From Oceanithermus profundus DSM 14977 (GTDB taxonomy: Bacteria > Deinococcota > Deinococci > Deinococcales > Marinithermaceae): a DNA stretch of 64,000 bases. The stretch is from the NCBI RefSeq assembly GCF_000183745.1, contig NC_014761.1, positions 620,001-684,000 on the forward strand, read 5' to 3'. Position 1 is the first letter of the stretch; each line of letters starts with the position of its first letter. The translations under genes and the position numbers were made by a program. Of the stretch, positions 1 to 64,000 are shown in pieces. The notes beneath the pieces were generated by a model. That model worked only from the letters and a program-made list of their open reading frames with translations. It ran no database searches and had not been told where the DNA came from.

Positions 1-1113
<1,113 letters not shown>

Positions 1114-1127
1114 CACCGCGGCCCGTG

Positions 1128-1157
1128 GCGTAGGGGAGGCCTGCACCTCCCCTACGC
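1128..1157 (+). terminator. Hairpin between tuf and rpmG
   Basis: A perfect 12-bp stem (GCGTAGGGGAGG at 1128-1139 with its complement at 1146-1157) closes a 6-nt loop 14 nt after the tuf stop codon. No T-tract follows. It may be a partial terminator, an attenuator or an mRNA 3'-end stabiliser that lets tuf be made in excess over rpmG-secE-nusG. Confidence 0.6.
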
Positions 1158-1184
1158 TGCCGCGCGTAAAGGAAGAGGACCGAG

Positions 1185-1349
1185 ATGGCGAGCGACGTAC
1201 GCATTAAGGTATTGTTGGAGTGCACCGAGTGCAAGCGGCGCAACTACGCGACCGAAAAGAACCGCCGCAACACCACGGGCAAGCTGGAGATCAAGAAGTA
1301 CTGCCCCTGGTGCCGCAAGCACACCGTGCACAAGGAAGTCAAGGCGTAG
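1185..1349 (+). CDS. rpmG: 50S ribosomal protein L33
   Basis: This 54-residue protein of the large ribosomal subunit starts [17 protein letters not shown]. It carries two CxxC pairs (CTEC and CPWC), the zinc-binding form of L33. A GGAAGAGGA ribosome-binding site precedes the ATG. It lies between tuf and secE, two bases before secE, as in Thermus and other thermophiles. At 54 residues it has the usual length. Confidence 0.96.
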
Positions 1350-1351
1350 CG

Positions 1352-1534
1352 ATGGGTAAGATCATCACCTACTTCCGCGAGGCCCGGGCCGAACTGGCGC
1401 GGGTCAGCTGGCCGAGCCGGGACGAGATCATCCAGTCGACCGAGGCGGTGCTGCTGTTCACGCTGTTCTCGATGACGATCTTCTGGATCTACGATATGGC
1501 CTTCGGCGCGGTCATGCAAAGAATCCTGCAATGA
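1352..1534 (+). CDS. secE: Protein translocase subunit SecE
   Basis: SecE is the small essential subunit of the SecYEG channel. The product has 60 residues: an amphipathic start with the typical [14 protein letters not shown] surface helix, then one membrane helix (about residues 31-54, [16 protein letters not shown]). This is the minimal single-helix SecE found in most bacteria. ATG was chosen because it follows the rpmG stop by two bases and gives the family length. Its stop overlaps the start of nusG (ATGA), so translation of the two is probably coupled. Confidence 0.96.
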
Positions 1535-2100
1535 GCATCGAATGGTACGCGGTCCACACCTACGTCGGTTACGAGGACAAGGTCAAGGAAAACCTTGAAA
1601 AGCGTGCCCGCGCCTTGGGCATGCAGGACAAGATCTTCCAGGTCCTGATCCCGACCGAAGAGATCGTCGAGCACCGCGAAGGCGGCAAGAAGGAGACGGT
1701 CTACCGCAAGCTCTTCCCGGGCTACGTCTTCGTGCAGATGGACCTGGGCGACAACCCCGAGGACCCCAACGAAGCCTGGGAGGTGGTGCGCAACACCCCG
1801 GGCGTGACCGGCGTGGTGGGCACCAGCGAGGGCGGCAAGTACCGCCCGGTCCCGCTCACCCCCGACGAGGTGCAGCGCATCCTTGAGGTGAGCGGGCTGG
1901 CGGGCCGCAAGGAAAGCCCCAAGCCCCAGGTCACCTTCAAGGAAGGCGACGTGGTGCGGGTGGTCAGCGGACCCTTCGCCGACTTCACCGGCGTGGTCAG
2001 CGAGATCAACCCCGAGCGCAACAAGGTCAAGGTCCTGGTTTCGATCTTCGGTCGCGAAACGCCTGTGGAGCTGGACTTCTCCCAGGTGGTGCGCGCCTGA
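1531..2100 (+). CDS. nusG: Transcription elongation/antitermination factor NusG
   Basis: NusG binds the RNA polymerase clamp and links it to Rho or the ribosome. The 189-residue product has the NGN domain first ([18 protein letters not shown]), a short linker, and a C-terminal KOW domain ([19 protein letters not shown]). Length and domain order are normal. The start overlaps the secE stop by four bases. A 44-bp gap with an AGGAGGA site leads into rplK. Confidence 0.97.
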
Positions 2101-2144
2101 AGCAGCGTTCGTACCCCGAACTTCGGGGGAGCTGAGGAGGAAAC

Positions 2145-2571
2145 ATGAAAAAGGTCATCGGTTTGGTGAAGTTGCAGCTGCCTGCGGGCAAGGCCACCCC
2201 GGCCCCGCCCGTCGGCCCGGCGTTGGGCCAGCACGGCGCCAACATCATGGAGTTTTGCAAGGCCTTCAACGCGGCCACGGCGAACATGGGCGACGCCATC
2301 GTCCCGGTGGAGATCACCATCTACGCCGACCGCTCGTTCACCTTCATCACCAAGACGCCCCCGGCCTCCTACCTGATCCGCAAGGCCGCGGGCATCACCA
2401 AGGGCGCGTCCAACCCCAGCCGCGAGGTGGTGGGCAAGATCACCTGGGACGACTGCCTGAAGATCGCCGAGCAGAAGATGAAGGACCTCAACGCCGGCTC
2501 GCTCGAGGCCGCCGCCCGCCAGATCGCCGGCTCCGCCCGCTCGATGGGCGTGGAAGTGGAGGGGATGCCCG

Positions 2572-2579
<8 letters not shown>
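2145..2579 (+). CDS. rplK: 50S ribosomal protein L11
   Basis: L11 forms the GTPase-associated centre of the large subunit with L10 and L7/L12. The 144-residue product shows the proline-rich N-terminal domain ([20 protein letters not shown]) and the rRNA-binding C-terminal domain. The start codon follows a GAGGAGGAA ribosome-binding site. The 3' end overlaps the rplA start by 8 bp, so the two are co-translated. Confidence 0.98.
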
Positions 2580-3261
<682 letters not shown>

Positions 3262-3477
3262 GCGGCCGCGGCAATTGTGAGCCAGACCTCTTTTCCCAAT
3301 GGCCGCTCGGGTATACACTCACTATTCGGCACCCCGGTGCGGACTCGTCCGCGCCAGAGCAGGACGCTGAAGACCGCGGGGGGCCGCAGGCCTTAAACAT
3401 CCCGCCGAGGCGCGAGGGGGAGCGTTTCGAAGCAACCGGTTCGGGGGACCCCCACCCCTGACAGGCAGGAGGAGAAC
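3262..3477 (+). promoter_or_regulatory. rplJ leader region, probable L10-type autoregulatory RNA
   Basis: This 216-bp gap has no reading frame of note. It lies exactly where many bacteria carry the structured leader to which the L10-(L7/L12)4 complex binds for feedback control. A possible -10 box TATACA (3312-3317) follows an AT-richer stretch near 3288-3300, without a clear -35. GC-rich arms in 3370-3460 could fold. The assignment rests on position and foldable sequence; I did not verify the conserved kink-turn motif. Confidence 0.5.
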
Positions 3478-4005
3478 GTGCCGAGTGAACGCAACGTGCA
3501 ACTGCTGGGACGCCTCAAGGAGATGCTCCAGCAGACGAACGGCTCGTTCTTCCTGGTGAACTACCAGGGTCTCGACGCCAACGAAGAGTTCCAGCTGCGG
3601 CGCCAGGTCACCCAGGCCGGCGGCCGCATCTTCGTGGCCAAGAACACCCTGATCCGGATCGCCGTCCGCGACCTAGAGCTGCCCGAGGTGGACGAGGTGC
3701 TCAAGGGACCCAGCGCGGTGGTGATCTACGACGAGCCGGTGGCCGTGGCCAAGGCCCTGGTGCAGTTCGCCAAGGAGAACTCCAAGGAGATCCCGCAGAT
3801 CAAGGCGGGCTTCCTGCAGGGCCAGAAGCTGGCGCCCGAGGAAGTCAAGGCCATCGCCGAGCTGCCGACGCTCGACGAGCTGCGGGCGGAACTGGTGGGC
3901 GTGCTGCAGGCGCCGATGTCGGAACTCGTGGGCGTGCTCGAGGGCGCGCAGCGCGAGTTCGTGGGCCTGCTGGACGCGTACGTAAGCAAACAAGAAGCGG
4001 CGTAG
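3478..4005 (+). CDS. rplJ: 50S ribosomal protein L10
   Basis: L10 anchors the L7/L12 dimers to the ribosome. The 175-residue product has the N-terminal rRNA-binding domain ([17 protein letters not shown], then [12 protein letters not shown]) and a long C-terminal helix that would hold L12 dimers; thermophiles usually have three binding sites. The start is GTG after the site GCAGGAGGAG. rplL follows after 24 bp. Confidence 0.97.
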
Positions 4006-4029
4006 CCGCACGTTAAAGGAGGAATGAAG

Positions 4030-4410
4030 ATGGCTTTGGACGTAGACGCGATCATGGAGCAGTTGAACGGCGCGACGGTGCTCGAACTCAAGCAGCTGAT
4101 CGACCGCATCAAGGACGAGTGGGGCGTGGAAGCGGCCGCTCCCGTGGCCGTGGCCGCGGTGGCCGCCGCCGGCGGTGCCGAAGGCGGCGCGGCCGAGGAG
4201 AAGACCGAGTTCGACGTGGTCCTCAAGGAGGCCGGCGGCCAGAAGCTCAAGGTCATCAAGGAGGTCCGCGCGATCACCGGCCTGGGCCTCAAGGAGGCCA
4301 AGGAGCTCGTCGAGAAGGGCGGCGCCATCAAGGAAGGCGTCTCCAAGGAAGAGGCCGAGGAGCTCAAGAAGAAGCTCGAGGAAGTCGGCGCCGTCGTCGA
4401 ACTGAAGTAG
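4030..4410 (+). CDS. rplL: 50S ribosomal protein L7/L12
   Basis: This is the stalk protein that recruits translation GTPases. It has 126 residues: an N-terminal dimerisation helix ([14 protein letters not shown]), an Ala/Val-rich hinge (about 36-55) and the globular C-terminal domain with [20 protein letters not shown]. An in-frame ATG lies six bases upstream at 4024, but it would sit directly on the AAAGGAGGA ribosome-binding site; the ATG at 4030 gives normal spacing and matches the family N terminus. Confidence 0.97.
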
Positions 4411-4476
4411 CGTGCCTCGGCTGGCGGCGCGCCTACGCCGGTAGCCGTCCCACCGGGTGTGCGACTTAGGGGAACG

Positions 4477-4504
4477 CCGGATCCGGGCAAGGGCCCGGAT
4501 CCGG
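4477..4504 (+). terminator. Strong hairpin between rplL and rpoB
   Basis: A perfect 12-bp stem (CCGGATCCGGGC at 4477-4488 with its complement at 4493-4504) has a 4-nt loop, AAGG. It stands 66 nt after rplL and 133 nt before rpoB, where an attenuator commonly lowers polymerase expression relative to ribosomal proteins. There is no T-tract. The rest of the 227-bp gap shows only a weak possible -10 (TAAGAT, 4524-4529). Confidence 0.6.
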
Positions 4505-4637
4505 GGCTCCCCACCCTTCCGTGTAAGATGAAGACAGCAGCGGATGCCCAGCAAGCGAGCACGATTCGGCCTTTTCGCCCCTGCACCCGCGGGTGCGGGC
4601 GACGGGAGGGCGCTGTGGCCCTGCCAGAGGTGAGCGC

Positions 4638-8012
<3,375 letters not shown>

Positions 8013-8021
8013 GGAGGGCTG

Positions 8022-12608
<4,587 letters not shown>

Positions 12609-12615
12609 TCCGATC

Positions 12616-12642
12616 CGCCCCGGGGGCTCGTCCCCCGGGGCG
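12616..12642 (+). terminator. Hairpin after rpoC
   Basis: An 11-bp perfect GC stem (CGCCCCGGGGG at 12616-12626 with its complement at 12632-12642) closes a 5-nt loop. It directly follows the rpoC stop and precedes the next gene by 8 bp. The following bases (CCTATCAA) hold no T-run, so leakage into the next gene is possible. Confidence 0.65.
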
Positions 12643-12650
12643 CCTATCAA

Positions 12651-12863
12651 ATGAAGGTCTTGTTTCTGGAGTCCAAATCGGCCGAGGCCCTCCGGGCCTT
12701 CGCCGCGGGTCAGCCCCACCCCTACCGGCTGCTCGCCTCCGACGACCGCTACCTGTTGGTGCTGGAGGCGGTGGGGCCCGAGGCGATCGAAGCGGGAACG
12801 CGGCTCGCGGAGGTGCGCGCCTGGACGTTCGAGCTCGTCGAGGAGGGATGCCGCGATGCGTGA
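12651..12863 (+). CDS. Small protein of unknown function (70 aa)
   Basis: The 70-residue product (MKVLFLESKSAEALRAFAAG...) has no membrane segment and no cysteine-rich or other motif I recognise. Alternating strand and helix patterns suggest a small alpha/beta fold. It is supported as real by its position: the start lies just after the rpoC terminator and its end overlaps the next gene by 8 bp, the coupling seen for real genes here. No ribosome-binding site is evident, and TATCAA abuts the start codon, so it may be translated from leaderless or read-through mRNA. Function unknown. Confidence 0.65.
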   Translation: MKVLFLESKSAEALRAFAAGQPHPYRLLASDDRYLLVLEAVGPEAIEAGTRLAEVRAWTFELVEEGCRDA

Positions 12864-13704
12864 GGAGATCGTCATCGTACCGACGCACGAGGCCGAGATC
12901 TACGTCGAGGACACGGGGCCGGAGGACGCGCCGGTCCTCGTCGTGCTCCACGGCGGACCGGGCGGTTCCAGTTACCCCTACCGCGCCGCCTGGGAGGAGG
13001 AGCTCGCCGAGTACCGGGTCGTCTACCTGGACCAGCGGGGGGGCGGCCGCAGTCCCGAGCTGCCGCTCGAGCCCCGCTACTTCACCGTCGACGCCCTGGT
13101 CGACGACCTCGAGGCGGTGCGCAGCTGGCTGGCCGTGGACCGCTGGGTACCCGTGGGCCACGGCTTCGGCGCGCTCGCGGCGCTCGAGTACGGCCGCCGG
13201 TACCCCGAGCTGGTCGCCGGGGTTGTGGCCCTCGGGCCCTGGATTCACTTTCCCGAGCTGGCGCGTGCGCTCTGGCGCGCGGCCTTCAGCACCGGCGAAC
13301 CCCCCGAGGACCCCACCCAGGCCGTGGAGGAGGCCTTCTCCGCCGTCGGCCCCAAGCCGCTCTTCGACCGCCTCAGCTTCCCCTCCGAGCACGGCCGCGC
13401 CCACCTGGAGTGGATCGTCGAAGGGCTGCCGCTCGCCGGCAGCGAGGGGGTGGAAGCGGCGTTCCGCACCAACGGCCTCTGGGAGCTGGACTACAGCGGC
13501 CACCTGCTCGAATACCCGGTGGAGGTCGCCGTGATCGCGGGCGAGCGGGACGGCACCAGCCATCCGCACCAGACCGAGCGCCTCGCCGACCTGACCGGGG
13601 CGCACCTGGAGCTGATCCCCCGCGCCGGCCACTACGCCTGGATCGACGAGCCCGAGGCCTTCTTCCGGGCCTTCTACGGGGCGGTGGACGCGTTTAGTGA
13701 ATGA
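12856..13704 (+). CDS. Alpha/beta hydrolase, proline-iminopeptidase-like, nucleophile Ser replaced by Gly
   Basis: The 282-residue product has the alpha/beta-hydrolase layout of the proline iminopeptidase group: oxyanion motif HGGPGG (32-37), VVYLDQRGGGRS (55-66), and a C-terminal acid and histidine in GERDGTS and RAGHYAWIDEPEAF. The nucleophile elbow, normally GxSxG, reads GHGFG (101-105), so residue 103 is Gly and no serine nucleophile is present. From memory, a Thermus thermophilus relative close to rpoC is described as proline-iminopeptidase-related and has the same elbow. Serine-hydrolase activity is therefore doubtful; a binding or non-hydrolytic role is possible. It overlaps the preceding small gene by 8 bp and ends before a repeat-rich gap. 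Confidence 0.85.
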   Translation: MREEIVIVPTHEAEIYVEDTGPEDAPVLVVLHGGPGGSSYPYRAAWEEELAEYRVVYLDQRGGGRSPELPLEPRYFTVDALVDDLEAVRSWLAVDRWVPVGHGFGALAALEYGRRYPELVAGVVALGPWIHFPELARALWRAAFSTGEPPEDPTQAVEEAFSAVGPKPLFDRLSFPSEHGRAHLEWIVEGLPLAGSEGVEAAFRTNGLWELDYSGHLLEYPVEVAVIAGERDGTSHPHQTERLADLTGAHLELIPRAGHYAWIDEPEAFFRAFYGAVDAFSE

Positions 13705-13705
13705 G

Positions 13706-13740
13706 TACGTAGTGCGTAGTACGTAGTACGTAGTGCGTGT
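13706..13740. repeat. Tandem heptamer TRCGTAG, five copies
   Basis: Five contiguous 7-bp units follow TRCGTAG (tacgtag, tgcgtag, tacgtag, tacgtag, tgcgtgt). The array begins two bases after the hydrolase stop codon. A related three-unit run is at 13791-13811. Confidence 0.85.
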
Positions 13741-13755
13741 ATGGAGTGTTTGTAG

Positions 13756-13777
13756 GGGCGGGCCCGTGTGCCCGCCC
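13756..13777. repeat. GC-rich hairpin between heptamer arrays
   Basis: GGGCGGGC (13756-13763) pairs with GCCCGCCC (13770-13777) around a 6-nt loop. It could act as a terminator for the upstream hydrolase gene, though no T-run follows. Similar GGGGCGGGCNNGTGNGCCCGCCC-type elements occur between genes in other thermophiles (recollection). Confidence 0.65.
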
Positions 13778-13790
13778 GATCGCTGCGCAG

Positions 13791-13811
13791 TGCGTGGTTC
13801 GTAGTACGTGG
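13791..13811. repeat. Second heptamer run, three degenerate copies
   Basis: Three 7-bp units (tgcgtgg, ttcgtag, tacgtgg) repeat the TRCGTAG pattern of the array at 13706-13740, with the hairpin at 13756-13777 between the two. Confidence 0.7.
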
Positions 13812-13904
13812 TAACAGCATGGTTTATGGCCTGTAATTAGTAGCCTGTAGCTTGCGGTTGGGTCGCCAACCGCAACGAAACGTCGGCGTTGCCTGCAGCA
13901 TGGA

Positions 13905-13923
13905 CCCTGAATCGAGTTCAGGG
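13905..13923. repeat. Palindrome CCCTGAA-N5-TTCAGGG
   Basis: Perfect 7-bp arms flank TCGAG, so the whole element is nearly symmetric. The form resembles dispersed intergenic palindromes seen in many bacteria; it could also be a protein-binding site. Copies elsewhere in the genome were not available to me. Confidence 0.7.
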
Positions 13924-13988
13924 CGGGCTCCCGGGTCTCGGCAGCAAAGTGCCGCCTCGCCCGGGGAAACGGATAAATGCAGGAAGCA

Positions 13989-14011
13989 GGAAGTGGGGTG
14001 TAGGAGGTAGG
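13989..14011. repeat. Inverted-repeat arm (partner at 14460-14482)
   Basis: This 23-bp stretch (GGAAGTGGGGTGTAGGAGG...) is the reverse complement of 14460-14482 with two mismatches. The two arms enclose 448 bp containing the 57-bp direct repeats. Confidence 0.75.
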
Positions 14012-14168
14012 GTTTGTTTTAGAAAGTGTGAACACGAAGTCGAGCACGGCACATCAAAACACTAGACCAGGCTTTCCTACTTCCTAGCCTCCACGCCCCG
14101 GCGAAGCCGACCAATCGGGGCCCATGCCGCGCCCAAAATCCACGGTTATGTCGCCGCAAAGCAATGCT

Positions 14169-14223
14169 CCCTCCCCTTGGGGAGGGTTGGGGTGGGGGTT
14201 GTTGGCGATGCAAGGCCCAAACG
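14169..14223. repeat. Direct repeat copy A, with internal palindrome
   Basis: This copy begins with the palindrome CCCTCCCC-TT-GGGGAGGG (14169-14186), continues with G-rich sequence, and ends GGCGATGCAAGGCCCAAACG. It matches copy B at 14374-14430 imperfectly over about 55 bp. Confidence 0.75.
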
Positions 14224-14373
14224 TCTCGTCTTGGATTAACGGCCTGACCAGCAAACGACCTCACGTTCTGATCCAGTTAAACAACCTCCCTCCGGCCTGC
14301 GGCCCCCGTCCCAGAAGGGAGGCTCGGTGCCGCTCAGAACCTAACTGTTTTGACCTTGGGCGGCCACCTTTTT

Positions 14374-14430
14374 GCCCCCTTCCCTGGGGGAGGTCCGGGG
14401 TGGGGTCGCTGGCGATGCAAGAGCCAAACG
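14374..14430. repeat. Direct repeat copy B
   Basis: This is the imperfect second copy of 14169-14223, including a degenerate version of the palindrome and the conserved end GGCGATGCAAGAGCCAAACG. Confidence 0.75.
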
Positions 14431-14459
14431 CCAGGTTTTCGATTGCTGACGACCCACGT

Positions 14460-14482
14460 CCTACTTCCTACACCCCACCTCC
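14460..14482. repeat. Inverted-repeat arm (partner at 13989-14011)
   Basis: This is the reverse complement of 13989-14011 with two mismatches. It ends about 50 bp before the start of the ccdA gene. Confidence 0.75.
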
Positions 14483-14531
14483 CACCTACGCCCGGTTGGC
14501 CTTCCTCATCAAAGAGTGAAAGAATAGGCTC

Positions 14532-15215
14532 ATGGAGCTCTCGATCGCCGCGGCCTTCCTCGCGGGCATGCTGTCGTTCCTCTCACCTTGCGTGCTGCCC
14601 CTGGTCCCCACCTACCTGGCCTACCTCGGCGGCGACCAGGGCCGCCCGGTGAAGAACGCGCTCTTCTTCATCCTCGGCTTCGGCATCATCTTCATCCTGC
14701 TGGGCCTGCCCTTCACCGTCCTCGGCAGCCTGTTGCAGGACTACAAGCCCATCCTGGCCAAGGTGGGCGGCGTGCTGCTCATCTTCTTCGGGCTCTACAT
14801 GCTGGGCCTCAAGCTCCCCTTTCTGGCGCAGATGCGCGGCGTCAGCTACACCGGGGACACCTCCCGCCCCTGGGGCGCGTTCCTGATGGGCGCGGCGCTG
14901 GCCACGGCTTGGCTGCCCTGCATCGGCCCCATCCTGGGCGGCATCCTCACGCTGACGGCCATGGAGGGGTTCGGGGGCCTCGTCTACCTGGTGGCCTACG
15001 TGCTCGGCCTGGCCGTTCCCTTCTTCCTCGTCGCCCTCTTCGCCGACCGCGTGGCCGTGATCGTCCGCAAGAGTGGACGGATCTCGCTCTGGGTCGAGCG
15101 GGTGGCCGGAGCCATCCTGATCTTCGTCGGGTTCTTGATGATCACCGACGCCTTTCAGCGGCTCAACAACTTCTTCATCCGCTTCACGCCCGAGTGGCTG
15201 TTCGAAAGGCTCTAG
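14532..15215 (+). CDS. ccdA: CcdA-type thiol-disulfide transporter for cytochrome c biogenesis
   Basis: CcdA carries reducing power from cytoplasmic thioredoxin across the membrane to CcmG and CcmH, keeping apocytochrome cysteines reduced. The 227-residue product has about six hydrophobic helices and the two conserved cysteine motifs of the family: LSPCVLPLVP in helix 1 and WLPCIGPILGG in helix 4. It heads the ccm group, six bases before ccmA. The ribosome-binding site is weak. The single-domain length separates it from the larger DsbD. Confidence 0.93.
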   Translation: MELSIAAAFLAGMLSFLSPCVLPLVPTYLAYLGGDQGRPVKNALFFILGFGIIFILLGLPFTVLGSLLQDYKPILAKVGGVLLIFFGLYMLGLKLPFLAQMRGVSYTGDTSRPWGAFLMGAALATAWLPCIGPILGGILTLTAMEGFGGLVYLVAYVLGLAVPFFLVALFADRVAVIVRKSGRISLWVERVAGAILIFVGFLMITDAFQRLNNFFIRFTPEWLFERL

Positions 15216-15221
15216 CGAACG

Positions 15222-15845
15222 GTGGCAGACCCCTTCGTCGAGGTTCAGAACGTCTGGAAACGGTTCGGCCGTCAGTGGGTGCTCCGTGACCTCTCGCTGG
15301 CGGTCGAGCGCGGCGAGGTGGTCGCGTTGCTGGGGCCCAACGGCGTGGGCAAGACCACGCTGCTGCGGGTGATCGCCACGCTGATCCGCCCCCAGCGGGG
15401 CACGGTGCGGCTTTTCGGAAAGCCGGCGCGGGCGCTGGAGGCCGAGCGCGGACGCATCGCGCTGGTGGCCAACCCGCCCGCCTTCTACCGGCACCTGAGC
15501 GGCGAGGAGAACCTGGAGCAGGCGCTGGCGCTCGCGGGCAAGCCCATCTCGCGCACCCAGGCGCTCGAGGCGATGGCGCGGGTGGGGCTGCCGGAGGGGC
15601 GCACGGTGGCGGCGTACTCCAGCGGGATGCGCAAGAGGTTGGCGCTGGCGCGGACCCTGCTGGCCCGCCCGCGGCTCCTCTTGCTGGACGAGCCGGAGAC
15701 GGCGCTCGACACCGGGGGGCGCGAGGAGCTGGTGCGCGTCATCGGCGAGGTCGCCCGCGAGGGCGCGGTGGTGCTGGCGACCCACGACCACGGCTTCGCG
15801 GCCGAGGTGGCGACCCGCAGCTTCGCGATGGAGGGGAAGGCGTGA
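15222..15845 (+). CDS. ccmA: Haem exporter ATP-binding protein CcmA
   Basis: This is the ATPase of the CcmABCD complex, which releases haem-loaded CcmE. The 207-residue protein has Walker A GPNGVGKTT, an ABC signature reading YSSGMRKRLALA, and Walker B LLLLDEPE. The start is GTG, six bases after ccdA. It overlaps ccmB by four bases (GTGA). The order ccmA-ccmB identifies it more firmly than the ATPase fold alone. Confidence 0.9.
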   Translation: MADPFVEVQNVWKRFGRQWVLRDLSLAVERGEVVALLGPNGVGKTTLLRVIATLIRPQRGTVRLFGKPARALEAERGRIALVANPPAFYRHLSGEENLEQALALAGKPISRTQALEAMARVGLPEGRTVAAYSSGMRKRLALARTLLARPRLLLLDEPETALDTGGREELVRVIGEVAREGAVVLATHDHGFAAEVATRSFAMEGKA

Positions 15846-16504
15846 GGGCCCTGGTGCTGGCGCTGCGCGACCTGCGCCTGGAGTGGCGCGGGCGGGCGGG
15901 GCTGCTCTCGGCCTTTTCGTTCATCGCGGTCGTCCTTTTCATCATGGGAATCGCCTTCGGCCCCGACGAGGCCAACCTGCGTCGGGCGGGCCCCGGGGTG
16001 CTCTGGGTCGCCCTCGCTTTCGCCGGCAGCATGCTGGCGAGCCGCGCCTGGGCGCTGGAGGTGGAGAACGAGACCCTCGACGACCTGCTGCTCACCCCGG
16101 GCAGCCGCGAGTGGATCTACGTGGGCAAGCTGCTCTTCCTGTGGCTTCTGATGATCGTGATGGGGGCGTTCCTGCTGGTGCTCGTCGCCGCCTGGTTCTA
16201 CCTGCCGCTGGCGGCCTGGCCCCAGCTTTTCGTCACCCTGGTGCTCGGGGGCACCGGTTACACCGTGATCGCCGCCTTCTACGCCGGCCTGACCGTGCGC
16301 CTGCGGGCGCGCGACGTGCTGCTCTACCTGCTCGTCTTTCCCATGATCCTGCCGGTGGTGCTCGCGGCGGTCAAGGCCACGCTGGGCATCGCCTTCGGCG
16401 CCGAGTTCGCCGAGATCGTGAGCTGGTGGAAGCTCCTCGGCGTCTTCGACGTCGTCTACCTGACGCTCTGCGTGCTCCTCTTTCCCGGGGTCATCGAGGG
16501 TTGA
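15842..16504 (+). CDS. ccmB: Haem exporter membrane protein CcmB
   Basis: CcmB is the membrane partner of CcmA. The 220-residue protein has about six membrane helices and a hydrophobic, charge-poor C terminus (VVYLTLCVLLFPGVIEG). The GTG start overlaps ccmA. The gene meets a convergent gene across a perfect palindromic hairpin. The next ccm gene, ccmC, lies 4.2 kb further on, beyond an oppositely oriented block. Confidence 0.9.
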   Translation: MRALVLALRDLRLEWRGRAGLLSAFSFIAVVLFIMGIAFGPDEANLRRAGPGVLWVALAFAGSMLASRAWALEVENETLDDLLLTPGSREWIYVGKLLFLWLLMIVMGAFLLVLVAAWFYLPLAAWPQLFVTLVLGGTGYTVIAAFYAGLTVRLRARDVLLYLLVFPMILPVVLAAVKATLGIAFGAEFAEIVSWWKLLGVFDVVYLTLCVLLFPGVIEG

Positions 16505-16509
16505 ACCAA

Positions 16510-16539
16510 AACGCACGCCGCCCGCGGGCGGCGTGCGTT
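16510..16539. terminator. Bidirectional terminator, 30-nt perfect palindrome
   Basis: The 30 bases are perfectly self-complementary about 16524/16525, starting AACGCACGCC and ending GGCGTGCGTT. It lies between the convergent ccmB and the unknown exported-protein gene, so it can end transcripts from both sides; A/T pairs at each end give a short U-run in either direction. Confidence 0.8.
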
Positions 16540-16553
16540 CCTACGGGCGCGCT

Positions 16554-17138
16554 TCACTCCCTGAAACGCAGCGCCGCCTGCACCCGCTTGGCCTCCTCGC
16601 CGAGCCGCTTGACGTCGCGGCCCAGGAAGATCTGGTAGGCGTCGGCGTGGCCGTTGCGGTGCAGCGCCACCACCAGCGCCTGACGGCGCTCGGGGCTGTA
16701 CTCGGGAATCACCTCGAGCACCGCCACCGCCGCCCAGTCGGCCCGGAAGAGCCGGAGCGCCTCGTCCTCGGGGTATTCCCGGGACTTGTAGCGGCCCCAG
16801 CCGGAGATCTCGGTGAGGATGCCGGGGAAGAGCAGGGTAAAGAGGTGGTCGGGCTCCGGGGCGCTCGCGTGGGGGTCGTCGTAGTCGATCTCGACGCGGT
16901 CGAGCGGAAAGACGACGTAGCGGATCTCCACCTGCCCGTCGGTCGAGACGACGCGGTACTGGTAGGGGAGCACCGGGTTGAACTCGACGGGGGCGGGGGC
17001 GTAGCCCGCGGGCAGCTCGTAGGCCATGCCGGCCTCCTCGAGCAGCTCGCCGAAGCCGCGGGGCGCGGGGGCGGCCGCGAGCGCCCATCCGGCCAGGAGG
17101 ACGGCGAAGGATACCAGGAGGCGGCCGCGCGGGTTCAT
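16554..17138 (-). CDS. Exported protein of unknown function (194 aa)
   Basis: The product starts with a signal peptide (MNPRGRLLVSFAVLLAGWALAAAPAP) and has no further membrane segment, so it is probably periplasmic. It holds no haem motif, no cysteine and no domain that I recognise. It has many acidic and aromatic residues (EIDYDDPHASAPEPDHLF), and ends in a helix containing LGEEAKRVQAALRF. Its ATG overlaps the stop of the upstream TPR lipoprotein gene (ATGA), so the two are co-translated. The context with a multihaem cytochrome suggests a role in that system, which is inference only. Confidence 0.75.
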   Translation of the reverse strand: MNPRGRLLVSFAVLLAGWALAAAPAPRGFGELLEEAGMAYELPAGYAPAPVEFNPVLPYQYRVVSTDGQVEIRYVVFPLDRVEIDYDDPHASAPEPDHLFTLLFPGILTEISGWGRYKSREYPEDEALRLFRADWAAVAVLEVIPEYSPERRQALVVALHRNGHADAYQIFLGRDVKRLGEEAKRVQAALRFRE

Positions 17139-17935
17139 CGCTTCGCCTCCAGCTGTTCCTGCCAGGACGCGCGCAGGTCGCGCGCGGTCTCCTTCCACGT
17201 GCCCACCGGGGCGCGTTCGATGAAGGCGTCCAGGTCGGCGATCGCCGCTTCCTTCTGGCCCAGCGCCCAGCGCACCGCGGCGCGGTTGAAGTAGGGGGCG
17301 GCGGCCGCGGGGTCGATGGCGATGGCGCGGTCGAAGTCGGCCAGGGCCCCGGCTTCGTCGCCCAGCTCGAAGCGGAGCACACCGCGGTTGAACAGCGCCG
17401 GCAGGTAGTCGGGGTTGGTCGCGAGCGCCCGGTCCAGGCTGGCCAGCGCGTCGGATTTGCGGTCGAAGCGGCGCAGCGCCTCGGCGTAGTTCACCCGGAC
17501 TCCGGGATCTTCGGCCAGCTCGAGCGAGCGCTCCAGGTCGGCGAGCGCCTTGGCGTACTCCTCGAGCTGCAGCCAGAGCGCCCCGCGCACCGCGTAGAGG
17601 TGGGCGTTTTCGGGGTGGCGGGCGATCGCCTGGTCGAGGGTGGCCAGGGCTTCGCCGAACCGGCCCTTGGACTGGTACATCAGCGCCACGCTTGCCCATT
17701 CGTCGGGGCTCAGGCTCTCGTGGGCGTAGGCCTCGTCGTGGGGGCCGATCTGCGAGAGGTCGAGGGGTCCGGCCTTGGCGCCCGGCGGCAGCGCCGGCGG
17801 GGGCGCCGGAGCCGCGTCGGTTTCGGCGGCGGCCGGCGGGGGTGCGGCCGCCCGTTCGGCCTTCGTCGGCTTGCAACCGCCGATAAGGGGGGTCAGGGCG
17901 AGGGCGAAGAGCAGCACGGAAAGGTGCCTGGGCAT
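17135..17935 (-). CDS. TPR-repeat lipoprotein
   Basis: The 266-residue product has a lipoprotein signal with the lipobox LIGGC (Cys21), an Ala/Pro-rich linker (about 28-55), then about five tetratricopeptide repeats (for example GRFGEALATLDQAIARHPEN and DEAGALADFDRAIAIDPAAA). TPR lipoproteins usually act as scaffolds in the periplasm or on the inner face of the outer membrane. The ATG follows a CAGGAGACG site. The gene is downstream of the dodecaheme cytochrome, separated by a terminator-like hairpin, and is coupled to the next unknown gene. A chaperone or docking function for the cytochrome is possible but unproven. Confidence 0.85.
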   Translation of the reverse strand: MPRHLSVLLFALALTPLIGGCKPTKAERAAAPPPAAAETDAAPAPPPALPPGAKAGPLDLSQIGPHDEAYAHESLSPDEWASVALMYQSKGRFGEALATLDQAIARHPENAHLYAVRGALWLQLEEYAKALADLERSLELAEDPGVRVNYAEALRRFDRKSDALASLDRALATNPDYLPALFNRGVLRFELGDEAGALADFDRAIAIDPAAAAPYFNRAAVRWALGQKEAAIADLDAFIERAPVGTWKETARDLRASWQEQLEAKR

Positions 17936-17976
17936 GATTCGTCTCCTGGTGCACAATTGAACGCGCGAAGAGGAGG

Positions 17977-18005
17977 CGTGGGCTGGAGGTCGTCTCCAGC
18001 CCACG
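17977..18005 (-). terminator. Hairpin after the dodecaheme cytochrome gene
   Basis: A perfect 12-bp stem (CGTGGGCTGGAG at 17977-17988 with its complement at 17994-18005) and a 5-nt loop lie 18 nt after the cytochrome stop codon on the minus strand. It separates the cytochrome from the TPR lipoprotein gene 42 nt downstream. There is no clear U-run, so it may attenuate rather than end transcription. Confidence 0.6.
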
Positions 18006-18023
18006 CGGCGCAGGACGGTGGGT

Positions 18024-20393
18024 CTACTGGCCCTTCTTGGCATCCTCGTAGTACTTGAGCAGCATCTTGTGCATCAGGTCGAGGTGCTCGGCGTTGCTGA
18101 GGGTTCCGGGCGTGCTGACCGCGCTCCAGACCTTCTCGTTGGTCATCTCCTTGTGGCAGCCCATGCAGAGGCCGCTGCGGTTCATGTTCTCGCGCATCTC
18201 GGCGGGGAGCGAGCGCGAGAGCGGCCAGTGGGTGCCCACGGTGGCGACCTGCTTGCCGGTCTCGGGGTCGACGATCCGCGACCAGTCGAAGGTCAGGTCG
18301 GGGATGGCCGGGATCTGCACCTGGTAGTTCTTGGCCAGCGGTTCGCCGGTGCGCGGGTCGGTGAGGTCGGTGATGATGTCCTCGGCGTAGCGGTTTTGGT
18401 AGATGCCGCCGTCGATGCCGTAGCCCAGCGCTTTGGGGTTGTCGTGGCAGCTCTCGCAGCGGCGCGCTTCGGGCAGCGCCGAGTGCGGCTGCGCCGGCGC
18501 CATGTCGATGGCGAGCGGGACCAGGTCCTGACCCAGCTGGGCGGCCTCGTCGGGCGAGCGGGCGATCACGTTGTGCGCGATCGTCTCGCCCTCGGTGTCG
18601 ATGACGGTGTAGACCACCTGGCAGCCGGGCATGAGCGGGGTGACGCGTCCCTCACCGTTGATGCCCAGGACCGGGTCTTCCCAGCGCAGGTAGGAGCGCG
18701 ACTCGGAGATCTTGCCGGGCGACTTGATGCCGCTCGAGCCGATCGCCGACTCGGCGGTCATGCCGTGCTCGTCCACGGCGCTGCCCGACTTGATCCAGTC
18801 GGTGCCGCTGCTGCCGCCGGAGTAGTCCACCTTCACGTGGCAGCCGTAGCACTGCGGCACCCAGGAGGCGTGGCAGGCGTAGCACTCCAGGTTTTCGGCG
18901 TGCTTGGCCACCGAGACCATGGCCACCTTGGCGTCCTGAGAGACCCAGGCGTCGGCCTGGTTGATGGCCTTGAGCACGGGCACCTCGAAGTCGGCGCCCG
19001 AGGCCGAGTGCAAGATCACCTTGTCGCCCTTCTTGACCACGTTGCCGAAGGGGTTGCCGCGGGCGGTGAGCAGGTAGCCGTCCTCCTTGGGGTAGAGGGT
19101 GGCGAAGGCCGCGGTCTCGGGCAGCGGCGCGTCGGCGAGGCCGCGCGGGGCGTTGCCGATGTCGCGACCGAATTCCTCACCCTGGCCGAGCGGCAGCTCC
19201 CAGGGGAACTTCTCGGGGGTGCCGTGGCAGTCCTCGCACTCGATCTCCACCTGGGCCAGCGTGGTGGCGAAGATGTTGCCGTCGCCGTGCATGTCGATCG
19301 TGGTGTGGCAGTCCTGGCAGAGCATGCCGCCCTTGCCGGGTTCGCCGCGGTGGTGCACGTCGTCGGCGATGAAGAGGTACTTCTTGGTGTGCAGCTTGGG
19401 CTGCTTGCCGCCCTTGGCGTTGTAGGGCGTGCCGTAGGGGAACTCCATCAGCCCCTGGAAGGTCACGCCGATGCGCTTGCCGCGGTTGTGGCAGGAGTTG
19501 CAGGTCGCGGTGGGGATGCCGCCGCTCGCGCCCTCGTGGATCCCGCCGATCTCGCGGGTGCCCACGATGCGGTGCTTGAGCGGATGCCCCCGTTCGTCCC
19601 GTTTGATCGTGGGGTCGCCGCCTTCGTAGAACCCCTCGTCGCCGTAGAGGACGTGGCAGGACGAGCAGCCCATGCCGCGGTAGTCGCCGCGCTTCTCACG
19701 GCCGTTGACGCCCACGTGGCAGCGCTGGCAGTCGTGGCGCTGGTAGGTGAGCGCGGCCAGCTTGGGGTCGGCCTGAACCTCTTCGGGGCTGGCCTCGGGG
19801 ATCTGCTTCAGCTCGCCGGGGAAGGCCTGGGGGTACATCTCGATCAGCTGGGCCATGTACTTCTTGTAGGCCTCGGTCCCCACCTGCGGCACGGGTCCGT
19901 CGGTGTCCTTGACGTCGTAGTTGCCGTAGGGCGTCTTGCCGTCCCAGGTCTCGGGGAAGCCCCAGGTGTGCAGGTTGCCCTGGATCTTGCCGGCCTCGGT
20001 CTGCATCAGCGCCAGGTTGAGGCGGTAGTCGTAGCCCGGGTGGCACTGCCCGCAGGTGCGATCGGCGATCCAGATCGAGCCCGGGTCGGGGTAGAAGGTC
20101 TGGGGTCCGCGGGCCGCGAGCGCCTCGGGGGCGCCGGCGTGGGCCTCCTCGGCCGTCAGCCCCTGAGGGTTGCCGCCGTGGCAGACCACGCAGCCCGCCG
20201 GATCCCCGGCCATGGCCCCGAAGGCCTTGATCTGGGCCATCATGCCGCTGCCCTCGGGCACGATGGCCTCGATCCCCTCGTGGCAGCTCAGGCATCCTTT
20301 CTGGGCCGCCGCTTCGGGGCTGACCTTCTCGGGCGCTTGCGCCCAGGCCAACGCCAGGAGCACGGCCACGGCCGTCCATACCAGTCGTCTCAT
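18024..20393 (-). CDS. Dodecaheme c-type cytochrome, exported
   Basis: The 789-residue product carries a cleavable signal (MRRLVWTAVAVLLALAWAQA) and twelve CxxCH haem-attachment motifs, at about residues 34, 68, 114, 222, 243, 298, 359, 386, 504, 515, 646 and 743. One further cysteine (PGCQVVY) is unpaired. There is no C-terminal membrane helix, so it should be a soluble periplasmic or surface protein. The motifs form an N-terminal cluster of eight, a pair in the middle and two well-spaced C-terminal haems. Such proteins move electrons between quinol-linked carriers and terminal acceptors such as metals, sulfur or nitrogen oxides; the acceptor cannot be read from sequence. ATG at 20393 was preferred to GTG at 20399 because AAAGG then stands 9 nt away. 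It lies inside the ccm cluster, opposite in orientation. Confidence 0.92.
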   Translation of the reverse strand: MRRLVWTAVAVLLALAWAQAPEKVSPEAAAQKGCLSCHEGIEAIVPEGSGMMAQIKAFGAMAGDPAGCVVCHGGNPQGLTAEEAHAGAPEALAARGPQTFYPDPGSIWIADRTCGQCHPGYDYRLNLALMQTEAGKIQGNLHTWGFPETWDGKTPYGNYDVKDTDGPVPQVGTEAYKKYMAQLIEMYPQAFPGELKQIPEASPEEVQADPKLAALTYQRHDCQRCHVGVNGREKRGDYRGMGCSSCHVLYGDEGFYEGGDPTIKRDERGHPLKHRIVGTREIGGIHEGASGGIPTATCNSCHNRGKRIGVTFQGLMEFPYGTPYNAKGGKQPKLHTKKYLFIADDVHHRGEPGKGGMLCQDCHTTIDMHGDGNIFATTLAQVEIECEDCHGTPEKFPWELPLGQGEEFGRDIGNAPRGLADAPLPETAAFATLYPKEDGYLLTARGNPFGNVVKKGDKVILHSASGADFEVPVLKAINQADAWVSQDAKVAMVSVAKHAENLECYACHASWVPQCYGCHVKVDYSGGSSGTDWIKSGSAVDEHGMTAESAIGSSGIKSPGKISESRSYLRWEDPVLGINGEGRVTPLMPGCQVVYTVIDTEGETIAHNVIARSPDEAAQLGQDLVPLAIDMAPAQPHSALPEARRCESCHDNPKALGYGIDGGIYQNRYAEDIITDLTDPRTGEPLAKNYQVQIPAIPDLTFDWSRIVDPETGKQVATVGTHWPLSRSLPAEMRENMNRSGLCMGCHKEMTNEKVWSAVSTPGTLSNAEHLDLMHKMLLKYYEDAKKGQ

Positions 20394-20703
20394 GCGCACC
20401 AGCCTTTCTGCGCCCGGTTCCGTCCGGACACGTTGGGTTTCTAATGCACATCATAAAAGTTGGATCAGGTCATTTGTCCCGAAAAGTGCTGGGCAAAATC
20501 AGCGAAAAATGCCGTCCTGAACGAAAGGTGTAAATGTATATACCAAGTACAATTATTCATTTACTAAATATCCAATCCAGGTTGATGCCGTCAGGTTCTC
20601 ATCTTTTGCTGCAAACCCCTTCATCCTCGGTGTGATAGGTTGGGGCGCGAGAAAGGTCGGGCACCGTCACCGTTTTCACCTGAAGGGGAAGGAGAATGTA
20701 CGC
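20394..20703. promoter_or_regulatory. AT-rich divergent control region, cytochrome / ccmC
   Basis: This 310-bp gap separates two divergent transcription units. The segment 20521-20580 contains only 17 G or C in 60 bases, in a window that is otherwise very GC-rich. It includes the palindrome GTATATAC (20536-20543) and an inverted repeat GTAAATG (20530-20536) / CATTTAC (20558-20564) spaced by 21 nt. These are good candidates for promoter elements and an operator that co-regulates the cytochrome and its maturation genes. No clear pair of -35/-10 boxes could be fixed. Confidence 0.55.
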
Positions 20704-21396
20704 GTGAACCACGCCGAGAAAACTTCCAGGCTCGATTCTGCTTCGCGCGCGTTGCTGACCCTGGCGCTGGTCGTCTTCGCGGTGGGGCAGTACCTTGCGT
20801 TCAAGGCCCCGCCGGACGTACAGCAGGGGTACCTCATCCGCATCCTCTACGTGCACGTGGGCGCGGCCTGGGTGGCCTACCTGGCCTTCTTCGTGGCCAT
20901 GGTCTACGCCGTCCTCTACCTGTGGAAGCAGGACGCGGCCTACGACCGGCTCTCGGCCGCCAGCGCCGAGATCGGTCTGCTCTTCATGCTGTTGACGCTG
21001 TTCGGCGGCATGATGTGGGCCCGGCCCACCTGGGGGGTCTTCTGGACCTGGGAGCCGCGCCTCACCACGAGCGCCATCCTGACCGCCTTCTACGTGGGGT
21101 ACTTCCTGCTGCGGCACGCGATCGAAGACCCCGAGTTCCGCGCCAAGGCCGCCGCCGCGGCGGCGATCTTGGGCGTGGTCAACATCCCCATCAACTACAT
21201 GTCGGTCTACTGGTGGCGCAGCATCCACCAGACGGCCACTTTCGACGTCATCAACCGCAAGACGCACATGGACGGGTCCATGGTGGTGGCCATGTTGGTG
21301 AACCTCCTGGCCATCACCCTCTTCTACCTGGCCTTCCTGCGCATCAAGGGTCGGATCGCCGCACGCGCGGCGGCCCGGGAGGAGTGGGATGAATAG
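20704..21396 (+). CDS. ccmC: Haem-handling protein CcmC
   Basis: CcmC delivers haem to CcmE at the outer face of the inner membrane. The 230-residue product has six predicted helices and the tryptophan-rich haem-binding stretch WGVFWTWEPRLTT, plus conserved histidines near YVHVGAAW and MDGSM. The GTG at 20704 lies 9 nt after AAGGAG and gives the usual family length; upstream in-frame codons would add an atypical basic extension. The 3' end overlaps ccmD by 8 bp. Confidence 0.94.
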   Translation: MNHAEKTSRLDSASRALLTLALVVFAVGQYLAFKAPPDVQQGYLIRILYVHVGAAWVAYLAFFVAMVYAVLYLWKQDAAYDRLSAASAEIGLLFMLLTLFGGMMWARPTWGVFWTWEPRLTTSAILTAFYVGYFLLRHAIEDPEFRAKAAAAAAILGVVNIPINYMSVYWWRSIHQTATFDVINRKTHMDGSMVVAMLVNLLAITLFYLAFLRIKGRIAARAAAREEWDE

Positions 21397-21508
21397 CTCG
21401 AGCCTCGGCATCTACGTCACCGCGGTCTACGTCGCGACCTACGCGGTGCTCTTCGGCTACACGGCCTACTTGCTCTGGCGGCGCTCGGAGGTGGGCGGTG
21501 AAGACTAA
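21389..21508 (+). CDS. ccmD: CcmD small membrane protein (39 aa)
   Basis: CcmD is a tiny membrane protein that holds CcmE in the CcmABCD complex. The frame encodes 39 residues (MNSSSLGIYVTAVYVATYAV...), a single tyrosine-rich membrane helix followed by the basic stretch LLWRRS, the usual CcmD plan. It overlaps ccmC at the 5' end by 8 bp and ccmE at the 3' end by 11 bp, a spacing that fits only a genuine coupled gene. Sequence conservation in the family is low, so position is part of the evidence. Confidence 0.85.
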   Translation: MNSSSLGIYVTAVYVATYAVLFGYTAYLLWRRSEVGGED

Positions 21509-21929
21509 GTACCTGATCGGTTTCCTGATCGTCGTGGCCGCGATTGCCTACCTGGCCTTCGGGGGCCTGGGCAACAGCCTGGTCTACTACGTGCTTCCCA
21601 GCGAGTACGCCGAGAACCCGGCGCGCTACGAGGGCAAGCGCATCCGCCTCGGCGGCCTGGTTAAGGAGGGGACGATCCGCTACGACCCCAAGACGCTCGA
21701 GCTCGACTTCGTCGTCACCGACGGCGTGGTGGACATCCCCGTGCAGCACGAGGGCACCCCGCCGGAGCTCTTCAAGGACAACCAGGGCGTCGTCGTTGAG
21801 GGGCGTTTCGACGGCAAGGTGTTCAAGGGCGAGAACCTGCTCATCAAGCACTCCGAAACCTACCAGGCGCCGCCGGAAGGGGGCTACACCCCCGAAGAGG
21901 TGCGCAAGCTGATCGAGGAGGCCAAGTGA
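21498..21929 (+). CDS. ccmE: Haem chaperone CcmE
   Basis: CcmE binds haem covalently through a histidine and hands it to CcmF/H. The 143-residue protein has an N-terminal membrane anchor (KYLIGFLIVVAAIAYLAF) and a beta-barrel OB domain. The haem-binding histidine is in LLIKHSETYQAPPE, the counterpart of the LAKHDExYxPPE motif, so this is the His and not the Cys variant. GTG start; it overlaps ccmD and, by four bases, ccmF. Confidence 0.95.
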   Translation: MKTKYLIGFLIVVAAIAYLAFGGLGNSLVYYVLPSEYAENPARYEGKRIRLGGLVKEGTIRYDPKTLELDFVVTDGVVDIPVQHEGTPPELFKDNQGVVVEGRFDGKVFKGENLLIKHSETYQAPPEGGYTPEEVRKLIEEAK

Positions 21930-23875
21930 ACCCCAGCATTCTGGGCAACATCGGACTCGTCCTGGCGGTCTTCTTCAGCGTGGCGGGCCTCGTGGCCGTC
22001 GTTTTTTCCTGGTTCCTGCGCGACGCCCGTTACGTGCGGGTGGCGCGCCGCAGCGCGCTGCTGGCCTTCCTGGGCACCTTCGTCGCCTTCGGCGCGCTCG
22101 AGTGGGCGCTGCTCACTGACGACTTCTCCATCCTCTACACCGCGCGCAACCACACCACCGCGAGCCCCACCTGGGTGAAGTTCGCCACCCTCTGGGCGGC
22201 GCTCGAGGGGTCGATCCTGCTCTGGGCGCTCTTGCAGACCCTCTACACCTGGCTCGCCGGGCGCAAGATGCGCGATTACTGGACGAGCCCGGTGGCCCTG
22301 GGCACGCTCTTCGTTATCCAGCTCTTCTTCCTCGTCAACGTCCTCTTCGTCATCAACCCCTTCACCCCGGTGCCCAACCCGCCGGCCGACGGCCCGGGGC
22401 CCAACCCGCTCTTGCAGAACCACTGGATGATGGCCGTCCACCCCATCCTGATGTACCTGGGCTTCGTGGGCCTCTCCGTGCCCTTCGCCTACGCGGTCGC
22501 CGCCATGGTGACCCGCCGCTACCAGACCTGGGTCAGCGAAACCAAGTGGTGGTTGATCTTCGCCTGGGGCTTCCTCACCGCCGCCATCTTCGCCGGAGGT
22601 TGGTGGAGCTACGAGGTGCTGGGATGGGGCGGCTACTGGGCCTGGGATCCGGTGGAGAACGCCTCGTTCATCCCCTGGCTGTTGGCCACCGCCTTCGTGC
22701 ACACCGCGATGGTGCAGGAGCGCCGGGGGCTGTTTCGCAGCTGGAACTTCGCCCTGGTGACCCTGGCCTTCGCCGGGACCGTCTTCGGCACCTTCCTCAC
22801 GCGCTCCGGCGTGATCGAGTCGGTGCACGCCTTCGCGGGCGGCCCGGTGGGGCCGATCTTCCTGGGCTTCCTGCTCGTCATCCTGGCCGTGGGCTTTTCC
22901 CTGCTCGGGCGCGTTTCCAGCGAGGTGCGCGACGTCGGCAGCGTGAACGTCTGGAGCCGCGAGGGGCTGCTGCTCTTCGGCGCCCTCGTCTTCGTGGTGA
23001 TGGCCTTCGTGGTGATCCTGGGCACCCTCTTCCCGCTCCTGGTGGAAGCCTTCAACGGCGCCAAGGTCTCGGTGGGGGCGCCGTTCTTCAACCAGCTCTT
23101 CGTGCCCCTGGGCTACGCCATGCTCGTGCTGATGGCCCTCGGTCCGCTGCTGCCCTGGCGCAAGGCCGACCCCGAGACGCTGCGCGTCATCGCCTGGATG
23201 GCGGTCTCGCTGGTGCTGGGCACCGCCGCGGGGCTCGCCCTGGGCTGGACCCTGTGGGTGAGCCTGACCGTCGGACTCTTCCTCTTCAACCTCGTCGCCC
23301 TGGGGTGGCTGATCGCCAGCCCGATCGCGCGCAAGTCGCGCGCCCTCGGAGGCGTGCGCGCCGGCATGGGGTCGCTGGCCTGGACGCGGAGGCGCTACGG
23401 GGGCTACCTCGTGCACTTCGCGGTGGCGCTCTCGGCGCTGGCCATCGCCTTCAGCCAGAGCTACCGGCTGGACGTCCAGAAAACGCTGCAGATCGGTGAG
23501 TCCTGGCAGGTGGCCGGCCGCACCATCACGGTGCACGCCCTTCGCGCCGTCGAGGACCCGCACCGCTACTCGGTGATCGCCGACGTGGAGATCAGCGGCA
23601 TGGGCACGCGTCAGCCGCGGCTGAACTACTACCCCACGTCGCGAACCCCGTTCGCCTCGCCCTCGGTGGCCTACACCCTGGGCAAGGACTACTACCTGGT
23701 GCTGCAGGCCTTCGACCAGGAGAACGCCCAGTGGGTGACGCTGCGGCTGGTCGTGACGCCGCTGGTCCTCTGGCTATGGGTCTCGGCGGTCCTCATGGCG
23801 CTCGGCACCGCGATGATCCTCTGGCCCGCCCGCCGCGCGGCGCGGGCGGCCGCCGCCGGGGAGGTGGGCGCATGA
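21926..23875 (+). CDS. ccmF: Cytochrome c haem lyase subunit CcmF
   Basis: CcmF with CcmH forms the lyase that joins haem to apocytochrome CxxCH motifs. The 649-residue protein has about fourteen or fifteen helices, the WWD-family stretch WGGYWAWDPVENASFIPWL (about 230-248), and conserved histidines in flanking loops. Length is normal. The GTG start overlaps ccmE and the stop overlaps ccmG (ATGA). Neighbours on both sides are ccm genes. Confidence 0.96.
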   Translation: MNPSILGNIGLVLAVFFSVAGLVAVVFSWFLRDARYVRVARRSALLAFLGTFVAFGALEWALLTDDFSILYTARNHTTASPTWVKFATLWAALEGSILLWALLQTLYTWLAGRKMRDYWTSPVALGTLFVIQLFFLVNVLFVINPFTPVPNPPADGPGPNPLLQNHWMMAVHPILMYLGFVGLSVPFAYAVAAMVTRRYQTWVSETKWWLIFAWGFLTAAIFAGGWWSYEVLGWGGYWAWDPVENASFIPWLLATAFVHTAMVQERRGLFRSWNFALVTLAFAGTVFGTFLTRSGVIESVHAFAGGPVGPIFLGFLLVILAVGFSLLGRVSSEVRDVGSVNVWSREGLLLFGALVFVVMAFVVILGTLFPLLVEAFNGAKVSVGAPFFNQLFVPLGYAMLVLMALGPLLPWRKADPETLRVIAWMAVSLVLGTAAGLALGWTLWVSLTVGLFLFNLVALGWLIASPIARKSRALGGVRAGMGSLAWTRRRYGGYLVHFAVALSALAIAFSQSYRLDVQKTLQIGESWQVAGRTITVHALRAVEDPHRYSVIADVEISGMGTRQPRLNYYPTSRTPFASPSVAYTLGKDYYLVLQAFDQENAQWVTLRLVVTPLVLWLWVSAVLMALGTAMILWPARRAARAAAAGEVGA

Positions 23876-24408
23876 GGGCCCTTTTCGGAGTGCTGCTGGC
23901 CCTCGCCATTGGGGCGTTGTTCTGGTGGGGCATGCAGACCAAGGACGAGCGCAGCGAGCTGCCGTCGGCCCTGGCGGGCCGGCCGGCGCCCGCGTTCGAC
24001 CTGGAGCTGCTGCCCAGTTCGCGCGAGGCCTGGGGCGAGCGGCTCGACCTGAGCGACTACCTGGGCAAGAAGCCGATCATCCTCAACTTCTGGGCCAGCT
24101 GGTGCTACCCCGCCTGCTACGAGGAGGCGCCGATCCTGGAGGCCACCTGGCGCCGCTGGAAGGACCAGGTGCTCTTCGTCGGGGTCAACACCCAGGACGA
24201 GCTGGACGCGGCCGAGAAGTTCATCGAGCAGTTCGGCATCAGCTTCCCCAACGTCTACGACCCCCGGGGGAAGGTGGGCATCGACTACGGCATGTACGGC
24301 GTGCCCGAGACCTTCGCCATCTCGGTCGAGGGGCGGGTGCTCGAGCGCTTCGCCGGCACGATCAGCGCCGAAAAGCTCGAGTCCATGATTCGTGAGGTGT
24401 TGCCGTGA
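23872..24408 (+). CDS. ccmG: Thioredoxin-like CcmG/DsbE with CxxxC active site
   Basis: CcmG is a membrane-anchored thioredoxin that reduces apocytochrome cysteines. The 178-residue product has an N-terminal anchor (ALFGVLLALAIGALFWWG), the redoxin fold and the cis-proline loop GVPETF. The active site reads NFWASWCYPACYEEAP: the cysteines are residues 78 and 82, so it is CxxxC, one residue longer than the usual WCxPC. The start overlaps ccmF and the stop overlaps ccmH. The role by position is clear; how the extra residue alters redox chemistry is open. Confidence 0.92.
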   Translation: MRALFGVLLALAIGALFWWGMQTKDERSELPSALAGRPAPAFDLELLPSSREAWGERLDLSDYLGKKPIILNFWASWCYPACYEEAPILEATWRRWKDQVLFVGVNTQDELDAAEKFIEQFGISFPNVYDPRGKVGIDYGMYGVPETFAISVEGRVLERFAGTISAEKLESMIREVLP

Positions 24409-24875
24409 GACGCTGGCTGTGGGTCTTGGTTCTGGCGCTGGGGCTCGCGGGCGCGCAGACGGTGGGCAACGAACCGCCCCCCGACCTGCCGCCCAAGGTC
24501 TTCGAGATCGCCAAGAAGCTGCGCTGCCCGGTGTGCCGCGGGGAGAGCGCGGCCGAGTCGAACGCCGGGGTCACCGAGGAGATGCGGCGGCAGATCGCCG
24601 AGATGCTGGCCGAGGGCAAGACCGAGGACGAGATCATTCAGTACTTCGTGGACCGCTACACCGAGTGGATCCTCTACGAGCCCCCCAAGCGCGGGCTGGG
24701 GCTGGTGGTGTGGCTGGCCCCGGTGATCGGGCTGGGCATCTTCGGCTTCGGTCTCTACAGCTACCTGCGCGCCACGTCGCGGCGCGCTGCGGAACTCGAA
24801 GGCGTCAGCGAAGAGGAGCTGGCCCGGGCCGAAGCCGAGCTCGGGCGCGATGACGAAGGAGGCGCCCCGTCATGA
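24405..24875 (+). CDS. ccmH: Cytochrome c maturation protein CcmH (CycL)
   Basis: CcmH is a periplasmic thiol protein of the haem lyase. The 156-residue product has a signal segment (WLWVLVLALGLAGAQT), the redox motif LRCPVCRGE, the family stretch AESNAGVTEEMRRQIAEML and YFVDRYTEWILYEPP, and a C-terminal membrane helix (VVWLAPVIGLGIFGFGLY). GTG start, overlapping ccmG by four bases; it overlaps the next gene by four bases (ATGA). Confidence 0.95.
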   Translation: MRRWLWVLVLALGLAGAQTVGNEPPPDLPPKVFEIAKKLRCPVCRGESAAESNAGVTEEMRRQIAEMLAEGKTEDEIIQYFVDRYTEWILYEPPKRGLGLVVWLAPVIGLGIFGFGLYSYLRATSRRAAELEGVSEEELARAEAELGRDDEGGAPS

Positions 24876-25921
24876 TCCTGTTCTGGACCGTTGTTGCGTT
24901 GTTGGTGCTCCTGGCCGCCGTCTACGCCACCCTGCCGCTGGCGCGCGAGCCCGAACCCTTTCCCTCCGACCCCCTGCCCGAGGAGCTGCGGGCCGAGATC
25001 GAGGCGCTGAAGCAGGAAGCGCGCGAGCTCGAGGGCAGCGAACGCAAGCGCACCCTGGGCCGCATCGTGCAGCTCGAGCGCCGGCTTGCGGAGCTCGAAG
25101 GCCGGCCGGCCGTTCCCGGCGCGCGCCGCGTTTCCTGGGTGGCCCTGATGGTGACGACCGCCTTCCTCGTCTTCGTGGGCGGGGTGCTGCTGCGCTACAC
25201 CCTGCCGCGGGCGCCGGGCGAGACGATCACCACCTCGAACCTGATCAGCGGCGAGCGCACGGTCGACCGCGCCAAGCTGGCCGAGCTCAACCGCCTCAAG
25301 ACCCGGGCCGAGCGCAACGACGACGCGGAAAGCTGGCTCGCTTACGGGAACGCGGCCTGGGAGGTGGCCGACTACAACGCCGCCGCCGAGGCGTACAAGC
25401 GGGTGCTCGACCTGGACAGCAAGAACCTGACCGCCTGGAAGCGGATGGGGATCCTCTTCTTCATGTCGGGGTTCCCGGAGGACGCGGCCCAGGTCCTCCA
25501 GGTCGTCGTCGGGGTGGACCCGAACGACACCGAGGCGCTGCTCTTTTTGGGCAACGCCTACTCGATGCTGGGCCGCTTCGACGAGGCCATCAGCGTCTGG
25601 GAGCGTTACCTCGCCGTCGGCGGGCCGGACGCCGAACGGGTGAACGCCCTCATCGCCCAGGCGCGCGCCCAGCAGGAGGCCAAGGCTGCGGTCGATCGGG
25701 GCCAGGTTCCCGCCGGAAACGTCGTCTACGAGGTCAAGTGCGCGGCCTGCCACGGGCAGAACGGCGAGGGCGGCATCGGCCCCCGCCTGGTGGGGAACCC
25801 GGTGCTGCGGGTCGACGGCGCCGTGGCCGAGATCGTGAACAAGGGCACCGGCAGCATGCCGGCCATCCCCATGAGCGAGGCCGAGCTGCAGGCGCTTCTG
25901 GACTACCTCAAGGGGTTGTAG
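24872..25921 (+). CDS. CcmI-like TPR protein fused to a cytochrome c domain
   Basis: The 349-residue product begins like CcmI/CycH: a membrane helix (about 2-22), a charged cytoplasmic coil (about 35-80), a second helix (VALMVTTAFLVFVGGVLL, about 90-108), and TPR repeats (about 145-250) that bind apocytochromes. Unlike ordinary CcmI, it ends in a single cytochrome c domain: CAACHG (Cys290, Cys293, His294) with a likely axial methionine in GTGSMPAIPM (Met329). The reading frame is continuous, so the fusion is real in this sequence. It follows ccmH with ATGA overlap. The haem domain may move electrons to the next gene's Rieske protein or to the lyase; this is inference. Confidence 0.88.
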   Translation: MILFWTVVALLVLLAAVYATLPLAREPEPFPSDPLPEELRAEIEALKQEARELEGSERKRTLGRIVQLERRLAELEGRPAVPGARRVSWVALMVTTAFLVFVGGVLLRYTLPRAPGETITTSNLISGERTVDRAKLAELNRLKTRAERNDDAESWLAYGNAAWEVADYNAAAEAYKRVLDLDSKNLTAWKRMGILFFMSGFPEDAAQVLQVVVGVDPNDTEALLFLGNAYSMLGRFDEAISVWERYLAVGGPDAERVNALIAQARAQQEAKAAVDRGQVPAGNVVYEVKCAACHGQNGEGGIGPRLVGNPVLRVDGAVAEIVNKGTGSMPAIPMSEAELQALLDYLKGL

Positions 25922-25923
25922 CC

Positions 25924-26514
25924 GTGAAGCTGAGCCGCCGCGACCTGGTCTGGATCGTGCCCTCGTCGGTCGCCGCCACCTTCTTCGGTTGGTTCGGCTG
26001 GCGCACCGTCAAGATCCAGTTCCTCAAGTCGGGCCCCAACGCCCAGCCCCAGTGGAAGGACGGCGAACGGGTCGAGATCGCGGAGCTGGCCGAGCTGGAC
26101 GAGGTCTGGTCGTTCAAGTACTTCGAATACCCGTTGACGGCCGGAAAGCTGCCCTGCACCGTGCTGCGCCTCCCCGGTCCCGTTCCCGGCGGGCTCACCG
26201 TCGAAGGCCGCCACTACGCCGCCTGGTCGCGCATCTGCACCCATCAGGGCTGCACCGTGGACTACGTGAGGAACACCGAGGCCGGGGCCATCCTCTACAA
26301 CTACCGCTCCGACCACCCCTTCTTTGGCTGCAAGTGCCATTTCGGAGCCTTCGACCCCGTGCAGGCGGGAAAGGCCGTCTTCGGCCCGCCGCGCTTCCCG
26401 TTGCCGCGGATCCGGCTGGTGGCCGAGCTGGGGGTGCTCTACGCCACCGGCCACGAAACGCCGTTGCGCCCGCTCGAGAGCCTGCGCACCGTGGGCGGAA
26501 GCCGGAGCGGCTGA
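25924..26514 (+). CDS. Rieske [2Fe-2S] protein, membrane-anchored
   Basis: The 196-residue protein has both Rieske ligand boxes: CTHQGC (105-110) and CKCH (136-139), giving two Cys and two His ligands plus the disulfide pair. The N terminus (MKLSRRDLVWIVPSSVAATFFGWFGW) has a twin-arginine-type RR followed by a hydrophobic helix, fitting Tat-dependent insertion as a periplasmic domain. GTG start two bases after the CcmI-cytochrome gene. No cytochrome b gene is adjacent, so it is either a subunit of a bc-type complex encoded elsewhere or a stand-alone electron carrier. Confidence 0.9.
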   Translation: MKLSRRDLVWIVPSSVAATFFGWFGWRTVKIQFLKSGPNAQPQWKDGERVEIAELAELDEVWSFKYFEYPLTAGKLPCTVLRLPGPVPGGLTVEGRHYAAWSRICTHQGCTVDYVRNTEAGAILYNYRSDHPFFGCKCHFGAFDPVQAGKAVFGPPRFPLPRIRLVAELGVLYATGHETPLRPLESLRTVGGSRSG

Positions 26515-26569
26515 ATCACCGGAACGGGCCCGCGGGGGCCTGTCGTTTTGGGCGGTGGGCGGGGCCCCC

Positions 26570-27034
26570 TCAGGGGCGGGCCGCGCCGCGCCAGGGCCAG
26601 GCCAGGTAGGCCAGGCCCGCGCCCAAGGGCAGGGTCAGCCACGCCCCGGGGCCGAAGAACAGCGCCTCGCCCGGCCAGAAGACGGCCCAAAGCAGCGCCG
26701 CCCCCGCCGCCCAGACGGGTCGCCGCGACCACGCCATGACGGCCAGGGCCGCGGCGCCCAGCAGCAGGAAGAGCAGGCTCAGGGCCCCGATCGCCGGCCC
26801 CAGGTTCATGTCGTCCGCGGGACCGAGGAAGCCCACGACGCCCAGGAAGGCCGCCAGCCACGCGTAGGGGTTGGCGGCCAGGCTCGCCCAGAAGGCGATC
26901 CTGGCGCCGTAGCGGCGCGCGAGCTCGGCCACGCCCGCGCCGTAGACGAGGGCGACGGGGTAGAGCGCATAGGGCACCGTCGCGAGCAGCAGCGCCGCCC
27001 AGGTCCAGGCGGCCACGTGCAGTACGGGGCGCAT
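26570..27034 (-). CDS. Polytopic membrane protein of unknown function (154 aa)
   Basis: The product has about five hydrophobic helices separated by short loops and few charged residues, and no recognised family motif. It lies 27 bp downstream of tyrS on the same strand, but has its own TAGAAT box six bases before the ATG, so it may be transcribed separately as a leaderless message. It converges on the Rieske gene, with a 55-bp gap between them. Confidence 0.65.
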   Translation of the reverse strand: MRPVLHVAAWTWAALLLATVPYALYPVALVYGAGVAELARRYGARIAFWASLAANPYAWLAAFLGVVGFLGPADDMNLGPAIGALSLLFLLLGAAALAVMAWSRRPVWAAGAALLWAVFWPGEALFFGPGAWLTLPLGAGLAYLAWPWRGAARP

Positions 27035-27040
27035 GCCCCC

Positions 27041-27046
27041 ATTCTA
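27041..27046 (-). promoter_or_regulatory. -10 box TAGAAT, six bases before ATG
   Basis: TAGAAT on the minus strand with a 6-nt spacer to the ATG at 27034 is the leaderless arrangement repeated through this window. It lies in the short gap after tyrS. Confidence 0.5.
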
Positions 27047-27061
27047 GGCAACCTTGCGGCG

Positions 27062-28393
<1,332 letters not shown>

Positions 28394-28425
28394 TCAACGG
28401 CTGCTTTGGCCCATGGGGAGGCGAT

Positions 28426-28812
28426 ATGTGGCGGAACCTGCTGATTCTTGGAGCGCTCTTGGGAGGGGTCTACCTCTATGGCCTGAACTACGGCCTGGCC
28501 CTCGGTATCCCGCCGTTCACCCCGGTCTACTACCTGAACCACAGCGCCGAGATGAGCTACGGGTTGCGGGTCGCGGGGGGTTCGGACGCGGTCAAGATCA
28601 AGCTCGAGGGCAACCTCAAGAAGGGCCGCGTTGCGGTCTGGCTGACGCATCAGGGCCGCCGGCTGGGTAAGGTCAAGGTGTACAAGGGCAGCTTCCGCGA
28701 TCAGATCAAGTACAAGGTCGAGGACGGGTTCTACACCGTCCACGTCAAGACCCAGGAGGCCGAGGGCACGGTGCGCTACGACTGGGTCTCGACGCGCTTC
28801 CAGGCCTACTGA
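28426..28812 (+). CDS. Membrane-anchored or exported protein of unknown function (128 aa)
   Basis: The N terminus is hydrophobic (WRNLLILGALLGGVYLYGL), an uncleaved anchor or a signal peptide; the rest is a basic beta-rich domain (KIKLEGNLKKGRVAVWLTH) that would face outside the membrane. No cysteine or known family motif is seen. A GGGGAGG ribosome-binding site supports the ATG. It is divergent from tyrS and followed by the rpsT promoter. Confidence 0.7.
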   Translation: MWRNLLILGALLGGVYLYGLNYGLALGIPPFTPVYYLNHSAEMSYGLRVAGGSDAVKIKLEGNLKKGRVAVWLTHQGRRLGKVKVYKGSFRDQIKYKVEDGFYTVHVKTQEAEGTVRYDWVSTRFQAY

Positions 28813-28821
28813 GCCCGGCGC

Positions 28822-28851
28822 TTGGCAGCCCGCCGGACGCTGTGGTAAACT
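28822..28851 (+). promoter_or_regulatory. Promoter of rpsT-thx
   Basis: TTGGCA (28822-28827) and TAAACT (28846-28851) are separated by 18 nt, a sigma-70-type promoter about 37 nt before rpsT. A small TGCCC/GGGCA hairpin lies between it and the ribosome-binding site. Confidence 0.6.
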
Positions 28852-28888
28852 TGCGGTTGGCTTGCCCCACGGGGCATAGAGGAGGAAT

Positions 28889-29179
28889 ATGGCGAACAGC
28901 AGCGCACGTACCCCTTCGGCGATGAAACGCCACCGCCAGTCGCTCAAGCGGCGCGCGCGAAACAAGGCGAAGAAGTCGATGATCAAGACGTTCAGCAAGA
29001 AGGCCGTACAGGCCGCGGAAAACGGCGACAAGGAGCGCGCTCTGCGCTACCTGCGCGTGGCCGAGAGCCTGATCGACAAGGCGGCCAAGGGCTCGACCCT
29101 GCACGCCCGCACCGCCGCCCGCAAGAAGTCCCGCCTGATGAAGCGGCTGCACCGAATCCTCGGCGGCCTGCAGGCTTAG
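28889..29179 (+). CDS. rpsT: 30S ribosomal protein S20
   Basis: S20 is a primary 16S rRNA-binding protein. The 96-residue product is Lys/Arg-rich and helical, with the family pattern [20 protein letters not shown] and ending [16 protein letters not shown]. The ATG has a GAGGAGGAAT site. It is followed after nine bases by the thx gene. Confidence 0.97.
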
Positions 29180-29188
29180 GAGGCGACC

Positions 29189-29272
29189 ATGGGCCGTGGA
29201 GACCGCAAGACCCGCAAGGGCAAGATCGCCAAGGGTACGTACGGCAAGTACCGCCCGCGCCGCAAGAAGTAA
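29189..29272 (+). CDS. thx: 30S ribosomal protein Thx (27 aa)
   Basis: The 27-codon gene encodes [20 protein letters not shown] followed by YRPRRKK, matching the Thx peptide of the Thermus 30S subunit, which sits in a pocket in the 16S rRNA head. An AGGAGG site overlaps the rpsT stop, so the two genes form one operon ended by a clear terminator. It is easily missed because of its size. Confidence 0.94.
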
Positions 29273-29294
29273 GGCGCGGTTCCCGAAACCCCAC

Positions 29295-29315
29295 ACGCCC
29301 CCTGCGGGCGTTTTT
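29295..29315 (+). terminator. Rho-independent terminator of rpsT-thx
   Basis: ACGCCC (29295-29300) pairs with GGGCGT (29306-29311) and is followed by TTTTT, a standard terminator. It also lies in the gap to the convergent minC. Confidence 0.85.
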
Positions 29316-29322
29316 CTTTGGT

Positions 29323-29880
29323 TCAGGCGCCGCGCCGGCGGCCCCAGGGCTCGATGACGATCTGCCCCTCCTCGACGCGGGCGCGTTCGGGGCCCGCGGG
29401 TGCGGGGGCGTCTTCGGGCGCCACGGCGACGTGACCGGCGATGCGCAGCTGTTTGGCGGCCAGCTCGAGCGCCCAGATCGTCGCCTGCTCGTTGCCCTCG
29501 GCTCCGGCGTGGGCGAGGCCGCGCAGCTTCCCCACGACGATCACGTCGCCCCCCGCCACCACCTCGGCCCCCGGGTTGACGTCGCCCAACACGACCACCG
29601 TCCCCGCCGAAGCGATGCGCTGGCCGCTGCGCAGGGTGTGGTCCACCACCTCGGTGTGCGGCACCCTGCGCTCGCCGCGCGGAGGGCGGAAGCGGACCTC
29701 GAGGTTCCGCGCCGCGGCGGCCTCGAGCAGCGCCTGCACCACGGAGCCCGGGGTGGGGCCGGCGACCTCGACCTCCAGCGGCATCTCGGGGGCCTCGGCC
29801 AGGGCGGCGGAGAGTTCTTCGGGGGTCTCGTTTCCGTCGAGGCGGAGGGCCAGGGCGCCCAGCGTGGCACGCAGTCGCAT
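29323..29880 (-). CDS. minC: Septum-site protein MinC
   Basis: MinC blocks FtsZ assembly away from mid-cell. The 185-residue product has a short N-terminal domain and a clear C-terminal beta-helix domain with LRSGQRIASAGTVVVLGDVN, GGDVIVVGKLRGLAHAG and GNEQATIWALEL. It lies 13 bp after mrdA in the cell-shape group. No minD follows: the downstream neighbour is the convergent thx terminator. Confidence 0.93.
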   Translation of the reverse strand: MRLRATLGALALRLDGNETPEELSAALAEAPEMPLEVEVAGPTPGSVVQALLEAAAARNLEVRFRPPRGERRVPHTEVVDHTLRSGQRIASAGTVVVLGDVNPGAEVVAGGDVIVVGKLRGLAHAGAEGNEQATIWALELAAKQLRIAGHVAVAPEDAPAPAGPERARVEEGQIVIEPWGRRRGA

Positions 29881-29893
29881 GCTGTTCAGTATG

Positions 29894-31657
29894 TCACGGG
29901 CCGGACGTGCGGGCGACCGGGGCCGGCACCTTCCAGTAGGCGGCCATGACCTTCTTGACCGCCGGCAGGGCGACGCGGCTGCCCTCCCCGGCGTTCTCGA
30001 AGAAGGCGACCACCGCCAGGGGCGGGTAGGGGCTGCCGCCGTCTATGGGGTAGGGCCCGTAGCCCATGTACCAGGCGTGCTCGTAGCCGGCCTTCTTGCC
30101 GGGGGTCTCGGCGGTCCCGGTTTTCCCGGCTGTTGGCACCGGGAAGTCCTTGAGCCGGAACGAGGCGGTGCCCTCGGTCACGGTCTCGCGCAGGCCCTCC
30201 TGCACCACCCGCCAGTAACGTCCGCGCACGCGCGCGGGTGCGGGCGCGGCCCCCTGCACCAGGTGGAGCGGCGGGGTGCGCCCCGCGGTGGCCACCAGCG
30301 CAAGCATGCGCGCGACCTGCACCGGCGTGGCCAGCACCGCGCCCTGACCGATGGCCACCGAGAGGGTCTCGCCCGGGTACCAGGGTTCGCCGAAGCGTTC
30401 CCGCTTCCAGGCCCTGTCCGGCACCAGGCCGCGCTTCTCGGCGATTTCGAGCCCCGTCGGCGCCCCCAGGCCCAGGGCGCGGGCCCGATCGGCGATCACG
30501 TCCACGGTCTCCACGGGGCCCGCCTCGATCACCGCCTGGTAGAACCAGGTGTTGCAGCTGTAGGCCAGCGCGTCCGTGACCTTCATCGGTCCCATGTCCC
30601 GCGGCGACCAGTTGCGGCGCGTCTGCCCGCCGAAGCGGATCGAGGGAAGGCAGCGGAAGGTGGTGGCGGGGTTCACCAGCCCCGCCTCCAGCAGGGCGCT
30701 GGCGGTAACGGGCTTGAAGGTCGAACCCGGCGTGTAGGCCTGGACCGCGCGGTTGAGCAGCGGCAGGGCGGGGTCGTTTTGCAGGGCGCGGATCTCCGAG
30801 GCCGGGGTGGGGCGCCGCGTGAACAGGTTGGGGTCGTAGGCGGGGGCGGTGGCCATGGCCAGCACCTCGCCGGTCGTGGGGTCCACGGCCACGATCGCCC
30901 CCCGGGCCACGGGGTCGGGGGGCAGGCCCAGCTTCTTGCGGCCGGCGTTCAGGTCGTCGAGCGCCTCGGCCAGCGCCCGCTCGGCGGCGCGCTGCAGGTT
31001 GAGGTCGAGGGTCAGGCGCACGTCGCGGCCGGGCACCGGCGGGGCGAGCACCTGTTCCCGCAGCACCTCGCCGCGGACGTCGACCTCGACGAGCTTGAGC
31101 CCGCGCCGGCCGCGCAGCGTCTCCTCGAGCGCCGCTTCCAGCCCGGCCCGACCCACCAGGTCGCCGCGCTCGTAACCGCGCTTCAGGTCCGCGGCGGTGG
31201 GCCCCTGCACGTAGCCGATCACCGGGCCCGCGATGGGGTTGGGGTAGTAACGCTCGATGCGCTCTTCCAGGCGCAGGTTGGGCTGGCCCGCGGTCAGCTC
31301 CGCGAGCGTGGGCACCCATTCGTCGGGCAGGTTGGCCGCGAGCACGACCTCTTCCTCGCCCTCGGGGACCTCGGGCAGGCGCTCGAGCCCCAGGATCGTC
31401 AGGATCCGCGAGGCGAAGCGCACCGGGCCGCCGCGGTAGTAGAGGTCCACGGCGATGCGGTTGGCGGCGATGGGGGTGCCGTTGCGGTCAAAGATGCGCC
31501 CCCGCGGAGCGGGGATCGTCTCCGTGCGCTGGTGGTTGCCCTTGGCCAGGGTGGCGTACTTGCCGTGCTCGAAGACCTGCAGCTGCACCAGCCGCCCCAC
31601 GAGGAGCAGGAGGACGAAGTAGACCAGGGCGAGCAGCAGCCGGACCCGTTCAGGCAT
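29894..31657 (-). CDS. mrdA: Penicillin-binding protein 2 (elongation transpeptidase)
   Basis: PBP2 cross-links peptidoglycan during elongation with RodA and MreBCD. The 587-residue protein has one N-terminal membrane helix (7-20), the dimerisation/pedestal domain with GRIFDRNG, and a transpeptidase domain with the active serine in STFK (312-315), SCN (367-369) and KTG (512-514). Its start overlaps mreD by 8 bp. All three catalytic motifs are intact. Confidence 0.96.
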   Translation of the reverse strand: MPERVRLLLALVYFVLLLLVGRLVQLQVFEHGKYATLAKGNHQRTETIPAPRGRIFDRNGTPIAANRIAVDLYYRGGPVRFASRILTILGLERLPEVPEGEEEVVLAANLPDEWVPTLAELTAGQPNLRLEERIERYYPNPIAGPVIGYVQGPTAADLKRGYERGDLVGRAGLEAALEETLRGRRGLKLVEVDVRGEVLREQVLAPPVPGRDVRLTLDLNLQRAAERALAEALDDLNAGRKKLGLPPDPVARGAIVAVDPTTGEVLAMATAPAYDPNLFTRRPTPASEIRALQNDPALPLLNRAVQAYTPGSTFKPVTASALLEAGLVNPATTFRCLPSIRFGGQTRRNWSPRDMGPMKVTDALAYSCNTWFYQAVIEAGPVETVDVIADRARALGLGAPTGLEIAEKRGLVPDRAWKRERFGEPWYPGETLSVAIGQGAVLATPVQVARMLALVATAGRTPPLHLVQGAAPAPARVRGRYWRVVQEGLRETVTEGTASFRLKDFPVPTAGKTGTAETPGKKAGYEHAWYMGYGPYPIDGGSPYPPLAVVAFFENAGEGSRVALPAVKKVMAAYWKVPAPVARTSGP

Positions 31658-32135
31658 AGGCCTCTTCCCCCGGACCGAGGAGCGCTTCCGCGAGCCGCAG
31701 GTAGAAGGGGGCGACGAGCAGGGTGAGGACCAGCTCCGGGGCGAAGACCTGCACCCAGGTGCTCGCCGGCAGCGTGGTGTAGCGCATCCAGTAGACCAGG
31801 ATCAGGAAGCCGCCCCACTTGGCGAGGAAGGCGAGGGCCAGGACGACCATCCGCGCCGCCGGTTCCTCCCAGTGGAGCCAGCCCCGCAGGCCGTAGAAAG
31901 CGTAGGCGGCGGTGGTGAGCCCCAGGGCGTGGAAGCCCAGGTAGCCGGCCGAGCTGAGGTCCTGGAGGAGGCCCAGGCCAAAGGCGGTGGCGAGGCCGGC
32001 GTAGGGGTTCTGGCGGCTCGCCAGCACCACCGCCAGCAGGAACCAGAGGTCCGGGGGGCTGACCCGGTCGGGCAGCAACCCCGAGAGCAGGGCCTGCAGA
32101 ACCAGCGAGAAGAAGACCAGCACGAGCGCGTTCAT
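31650..32135 (-). CDS. mreD: Rod-shape protein MreD
   Basis: MreD is an inner-membrane component of the elongasome. The 161-residue product has about five hydrophobic helices and the motif GFGLGLLQDLSSAGYLGFHA, typical of MreD. It overlaps mreC (4 bp) and mrdA (8 bp). Low sequence conservation is balanced by this invariant gene order. Confidence 0.92.
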   Translation of the reverse strand: MNALVLVFFSLVLQALLSGLLPDRVSPPDLWFLLAVVLASRQNPYAGLATAFGLGLLQDLSSAGYLGFHALGLTTAAYAFYGLRGWLHWEEPAARMVVLALAFLAKWGGFLILVYWMRYTTLPASTWVQVFAPELVLTLLVAPFYLRLAEALLGPGEEAYA

Positions 32136-32908
32136 AGCTTCCCCAACACCACCACTTCTTCGAGCAGGCCGAACTTGACGAGCGGCTCGGCGCGCACCAC
32201 CTTGCGCAGCGCCCCGGGCGCGCGCGGGAGGATGCGCGTGACCCGCGCCACGGGGATGCCCTCGGGGAAGAGCCCTTGCAGCGAACCGGTGACGAGCAGG
32301 TCGCCGACGGCGATCTGCGTCTCCACCGGCAGCTCGACGCGCAGCCCCGCCGGCGGCTCGCCCACGGCGATGCCGCGGCCGGGGTTGCCCTCGGGGCGCA
32401 CCCCGACGCGGGATTCGGGGTCCACCACGGTGCGGACCACCGCGCGGTGGGGGGTGGTCTCGATGATCACCCCCACCAGCCCGTTGGGGCTGGTCACCGG
32501 CATGCCGACCGAAAGCCCGTCGGCCTCGCCGAGGCCCAGGATGAGGCGCCGGTAGAGGCCCGAGGTGTCCTCGGTGATGACCGGGGCGATGGCCACCACG
32601 CCCGGGGCCTGGGCCTCGCGCACCGCCAGCGCCCGGCGCAGGCGCTCGAGCTCGACCTTGAGCTCGAGGTTGCTCTCCTTGAGCCAGGCGACCTCCTCGG
32701 CCAGCAGGCGGTTCTCGTGCCGCAGGTTGCGGCGGTCGAGCAGCGTGGTCGCCGCAGCGCGCAGGTTCTGCGCGGCGCGGTGGCCGAGGCCGAACAGCGG
32801 CGCGATCCGCGCCGAGACCTCGCCCGGGAGCTGGGGCGCGAAGTTCGCGGTCAGCGCCGAGAGCGCCAGCGCCAGCAGCACGTACCCCAGGTAGACGAGC
32901 CTAAGCAT
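32132..32908 (-). CDS. mreC: Rod-shape protein MreC
   Basis: MreC forms periplasmic filaments that position PBP2. The 258-residue protein has an N-terminal membrane helix, a coiled coil (about 58-95, ENRLLAEEVAWLKESNLELK) and the beta-rich domain with SPNGLVGVIIE, VVDPESRVGV and DLLVTGSLQGLFPEGIPVA. It overlaps maf by 8 bp and mreD by 4 bp. No mreB is in this window. Confidence 0.95.
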   Translation of the reverse strand: MLRLVYLGYVLLALALSALTANFAPQLPGEVSARIAPLFGLGHRAAQNLRAAATTLLDRRNLRHENRLLAEEVAWLKESNLELKVELERLRRALAVREAQAPGVVAIAPVITEDTSGLYRRLILGLGEADGLSVGMPVTSPNGLVGVIIETTPHRAVVRTVVDPESRVGVRPEGNPGRGIAVGEPPAGLRVELPVETQIAVGDLLVTGSLQGLFPEGIPVARVTRILPRAPGALRKVVRAEPLVKFGLLEEVVVLGKL

Positions 32909-33494
32909 CCCAGACCTCCGTGAGCGGGTAGCCGAGCCGGGCCAGCGCCTGCCACAGCCGGGCGACGGGCAGTCCCATCACCGTGAAGAAGTCGCCCTCG
33001 ACCGCCTCGACCAGGACCATGCCCTTTTCCTGGATGCCGTAGCCGCCGGCTTTGTCGAGGCCTTCGCCGCTGGCGGCGTAGGCCTCGATCTCCCAGTCCG
33101 CGAGGTCGCGGAAGCGCACCCGGGTGCTGCTGACCAGCGCCGTCTCCCCGGTCGGGGCCCGCAGGGCCAGGCCGGTGTGCACCCAGTGGTCGCGTCCAGA
33201 AAGCAGCTCCAGGAATCTGCGGTTCTCGGCCGGGTCCCGCGGTTTGCCTAGGACCCGGCCGTCGACCGCGACGACGGTGTCGGCGGCCACCACCCACGCC
33301 CCGGAGGCGTTGCGCGCCTTGAGCTGGGCCAGGCGGCGGGCGGCGTCGGCGGGGTCTTCGCCGGGGGCGACCGACTCGTCCACCCGGGGCGGCGCCACCC
33401 GGTGCGGCAGGCCCAGCCGCGCCAGCAGTTCGCGCCGCCGCGGGCTGCCGGAGGCCAGCACGATCACGGGCCGGCTCGTCGCCACGCTTGCCAT
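32901..33494 (-). CDS. maf: Maf-family nucleotide pyrophosphatase
   Basis: Maf proteins hydrolyse non-canonical or modified nucleoside triphosphates and are often found beside the mre genes. The 197-residue product has the N-terminal ASGSPRRRELLARLG motif, the DTVVAVDGRVLGKP catalytic strand and YGIQEKG. It overlaps both mreC (8 bp) and the PLD-like gene (31 bp). The ATG at 33494 follows AAAAGG and gives the family length. Confidence 0.93.
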   Translation of the reverse strand: MASVATSRPVIVLASGSPRRRELLARLGLPHRVAPPRVDESVAPGEDPADAARRLAQLKARNASGAWVVAADTVVAVDGRVLGKPRDPAENRRFLELLSGRDHWVHTGLALRAPTGETALVSSTRVRFRDLADWEIEAYAASGEGLDKAGGYGIQEKGMVLVEAVEGDFFTVMGLPVARLWQALARLGYPLTEVWDA

Positions 33495-34525
33495 ACCTTT
33501 TCTTTGTACCGCCGCGCGAGCTGAGGGTGGGTGAGAACCAGCAGGTTCTCGTCGTTGCGGCTGACCGCGGAGCGCGTGAAGTTGAACGAACCGGTGACGA
33601 CGGTGCGTTCGTCGATGACGATCGTCTTCAGGTGCATGGCCGCGGGGTTGGCGTCCTCGCGCACCTCCACCCGGGGGCCCAGCGCCTCCTCGCGCGAATC
33701 GGGCAGGTTGCGGCGCTCGAGCAGCACCCGCACCTCGACCCCGCGCCGCGCCGCGGCGTTCAGTGCTTCCAGGACGCGCGGATGGGTGAGCACGAAGGCG
33801 GCCACCCAGACCTCGCGCTCGGCGGCGTCGAGTTCGCGCACGATCCGCTCGAGGGCCGCCTCCCCGTAGCCGGGGCTGAAGAAGACGCTCAGGCGGCCGC
33901 CGCCGTCGAGCTCCAGCGTCGCCGGCGCCGGGGGTCGGGGCTTGCGCCGCCAAAGCGCGGCGAAGGCCGCGTGGTAGAGGCGCGCCGCCGGTTCGCCGGT
34001 GAGGACGAGCAGGTCGTTGTCGTTCTTGTGCAGGCCGTTGTAGCTCCAGTTGGTGCTCCCCGTCCACACCTCCCGGGCGTCGAGGACCGCGAATTTGTCG
34101 TGCATCAGCCCCGGGCGGTCGTCGTAGCAGAGGTCCACGCCCGCGAGCCGCTCGCAGTTTTCGGAGGTGCGCCGCACCTGGGCGTAGGCTTCGTCCCGGC
34201 GCACCCGGGGCCGGCCCGCGGTCTGTCCGCGGGAGCCCGCGAGCAGTGTGGTCAACGTGTCCTCGCGGTGCTCGCGCTCGCTGAAGATCCGGACCCGCAC
34301 GCCGCGGGCGGCGGTCTGCGCCAGCAGGTAGCCGAGGCGGGTGTCGTTCAGGGTCAGAAGGGCCAGGTCGACGGTGCGTTCGCTGCGGGCCAGGGCGCGG
34401 CCCAGCGCCTCGACGGCCCGTTCCTCGTCCTCGGGCAGGAAGTAGACCTGCGGCCGCACCTCGCCCGGCGGCGGCGGGTTGGTGTAGCCGCTGCGCTGTT
34501 GCCACAGCGCGATCCCCGCCAGCAA
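33464..34525 (-). CDS. Phospholipase D-like protein, two HKD motifs
   Basis: The 353-residue product has both PLD half-sites: MHDKFAVLDAREVWTGSTNW (His142, Lys144) and MHLKTIVIDERTVVTGSFNF (His298, Lys300). PLD-fold proteins act on phospholipids (cardiolipin-synthase type) or on DNA (Nuc type). The start given is TTG at 34525, but the frame stays open upstream and completes a membrane helix (AWLGYALLVLLAGIALW) after a Pro/Lys-rich head; an ATT at 34583-34585, overlapping the deoC stop and preceded by GGGGAGAG, would give a 373-residue anchored protein. The N-terminal helix favours an exported, membrane-bound enzyme. Confidence 0.85.
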   Translation of the reverse strand: MLAGIALWQQRSGYTNPPPPGEVRPQVYFLPEDEERAVEALGRALARSERTVDLALLTLNDTRLGYLLAQTAARGVRVRIFSEREHREDTLTTLLAGSRGQTAGRPRVRRDEAYAQVRRTSENCERLAGVDLCYDDRPGLMHDKFAVLDAREVWTGSTNWSYNGLHKNDNDLLVLTGEPAARLYHAAFAALWRRKPRPPAPATLELDGGGRLSVFFSPGYGEAALERIVRELDAAEREVWVAAFVLTHPRVLEALNAAARRGVEVRVLLERRNLPDSREEALGPRVEVREDANPAAMHLKTIVIDERTVVTGSFNFTRSAVSRNDENLLVLTHPQLARRYKEKVWQAWRRAGP

Positions 34526-34580
34526 GACGAGGAGGGCGTACCCCAGCCAGGCGGGTTTGGGCTTGGGACGCGGCGGCGGC

Positions 34581-35246
34581 TTAATAGCCCCGGCTCTCCC
34601 CGCCCTCGACCAGCGCCACGCCGCTCGAGGTTCCCAGGCGGCTCGCGCCCGCCTCGATCATCTTCCAGGCGTCCTCGCGGGTGCGGATGCCGCCGGCGGC
34701 CTTGACCTTGGCCCGGCCGCCGGCCACCTCGGCCAGCAGCCGGACGTCTTCGATGCTGGCCCCGCGGGGCCCGAACCCGGTCGAGGTCTTGAGGAAGTCG
34801 GCCCCGCCGGCGAGCGCCGCCTCGGCGGACCGGCGGATCTGTGCCTCGTCGAGGTAGCCGGTCTCGAGGATCACCTTGAGGACCGCGCCCGGGGCGGCCT
34901 CGCGCACCGCCCGCACGTCGGCGGCGACCGCGTCCCAGTCGCCTGCGAGCGCCCGGCCCACGGGGATGACCATGTCGAGCTCGTCGGCGCCCTGGCTCAC
35001 GGCGAGCGCCGCCTCGGCGGCCTTGATCTGGGACGCGTTCGCGCCCAGGGGAAAGCCGATCACCGCCGCGACGCGCACGGGGCTCGCCCCCAGGGCCTTC
35101 TTGGCGGCGGGCACGAAGGCGGGGTTGACGCAGACGGCGTAGAAGTAGTGCTCGTCGGCCTCGCGGCAGAGGCGTTCGATATCGGCCGGCGTGGCCGTGG
35201 GTTTTAGCAGGGTGTGGTCGATGTACTTGGCGAGCTCGGTGTCCAT
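34581..35246 (-). CDS. deoC: Deoxyribose-phosphate aldolase
   Basis: DeoC cleaves 2-deoxyribose-5-phosphate into glyceraldehyde-3-phosphate and acetaldehyde. The 221-residue TIM barrel includes the N-terminal YIDHTLLKPTA, the Schiff-base lysine strand VLKVILETG, and the second lysine strand KVKAAGGIRT, with FLKTSTGFG. Length is normal. A TAGCAT box stands six bases before the ATG. It lies 22 bp downstream of the amidase. Confidence 0.96.
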   Translation of the reverse strand: MDTELAKYIDHTLLKPTATPADIERLCREADEHYFYAVCVNPAFVPAAKKALGASPVRVAAVIGFPLGANASQIKAAEAALAVSQGADELDMVIPVGRALAGDWDAVAADVRAVREAAPGAVLKVILETGYLDEAQIRRSAEAALAGGADFLKTSTGFGPRGASIEDVRLLAEVAGGRAKVKAAGGIRTREDAWKMIEAGASRLGTSSGVALVEGGESRGY

Positions 35247-35252
35247 GCCTCC

Positions 35253-35258
35253 ATGCTA
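35253..35258 (-). promoter_or_regulatory. -10 box TAGCAT before deoC
   Basis: TAGCAT, then the 6-nt spacer GGAGGC, then the ATG: a leaderless layout within the 22-bp gap after the amidase gene. The GGAGG is too close to the ATG to act as a normal ribosome-binding site. Confidence 0.5.
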
Positions 35259-35268
35259 CACGCCGCCG

Positions 35269-36393
35269 TTAGCGGCCGGCGGCGGCGTAGGCGCCGTTGC
35301 CGAGCATCTCGAGGATGCCCGCGGCGATGCCCTCGGCCAGCTTCTGGCGGTAGTCCGCGCGGGCGAGCAGGCGGCCCTCGGTGGGGTGGTTGGCGAAGCC
35401 CACCTCCACGAGCACCGCGGGGATGCGGGCGTAGCGCAGCACGTAGAAGGGGGCTGAGTGCACCCCGCGGTTCTTGGTGCCGGTGCGCGCGATCAGCTGT
35501 TCGAGGATGTCGTCCGCCAGCCGGGCCGAGAACTGCAGGTTCCCCTGGGCGATCAGGTCCGCGAGCGCCGCCTCGGCCGTGCTCTCGGCCTTCTGGGTGA
35601 GCTTTTCACCGAGCTCCCCGCCGCCGTTCTCGGCGATGGCCAGCGCCAGGGTGCGCGGGTCCAGGGTTTTGCCCAGGTAGTAGACCTCGATGCCGCGGGC
35701 GGGGCGTTCGGCCGAGTTGACGTGGATGGAGACGAAGAGGTTGCGGTTGCCGTTCGTCATCTTGGCCCGCTGGTTGAGGTCGAGCAGCTTGCGCTCGTCG
35801 AAGTCCTTGACGGACTTGGGGGCGAGGTCGTAGTCGCCGTCGCGGGTGAGCACCACCTCGATCCCCTTCGCCTCCAGGATCTTCTTCACGCGCAGCGCGA
35901 TGTCGAGGGTGACGACCTTTTCCTTCACGTAGCCGACGGTTCCAGGATCGGGTCCGCCGTGGCCCGGATCGATGACCACCACCGGCGCCAGCGGCTGCGG
36001 TTTGGGCGGCGGCGCGGTGCCGCCCGCCTCGGGTTGCAGCACGTCGATCACCAGCCGGAAGCGGCCTTCGGGGCCCTCGAGCACGAAGGGTTTCTTCGCC
36101 GTCGCTCCGGGGCGCAGGTAGAGGCGCACCTCGGTGCCCTCCGCGGAGGGCTGCAATTCCACCCGCTCGACGGCGGGGTCGTCGGTGCGCAGCGTCTCGG
36201 GGGCCTCCACGTTCAACCCCAGCCGCACCCGCACCAACGCGCCGCTGCGCTCGGTCGCGTAGGCGGTGCCGAGCGGCAGCTCGAAGACGAAACGGGTGAA
36301 CCCCTCCTCGTTGTGGGCCGCCCAACGCATCCAGTCGGGGCCGGCCCAGGCGAGGCTGGACAGCGCCAGTAAGAGGAGGGCGAGGGCGCGCAT
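35269..36393 (-). CDS. N-acetylmuramoyl-L-alanine amidase (AmiC-type), exported
   Basis: This zinc amidase splits the peptide from the glycan strand of peptidoglycan. The 374-residue product has a signal peptide (MRALALLLLALSSLAWAG), an AMIN-like beta domain (about 20-125), a proline-rich linker, and an Amidase_3 domain with zinc ligands in VVVIDPGHGG and FVSIHVNS and the catalytic glutamate in VEVGFANHP. The -10 box TATAAT lies 8 bp upstream of the ATG. Its likely role is daughter-cell separation or wall turnover. Confidence 0.94.
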   Translation of the reverse strand: MRALALLLLALSSLAWAGPDWMRWAAHNEEGFTRFVFELPLGTAYATERSGALVRVRLGLNVEAPETLRTDDPAVERVELQPSAEGTEVRLYLRPGATAKKPFVLEGPEGRFRLVIDVLQPEAGGTAPPPKPQPLAPVVVIDPGHGGPDPGTVGYVKEKVVTLDIALRVKKILEAKGIEVVLTRDGDYDLAPKSVKDFDERKLLDLNQRAKMTNGNRNLFVSIHVNSAERPARGIEVYYLGKTLDPRTLALAIAENGGGELGEKLTQKAESTAEAALADLIAQGNLQFSARLADDILEQLIARTGTKNRGVHSAPFYVLRYARIPAVLVEVGFANHPTEGRLLARADYRQKLAEGIAAGILEMLGNGAYAAAGR

Positions 36394-36401
36394 CTCCCGC
36401 G

Positions 36402-36407
36402 ATTATA
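36402..36407 (-). promoter_or_regulatory. -10 box TATAAT before the amidase gene
   Basis: A consensus TATAAT on the minus strand lies 8 nt before the ATG at 36393. No good -35 hexamer was found at 16-18 nt. Confidence 0.55.
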
Positions 36408-36532
36408 GCCAGAACGCGGGTGAGAACGCAGCGGTTCCAGATTCGATGGTAAACGCGTCCCTAGCCGCTAGCGCCTGAGAAGTGTAAGAATGGCGGAGTG
36501 TGCTCCGATCCGGAGCGGAAAGGGGGCAAGCC
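36408..36532 (+). promoter_or_regulatory. nuo operon upstream region
   Basis: This gap separates the divergent amidase from nuoA. A possible extended -10 (TGTAAGAAT, 36483-36491) is present without a clear -35. A small perfect hairpin, GCTCCG-ATC-CGGAGC (36502-36516), lies in the presumed leader just before the AAAGGGGG ribosome-binding site of nuoA. Confidence 0.4.
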
Positions 36533-36910
36533 GTGGACTACCTAACGGAACTGCAGGCGGGGATCACCGCGATCGTCTTCTTCCTCGTCGGCCTTGCCAT
36601 CGTCTTCGTGACGATCGGGATCGCCCGCTTGCTGGTCGGGGTGCGCCCGAAACCGCCGGGCAAGCTCGACGCCTACGAGTCCGGGGAGATACCCATCGGC
36701 GACGTCAACCTACGGTTCAACGTGAACTACTACATCTTCGCGCTGCTCTTCCTGCTCTTCGACGTCGAGGCCGCGCTGCTCTTCCCGTGGGCGGTGGCGT
36801 ACGACAAGCTGGGCTGGCTGGGCTTCTTCGAGGCGGTGGTCTTCATCGGCATCCTGGCGATGGGGCTGGTGTACGCCTGGCGGAGGGGGGTGCTCAAGTG
36901 GGTCTACTAG
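36533..36910 (+). CDS. nuoA: Complex I subunit NuoA
   Basis: NuoA is a small membrane subunit at the junction of the two arms of complex I. The 125-residue protein has three membrane helices and the conserved [20 protein letters not shown] loop followed by [12 protein letters not shown]. The GTG start follows AAAGGGGG at the right distance. It overlaps nuoB by 13 bp. It opens an 11-gene operon, nuoABCDHIJKLMN. Confidence 0.95.
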
Positions 36911-37452
36911 GTTCGGACGAACGACCGCGCGACATCATCTTGGGAACGCTGGACGACCTGATCAACATGGCGCGCAGCCGCAGCATGTGGCCGCTCACCT
37001 TCGGCATCGCCTGCTGCGCCATCGAGATGATGGCCACCTGGGATCCGAAGATCGACGCCGACCGCTTCGGGATGTTCTTCCGCAACACCCCGCGGCAGGC
37101 CGACGTGATGATCGTCTCCGGCACGGTCAACAAGAAGCTGGCGAAACGCCTGCGCCGCCTCTACGACCAGATGGCCGAGCCCAAGTGGGTCATCTCGATG
37201 GGCGCCTGCGCCAACCAGGGCGGGCCCTTCCGCCAGGGCTACTCGGTCGTCGAAGGGGTGGACAAGATCGTGCCGGTGGACGTCTACATCCCCGGCTGCC
37301 CGCCGCGGCCCGAGGCGCTGTTGCAGGCGCTCTTGTTGCTGCGCGACAAGATCGCCGACCGCGAGCTGCGTTACAAGAAGCCCCGTGCGATTCCCACCGA
37401 CTACGACGTCCTGGCCGAACCCGGCAAGGACGGGCGTCTGCCGGTGCTCTAG
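36898..37452 (+). CDS. nuoB: Complex I subunit NuoB (cluster N2)
   Basis: NuoB holds the terminal [4Fe-4S] cluster N2, next to the quinone site. The 184-residue product has the ligand cysteines in [20 protein letters not shown] and PGCPPRPEA. The GTG start at 36898 has the site GGAGGGGGG. The N-terminal part ([20 protein letters not shown]) and the C-terminal extension differ from the Thermus subunit as I recall it. Confidence 0.95.
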
Positions 37453-37461
37453 GAGGTGGCC

Positions 37462-37971
37462 GTGGAAGCGAGGATGAAGCAGGAACGCCTCTACGACGAG
37501 GACGTCTACACGGTCCACCCCGAGGACTACCGGGCGCTGTGCGAGCGGCTCGCGGCCGAGGGGTACGACTTCCCCCGCGCGATCAGCGGCATCGACATGG
37601 GCTACGGTCTGCGCGTCACCCTGCAGCTGACGCGGATGAAGGACCTGGCCAAGGTGACGGTGCGCACCGACGTGCCCTACGACAACCCCGTCGTGCCCTC
37701 GGTGACCGACCTCTGGCCGGGCGTCGAGTGGTACGAGCGCGAGGCCTACGACATGCTGGGCCTCCGCTTCGAGGGGCATCCCGACCTGCGGCGCATCCTC
37801 CTCGAGGACGAGTGGGCGCTGCACCCCCTGCTGAAGCGCTACGACACCGGCGGCTACCCCGTGCCCGGCTGGGAGCCGAAACCCTGGCCCGACCCCGAAC
37901 CCTGGGCGCCGCCCCCGCCGCCCGAACCCGAGGAAACGGGCGAGGCGAACGAAGGAGGTGAGGCCTCGTGA
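37462..37971 (+). CDS. nuoC: Complex I subunit NuoC
   Basis: NuoC is a peripheral-arm 30-kDa-type subunit. The 169-residue product has the signature EREAYDMLGLRFEGHPDLRR (about 91-110) and ends in a Pro/Glu-rich tail (WAPPPPPEPEETGEANEGG). GTG at 37462 is placed 5 nt after AGGAGG; the in-frame GTG at 37456 overlaps that site and was rejected. It is shorter than the roughly 200-residue form in Thermus. It overlaps nuoD by four bases. Confidence 0.92.
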   Translation: MEARMKQERLYDEDVYTVHPEDYRALCERLAAEGYDFPRAISGIDMGYGLRVTLQLTRMKDLAKVTVRTDVPYDNPVVPSVTDLWPGVEWYEREAYDMLGLRFEGHPDLRRILLEDEWALHPLLKRYDTGGYPVPGWEPKPWPDPEPWAPPPPPEPEETGEANEGGEAS

Positions 37972-39095
37972 GCACGATGAGCCTGGAACCGGTGCCCGGC
38001 CGCAGCGACGAGATGATCGTCAACATGGGGCCGCAGCACCCGGCCACCCACGGCGTGCTGCGGGTGGTCCTGGGGCTCGAGGGCGAGCGCATCACCCGCG
38101 CGGTCCCGCACATCGGCTACCTGCACCGCAACCACGAGAAGATCGAAGAGGCCCGCACCTACCCGATGGTGATCGCCTACACCGACCGCATGGACTACGT
38201 CTCGGGCACGCAGAACGAGCTGCCCTTCGTGCTGGCGGTGGAGGACATGCTGGGCATCGAGGTGCCCGACCGGGCCAAGAAGATCCGCACCATGTTCTTC
38301 GAGCTCTACCGCCTCGCCAGCCACCTGGTCTGGATGGGGACGGCGATGCTCGACCTGGGTGCGATCTCGCCCTTCCTCTACACCTTCTGGGACCGCGAGA
38401 TCATCCTGGGGATCGTCGAGAAGACCGCGGGCGCGCGCATGCTGCCCAACTACTACACCTTCGGCGGCGTCCGCCGCGACGTCCACCCCGACTTCTTCAA
38501 GGACGTGGCCGACTTCCTCGACCACATGGAGCGGCGCATGGTGGACTACGAGCACCTGGTGCTCGAGAGCCCGGTGGTGCACGCGCGCACGATCGGCGTG
38601 GGCGTGCTCAGCAAGGAACGCGCCATCGCCCGCGGCGTCAGCGGCCCGGTGCTGCGCGCCAGCGGGGTGGCCTACGACGTGCGCAAGGCCTTCCCCTACG
38701 ACGCCTACCCCGACGTCGAGTTCGAGATTCCCACCTCGCCGGACGGCGACACCTACGCCCGCTTCTGGGTGCGGTTCCAGGAGATGTACCAGTCGATCCG
38801 CATCCTGCGGCAGCTGGTGGAGCTCACCCCCAAGACCGGGCCCTACAAGGGCAAGGCGCCGGCCCGCATCAAGCCCCCGGCGGGCGAGCGCTACCGCGCG
38901 GTCGAGAACAGCCGCGGTGAGCTGGGCGTGCTCGTCGTCTCCGACGGCACCGACAAGCCCTACCGGGTCAAGCACCGGGGGGCGGCCTTCTCGAACCTGC
39001 AGATCGTCCCCGACCTCTTCGTGGGCGCCAAGTTCTCCGACGCCATCGCGATCCTGGCGTCCCTCGACCCCGTCTTCGGGGAGATCGACCGATAG
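37968..39095 (+). CDS. nuoD: Complex I subunit NuoD
   Basis: NuoD is the 49-kDa-type subunit that forms the quinone pocket with NuoB. The 375-residue protein shows MGPQHPATHGVLRVVLGLEG, the HRNHEKI loop, GGVRRDVHPDF and the C-terminal SLDPVFGEIDR. GTG start after AAGGAGG. The next gene, 12 bp on, is nuoH: the nuoE, nuoF and nuoG genes that normally stand here are absent. Confidence 0.96.
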   Translation: MSTMSLEPVPGRSDEMIVNMGPQHPATHGVLRVVLGLEGERITRAVPHIGYLHRNHEKIEEARTYPMVIAYTDRMDYVSGTQNELPFVLAVEDMLGIEVPDRAKKIRTMFFELYRLASHLVWMGTAMLDLGAISPFLYTFWDREIILGIVEKTAGARMLPNYYTFGGVRRDVHPDFFKDVADFLDHMERRMVDYEHLVLESPVVHARTIGVGVLSKERAIARGVSGPVLRASGVAYDVRKAFPYDAYPDVEFEIPTSPDGDTYARFWVRFQEMYQSIRILRQLVELTPKTGPYKGKAPARIKPPAGERYRAVENSRGELGVLVVSDGTDKPYRVKHRGAAFSNLQIVPDLFVGAKFSDAIAILASLDPVFGEIDR

Positions 39096-39106
39096 GAGGT
39101 GCACCG

Positions 39107-40282
39107 GTGAGCCAGATCCCCATTCCCGAAGACCGGCACTTCCGCCCGCGCCTGCTCGGGTACGACCCCCAGAAGAGCCGGCCCTGGCTTGAACGCACGG
39201 TCTATTCCGCGTACGTCTTCGTCTTTTGGCTAATCGTCATCGGCACCTACGCCGGCGTGCCGGCGCTGTTCGGAGCGCTGGGCTGGGACAGCGGCTGGGG
39301 CTTCGTGCTGATGCGCACCCTGCAGGTGGTGCTGCTCTTCCTGCTCTCGGCGGTCATCGCGTTGCTCCTCATCCTGCTGCTGCGCAAGTACCTGGGCAAG
39401 GTGCAGGAACGCTACGGCCCCATGCACTACGGCCCCGCCGGCGGCATCCAGACCGTCTTCGACGCGCTCAAGCTGCTGGCCAAGGAGGACTTCGTCCCCG
39501 CAGCCGCCGACGTCCTCACCTTCCGGCTCGCGCCCGCGATCACCTTCGTGGCCAGCTTCGCCATGTTCGCCGTCATCCCCTTCGCCTCCGGCTGGGTGCT
39601 GGCCGACACCAACGTGGGGCTCATCTACCTGATCGCGGTCTCCACCCTCAGCGCCTACGGGGTGCTCCTGGGCGGCGTCTCCTCGGGCAACAAGTGGGCC
39701 CTGATCGGCGCGCTGCGCGCCGGCGCGCAGATGGTCAGCTACGAGATCCCGCTGGCCCTCGTCTTCCTGACCGTCGCCGTCTGGAGCGGCACGCTCTCCC
39801 TGGGCGGCATCGTGGACGCCCAGCTGGGGCTTTGGAACTTCCTGCCGCTGGCGCTGCCCTTCGTGCTCTACGTGATCGCCAGCCTGGCCGAGCTCAAGCA
39901 CATCCCCTTCGACTTCCCCGAGGCCGAGTCCGAGCTGATCGCCGGTTACAACGTGGAGTACTCGGGCATGAGCTTCGCGTTCTTCTTCCTGGCGGAGTTC
40001 GTCGAGCTCTTCCTGCTGCCGGCGTTGATCGTCGTCTTCTTCTTCGGCGGCTGGCACGGACCGCTCTTCGGGCTCGAGCCCGGCAGCCTGGCGGCGGGCG
40101 CGCTCGAGAGCCTCTACTTCACCGCCAAGACCGCGGTCTGGGTCTGGATCTTCCTCTGGATCCGCGCCACCCTGCCGCGCTACCGCGACGACCAACTCAT
40201 GGAGTTCGCCTGGAAGGCGATGATCCCCCTGGCCCTCTTTGGACTGGTACTGGCGGCCTACCTGCGCCTGATCTGGAGGTAA
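39107..40282 (+). CDS. nuoH: Complex I subunit NuoH
   Basis: NuoH is the membrane subunit that lines the quinone chamber and connects to the proton pumps. The 391-residue product has about nine helices with the conserved QERYGPMHYGPAGGIQ, LRAGAQMVSYEIPL and FDFPEAESELIAGYNVEYSG motifs. The N terminus carries a hydrophilic extension (residues 1-30) longer than usual. It follows nuoD by 12 bp and precedes nuoI by one base. Confidence 0.96.
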   Translation: MSQIPIPEDRHFRPRLLGYDPQKSRPWLERTVYSAYVFVFWLIVIGTYAGVPALFGALGWDSGWGFVLMRTLQVVLLFLLSAVIALLLILLLRKYLGKVQERYGPMHYGPAGGIQTVFDALKLLAKEDFVPAAADVLTFRLAPAITFVASFAMFAVIPFASGWVLADTNVGLIYLIAVSTLSAYGVLLGGVSSGNKWALIGALRAGAQMVSYEIPLALVFLTVAVWSGTLSLGGIVDAQLGLWNFLPLALPFVLYVIASLAELKHIPFDFPEAESELIAGYNVEYSGMSFAFFFLAEFVELFLLPALIVVFFFGGWHGPLFGLEPGSLAAGALESLYFTAKTAVWVWIFLWIRATLPRYRDDQLMEFAWKAMIPLALFGLVLAAYLRLIWR

Positions 40283-40283
40283 G

Positions 40284-40853
40284 ATGAGCCTGCTTCAAGA
40301 AGTCTGGCAAGCCGTGAAGGCCATCGGTACCGGGATGGCCACGGTGCACAAGCGCGTCTACGAGGAGGCGCCCACCGAGTTCTACCCCTACGTCAAGCCC
40401 GACCTGCCCCCGGTCTCGGTGCAGTCGCTGGCGCTCGTGGAGAACGAGGACGGCTCGGAGCGCTGCATCGTCTGCCTGCAGTGCGAGCGCGCCTGTCCGG
40501 CGCAGGTGATCACCATCGAGCGCCACCGCAACCCCGAGGGCAAGGGCTTCCTCATCGACCGCTTCGACATCGACCTGGTCAACTGCATGTACTGCGCCGC
40601 CTGCGTGGAGGCCTGCCCGGTCAGCTCGATCGTGACGATCCAGGACTTCGAGATGTCCACCTACGACCTGCAGACGCTCAAGGCGGACGTCGACTTCCTG
40701 CACGAGCAGGCGCGCCGGGCGCGGCAGTGGTACAGCCCCAAGTTCGGCGTGGAGATCCGCACCGAGGACGGACGCATCGAGAAGGCGCCGCCGGAGATGC
40801 AGCCCGGGGGCCTGGCCGAGATCCTGAAACCGGCCGAGGAGGTGGACTCGTGA
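40284..40853 (+). CDS. nuoI: Complex I subunit NuoI, two [4Fe-4S] clusters
   Basis: NuoI carries clusters N6a and N6b between the input module and NuoB. The 189-residue protein has CIVCLQCERACP (61-72) and CMYCAACVEACP (101-112), both with full CxxCxxCxxxCP spacing. As NuoEFG are not encoded here, NuoI may be the point at which a soluble donor such as ferredoxin feeds in, as proposed for other 11-subunit complexes. Confidence 0.95.
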   Translation: MSLLQEVWQAVKAIGTGMATVHKRVYEEAPTEFYPYVKPDLPPVSVQSLALVENEDGSERCIVCLQCERACPAQVITIERHRNPEGKGFLIDRFDIDLVNCMYCAACVEACPVSSIVTIQDFEMSTYDLQTLKADVDFLHEQARRARQWYSPKFGVEIRTEDGRIEKAPPEMQPGGLAEILKPAEEVDS

Positions 40854-41320
40854 GCCTGACCGCGTTCTACGCCCTGGCGGCCTTCGTGCTCGTCTTCGCG
40901 ATCCTTGCGGTCACGACGGCCAGCATGGTGCGCGCCGCCCTGAGCCTGGCGATCACCTTCTTCCTGATCGCGGGGCTCTACCTGCTCCTGGGCTCGCCGG
41001 CGCTGGCGGCCATCCAGTTCATGGTCAACGCCTCGGCGATCCCGATTATGACGTTGTTTATCATCATGATGACCCAGTCGCGCGCGAGCGCGGGACCGCG
41101 GAGCTGGCAGATCGTCGCCGGCCTGCTGGCCGCCGCCGCGGCCCTCGTCTTCTTCAAGGGCAACGTCGGCCACGGGGACGGCCAGATCACCCCGGTCAGC
41201 CCCGAGGCGCTGGGCGTCAACCTGCTGCAGGCGGCGCTGCTGCCCTTCGAGGTGGCCTCGGTGCTGCTGCTGCTCGCCATGGTGGGCGCGATCGTTCTCG
41301 CCCGGAGGAGGGCCGGCTGA
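40850..41320 (+). CDS. nuoJ: Complex I subunit NuoJ
   Basis: NuoJ is a membrane subunit with a mobile third helix important for coupling. The 156-residue product has about five helices, including the stretch GSPALAAIQFMVNASAIPIM; family members usually read VGAIMVL in this helix region, so it is divergent here. GTG start, overlapping nuoI by four bases and nuoK by one. Confidence 0.9.
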   Translation: MSLTAFYALAAFVLVFAILAVTTASMVRAALSLAITFFLIAGLYLLLGSPALAAIQFMVNASAIPIMTLFIIMMTQSRASAGPRSWQIVAGLLAAAAALVFFKGNVGHGDGQITPVSPEALGVNLLQAALLPFEVASVLLLLAMVGAIVLARRRAG

Positions 41321-41628
41321 TGGTGACGCTCGGACACTTCCTCCTGCTTTCCGGCCTCCTGATGGCCATCGGGTTCTACGGCGTGCTCACGCGCCGCAAC
41401 CTGATCGCGGTGCTGATGTCGGTCGAGATCCTGCTCAACGCCGCGGCCCTGGCCTTCGCCAGCGTGGCCGCCTTCCGCGACCCCAGCCTCTTTGCGGGGC
41501 AGGTCTTCGCGCTCTTCATCATCGTGGTGGCCGCGGCCGAGCTTTCCATCGGCTTCGCGATCCTCTTGAACGTCTACCGCACCCACGGCGCCGTCACCGA
41601 CGACGCCATCGGCGAGATGCGCGGATAA
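41320..41628 (+). CDS. nuoK: Complex I subunit NuoK
   Basis: NuoK is a three-helix antiporter-like subunit of 102 residues. The conserved membrane glutamates needed for proton transfer are in VEILLNAAAL and in VAAAELSIGFAI. The ATG overlaps the nuoJ stop by one base. Confidence 0.95.
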   Translation: MVTLGHFLLLSGLLMAIGFYGVLTRRNLIAVLMSVEILLNAAALAFASVAAFRDPSLFAGQVFALFIIVVAAAELSIGFAILLNVYRTHGAVTDDAIGEMRG

Positions 41629-41638
41629 GGAGGCGAAC

Positions 41639-43642
41639 GTGAGCTACGTTGAACTAAGCTACTGGATTCCGCTGCTGCCCGCGCTGGGGTTCGTGCTGCT
41701 CGTCCTCTTCGGGCGCTCGCTGCCGGGTCGGAGCTCGGGCTGGATCGCCACCGCGGTGATGGCCGTCGTGGCGGTGCTCTCGCTGGGGCTTTTGCGGGAC
41801 GTGATCCTCGCCGCGCCGGGATGGGACCTCGCCGCGCTGCTGGGCGGCAACAACGAGGAGGCCCTGGCCAAGGCGGGCTCGCCCGACTTCCCCTTCCGGC
41901 TCGAGTGGACCTGGCTGGCCATCCGCGGCGAGGCCGGCATTCCCCTCGTCATCTACATCGACGCGCTGGCCGCGGTCGTCACCGCGATGGTGGCGCTGGC
42001 CTCGCTCTTCATCCACCTCTTCTCGATCGGCTACATGCACGGCGAGGAGCGCTACCCCACCTTCTTCGCCTACCTGCAGCTCTTCAGCGCCGCCATGCTG
42101 GCCTTCGTGCTGGCGGGCAACTTCTTCCACTCGCTCCTCGCCTGGGAGGTCATGGGGCTGATGAGCTACCTGCTGATCGGCTTCCTCTACAAGAAGAAGA
42201 CCGCCCGGCAGGCGCAGAAGAAGGCCTTCATCACCACCAAACTGGCCGACCTGGGCTTCATGCTCGGCCTCTTCTGGCTTTATCTGCTCGTCGGCAACTT
42301 CGACCTCGCCGACCTGGCGAGCGAGCAGACCCTGGCCCTGATCGGGACCGGCGCCGCGGCGGCGGTGGGCCTGCTCGTCTTCGTGGCGGCGATGGGCAAG
42401 AGCGCCCAGTTCCCGCTGCACGTCTGGCTTCTGGACGCCATGGAGGGCCCCACGCCGGTCAGCGCGATGATCCACGCGGCGACGATGGTGGCCGCGGGCG
42501 TCTACCTGACCGGCCGCTTCTACCCGCTGCTCATCCACGGCGAGGTGCTCTGGGTGGTGGCCTGGGTGGGCGCGCTCACCGCGCTCTTCGCCGCGGTGCT
42601 GGCGCCGGCCTTCGCCGACGTGAAGAAGATCCTGGCCTGGTCCACGGTCAGCCAGCTCGGCTACATGTTCCTGGGGCTGGGCGTCTTCGGCTGGGCGGCG
42701 GCGATGTTCCACCTGCTGGCCCACGCCTTCTTCAAGGCGCTCTTGTTCCTCGGCTCCGGTTCGATGATCCACGGGGCGAAGACCCAGGACATCTTCGAGA
42801 TGGACCGGCTCAAGAAGTACATGCCCTGGACCTACTGGACCTTCCTCGTCGGGGCGCTGGCGCTGATGGGGATCCCGCCCTTCGCCGGCTTCTGGTCGAA
42901 GGACCTGATCCTCCACGCCGCCGAGGAGCACGCCCGCTTCCTCTGGCTGGTGGGGCTCACCGCGGCCTTCTTCACCGCCTTCTACACCACCCGCATGATC
43001 GTGATCGCCTTCCACAAGCCGGCGATGCCGAGCCCCTGGAAGGCGGCGGCCTGGACCCAGGGCGCGCCCTGGCTCAACCTGGGCGCCGGCGAGGCGGAGC
43101 CCGACCCCAGCCCGCCCGAGGGGCACCACCCCCATGAGTCGGGCGCCGAGATGATCACCGCGCTGCTGGCCCTGGCGGTGCTGAGCCTGGTCGTGGGGTT
43201 CTGGGGCAGCCCGGTCTTCGGCTACGGCCTGCTCACCCTCCTCTACTGGGGTGAGGCGCCCGAGCTGCTGCCCGCGGCCAAGCTGATGGGCGGGTACGTG
43301 ACCGGGACGCTCGTCGCCCTGGCGGGCGCGGGGCTGGCGGTCTACTGGTACGCCGCCGACCCGCTGCGCCAGCGCGCGCCGGTCTGGCTCACCGCGGCGC
43401 TGCAGCGCCGGCTCTACCTCGACGAGTTCTACTACCGGGTGCTGGGCGCGCTGGCGCAGGCGCCCACCTACGCGCTCGAGCTCTTCGATCGCTACGTGGT
43501 GGACGCCTTGGTCGACCTGGTCGGCTACCTGAGCCTGGTGGCCTCGTCCTTCCTGCGCCACCTGCAAAGCGGCCGCTTCGCGGTCTACGCGCTCTACATG
43601 CTGCTGGGCGCGCTGGCGCTCTACGTGGGAGGTGTGCGGTGA
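41639..43642 (+). CDS. nuoL: Complex I proton-pump subunit NuoL
   Basis: NuoL is the distal proton pump, with the long lateral helix. The 667-residue protein has the MRP/NuoL motif LLAWEVMGLMSYLLIGF, the key lysine region MGKSAQFPLHVWLLDAMEG, and HAATMVAAGVYL. It is about 50-60 residues longer than common forms, partly from a His/Pro-rich loop (DPSPPEGHHPHESGAE, about 485-502). GTG start with an AAGGAGG site. Confidence 0.96.
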   Translation: MSYVELSYWIPLLPALGFVLLVLFGRSLPGRSSGWIATAVMAVVAVLSLGLLRDVILAAPGWDLAALLGGNNEEALAKAGSPDFPFRLEWTWLAIRGEAGIPLVIYIDALAAVVTAMVALASLFIHLFSIGYMHGEERYPTFFAYLQLFSAAMLAFVLAGNFFHSLLAWEVMGLMSYLLIGFLYKKKTARQAQKKAFITTKLADLGFMLGLFWLYLLVGNFDLADLASEQTLALIGTGAAAAVGLLVFVAAMGKSAQFPLHVWLLDAMEGPTPVSAMIHAATMVAAGVYLTGRFYPLLIHGEVLWVVAWVGALTALFAAVLAPAFADVKKILAWSTVSQLGYMFLGLGVFGWAAAMFHLLAHAFFKALLFLGSGSMIHGAKTQDIFEMDRLKKYMPWTYWTFLVGALALMGIPPFAGFWSKDLILHAAEEHARFLWLVGLTAAFFTAFYTTRMIVIAFHKPAMPSPWKAAAWTQGAPWLNLGAGEAEPDPSPPEGHHPHESGAEMITALLALAVLSLVVGFWGSPVFGYGLLTLLYWGEAPELLPAAKLMGGYVTGTLVALAGAGLAVYWYAADPLRQRAPVWLTAALQRRLYLDEFYYRVLGALAQAPTYALELFDRYVVDALVDLVGYLSLVASSFLRHLQSGRFAVYALYMLLGALALYVGGVR

Positions 43643-45111
43643 CCCTGATCCTGATCTTCCTTCCCATCGTGGCCGCGGCTTTCGTGGGCCTGCTCGACGA
43701 CCCGCGGGCCGAGGCGGCGAAGCGCACCGCTCTGGGCGTCGCGCTCTTCACGCTGATCGCGAGCCTCGGGGTCTACGTGGCCTACCCGGTTTCGTTCGGC
43801 GGCTTCGTCAGCGAGTTCAAGCTTGCCTGGCTGCCGCTCGTGGGGTCCAGCTTCCACGTGGGCCTCGACGGGCTGAGCCTGCCCTTCGTGGCCCTCACCC
43901 CGCTGCTCACCGCGGTGAGCGTGCTCGCCAGCTGGCGCAAGACCGAGAAGGGCTTCTTCGCCCTGATGCTGCTCTTGCAGGGCGCCTTGGTGGGCGTCTT
44001 CGCGGCGCTGGACCTGATCGTCTTCTTCGTCTTCTTCGAGCTCGTGCTGGTGCCGATGTACTTCATGATCGCGCTGTGGGGCTACGAGCAGCGGCGCTAC
44101 GCGGCGGTCAAGTTCCTGATCTACTCGCTGGTGGGCTCGGTCTTCATGCTGGCGGCGATGCTGGCCACGGCCTACCTGGCCGCGCCGGCGCTGGGCAAGG
44201 TCAGCTTCGACTACCTGGACCTGGTGAGCGCAGCCGGCTACCTGGCGCTCTTGCCGGCGGCGGGCTGGCTCTTCTGGGGCTTCGCCCTCGCCTTCCTCAT
44301 CAAGCTGCCGGCGGTGCCGCTGCACACCTGGCTGCCGCACGCGCACACCCAGGCCCCCACCGCGGGCTCGATCTTCCTGGCGGGGCTGCTCCTCAAGATG
44401 GGCGGCTACGGCCTCATCCGCTTCAACCTGGCGCTCTTCCCGGGCGAGCTCGAGCGCTTCGCGAACCTGCTCGCCGCGGTCGCCCTCGTCTCCATCGTCT
44501 ACGGCGCCTACGTCACCCTGGCCCAGCGCGACCTCAAGCGCCTGATCGCCAACTCCTCGGTGAACCACATGGGTTACGTGCTGCTGGGCATCGCCTCGAT
44601 GACCGCGGTGGGGTTGCACGGCGCGGTCTACCAGATGGTGGCCCACGGCGTGATCACCGGCCTGATGTTTCTGATGGTCGGCCTGCTGGCCGACCGCACC
44701 CACACCCGCGAGATCGCGGCGATGAAGGGCGTCTACAACGCCGCGCCCATCCTCGGCGGCGTCCTCTGGCTGGCCCTCCTCGGGGGGCTTGGCCTCCCCG
44801 GCCTGGCGGGCTTTTTGGGTGAGTTCCAGAGCCTCTGGGGCGGCTTCCTGGCCGACGTGACCCGGCCCTACGTCTGGGTCGCGGTCTTCGGGATCGTCAT
44901 CCTCGCCGGCGCCATGCTGTGGACGATCCAGCGGGTGCTCCTGGGCAAGGCCGAGGGGGCGCTCGACGACCTGAACCCCGTCGAGGTGGCCGCGGCGGCG
45001 CCGCTCGTCTTCCTCGCGGTGCTCCTCGGCCTGGTTCCGGCGGCGCTCACGCCCTGGATCGACGCGGGGGTCCAGCCCCTGCTCACCCTGGTGCAGGAGG
45101 TGCTGAAATGA
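43639..45111 (+). CDS. nuoM: Complex I proton-pump subunit NuoM
   Basis: NuoM is an antiporter-like pump subunit of 490 residues with about fourteen helices. The conserved glutamate is in FFVFFELVLVPMYF, and the lysine/histidine motif is KLPAVPLHTWLPHAHTQAPT. GTG start overlapping nuoL by four bases; the stop overlaps the nuoN start. Confidence 0.96.
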   Translation: MTLILIFLPIVAAAFVGLLDDPRAEAAKRTALGVALFTLIASLGVYVAYPVSFGGFVSEFKLAWLPLVGSSFHVGLDGLSLPFVALTPLLTAVSVLASWRKTEKGFFALMLLLQGALVGVFAALDLIVFFVFFELVLVPMYFMIALWGYEQRRYAAVKFLIYSLVGSVFMLAAMLATAYLAAPALGKVSFDYLDLVSAAGYLALLPAAGWLFWGFALAFLIKLPAVPLHTWLPHAHTQAPTAGSIFLAGLLLKMGGYGLIRFNLALFPGELERFANLLAAVALVSIVYGAYVTLAQRDLKRLIANSSVNHMGYVLLGIASMTAVGLHGAVYQMVAHGVITGLMFLMVGLLADRTHTREIAAMKGVYNAAPILGGVLWLALLGGLGLPGLAGFLGEFQSLWGGFLADVTRPYVWVAVFGIVILAGAMLWTIQRVLLGKAEGALDDLNPVEVAAAAPLVFLAVLLGLVPAALTPWIDAGVQPLLTLVQEVLK

Positions 45112-46514
45112 CGCTCGCGGTCATCGTTCTGCTCGCCTTCGGGGGGCTGGTGCTGGCCCTCCTGGCCCCCAACTTCGACGACCGCCCCGCGGCCATCGGG
45201 GCGATCAGCGGCACCGTCTTCGGCGTCGCCCTGCTCCTGGGCCTGCTCGCGGGCCAGGAGTCGGGGGTGCTCTTCGGGGCCGTCACCCTGGGGCCGCTCA
45301 CGGCCGCGTCGATCGTCCTCCTCAGCCTGGTGGGGCTGCTCGTCGCCGCCGGGGCGACGATCCGCGGGGGCGGTTTCGCCCTGGGCAGCGGCGAGGTGCA
45401 CGCGCTGGTGATGTGGGGGGTGCTCGGCGGGATTCTGCTCGTGGGCTCGGCGCACCTGCTGATCTTCTACCTGGCGCTCGAGCTCTCCGCCTACGCGACC
45501 TACGTGCTCGTGGGCTACGACCGCGAGCGCCGCTTCGGCACCGAGGCCGCGGCCAAGTACATGATGCTGGGCTCCGTGGGCTCGGCGCTGCTGCTCTTCG
45601 GCATGGCCCTCGTCTACGCCGAAACGGGCAGCCTGGGTTACGGCGGCATCGCCGCCGGCCTCGCCTACCAGACCAGCGGGCTGGCCCTGGGCGGTCTGGC
45701 GCTGATGCTCGTGGGGTTGGGATTCAAACTCGCCTGGGTGCCCTTCCACGCCTGGGCGCCCGACGCCTACCAGGGTTCCTTCCCGCTGATGGCCGGCTTC
45801 CTCAGCACCGCGCCCAAGACCGCGCTGGCGCTGGGGCTGGCGGTCCTGCTCGCCCGCGCCTTCGGCGGCGCGGGTTCGGTGGTGGCCGGCTGGATCGGCG
45901 GCCTCGCCCTGGTCTCGGTGGTGCTCGGCAGCCTCTGGGCGCTCTTGCAGACCGACCTGAAGCGGCTCCTCGCCTACTCCACCATCGTGCACATGGGTTT
46001 TCTCGGCCTGGCGCTCTCCACCGCCTCGTTGACCGGCTTCACCGCGGTGGGCTACTACCTGGTCGCCTACATCGTCACCAGCCTGGGCCTATTCTTCGTG
46101 CTCGAGGCGCTCGAGGCCGGGGGGCTGCCCTCCACGCTCGAGGCCTGGAAAGGGCTGGGCCGCCGCAACGCCCTCGTGGGCGTGCTCGTCGCCGTCTTCG
46201 TGCTTTCCCTGGCGGGGGTGCCGCTGCTCGCGGGCTTCCTCGCCAAGATCTACGTCTTCGCGGCGCTGGCGCAGGCGGGGGCGTGGGCGGCGCTGGTGGT
46301 GGCCGTGGTGATGGTCGTCTTCGGCTACTACTTCTACTTCCGGGTGCTGGCCGCGGTCTTCCTGGACGCGCCGGCGGAGGGGGCGCCCGCCCTGGACTTC
46401 TCGCCCACCGCCCTCAGCCTGGTGGTGCTGTTGGCGCTGGCCGTGGTGGCCCTGGGGGTCTGGCCGCAGCCGGTGCTCGACTGGCTGCAAACGGCGATCG
46501 CCGGCCTCGTCTGA
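45108..46514 (+). CDS. nuoN: Complex I proton-pump subunit NuoN
   Basis: NuoN is the proximal antiporter-like pump. The 468-residue product has FYLALELSAYATYVLVGYDR and the pump motif FKLAWVPFHAWAPDAYQGS. ATG overlaps the nuoM stop (ATGA). A terminator with a TTCG tetraloop follows, closing the operon. The 11 genes from nuoA to nuoN are all on one strand with gaps of at most 15 bp. Confidence 0.96.
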   Translation: MTLAVIVLLAFGGLVLALLAPNFDDRPAAIGAISGTVFGVALLLGLLAGQESGVLFGAVTLGPLTAASIVLLSLVGLLVAAGATIRGGGFALGSGEVHALVMWGVLGGILLVGSAHLLIFYLALELSAYATYVLVGYDRERRFGTEAAAKYMMLGSVGSALLLFGMALVYAETGSLGYGGIAAGLAYQTSGLALGGLALMLVGLGFKLAWVPFHAWAPDAYQGSFPLMAGFLSTAPKTALALGLAVLLARAFGGAGSVVAGWIGGLALVSVVLGSLWALLQTDLKRLLAYSTIVHMGFLGLALSTASLTGFTAVGYYLVAYIVTSLGLFFVLEALEAGGLPSTLEAWKGLGRRNALVGVLVAVFVLSLAGVPLLAGFLAKIYVFAALAQAGAWAALVVAVVMVVFGYYFYFRVLAAVFLDAPAEGAPALDFSPTALSLVVLLALAVVALGVWPQPVLDWLQTAIAGLV

Positions 46515-46534
46515 CCCCGCGTGAACGTCGTCCG

Positions 46535-46556
46535 AGCCGGGCTTCGGCCCGGCTTT
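46535..46556 (+). terminator. Terminator of the nuo operon
   Basis: AGCCGGGC (46535-46542) and GCCCGGCT (46547-46554) enclose the tetraloop TTCG, followed by TT. It lies 20 nt after the nuoN stop. Confidence 0.75.
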
Positions 46557-46590
46557 ACCTTGGTTTCACGCCCTTCACGCGGCCGCCCGG

Positions 46591-46596
46591 TAGGCT
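46591..46596 (+). promoter_or_regulatory. -10 box TAGGCT, six bases before ATG
   Basis: TAGGCT, spacer GGGGCC, then the ATG at 46603. Together with the nuo terminator just upstream this marks the start of a new transcription unit with a leaderless message. Confidence 0.5.
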
Positions 46597-46602
46597 GGGG
46601 CC

Positions 46603-47259
46603 ATGAAACGCGCCGGGCTGCTCTTCCCGTTGTTGGTCCTGCTGGCCGCGGCCAGGTTCGCCGCGCTCTCGATCGAGCCCTACGGCGACCAGGTCTTCGA
46701 CCTGGCCACCGGGGTGACGACGCTGCCCCAGGGCGGCGTAATCCGCGACAACGCCAACGACCTGAGCATCGACGCCGAGTACGTCGAGTACAAGGAGGAC
46801 GTCTACGTGCTCGCGCGCAAGGCCAAGAGCGAGGCGGGGAAGGTGCGCTTCGCGGCCGAACAGCTGCGCTACGAGCTGCCCGAGGACCGGGTGCTCCTCG
46901 AGGGCGGCGTCGTCCTCGACACCCCCCAGGTCAAGGCGCTGGAGGCGCGGCGCGCCTGGATCTTCCTCGGCGACGGGGTGGCCGTGCTCGAGGACGGGGT
47001 GCGGGCGATGAGCCCCGAGCTGGAGGCGCGGGCGATGGTCAGCGACTACCGCAGCGGCGAGGCGCTCTTGCTCGCGCCTTACCGCTACCGCGACGCGGCG
47101 CTGGGGGTGACGCTTTCGGGCAAGAACCCCGAGAAGCCGCTCTACCTCAGGTTCGACGCCGAGACCGGCGCGGTGCGGGCGAGCAGCAAGGTTGCGCCCG
47201 AGGTGGGCGCGCGGCTGCTGGCCTTCGCTCAGCGGGCCCGGGCGGCGGCGAACCCGTAG
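46603..47259 (+). CDS. OstA/LptA-C-like exported protein (218 aa)
   Basis: The product starts with a signal or anchor helix (MKRAGLLFPLLVLLAAARFA) and continues as a beta-rich domain of the OstA type, with alternating strands (NANDLSIDAEYVEYKEDVYV, LLEGGVVLDTPQVKALEARR). Such domains carry amphipathic lipids across the periplasm to LptD. It stands nine bases before an LptD-like barrel gene, which supports the assignment, but sequence similarity to classical LptA/LptC is weak. Which lipid or glycolipid is moved in this lineage is unknown. Confidence 0.7.
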   Translation: MKRAGLLFPLLVLLAAARFAALSIEPYGDQVFDLATGVTTLPQGGVIRDNANDLSIDAEYVEYKEDVYVLARKAKSEAGKVRFAAEQLRYELPEDRVLLEGGVVLDTPQVKALEARRAWIFLGDGVAVLEDGVRAMSPELEARAMVSDYRSGEALLLAPYRYRDAALGVTLSGKNPEKPLYLRFDAETGAVRASSKVAPEVGARLLAFAQRARAAANP

Positions 47260-47262
47260 AAT
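47257..47262 (+). promoter_or_regulatory. -10 box TAGAAT overlapping the upstream stop codon
   Basis: TAGAAT begins with the TAG stop of the preceding gene and is six bases before the GTG at 47269. It could drive the LptD-like gene independently. Confidence 0.45.
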
Positions 47263-47268
47263 GGCGGC

Positions 47269-49107
47269 GTGAACCCGCGGCGCGCCTTCCTGGGGCTCTT
47301 CCTCGCGGCGGGCCTGGCCTGGGCGGGGCCCTGCGCGGACGCCGACGTGGTGCTCGAGCTGGAACGCCCCCCGGCGGTGCTGGGGGGCGCGCAGTTCGAG
47401 CTCGACGGCGACGTCCTGACGTTTTCTGAGGGCGCCTGCCTGGAGGCGGGCGGCGCGGCGATGACCGCGGCGCGGATCGTCTACGACCGCGCCGCGGGGG
47501 CGCTGCGCGCCGAGGCGGTTTCCGGGAGCTTCGCGGGGTGGGCCTTTCGCGCTCCGCGCTTGGTGGGGGAGGGGGAGGCGCTGGTGCTCGAGGCGGCCGT
47601 CTTCGAGCGCGGCGACGCGGTGGTGCGGGCCGAGCGGGCGCGCTTCGCGGGCGGGCGGCTCGCGCTTGAGGCGCTCGACGCCCGCACCCCGCGCTACCGC
47701 TTCCGGGCCGCGCGCGGACGGCTCGAGGGCGAGGTCTTCGTGGCCGAGGAGGTGCGGAGCACCCCCTGCAAGTGCGGCAGCGCACTGGAGCTCGCCGCCC
47801 GCCGCGCCGTCTTCCGCTTCCAGGAAGACGAGCTCGTCCTGCAGCAGGGCACGTTCCGGCTCTACGGCGCCGCCGTGGCGCGCCCCGAGCGGTTGCGCCT
47901 CGAGCTGGACCGGCCGCTCGACCTGCGTTTTCCGCTGCGCCTGAGCTACGGCGCGGGCTGGAACTTCGGCGTCGAAGGGTTGCCGCTGCCCGCTGCGGAC
48001 GAGGCCTTCGGGCGCTGGAGCACGCGGCTGACGCTCCTGGCCGAGGGCGTGGGCGGCGCGCCGGCGGTCGGCAAGACCGAGGCCGTGCGCTTCGCCGTCG
48101 AGCACGCCTCCGCCGGCCGTACGCTGCGCTTCGGCCTGCGTCCGGCGCGCACCTGGGACGGCGCGGCCTGGCGCACGCGGGTCGAACCCGACGTGCGCCT
48201 GAACGACGGCCCGCTCGACTTCCGCATCGGCTGGTCGCCGGGGCTGGACCGGTCCGTGGCCGCGTTCACGCTTTCGCGGTCGTTCGACCTGGGCCTGCTG
48301 CAGCTGCGCCCCTTCGCGCGGCTGGCCCACGAGGAGCAGACCGGGCTGGCTGCGGGCGCGGGCGGGCGGCTGGTGGCCGCCGACCGCCGCTTCGGGGCGC
48401 TGCAGTTGCGGCTGGAGCTGCCCTACCAGCTGGCCCTCTACCCCGACGCCGCCCCCTACGTCTGGGGCGGCGGGCGCGCCGAGCTGCGGTACGGGGAGGC
48501 GGCGCGCCTCTGGGCCGAGGCCTACGGCGTGCGCGGCCGCCCGCGCTACGGCTACGAGGCGCGCACGGCGCGCGAGGGCGCGGGCTTCGAGGCGGGCCGT
48601 GCGCTGCGGGCGTCGGCGAGCTACCGCCGCGCCGTCCGCTACGACCTGGCCGCGGGCGCGGTGGCCCGCGAGGACCGCACCTTCGCCGTCCGCCTGGACT
48701 ACGCCGCCGCCTGGGGGACGCTAGCGGCCGGGTGGCGCTACGAGCAGCGCCGCGACGGCGCGGGCGCGCCGCTCGGCGGCGACGCGCGCTGGACGCTTGC
48801 GGCGGCGCGCGCGGAGGGCGAGCTGGAGCTCGCCTGGCGGCGCGGCTGGGACACCGCCTGGAGCCCGGCCTACAGCGAGCTGCGCCTCGCCTACCGGCCG
48901 GCCGCTCCCGACTGCGCCGGCGGCTGGACGCTCGCGCCCTCGCTGGGCTGGGACCTCCTGCGGGGCCGGGTGAGCCGGGCGGGGCTCGAGCTCACCCTCA
49001 ACGACTGCTGCTTCGCCTGGACGCTGGGCTACCAGGGCGTCTTCGCGCCCCAGCTGCCGGGGGAGGCCGCGGGCCATCAGCTGCGCTTCGGCGTCAGGCT
49101 TCGTTAG
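47269..49107 (+). CDS. LptD-like outer-membrane beta-barrel protein
   Basis: The 612-residue protein has a signal peptide (RRAFLGLFLAAGLAWA), an N-terminal OstA-like region (about 20-180) and a long C-terminal barrel of alternating aromatic and arginine-rich strands ending in HQLRFGVRLR, with a final arginine rather than phenylalanine. A cysteine pair motif near the end, NDCCFAWTLGYQG, resembles the LptD C-terminal CC region; further cysteines lie at STPCKCGS. In LPS bacteria LptD inserts LPS; Thermaceae are thought to lack lipid A, so the cargo here is unknown. GTG start. It converges on ttuA with a 14-bp overlap. Confidence 0.8.
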   Translation: MNPRRAFLGLFLAAGLAWAGPCADADVVLELERPPAVLGGAQFELDGDVLTFSEGACLEAGGAAMTAARIVYDRAAGALRAEAVSGSFAGWAFRAPRLVGEGEALVLEAAVFERGDAVVRAERARFAGGRLALEALDARTPRYRFRAARGRLEGEVFVAEEVRSTPCKCGSALELAARRAVFRFQEDELVLQQGTFRLYGAAVARPERLRLELDRPLDLRFPLRLSYGAGWNFGVEGLPLPAADEAFGRWSTRLTLLAEGVGGAPAVGKTEAVRFAVEHASAGRTLRFGLRPARTWDGAAWRTRVEPDVRLNDGPLDFRIGWSPGLDRSVAAFTLSRSFDLGLLQLRPFARLAHEEQTGLAAGAGGRLVAADRRFGALQLRLELPYQLALYPDAAPYVWGGGRAELRYGEAARLWAEAYGVRGRPRYGYEARTAREGAGFEAGRALRASASYRRAVRYDLAAGAVAREDRTFAVRLDYAAAWGTLAAGWRYEQRRDGAGAPLGGDARWTLAAARAEGELELAWRRGWDTAWSPAYSELRLAYRPAAPDCAGGWTLAPSLGWDLLRGRVSRAGLELTLNDCCFAWTLGYQGVFAPQLPGEAAGHQLRFGVRLR

Positions 49108-50083
49108 CGGGTTTGAGGCGGTCCACCTTGGGCCGCGGGTCGAAGCCGCGGTCTTCGGGCAGGAGCCGCCGTTTCTTGGCGCGCGCGTAGGCGCGGTCCC
49201 ACAGCTTGCAGTGGGCGCAGACCGCGCCGGTGGTGACCTGGCCGCAGCGCTCGCAGCGGCGCAGCTCCACCTCGCCCTCGGCGAGGCCCTCCTTCAGCAC
49301 CGGCTGCACCTTCTTCAGGTACTGCTCGAGGAAGACCTGCTTGGTGCCGGGCATGCGGGTCTCGAGCCGACCCAGCACGTCCTTGTAGAGCAGGCTCTTG
49401 GCCCCCTCGGCGTGGGGGCACTCCTCGTGCTGGTACGCGATGCCGGCGAGGAAGGCGTAGGCGGCCACCTCGCGCTCGGTGAAGGTGTAGAGCGGCTTGA
49501 TGCGCCGGGCCAGCCCCTCGCGCCCCTCGAGCATCGGCCCCTGGCGCACCAGCGCGTCCAGCTGCCAGTGGCTCACGTTGCCCAGCAGGGTGGCGGCCTC
49601 GTCGTCGAGGTTGTGGCCGGTGGCCACGACGTTGAAGCCCTCTTCCTCGGCCACGCGGTTCATCAGGTAGCGCTTGGAGAGGCCGCAGCCGCTGCAGGCG
49701 GCGCGGCCGGTGGCCTGGGCGAGCTGGGGAATGGTGAGGCCGAAGCTCTGGCGCACGTCCACGACGATCAGCTCGAGCCCGCGCGCGGCGGCGAAGGCGC
49801 GGGTGGCCTCGAGCGCCCGCTGCGAGTAGTCGCCGATGCCGAGCTGGATGTGAAAGCCGGTGGCGGCGTGGCCCAGGCGGGCGAGGGTGTCCCAGAGCAC
49901 CAGCGAGTCCTTGCCGCCGCTCACGGCGACGAGTATCCGGTCGCCGGGCCGGATCATCCGGTGGCGTTTGATGTTGCGCCGGGTCTCATTCACGAACCAC
50001 GCGCGGTAGTGCTCCGCGCAAAAGGCCTGGTTGCGCCGGCGCACCTCCACCTGCGCGGGGGCGCCGCAGACCGAGCAGTTCAC
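49094..50083 (-). CDS. ttuA: tRNA-5-methyluridine(54) 2-sulfurtransferase TtuA
   Basis: TtuA makes 2-thioribothymidine at tRNA position 54, a modification that stabilises tRNA at high temperature. The 329-residue product has an N-terminal zinc CxxC (NCSVCG), the PP-loop VSGGKDSLVLW, the [4Fe-4S] cysteines in AACSGCGLSKR and in HEECPHAEG, the GHNLDDEAA motif, and a C-terminal zinc site (CERCGQ ... CAHC). The GTG start overlaps the ttuB stop (GTGA), so enzyme and sulfur carrier are coupled. It converges on the LptD-like gene. Confidence 0.95.
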   Translation of the reverse strand: MNCSVCGAPAQVEVRRRNQAFCAEHYRAWFVNETRRNIKRHRMIRPGDRILVAVSGGKDSLVLWDTLARLGHAATGFHIQLGIGDYSQRALEATRAFAAARGLELIVVDVRQSFGLTIPQLAQATGRAACSGCGLSKRYLMNRVAEEEGFNVVATGHNLDDEAATLLGNVSHWQLDALVRQGPMLEGREGLARRIKPLYTFTEREVAAYAFLAGIAYQHEECPHAEGAKSLLYKDVLGRLETRMPGTKQVFLEQYLKKVQPVLKEGLAEGEVELRRCERCGQVTTGAVCAHCKLWDRAYARAKKRRLLPEDRGFDPRPKVDRLKPANEA

Positions 50084-50283
50084 GCCCCGCCCCCGGAGAT
50101 GGCGCGGATGACCTCGACGGTGTCGCCGTCCTCCACCCGCGCGTCGAGGGTGAGCAGCTCCCGACCGCGGGCGACGATCACCCCCTCGGGGTCCACGTCG
50201 AGTTGCTCGAGCAGTTCGCGCACCGTCATCGGCCCCGCCAGCTCGCGTTCTTCCTTGTGCGGCGTGCGCAAGATCACCTTCAC
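50080..50283 (-). CDS. ttuB: Ubiquitin-like sulfur carrier TtuB
   Basis: TtuB is a beta-grasp protein whose C-terminal glycine is turned into a thiocarboxylate by TtuC and gives sulfur to TtuA. The 67-residue product (MKVILRTPHKEERELAGP...) ends AISGGGA. The usual diglycine end is therefore followed by an extra Gly-Ala; the gene ends GGG GGC GGG GCG TGA, so there is no reading-frame ambiguity. It would need trimming, or the last residues are tolerated. The GTG start has a TAAGGT box six bases upstream. A MoaD/ThiS role is less likely given the coupling to ttuA. Confidence 0.93.
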   Translation of the reverse strand: MKVILRTPHKEERELAGPMTVRELLEQLDVDPEGVIVARGRELLTLDARVEDGDTVEVIRAISGGGA

Positions 50284-50289
50284 GGCCGT

Positions 50290-50295
50290 ACCTTA
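50290..50295 (-). promoter_or_regulatory. -10 box TAAGGT before ttuB
   Basis: TAAGGT lies six bases before the GTG of ttuB on the minus strand and would start the ttuB-ttuA unit. Confidence 0.45.
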
Positions 50296-50356
50296 GCACA
50301 GCGGCGGCGGCGGAAATGAAAGCGGGCGCGCCCACGGGCCTCACCCCGGCCCCCGA

Positions 50357-50362
50357 TATACT
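50357..50362 (+). promoter_or_regulatory. -10 box TATACT before adeC
   Basis: TATACT lies five bases before the adeC ATG at 50368. The 84-bp gap to ttuB thus carries two divergent promoters. Confidence 0.55.
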
Positions 50363-50367
50363 TAGCC

Positions 50368-52086
50368 ATGGATTCTCAGGCGTACCGGCGTTTGCTAGCG
50401 GTGGCGCGCGGCGAGGTGGAGCCCGATCGGGTGCTCGCGAACGCGCGCGTGGTCGACGTCTTCACCGGGCGCGTGGTCAAGGGGCACGTCGCCCTCGCGG
50501 AGGGACGGATCGCCGGCGTGGGCGACTATTCGGGCCCGCGCACCGAGGACCTGGAGGGCCGCTACCTGGCCCCGGGGCTGATCGACGCCCACGTGCACCT
50601 GGAGTCGAGCATGGTGCGCCCCGCGGAGTACGCGCGGGCGGTGGTGCCGCGCGGCACCACCACGGTGGTCAGCGACCCTCACGAGATCGCCAACGTGGCC
50701 GGCGCCGCCGGCATCCGCTACCTGCTCGAGGCCAGCGAGGGGCTGCCCCTCGACGTCCTCGTCAACCTGCCCAGCTGCGTGCCCGCCTCGCACCTTTCCT
50801 CGAGCGGCGCCCGGCTGGCCGCCGCCGACCTGCTGCCCTTCCTGGAGCACCCGCGGGTGCTCGGCCTCGCCGAGTTCATGAACGTGCCCGGAGCGGTGAA
50901 CGCCGCGGACGACGCGGTGGAGAAGCTGCTCGCCTTCCGCGGCCGGCCCATCGACGGCCACGCCCCGGGGGTGCGGGGAAGGACGCTCGCTGCCTACGTG
51001 GCCGCCGGCCCCTGGGCCGACCACGAGTCGGTGGCCCCGGACGAGGCGCTGGAGAAGGTGGCCGCGGGGCTCTACGTCTTCCTGCGCGAGGGCACCGCGG
51101 CGCGCAACCTCGAAGACCTGCTCCCGGCGGTGAACCCGGCCACGGCGCCGCGGCTGGCGTTCTGCTCCGACGACCGCCACCCCGCCGAGCTCTTGGGCGA
51201 GGGGCACGTGGACCACATGCTGCGCCGGGCGGTGGCCGGCGGGGTGGACCCGCTGCTGGCTTTGCGCATGGCCACCCTGAGCGCGGCCGAGGCCTTCGGG
51301 CTGCGCGACCGCGGCGCGGTGGCGCCGGGGCGCTGGGCCGACTTGGTGGCCTTCGACGACCTGGAGGGGTTCGCGGCGCACGCCGTCTGGTTCCGCGGCC
51401 GCAAGGTGGCCGAGAAGGGCCGGGCGCTGTTTTCGGACGCGCCGCGGGCGGACGAGGCGGCCGTGCGCGGCACCGTGGCGGTGGACCTCGCCCGCCTCGA
51501 CCTGGCCGTGCCCGTCCGCGGCGGGCGGCTGCGGGTGATCGTGGCCCGCGAGGGGCAGCTGATCACCGACGAGGCGCGGCTTGAGCCCCGGGTCGAGGGC
51601 GGCCTGGCCGTGGCCGACCCGGCGCGCGACCTGGCCAAGCTGGCGGTGCTCGAGCGCCACGGCAACGGCGGCGGGGGCGCGGTCGGCTTCGTGCAGGGGC
51701 TGGGGCTCGCGCGCGGCGCCATCGCCGGCAGCGTGGGCCACGACAGCCACAACCTCACGGTGGCGGGGATGGACGACGCCTCGATGCGCACCGCCCTGGA
51801 GGCGGTGGCGCGGGCCGGCGGCGGCTACGCGGCGGCGCTGGGGGACGAGGTGCTGGCCGTGGTGCCGCTGCCGATCGCGGGGCTGATCTCCGACGAGCCC
51901 ATTGAGGCCGTGCATACCCGGATGGACGCCCTGTTGCGCAGGACCCGCGAGCGCCTGGGGGCGCGCTCGCGCGACCCCTTCATGCAGCTGGCCTTCCTGC
52001 CGCTCGAGGTGATCCCCCACCTCAAGCTCACCGATCGCGGTCTGGTGGACGTGGACCGTTTCGAGCTCGTGGACCTCTGGGTCTAG
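50368..52086 (+). CDS. adeC: Adenine deaminase
   Basis: AdeC converts adenine to hypoxanthine in purine salvage. The 572-residue amidohydrolase has the metal site GLIDAHVHLESSMV, the GTTTVVSDPHEIANV motif typical of AdeC, a third site in IDGHAPGV, and the aspartate in FCSDDRHPAELL. The C-terminal domain with GSVGHDSHNLTVAG is also family-specific. Length is normal. It converges on the DUF4388 gene with a 4-bp overlap. Confidence 0.95.
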   Translation: MDSQAYRRLLAVARGEVEPDRVLANARVVDVFTGRVVKGHVALAEGRIAGVGDYSGPRTEDLEGRYLAPGLIDAHVHLESSMVRPAEYARAVVPRGTTTVVSDPHEIANVAGAAGIRYLLEASEGLPLDVLVNLPSCVPASHLSSSGARLAAADLLPFLEHPRVLGLAEFMNVPGAVNAADDAVEKLLAFRGRPIDGHAPGVRGRTLAAYVAAGPWADHESVAPDEALEKVAAGLYVFLREGTAARNLEDLLPAVNPATAPRLAFCSDDRHPAELLGEGHVDHMLRRAVAGGVDPLLALRMATLSAAEAFGLRDRGAVAPGRWADLVAFDDLEGFAAHAVWFRGRKVAEKGRALFSDAPRADEAAVRGTVAVDLARLDLAVPVRGGRLRVIVAREGQLITDEARLEPRVEGGLAVADPARDLAKLAVLERHGNGGGGAVGFVQGLGLARGAIAGSVGHDSHNLTVAGMDDASMRTALEAVARAGGGYAAALGDEVLAVVPLPIAGLISDEPIEAVHTRMDALLRRTRERLGARSRDPFMQLAFLPLEVIPHLKLTDRGLVDVDRFELVDLWV

Positions 52087-53129
52087 ATCGAACGCCGCAG
52101 CGGCGCCAGGGCCTCGAGCACGTCGGCCTCCTCGAAGGGCTTGCGGATGTGCTGGACCCGGTTGCTGCGCACCCAGAGCCCGCGCGGGGGCTGCTCGCTG
52201 ACGATCCAGAGCGGCACGTACTTACCGGCGGCGCTGGCGCGCACCTGGCGCACCCGCTCGGGCAGCTGGTCGCCCTCGATCAGGACCGCCGAGGGGCGCT
52301 TGCGCTCGATCATGCGCAGGGCGCCCTGCGCGTCTGGGGCGATCAGGGTGCGGAAGCGTTCGCGCTCGAGCAGCACGAAGAGCAGCCGTCGCACCAGGCT
52401 CGACTCGGCCCAGATGAGGACGAGCGGGTCCTCGGGGGCGACCGTCGCCGGGCGCAGCAGCCCGCGGCTCTTGAGCTCGTAGAGCAGGTGGAAGGCGTGC
52501 TCCTCCGACAGCCCCGCCTCGACGGCGAGGCTGCGGGCGCGGTGGGCGCCGTCGGCGATCTCGAGCAGCTGCCAGGCCTCGCGCGGCAGCGAGTGCCGGG
52601 TGGGGTCGCCGGCGAGGACGAGCACCTCGTCGGGCTCGACGCTGCCCCGGTGCCACTCGTCGAGGCGGCGTGCGGCCTCGAGCACGGCGGCGCGGGTCTC
52701 GAGGGTGTGCGGCAGCGGCACCTGCGAGGCGTTCTCGTCGGCCCCCTCGGCGACGAAGGTGCCCTCCTTCCAGCCCAGCATGGTGGCGATGGCCTCGATG
52801 ACCTGGTAGAAGAGCGCCTCGCGCAGGTCTTGCTCGGTGATCATCTTGCGGCTGAGCGCCAGCTGCCCCAGGGGAGTGCCCGGATTCTCGTTGCGCTGCA
52901 AGAGCACCAGGTCCTGCACCTCCTTGAGGCTCACGTAGCCGAGCCGCACCAGGTACTCGCCCAGGTGCGGCCCCGGCTCGGTGCGGGCGTAGACCATGCG
53001 GCCGATGTTCAGGTGGATGCGCCCCCAGCCCTCGCGCGCCTTGACGGTGACGATCGCCGAGCGCTTGGCGGCCTCCAGCGCCTTGAGCAGCTCGCCGAGG
53101 TCGAGTTCCGTGAGCGTGCCCTTGATCAT
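52083..53129 (-). CDS. DUF4388 protein with degenerate receiver-like domain
   Basis: The 348-residue protein begins with a DUF4388/PatA-like domain (about 1-130: [20 protein letters not shown] and [19 protein letters not shown]), has a winged-helix-like middle (about 165-230) and ends in a CheY-like fold (about 234-348). The receiver lacks the acidic pair (LVLIWAESS instead of LVVDDE) and the phospho-aspartate strand reads SAVLIEGDQ, while the conserved lysine (RKPF, Lys330) remains. It probably cannot be phosphorylated in the normal way. Its ATG overlaps the ruvB stop, so it is in one operon with ruvB; proteins of this type often act in motility or gene-expression control. Confidence 0.82.
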
Positions 53130-54112
53130 GCGTCCTCGAACAGCCCCCGCGGCCCTTCGGGAGGGGGGTGGCCCAGGTGCTCGTAGGCGCGCGCGGTGGC
53201 CACGCGCCCGCGCGGGGTGCGCTGGATCAGGCCGAGCTGGATCAGGTAGGGTTCGTGCACCTCCTCCAGCGTCGCCGGGTCTTCGTGCATGGCGGTGGCC
53301 AGGGTCTCGAGCCCCACCGGGCCGCCCGCGAACTTGACGATCATCGTCTCCAGGATGCGGCGGTCGCGGGCCTCGAGCCCCAGCTCGTCGAGCCCCAGCG
53401 CGTCGAGGGCCTGGCGGGTGCGGGCGAGCGAGACCACCTCCTCGCCGGCCACCTCGGCGTAGTCGCGCACCCGGCGGAAGAGGCGTTTGGCCACGCGCAT
53501 GGTGCCGCGGCTGCGGCGGCCGATCTCGAGCGCCGCCTCGCGTTCGACGGCGATGCCCATCAGCCGGGCGTCGCGCTCCACCCCCCGGGCCAGCTCCTCT
53601 TCGCTGTAGAACTCAAGGTGCTCGACGATGCCGAAGCGGCTCCGGAGGGGGCCCGAGATCAGCCCCGGGCGGGTGGTGGCCCCGATCAGGGTGAAGCGCG
53701 GCAGGTCGAGCCGGATCGTCCGCGCCGCCGGCCCCTGGCCGATGACGATGTCGATCTTGAAGTCCTCCATCGCCGGGTAGAGGTGCTCTTCGGCGGTGCG
53801 GCTGAGGCGGTGGATTTCGTCGATGAAGAGGACGTCGCCCTCCTCCAGGCTGTTGGTGAGGATGGCCGCGAGGTCGCCCGGTTTTTCGATGGCCGGACCC
53901 GAGGTGACGCGGATGTTCACCCCCAGCTCGGCGGCGATCACGTGGGCCAGCGTGGTCTTGCCCAGCCCCGGCGGGCCGAAGAGGAGCAGGTGGTCCAGCG
54001 GCTCGCCGCGCTGACGCGCCGCCTGCAGGTAGACGGCCAGCTTGGCCTTGAGCCGCTCCTGGCCGACGTAGTCGTCGAGGCGCTCGGGGCGCAGGGTGAG
54101 GTCGAGCTCCAC
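53126..54112 (-). CDS. ruvB: Holliday junction branch-migration ATPase RuvB
   Basis: RuvB drives branch migration with RuvA during recombination. The 328-residue product has the Walker [13 protein letters not shown], Walker [10 protein letters not shown], the sensor/arginine region [18 protein letters not shown], and the C-terminal winged helix ending [20 protein letters not shown] at 54112 gives [20 protein letters not shown], matching Thermus; the frame is open further upstream but with unrelated Arg/Pro-rich sequence. A TATCAT box is six bases before the GTG. Confidence 0.96.
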
Positions 54113-54118
54113 GGACCC

Positions 54119-54124
54119 ATGATA
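54119..54124 (-). promoter_or_regulatory. -10 box TATCAT before ruvB
   Basis: TATCAT, a 6-nt spacer, then the GTG start at 54112. It supports both the start choice and leaderless transcription. Confidence 0.5.
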
Positions 54125-54213
54125 CCCGGAAGGCGCGCGGCGGCTTGGCGCCGTAGAGGTGTAACACCGGTGTAACGCCCCATTTCGTAACCTTCCCCTG
54201 ATTGGAGGAAGCC

Positions 54214-56919
54214 ATGCGCATTTCGCTTCTGGTGCTCGTTTTGTTGGGCTTGGCGGCGTGCGGCGGCCCTGGCGGCGCGCCCCTTCGCGTCGAGCCCGGT
54301 CAGGTGGCCGTCGAGCCAGGCGGCCGGGTGACGCTCGAGGCCCTGGGCGGCCCCGCAAACCTCGAGTGGTCGGCCACGAAGGGCCGCTTGCAGGTGGACG
54401 GGCGCACCGCCACCTACACCGCGCCCCCCTACGCCACCGACGACGAGATCGTGGTGCGGGGTGGCGGCGGCGAGGCGCGGGTGTCGGTGCTGGTGCGGCC
54501 CGGAGGCGCGCTGGGCCCGCGGCTGGTGATTACGGGCGCGCAGGCGCTGGTCTTTACCCGGGCCGGGGAGACGCGCGAGTTCGCGGTCGAGGTCTACGAC
54601 GTCTTCGGCGAGCCGGTGCCGGACGCCCGGGTGGAGTTCGTTTCCGACGACCCCGCCCGCTTCCGCGTCGAGGCCACCGGTCCCAAGACGGCGCGGGTCA
54701 CGGCGCTTACGGACGCGCTGGGCACGGTGCGCCTGCGCGCCCGCTACCAGGGCGCCGAGGCCTGGGCGCACGCGGTCTATGCGGAGCTGCAACCCTACGC
54801 CCGGCGGCTCGACCCCGCTTGGGTCCGGGAGGCCGAGTGGAACGAGTCCACGATGAGCTGGACGCGCGCGGTGCTGAAGCGCACCCCCGAAACCGAGGCG
54901 CTCGAGGCGGGGCAGACCTTCTTCACCGACGACCGCACCGGGCTGTGGGGCCGGATCGAGGCGGTGCGGTTGCAGGATGATCGCGTAGAGCTCGACCTCT
55001 CGAAGGCGGCGCTAACCCAGATCTTCCGCCGCCTCAGCTACCGCGCGGTCACCCCGAGCTACCGCGTGGAGGCGACGGTCGCGCCCGGGGGCCGCGGCTT
55101 CCTGCGCGTCCTCGGCGAGGACGGCAGCGAGCGGATCGTCCCGCTTTCGGCCTGCCGGGTGAGCACCGGTGTGGAGATCGAGGAGCCGCGCATCGGCCAC
55201 GTCTTCGAGGTCTGGGTGGAGACCGAGCTGGAGCTCGAGCCCGGTTTCAGCCTTGAGGCCGTCCTCGATCGTGCCGCCTTCGTATTGCACTCGGAGGCCG
55301 GGCTCGAGGCCAGCGGCGGGCGCATTTCCTACCGCGCCGGCGACGCCACGATCGACTGCACTCTGGGTTCATGGGACGTCAGCATCCCCACCGTTTCGGT
55401 CCTGATCCTCACGCTCAATGTGGATCTCTTCCCCGCCGTGGGGCTGTACGCCACCCTGGCGGGCAGTGAGGGCGGGGTAGAGGTCGCCGGGCCCTCGGCC
55501 CGGGCCGTTGCCTCGGCGGCGGTGGGTTTTCGCTATACGGACGCCGACGGGTGGCGGTTCGTGGACGACTTCGGGACCGACGTGGGGCTGCGCGGGCCGA
55601 GTTTTGGCCTCACCCCTGGCCGGATGCGCACCGAGCTCGGCCCCTGGGCAGAGCTGGAGCTGGGCCTGTCGATCGACGCCGAGCTGATTTTCGAAACCGT
55701 GACGTTGCTGGGCGGCCGCTTCCTCGAGTTCGTCGGCGAGCTGCCCCTGTACCTGACCGTGACCGACGCCGACGTGCGCCGGGCCAGCTATACGGGGCCG
55801 GATTGGGGTTTCGGCTGGCGCCTTAGGGGCTTTCTTAAACTGGAACTTTACGGGGTGCTCGCCGACTTCCTGACCGAACTCTTCGGCTCCGGTGCGACGT
55901 ACCTGGGAAGCACGGAGCTGTTCAACGTCGGCGATCCGCAGGCGTTCCTGGGTCCACCGGCGGTTTCCAGCGCCCTCAAGACTTCCCACCCGTTCGGCGT
56001 CGACCTGGGCGACACCAGCCGCACCCCGCAGATCGAGTTCACGGCCACCCCCGCGGACGCGCGCACCGAGTTCTGGCGCCAGGGCGGCCGTTGCGCGGAC
56101 GCGGCCGACTGCTTCGGGGCGGCGCCGCTCGTCAAGCTGGGCGAGACCTCGACGGGCCGCTGGGTCTGGCGGCCGGGCAAGGCCGACGTGGGCTGGTACC
56201 TCTTCTATGCGCGGCACTACACCGGCCCCATCGGCCAGGCGCTGCCGCATGCGTCGCAGGTGTCGTCGTTGGCCGTCTACGTGGCCAGTCCGAATCTGGA
56301 CTTCGTTCCGAGCGAAGTCTTGCTCAAGGGCAAGGTGGGCGGCACCGCCACCGGCGTGCTGCGCTACTACAACCGGCCCCAGCCCGCCGCGCTGCCAAAC
56401 GGAACCACCGGGGACGTGACGAGCCTCTTGCGAACGCTGGTTCCCGCCGGCGGCGCGGTGGCGCCCGATCCCACCACCGCGGCGGTCTACTCGGGGCGCT
56501 GGGCCTACCACCAGCTCAGCTACGCCTGCCCGGCCACCCCGACGACCGTGAACACGAGCGTCTTCCTCTTCACCAACGACCCCGACTCGCCCGCCGGGGG
56601 CCACCAGATACCGGTGACCGTCGAGTGCACGAACAACAGCCCGCCCCAGGCGTACATGCAGTGGTACAACCTCGTGGGTCCGGCGCCGCTCACCACCACC
56701 TTCCAGACCTCGGCGTACGATCCCGACGGCGATCCGATGGGCTGCTACCTCGACTTCGGAGACGGCAGCCCGCGGGTCGAGTACGCCCTGGGCCAGTGCC
56801 CCGCCGGTTTCACCGTCGACCACACCTACACCGAACCCGGCACTTACCAGGCGAGTTTCGTGGTTACCGACGTCGACGGCGAGCGGGACGTCTTCACCCT
56901 GACCGTCGAGGCGCAGTAA
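54214..56919 (+). CDS. Large lipoprotein with Ig-like and PKD domains (901 aa)
   Basis: The product has a lipoprotein signal with lipobox LAAC (Cys16). Residues about 25-110 look like a Big-type Ig domain ([20 protein letters not shown]), followed by a second Ig-like domain (about 110-195, [20 protein letters not shown]), a long beta-rich central region without a recognised family (about 200-650), and a C-terminal PKD domain (about 810-901, [20 protein letters not shown]). It is probably displayed on the cell surface. ATG at 54214 was chosen with its GGAGGAA site; an in-frame TTG four codons upstream was rejected. It stands alone between divergent ruvB and a terminator. Function unknown. Confidence 0.85.
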
Positions 56920-56940
56920 TCTTTATCCGTCGCGCTGCTT

Positions 56941-56960
56941 CCCCCGGCTGCGGCCGGGGG
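56941..56960 (+). terminator. Terminator after the lipoprotein gene
   Basis: CCCCCGGC (56941-56948) and GCCGGGGG (56953-56960) enclose a 4-nt loop, followed by TGTTTACTT. It is 21 nt after the stop codon. Confidence 0.75.
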
Positions 56961-56980
56961 TGTTTACTTGAGACAGGGCC

Positions 56981-57667
56981 ATGCTCGTCTACCTCGACCA
57001 GAACTACGCCTCGCGCATCGCCAAGTACCTGCTGGCGCTGCCGGGCCAGGAGGCCTTCGGGGAGGTCTGGGAGGCGCTTTTGGCGCTGGAGGGCCGGGTC
57101 GTCGTTCCGCCCAGCCCGTTTCACGTGCTGGAGCTGCACGGAGGCTACCTGCTGCCCACTTTCCGGCGGATGTTTGCGCAAGTCAGCGGGGGCTTTTGGG
57201 TGCGGCCCTGGCCCGACGTGGCGCGGCGGCAGGTGGAGCGGGGCGGGCTCGACCGCGAGGACTTCTTGTGGCGGCGGGGGAGCTGGGACGAGCCGGCGGA
57301 CCTGGCGCCCTTGTGGGGCCTGCTGGACCTCGATCTCGAAGGCGACTTCTACCAGCGGGCGGCCGCGGCGCGCGCCTGGGTGCGCCGCCGGCTGGGGCTC
57401 GGACGGGCGGCCGAAGCGGCGCCCTTCTTCGGCCTGCTGGGCCGGCTCGTGGCCTTCCGCTCGCTCGAGCGCACCCGCGAGGAACGGGCCAGCGACCTGC
57501 TGGACGTGGTCATGGCGGCCACGGTCGCGCCCTACGCACGCGTGCTGGCCACCGACCGCTACCTGCGCGAAGCGCTGGTGCGGGTGGGGGCGGGGGTGCG
57601 CACCTGGTCGGGGCGCTCGGGCGAGGTGCGGACGCTGGCGCGCTGGCTGCGGGCCCGGGCGGGTTGA
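56981..57667 (+). CDS. PIN-like domain protein (228 aa)
   Basis: The N terminus MLVYLDQNYASRI, an acidic residue after the next strand (PPSPFHVLELHGG), the helix SDLLDVVMAATVAP and the strand VLATDRYLREAL fit the order of acidic residues in PIN-fold nucleases (Asp6, Glu near 50, Asp in the SDLLD helix, Asp in ATDR). It is longer than the toxin VapC, and no antitoxin gene is adjacent, so it is more likely a housekeeping or defence-related RNase-like protein. Assignment is by pattern only. Confidence 0.6.
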   Translation: MLVYLDQNYASRIAKYLLALPGQEAFGEVWEALLALEGRVVVPPSPFHVLELHGGYLLPTFRRMFAQVSGGFWVRPWPDVARRQVERGGLDREDFLWRRGSWDEPADLAPLWGLLDLDLEGDFYQRAAAARAWVRRRLGLGRAAEAAPFFGLLGRLVAFRSLERTREERASDLLDVVMAATVAPYARVLATDRYLREALVRVGAGVRTWSGRSGEVRTLARWLRARAG

Positions 57668-57710
57668 GGGATGGGGCGTTCGCCCGCTCGCGCCGCGGGG
57701 GTGCGGGGCC

Positions 57711-57716
57711 TAGGCT
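57711..57716 (+). promoter_or_regulatory. -10 box TAGGCT before the permease gene
   Basis: TAGGCT, spacer GAAGGA, then GTG at 57723, repeating the leaderless layout. Confidence 0.5.
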
Positions 57717-57722
57717 GAAGGA

Positions 57723-58775
57723 GTGCGGGCCTGGCTGAAGCGGGAGGCGCTCTTGGGCACGGCCGCGTTGGGCCTGGTCCTCAGTTCGTTGCTGCTCGGA
57801 CGCCTGCCCCGCTACGACGCTTCCGACGCCGAGGTGCTGCTCGTGCTCTACGCGCTGCTGGTGCTGGCGAAGGGGCTCGAGCGCCACGGCGCGGTGCGGG
57901 CGCTGGCGAGCCGGCTCGAGCGCGGCCGCTGGCCGGGGCTGCGCCTCGTGGGGCTCACCTTCTTCCTTTCCATGTTCGTGACCAACGACGTCGCCCTGCT
58001 GGCGGTGCTCCCCGTGAGCCTGCGGCTCCACGGCGCGGCGTTGGAGGCGCTGGCGGTGCTCGAGGTGCTGGCGGCCAACGCCGGCTCGGCGCTCAGCCCC
58101 GTCGGCAACCCGCAGAACCTCTTCCTCTACTGGTTCTACGGCGTTCCGCTGGACCGCTTCGTGGGCGCGATCGCGCCGTTTTCGCTCTTCTTCCTCCCCC
58201 TGTTGCTGGCGCTGGCCTGGCTGTGGGACCGCCAAAACCCGGTGCGGCCGGCCGCGGCCGCGGCCGGGCCGGACCGCGGGGCCGCGGCCTACCTGGTGCT
58301 TTTCGTCCTCTTCGTGCCGGTGGTGCTGCGCTGGGTGCCGGCGTGGCTGGCCGTCTTCGTGCCCCTGGCGGTGGCGCTCTTCGACCGAGCGGCGTTGCGC
58401 GTGGACTACGCGCTGCTCGCCACCTTCGCGGCCTTCTTCGGCCTCACCGACAACCTGCGCGCGGCGCTCGCGCCCCTGCCCCTGCACCCGCACCACGTCT
58501 TCCTCAGCGCGGCGCTGCTCAGCCAGCTGATCAGCAACGTGCCCGCGGCGCTCCTGCTCGCCGACTTCACCCGCGACTGGCCGGCGCTCCTCTGGGGCGT
58601 GAGCGTGGGCGGGTTCGGCACCCTGCTGGCCTCGCTCGCCAACCTGATCGGCTACCGGCTGGTGCGCCAGGCGTTGCCGGAGTGCGCCCCCGCCTTCTTG
58701 CAGCGTTACCACCTGCTGGGCTTCGCCTTCCTGCTCCTGGGGATGGGGCTCTACCGGATCGTCGGCCCCGGCTAA
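57723..58775 (+). CDS. ArsB/NhaD-superfamily permease
   Basis: The 350-residue protein has about ten membrane helices and two re-entrant-type motifs of the ion-transporter superfamily: NAGSALSPVGNPQNLFLYW (about 120-138) and LISNVPAALLL (about 259-269), with SMFVTNDVALLAVLP between helices. These match the ArsB/NhaD/YbiR group that moves arsenite, sodium or carboxylates; the substrate cannot be assigned. GTG start. It overlaps the convergent HD gene by 4 bp. Confidence 0.8.
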   Translation: MRAWLKREALLGTAALGLVLSSLLLGRLPRYDASDAEVLLVLYALLVLAKGLERHGAVRALASRLERGRWPGLRLVGLTFFLSMFVTNDVALLAVLPVSLRLHGAALEALAVLEVLAANAGSALSPVGNPQNLFLYWFYGVPLDRFVGAIAPFSLFFLPLLLALAWLWDRQNPVRPAAAAAGPDRGAAAYLVLFVLFVPVVLRWVPAWLAVFVPLAVALFDRAALRVDYALLATFAAFFGLTDNLRAALAPLPLHPHHVFLSAALLSQLISNVPAALLLADFTRDWPALLWGVSVGGFGTLLASLANLIGYRLVRQALPECAPAFLQRYHLLGFAFLLLGMGLYRIVGPG

Positions 58776-59419
58776 CTGCGGCCCTCCCACTCGTCGAGGA
58801 AGCGCGCCACGAAGGCCTCCATGAAGGCGTGGCGCGCTTCGGCCAGCGCCCGCGCCGTGGGGGTGTGCAGCCGGTCCTTGAGCAAGAAGAGCTTCTCGTA
58901 GAAGTGCATCAGCGAGCTCGAGTTCGTCTTCCTGTAGGCCTCGAAGCTGGCGTGGTGCTCGGGGGACTCGGCGGGGTCGTAGAGGAGGCGGCCCCTCGCC
59001 CCGCCGTAGGCGAAGGCGCGGGCGATGCCGATCGCCCCGATGGCGTCGAGGCGGTCGGCGTCCTGCACCACCCGGCCCTCGAGCGTGGGCATGGCGTCGG
59101 GCACGCCGGCGCCCTTGAAGCTGACGCGGCGGGCGATGGCCACCACCGCTTCCGCGGTGGCCGCGTCCACGCCGGCCTCGGCGAGCCAGGCCGCGAGGGT
59201 GCCCTCGGGGCGGCCCAGCTTGTGGTCCTCGACGTCGTGGCCGAGCGCCGCCAGCTCCACGAGGAGCAGATCGGCGCCTTCGGCCGCGGCGATGCGCCGC
59301 GCCAGCCGCCACACCCGCCAGACGTGCCACCAGTCGTGGCCGCTGCCTTCGCCGGCGAAGGCCGATTCCACCCTGCGGCCGAAGGCCTCCACCCGGGGAT
59401 CGTCGTGCGTGAAGGGCAT
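58772..59419 (-). CDS. HD-domain phosphohydrolase
   Basis: The 215-residue protein has the HD metal site: His28 (GHDWWHVWRV), His61-Asp62 (AALGHDVEDHKLG) and a late aspartate in VVQDADRLDAIGAIG. These fit the YedJ/YpgQ type of small HD hydrolase that acts on nucleotides. ATG at 59419 has TATACT seven bases upstream. It is divergent from panB. Confidence 0.88.
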   Translation of the reverse strand: MPFTHDDPRVEAFGRRVESAFAGEGSGHDWWHVWRVWRLARRIAAAEGADLLLVELAALGHDVEDHKLGRPEGTLAAWLAEAGVDAATAEAVVAIARRVSFKGAGVPDAMPTLEGRVVQDADRLDAIGAIGIARAFAYGGARGRLLYDPAESPEHHASFEAYRKTNSSSLMHFYEKLFLLKDRLHTPTARALAEARHAFMEAFVARFLDEWEGRS

Positions 59420-59426
59420 GGGCCTA

Positions 59427-59432
59427 AGTATA
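59427..59432 (-). promoter_or_regulatory. -10 box TATACT before the HD gene
   Basis: TATACT on the minus strand, 7-nt spacer to the ATG at 59419. It lies in the 34-bp gap shared with panB. Confidence 0.55.
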
Positions 59433-59441
59433 CGCAGCGCG

Positions 59442-59447
59442 TAGAAT
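59442..59447 (+). promoter_or_regulatory. -10 box TAGAAT before panB
   Basis: TAGAAT with a 6-nt spacer to the GTG of panB. The -35 region of each divergent promoter must lie inside the coding end of the other gene, as the gap is only 34 bp. Confidence 0.55.
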
Positions 59448-59453
59448 ACGGGC

Positions 59454-60284
59454 GTGGCCAAGTTGACGATTCCCGAACTGAAGTCCCGCAAAGGCCGGGG
59501 ATCGCTGGTGATGCTCACGGCCTACGACTACCCGACGGCCAAGCTGGCCGCCGAAGCGGGCGTGGACGTGCTGCTCGTCGGCGACTCGCTGGGGATGGTG
59601 GTGCTGGGGTACGACAGCACCGTGCCGGTGAGCCTCGAGGAGGTGCTGCACCACACCAAGGCCGCGCGCCGGGGCGCGCCGGAGGTGCACCTCGTCGCCG
59701 ATCTGCCCTTCCTCGCCGACGCCACCCCCGAGCGGGCGCTGGCGGCGGCCGAGCGGCTCGTCAAGGAGGGCGGGGCCGACTCGGTGAAGCTCGAAGGCGC
59801 CAAGCTCGAAGCGGTGCGGGCGCTGGTGAGCGCGGGGGTGCCGGTGCTGGGGCACGTGGGGCTCACGCCGCAGACGGCGGGCATGCTGGGCGGCTACAAG
59901 GTGCAGGGCAAGACCCCGGCGGCCGCCAAGAAGCTGCTCGAGGACGCCCTGGCGCTCGAGGCGGCGGGGGTCTGGGGCGTGGTCCTCGAGATGGTCCCGG
60001 TGCCGCTGGCGGCGCGGGTGACCGAGCAGCTGAGCGTGCCGACGATCGGCATCGGCGCGGGCGCGGCCACCGACGGCCAGGTCCTCGTCTTCCACGACCT
60101 GATCGGCGTCTTCGACCGCTTCAAGCCCAAGTTCGTGCGCCGCTACCTGGAGGGCGGCGCGCTGATCCGCGACGCGATCGCGGCCTACGCCGCCGACGTG
60201 CGTTCGGGGGCGTTCCCCGCGGACGAGCACGGCTACGCGATGGACGAATCCGCTTTGGAGGGGCTCTACGGCAAGGAATCCTGA
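59454..60284 (+). CDS. panB: 3-methyl-2-oxobutanoate hydroxymethyltransferase
   Basis: PanB makes ketopantoate for coenzyme A synthesis. The 276-residue TIM barrel has LVMLTAYDYPTAKLA, the metal site VLLVGDSLGMV, ADLPFL, VKLEGA and GHVGLTPQ, all in order, and GIGAGAATDGQVLVFHDL near the end. GTG start. The following gene is panE, eight bases on, so the first two steps of pantoate synthesis are coupled. Confidence 0.96.
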   Translation: MAKLTIPELKSRKGRGSLVMLTAYDYPTAKLAAEAGVDVLLVGDSLGMVVLGYDSTVPVSLEEVLHHTKAARRGAPEVHLVADLPFLADATPERALAAAERLVKEGGADSVKLEGAKLEAVRALVSAGVPVLGHVGLTPQTAGMLGGYKVQGKTPAAAKKLLEDALALEAAGVWGVVLEMVPVPLAARVTEQLSVPTIGIGAGAATDGQVLVFHDLIGVFDRFKPKFVRRYLEGGALIRDAIAAYAADVRSGAFPADEHGYAMDESALEGLYGKES

Positions 60285-60291
60285 GTTCGAA

Positions 60292-61182
60292 GTGGCCGTG
60301 GTGGGGCCGGGGGCGCTCGGGCGCGTCTTCGCCGCCTGCCTGAGCGACGTGGGGCCCACGGCGCTGGTGGCGCGTTCGCCCGGGCGCGCCGCGGCGCTCG
60401 CCCGGGGCTTCGAGCTGGTGCACCCCTCGGGCCGAACCCGGCGCGTGCGGGTGCCGGCCTTCGGCCCCGAAGAGGCGCCCCCGGCGCGCTGGGCGATCGT
60501 GCTCGTCAAGGGTCCCGACACCGAGGCGGCCGCGCGGGTGGCGGCGCGGGTGGCCACGGAGGGCGTGCTCAGCCTGCAAAACGGCTGGGTGCGGGAGCGG
60601 CTCTTGGCCGCGGCCTCTGGCCGGGTGCCGGCCGACCAGGGGGCCACGACGGCCGCGGCCACGCGCGAGGCGGAGCGCACCGTCTGGGTGGCCGCGGGGG
60701 AGACCTGGCTGCCCCCCGCTTTCGCGCCGCTGGCGGCGCGGCTGACCGCTGCGGGCCTGCCGGCCGAGGCCACGCCCGATGTGGCGGCGCGCAGGCTCGA
60801 GAAGCTGGCGGTGAACCTGGTCGTCAACCCGCTCACCGCGGTGCTGGACGTGCCCAACGGAGGGCTCCTGGAGCCCGAGCTCTGGCCCACCGTGCGCGAC
60901 CTCGCGGCGGAGATGCACCCGGTGCTGGCGGCGCGCGGCCCCCTGCCCGACCCCGAGACCCTGCTCGTGCGGATCCGCCGGGTCCTGGCCGCGACCGCGG
61001 CCAACACCAGCAGCATGCGCGCCGACGTGCGCGCCGGACGGCCCACCGAGATCGAAGAACTGACCGGCGCGCTCCTGGCCTGGGCGCGCGCGGACGGACG
61101 GGCGCTGCCGCGCCACGAGGCGCTCTACCGCATGGTGCGCGCCCTAGAGCAGGTTCACCGAGGTAAGCCGCTCGAGGAGTGA
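60292..61182 (+). CDS. panE: 2-dehydropantoate 2-reductase
   Basis: PanE reduces ketopantoate with NADPH. The 296-residue protein has the nucleotide-binding VVGPGALGRVFAA at the N terminus, VLVKGPDTEAA, LSLQNGW, the catalytic-lysine region RRLEKLAVNLVVNPLTAV, and TSSMRADVRAGRPTEIEEL in the C-terminal domain. GTG start just after panB. Its end overlaps the convergent NlpC/P60 gene by 39 bp. Confidence 0.94.
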   Translation: MAVVGPGALGRVFAACLSDVGPTALVARSPGRAAALARGFELVHPSGRTRRVRVPAFGPEEAPPARWAIVLVKGPDTEAAARVAARVATEGVLSLQNGWVRERLLAAASGRVPADQGATTAAATREAERTVWVAAGETWLPPAFAPLAARLTAAGLPAEATPDVAARRLEKLAVNLVVNPLTAVLDVPNGGLLEPELWPTVRDLAAEMHPVLAARGPLPDPETLLVRIRRVLAATAANTSSMRADVRAGRPTEIEELTGALLAWARADGRALPRHEALYRMVRALEQVHRGKPLEE

Positions 61183-62379
61183 GCCGGCGGCGGTGCCGCG
61201 GCCCAGGTCGAGGCTGGTGACCACGACCCGGCGCACCGCGGCGGTGGCCTCGCCGCCGTTCTCCGGCCGCTTGTAGGCCCAGAAGGCGTGCACCGCGTGG
61301 TGGCAGCCCTCGACCGCGCCCAGGTAGAGCATCACGTGGCCGGGCATGCACAGGACGGCGGGCCCGCCCTCCAGCTCCGCCAGCCGGCGGGCGCGGGAGG
61401 CGTGGGGTTCGCCGGGCTCGAAGACGAGCGCGGGGCGGGTGGCGCGGCACTGCGCCGAGGCGTCGCGCGGCAGGCGGTAACCGAAGACCTTGAAGACGTC
61501 CTGAACGAAGCGCGAGCAGTCGAGGGCCGGCCCCGCGGGCGTGAGGCCGCCCCAGCCGTAGGGCCGCCCCAGCGGGGCGAGGGCGCGGGCGAAGAAGGCG
61601 GCGGGGGTGAGGGCCGGGGGTTCGGGGGCGAGCTCGGGGTCGCCGACGAGGCGGGCCTTGCTCCAGAGCAGCTGGCCGTGCTCGTCCCGGGCGGGGTAGG
61701 CGAGCATGCCGCCGCGCAGGCCGGGCAGCCGGCTGCCCATCTGCATCGGGGTCGTACCGCAGGCGGTTTCCAGTTCAGCGGTGGGGCTGAGCAGGACCGG
61801 CCCCGGCTGCGCCAGCAGATTGGCGATCTCGCCGGGCAGCTCGGTCCAGGCCAGCTCGCGGGCGCGGACCCAGCCGCGGTAGTCGGGGGCCTGAACGAAC
61901 CACCAGGTCCCGTCGCGGCTGGGGTGGAGCAGCGCCAGCGGGGTGAGCGGTTCGAGCGCGGTGTGCTGCAGGCGGTCGAAGCCCTCCTCGTCGTTTCGTT
62001 TGTGGCCGCGCGCGGCGGTGGGCAGGGCGCGCAGGTTGGCGCGGCCGAGGGTGATCCCGTAGCGGTCGGCCTTGAAGGGGCGCAGGCCCGCGAGGTTCAA
62101 CCGCGCGTAGGTCTCGGCCCGCGCCGCTTCGTCCACGGGGCGGCCGTCCAGGACCGCCCACCAATCGTCGGGGACCCGGGCCGCCTCGATCCATTCCCCG
62201 AGCGTCGCGGCCGCCACCGGCCCCAGCTCGAGCGGGTCCCACAGCGCCCCGGAACGCTCCACCAGGCGCGGGTTCAAGGCCGCGGGCGCCTCCGGGTCGA
62301 ACCGCCCCCGCCAGCGTTCGGCCCAGAACTCCGGGTCCGCGAGTCGCGCGCCGGCGTGCGGCGAGAGGACGTGCGGCAT
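61144..62379 (-). CDS. NlpC/P60-family cell-wall hydrolase with SH3-like region
   Basis: The 411-residue protein has SH3-like repeats in the middle (about 120-270, WWFVQAPDYRGWVRARELAW) and a C-terminal NlpC/P60 papain-like domain with the catalytic cysteine in GPALDCSRFVQDVFK and the histidine in MPGHVMLYLG. Such enzymes cut peptide stems of peptidoglycan. No signal peptide is visible at the chosen ATG, so export may be by another route or the start may differ. A TAGAAT box is six bases upstream. Confidence 0.88.
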   Translation of the reverse strand: MPHVLSPHAGARLADPEFWAERWRGRFDPEAPAALNPRLVERSGALWDPLELGPVAAATLGEWIEAARVPDDWWAVLDGRPVDEAARAETYARLNLAGLRPFKADRYGITLGRANLRALPTAARGHKRNDEEGFDRLQHTALEPLTPLALLHPSRDGTWWFVQAPDYRGWVRARELAWTELPGEIANLLAQPGPVLLSPTAELETACGTTPMQMGSRLPGLRGGMLAYPARDEHGQLLWSKARLVGDPELAPEPPALTPAAFFARALAPLGRPYGWGGLTPAGPALDCSRFVQDVFKVFGYRLPRDASAQCRATRPALVFEPGEPHASRARRLAELEGGPAVLCMPGHVMLYLGAVEGCHHAVHAFWAYKRPENGGEATAAVRRVVVTSLDLGRGTAAGSLLERLTSVNLL

Positions 62380-62385
62380 TGGCCC

Positions 62386-62391
62386 ATTCTA
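62386..62391 (-). promoter_or_regulatory. -10 box TAGAAT before the NlpC/P60 gene
   Basis: TAGAAT with a 6-nt spacer to the ATG at 62379. The divergent rluD promoter lies 26 bp away. Confidence 0.5.
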
Positions 62392-62416
62392 CTTGGGGGC
62401 TCTCACCCGCGGCGGC

Positions 62417-62422
62417 TATGAT
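62417..62422 (+). promoter_or_regulatory. -10 box TATGAT before rluD
   Basis: TATGAT with the 6-nt spacer GGTCGG to the GTG at 62429; this supports that start over the open frame upstream. Confidence 0.5.
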
Positions 62423-62428
62423 GGTCGG

Positions 62429-63355
62429 GTGAGGGTGCAGGGATCCCACGTCTTCGAGGCCGAGGGCGAGCGTCTGGATCAGGCGCTGGCGCGGGCGTTG
62501 GGGGTGAGCCGCGCCCGCGCGCAGGCCTGGATCAGCGCCGGCCACGTGCGCGTGGCCGGCGAGGTGGTCACCAAGCCGGCCCGCCGCCTCGCCGGCGAGC
62601 GGGTCGAGGTGGAGGTGCCGCCCGAGCCCCCCGCGCGCGTCGAGGCCGAGGACCTGACCGTCGAGATCCTCTACGAGGACGAGGACATGGTCGTCGTCAA
62701 CAAGCCCGCGGGCATGGTCACCCACCCGGCCCCCGGGGTGACGCGCGGCACGCTCGTCAACGCGCTCTTGGGCCGCTGGGTCGAGCCCGGGGGCGAGCCG
62801 GTGCGTCCGGGCATCGTGCACCGGCTCGACAAGGAGACCTCCGGGGTGATCGTCGTGGCCCGGCACGAAGCGGCGCTCCGGCGGCTCGCCGACGCCTTCA
62901 AGCAGCGCTTCGTCTTCAAGCGCTACGTCGCGCTCACCGAGGGGGTGCCCGCGAACACCACGGTGATCGCGCCGATCGGCCGCCACCCGGTGCACCGCTT
63001 CAAGATGCACACCGGCGGCATCAAGGCGCGCTACGCCGAGACCGACTTCGAGGTCGTCGCCACGGCGGAGGGGCGGGCCCTGGTGGAGGCGCGGCCCCAC
63101 ACCGGCCGCACCCACCAGATCCGGGTGCACCTCAAGCACCTGCACACCCCCATCTGGGCCGATCCCCTCTACGGCAAGCCCTCCCCCTTCATCGGCCGTC
63201 TGGCGCTGCACGCCTACGAGCTGCGGGTGCCCCACCCCAAGAGCGGCAAAATCCTGAGCTTCACCGCCCCCGTGCCCGAAGACATGGCCCGCGGCTGGGA
63301 GGCCGCGGGCGGGGTCTGGCCCGAAGGGGTTCAGCGCGCCGGAACCAGCCGGTAG
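62429..63355 (+). CDS. RluD-family 23S rRNA pseudouridine synthase
   Basis: The 308-residue protein has an N-terminal S4 RNA-binding domain (ERLDQALARALGVSRARAQ, RVAGEVVTKPARRL) and a pseudouridine synthase domain with VVNKPAGMVTHP, the catalytic aspartate in GIVHRLDKETSGV, and RPHTGRTHQIRVHL. This is the RluA/RluC/RluD type; the target uridines cannot be read from sequence. It overlaps the convergent last gene by 25 bp. Confidence 0.93.
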   Translation: MRVQGSHVFEAEGERLDQALARALGVSRARAQAWISAGHVRVAGEVVTKPARRLAGERVEVEVPPEPPARVEAEDLTVEILYEDEDMVVVNKPAGMVTHPAPGVTRGTLVNALLGRWVEPGGEPVRPGIVHRLDKETSGVIVVARHEAALRRLADAFKQRFVFKRYVALTEGVPANTTVIAPIGRHPVHRFKMHTGGIKARYAETDFEVVATAEGRALVEARPHTGRTHQIRVHLKHLHTPIWADPLYGKPSPFIGRLALHAYELRVPHPKSGKILSFTAPVPEDMARGWEAAGGVWPEGVQRAGTSR

Positions 63356-64000
63356 ACGGCGCCGCCGCCGTGGTCCACCACGTAGACCTCGCCGGCCGCG
63401 TCCTCGCCGAAGCTGCTGATGCGCAGCTTGGTTTGGAGCAGCAGGCGGCTCTCCCAGCGGTTCCCGGTCCAGCGGGCCGCCCAGATCTTGCCGCTGCAGT
63501 AGTCGCCGTAGAGGTAGGCCCCCACCAGCTCGGGGATCCGCCGGCCGCGGTAGACGTAGCCGCCGGTGATCGAACACCCCTGGTCGTGGCCGTACTCGAG
63601 GATGGGCGGCACCAGGCCCGCGCGCTTGCAGTTCTTGGCGGGTTTGAAGCAGTGGTTGCCCTCCATGACGTTCCAGCCGAAGTTCCAGCCGCCGCTCGTG
63701 CTCATCGGCGCGGGGACGTAGTCCACCTCCTCCCACTTGTTCTGCCCCACGTCGGCGATGAAGAGGTCGCCGGTCTCGCGGTCGAAGCTGTAGCGCCAGG
63801 GGTTGCGCAGCCCCAGCGCCCAGATCTCGGGGCGGTACTTGGGGTTGGCCACGAAGGGGTTGTCCTCGGGGACGGCGTAGGGGTTTCCGCGGTCCACGTC
63901 GATGCGCAGCATCTTGCCGAGCAGGCTCCCGGGGTTCTGGGCGTTCCCCTGGGGGTCGCCCCCGGAGCCGCCGTCGCCGGTGCCGATGTAGAGGTAGCCG
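63331..64000 (-). CDS. PQQ-type glucose/sorbosone dehydrogenase, 5' end outside window
   Basis: The frame is open to the window edge, so the N-terminal part is missing; 222 residues are visible. The sequence has the six-bladed propeller signatures of soluble aldose sugar dehydrogenases: YIGTGDGGSGGDPQGNAQ, EIWALGLRNPWRYSFDRETG, LFIADVGQNKWEEVDY, GGWNFGWNVMEG and GGYVYRGRRIPELVGAYLYG. These enzymes oxidise sugars in the periplasm with PQQ and calcium. The cysteine-containing loop CFKPAKNCKRAG is also seen in bacterial relatives. Confidence 0.88.
   Translation of the reverse strand, partial: GYLYIGTGDGGSGGDPQGNAQNPGSLLGKMLRIDVDRGNPYAVPEDNPFVANPKYRPEIWALGLRNPWRYSFDRETGDLFIADVGQNKWEEVDYVPAPMSTSGGWNFGWNVMEGNHCFKPAKNCKRAGLVPPILEYGHDQGCSITGGYVYRGRRIPELVGAYLYGDYCSGKIWAARWTGNRWESRLLLQTKLRISSFGEDAAGEVYVVDHGGGAVYRLVPAR

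Follow-up and report, generated by a model that had tools for sequence, protein, structure and literature searches.

Oceanithermus profundus is a heat-loving deep-sea vent bacterium, and one of its genes raises the question of what role a large exported cytochrome with 12 haems plays. The gene was analysed within a window of 64,000 nucleotides (contig NC_014761.1, positions 620,001 to 684,000). The first-pass annotation had described an exported protein of 789 residues with 12 CxxCH motifs and no membrane anchor, in which eight haems are followed by a central pair (CYACH/CYGCH) and two distant ones. The open reading frame and the motif count confirmed both the protein and the haem spacing; the strand, which had not been given, is minus.

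The dodecahaem gene and its operon

The gene starts with an ATG at 20393, and its stop codon ends at 18024. The product carries a Sec-type signal peptide (MRRLVWTAVAVLLALAWA-QA) and has no other obvious membrane anchor. The codons of all 12 CxxCH motifs lie in this frame. The corresponding DNA pattern occurred 14 times in the whole 64-kb window versus an expected 2.1 +/- 1.3, and 14 or more occurrences were obtained in 0 of 100 shuffles. Comparison with two Oceanithermus-type copies gave dN/dS values of 0.07-0.15, and the gene is under purifying selection. An antisense frame of 808 amino acids (18018-20444, plus strand) is fully open opposite the gene. Because the cytochrome gene is the one under purifying selection, the most likely explanation of the antisense frame is a shadow ORF that stems from the richness in GC. 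The features of the locus are listed in Table 1.

Table 1. Features of the dodecahaem locus (positions in the window)
Feature	Position	Strand	Remarks
Dodecahaem c-type cytochrome, ExtM-like	18024..20393	-	789 aa with Sec signal peptide; from ORF, haem motifs and profile match
Haem motif 1, CLSCH	20280..20294	-	
Haem motif 2, CVVCH	20178..20192	-	
Haem motif 3, CGQCH	20040..20054	-	many proteobacterial relatives have CX4CH or CX5CH here
Haem motif 4, CQRCH	19716..19730	-	
Haem motif 5, CSSCH	19653..19667	-	
Haem motif 6, CNSCH	19488..19502	-	superfamily-invariant R304 and R307 come after
Haem motif 7, CQDCH	19305..19319	-	
Haem motif 8, CEDCH	19224..19238	-	
Haem motif 9, CYACH	18870..18884	-	
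Haem motif 10, CYGCH	18837..18851	-	
Cys591 codon (PGC591Q)	18621..18623	-	invariant non-haem Cys; TGA/selenocysteine in 16 relatives
Haem motif 11, CESCH	18444..18458	-	
Haem motif 12, CMGCH	18153..18167	-	
TPR protein	17135..17935	-	266 aa; LIGGC resembles a lipobox; second gene, conserved
Exported protein, PsbP/DcrB/Mog1-like predicted fold	16554..17138	-	194 aa; conserved third gene
CcdA/DsbD-type membrane protein	14532..15215	+	
ABC ATPase	15222..15845	+	ccmA by position
ccmB	15842..16504	+	
ccmC-like haem export protein	20632..21396	+	divergent
ccmE	21498..21929	+	
ccmF-like	21926..23875	+	assigned from sequence; groups with ccmF-like proteins at other loci
TPR (CcmH/CycH-like) fused to mono-haem cytochrome c domain	24872..25921	+	
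Rieske-type 2Fe-2S protein	25924..26514	+	end of divergent ccm run; possible quinol link

The cytochrome gene is accompanied by two conserved genes, which overlap each other by 4 nt. A same-strand TPR gene was found beside the cytochrome gene in 62 of the 75 loci with at least 1000 nt of downstream sequence, and an exported protein of about 200 amino acids followed the TPR gene in 51 of the 65 loci with 1700 nt downstream. In the latter protein D88, H90, W135, H160 and D166 are invariant. Its predicted model (pLDDT 92) resembles the PsbP, CyanoP and DcrB folds at TM-scores of only 0.35-0.43. The TPR lipoprotein and the PsbP-like protein may act as assembly or docking partners of the cytochrome. 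Both partner genes were present together with the dodecahaem gene also in L065, a MAG of a Ruthturnera-type symbiont from a group with reduced genomes.

Cytochrome-c maturation genes are located on both sides of the operon, with ccmC and ccmE across the divergent intergenic region and ccdA, ccmA and ccmB beyond the operon. Divergent ccm genes lie beside the dodecahaem gene in Alphaproteobacteria too; they were assigned through sequence similarity, with Pfam as a further basis in the case of one protein. In these bacteria a Crp/FixK-type regulator also adjoins the gene (for example L084:8956-9783, a divergent regulator with ccm genes). No FNR box (TTGA-N6-TCAA) was found around 20301-20700 of the window. 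A small Rap1a-domain protein is encoded downstream in the alphaproteobacterial loci L091 (12395-12796) and L092. Genes for ABC transporters, aminotransferases and hemerythrins were frequent neighbours as well; they were set aside as functional partners because they are mostly confined to related gammaproteobacteria.

A cross-phylum family beside Geobacter ExtM

The protein had been called unusual for its lineage. This agrees with its presence in only 11 of 111 Deinococcota genomes and 3 of 31 genera, but the same genome contains at least three further multihaem cytochrome loci. One encodes an octahaem cytochrome of 472 amino acids (863331-864749) with a Multi-haem_cyto Pfam match and a weak similarity to hydrazine dehydrogenase/HAO (75 of 900 bits). 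Another encodes an exported cytochrome with five CxxCH motifs (561291-562112), and a third comprises two adjoining small cytochromes with two and five motifs (1693030-1694022). Outside the phylum, the dodecahaem family was found in 5 of 87 genomes of the family of Roseibium and in 20 of 369 sampled Gammaproteobacteria, where a threshold of 500 bits, chosen by us, defined membership. Such a patchy distribution would fit an accessory trait that is spread by transfer.

A scan of genome contigs yielded 410 candidate loci encoding relatives, the best 80 of which had identities of 57-96%. These 80 included full-length proteins with 57-68% identity from Gamma- and Alphaproteobacteria, Planctomycetota, Bacteroidota, Desulfobacterota, Gemmatimonadota, Nitrospinota and Poribacteria. 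The dodecahaem protein is real and not an orphan, but a member of a widespread, uncharacterised family. The plasmid collection contained no match, and literature searches on Oceanithermus with multihaem cytochromes and on 12-haem cytochromes with TPR proteins returned nothing.

Profile searches, which the first-pass annotation had recommended, placed the protein near a described cytochrome. Pfam gave general multihaem models, and the best NCBIfam match was ExtM (NF040943) with 221 bits versus a curated cut-off of 800. In a quick maximum-likelihood tree the window clade (76 rows) was set off by a branch with an SH-aLRT value of 100; nine Thermaceae-type rows formed one clade and eight true ExtM proteins a separate one, each with the same value. 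The sequences thus strongly support a position of the window clade beside, but outside, Geobacter ExtM.

The two proteins share all 12 homologous haem motifs, the PGCQ motif and invariant His, Arg, Asp and Glu residues, and the window protein has the 12 homologous motifs and the PG[C/U]Q sequence that broadly define an ExtM superfamily. ExtM differs in its length of about 615 versus 789 amino acids and in its gene neighbours. The set of ExtN, Rieske protein ExtO, cytochrome b ExtP and porin ExtI does not adjoin the window gene, which is flanked by the genes of the TPR and PsbP-like proteins and by ccm genes; the divergent ccm run closes with a single Rieske gene. ExtN (NF040967) has the region around haems 9-11 in common with the window protein (42 bits), but the copies examined contain 9-10 haem motifs. 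ExtKL (NF040886) has five haems and belongs to another family, and its model is not matched by the window protein. It is a multihaem cytochrome reported with selenocysteine from the same Geobacter ext cluster (PMC5877670, PMC13188914).

Other described cytochromes were rejected as identities. The octahaem reductase OTR (TIGR04315) scored 14.5 bits versus a cut-off of 375, and the window protein has 12 haems, not eight. MccA-type and OTR/ONR octahaem reductases are likewise periplasmic multihaem proteins, yet their sequence match was not significant; we know of no Cys/Sec exchange in them. A decahaem conduit of the MtrA/MtrC type was dismissed, since the adjoining window ORFs that were read include no MtrB-like beta-barrel porin. 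The earlier statement that the protein does not correspond to NrfA, octahaem OTR/HAO or OmcS holds by profile and PDB sequence searches, the latter of which returned no cytochrome. Foldseek found nothing among solved structures at E < 1; this is a weak test because the model (mean pLDDT 76, pTM 0.79) has low-confidence haem loops and contains no haems.

Cysteine 591 and its exchange for selenocysteine

In an alignment of 55 members every haem cysteine was invariant, as was a single other cysteine, Cys591. A search with the ExtM model in 395 genomes of the phylum of locus L085 gave matches in 163, of which 8 exceeded the cut-off, and many of the 163 contained one in-frame TGA in the gene. Sixteen TGA-bearing loci (L140-L155), all from Desulfobacterota, were retrieved and aligned. 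In all 16 the TGA was located exactly at the Cys591 position in the context PG-TGA-Q (PGUQ), and the haems downstream were conserved. SelB was over the cut-off in all 16 genomes, and a tRNA-Sec with 73-85 bits was detected in 15, compared with a background of roughly 50 bits in O. profundus, whose genome contains no SelB. The RNA following the TGA folded more stably than simple shuffles in 15 of 16 cases (z -1.1 to -4.1; one exception, +0.4); for Cys forms the mean z at the same place was near 0. An Rfam search after the TGA gave no SECIS family at the gathering score, so that SECIS elements are represented by these hairpins only. In-frame TGA, SelB and tRNA-Sec are features of the relatives and not of the window protein. 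Three Sec proteins that were scanned matched the ExtM model and not the octahaem model. As an ordinary gene call truncates at TGA, the split ExtM-like genes of these 16 genomes are probably misannotated.

The TGA codons could instead be sequencing errors, stops or signs of pseudogenes, with Cys591 as a merely structural residue. The missing Rfam SECIS and the one genome without detectable tRNA-Sec agree with this, but the same codon in 16 genomes, flanked on both sides by the PG-Q context, followed by conserved haems and accompanied throughout by SelB, makes such an artefact very unlikely.

Window, ExtM and Sec forms taken together (62 Cys/Sec members) had every one of the 12 haem motifs in common. 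The only further invariant histidines were H85, H347, H498 and H637, in addition to R304, R307, D345, E564 and Q592. Residue 369 is either His or Met, as if one ligand had been swapped for the other. ExtN-type proteins and 9-haem paralogues carry Phe or Tyr instead of Cys591 where they could be aligned. An exchange of Cys and Sec usually marks a redox-active catalytic residue, and for this reason Cys591 is probably a catalytic thiol.

The residue could, however, be an axial haem ligand or non-catalytic. As a distal ligand, Cys591 or Sec would tune a redox relay or a sulfur-binding haem, and the protein would be a cytochrome of the thiosulfate/tetrathionate type, comparable to SoxA, TsdA or DsrJ. 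SoxA and TsdA provide a precedent, sulfur oxidisers are enriched among carriers (see below), and four non-motif histidines conserved superfamily-wide are few for 12 haems. The window clade nevertheless conserves 12 non-motif histidines (one at 92%), enough for every haem without Cys591, and we regard a ligand role as unlikely.

Electron supply, substrate and probable function

In four Desulfobacterales-type members the dodecahaem gene is immediately preceded by genes for a tetrahaem cytochrome, a ferredoxin and a membrane protein of the polytopic type (L085:326-3185; the layout is alike in L081, L083 and L086). In L085 the ferredoxin scores as DsrO-like (173 bits, just under the cut-off of 200) and the membrane protein as DsrP (393 bits, over the cut-off of 350). 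Rieske and cytochrome b genes were found upstream in two Sec loci. Together these neighbours point to a quinone link, and the Dsr-like modules are comparable to the NrfD-type proteins by which Mcc is tied to quinol. The likeness to DsrMKJOP is restricted to the adjoining DsrO- and DsrP-like subunits; none of the Dsr subunits corresponds to the 12-haem protein, and the cytochrome DsrJ is small. Modules of the DsrOP type can operate both ways. For Oceanithermus itself a quinol link is hinted at only by the nearby Rieske gene.

The gene, its 12 haem motifs, its family, the conserved operon and the Cys/TGA exchange were computed directly. The best explanation of them, which we consider about equally likely to be right or wrong, is that the protein is a dodecahaem oxidoreductase of the ExtM superfamily which works in the periplasm and is linked to quinol. 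A haem and the thiol of Cys591, or a selenol in some Desulfobacterota, would make up the active centre. The remaining haems would form a wire to or from the quinone or cytochrome-c pool, a link that would hold in Oceanithermus also. The enzyme would work as a reductase under low oxygen, possibly on a sulfur- or selenium-type compound.

The proposal of a new respiratory or extracellular electron-transfer protein is upheld in so far as a respiratory role is plausible, but the protein belongs to a cross-phylum family related to Geobacter ExtM. A periplasmic or trans-envelope wire for extracellular electron transfer, ExtM- or Mtr-like and with no chemistry of its own, would be in keeping with 12 haems, with the relation to the ext cluster, which was studied as a porin-cytochrome cluster (PMC5877670), and with a Porin_5-type gene adjoining the dodecahaem gene in 12 of 83 loci. 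A porin is absent from most loci, though, and the groups of many carriers are not noted for respiring metals. Since the invariant Cys591 is selenocysteine in relatives, which is not expected of a pure wire, a conduit is less likely than an enzyme and, in our estimate, unlikely.

The evidence on the substrate of the presumed oxidoreductase is weak. Loss of the ext-cluster porin ExtI lowers selenite and tellurite reduction in Geobacter, a phenotype of the porin and not of ExtM (PMC5877670). Among the gammaproteobacteria DsrA of sulfur oxidation was enriched in carriers (13/20 versus 99/349, p = 0.0016) and SoxB weakly so (p = 0.03), both calculated without regard to kinship; 6 of the 20 carriers had neither gene. 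Because kinship of the genomes confounds the link with DsrA, this co-occurrence is suggestive only.

A reductase for a nitrogen oxyanion or a hydroxylamine-type substrate, as NrfA, ONR or HAO, is very unlikely. Large multihaem proteins of such type exist, but no match to these families exceeded its cut-off, no solved structure had a matching fold, and to our knowledge none of them uses an invariant Cys or Sec. O. profundus does respire nitrate to nitrite, but nitrite did not support its growth, and neither did sulfur, thiosulfate or sulfate as acceptor (PMC3111992). In view of these growth data, the dodecahaem protein may serve detoxification or act on a substrate not yet tried.

With somewhat less than even confidence, the ExtM superfamily may be regarded as a new class of multihaem enzymes that combine haem with a Cys thiol or Sec selenol. 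The forms found in Desulfobacterota would then represent a selenoprotein family missing from the 2026 review of the prokaryotic selenoproteome, which names ExtKL and an octahaem cytochrome and not ExtM (PMC13188914), and Oceanithermus would possess a Cys form with its own partners. Until now no chemistry was known for this large cytochrome family, which is common among bacteria of marine and vent habitats. The exchange of Cys and Sec provides one residue to mutate and a direction for assays, and it connects the ext cluster of Geobacter with many further bacteria. If the interpretation is true, a respiratory enzyme type based on haem and thiol or selenol and a new selenoprotein family would be added, and the role of ExtM would become directly testable.
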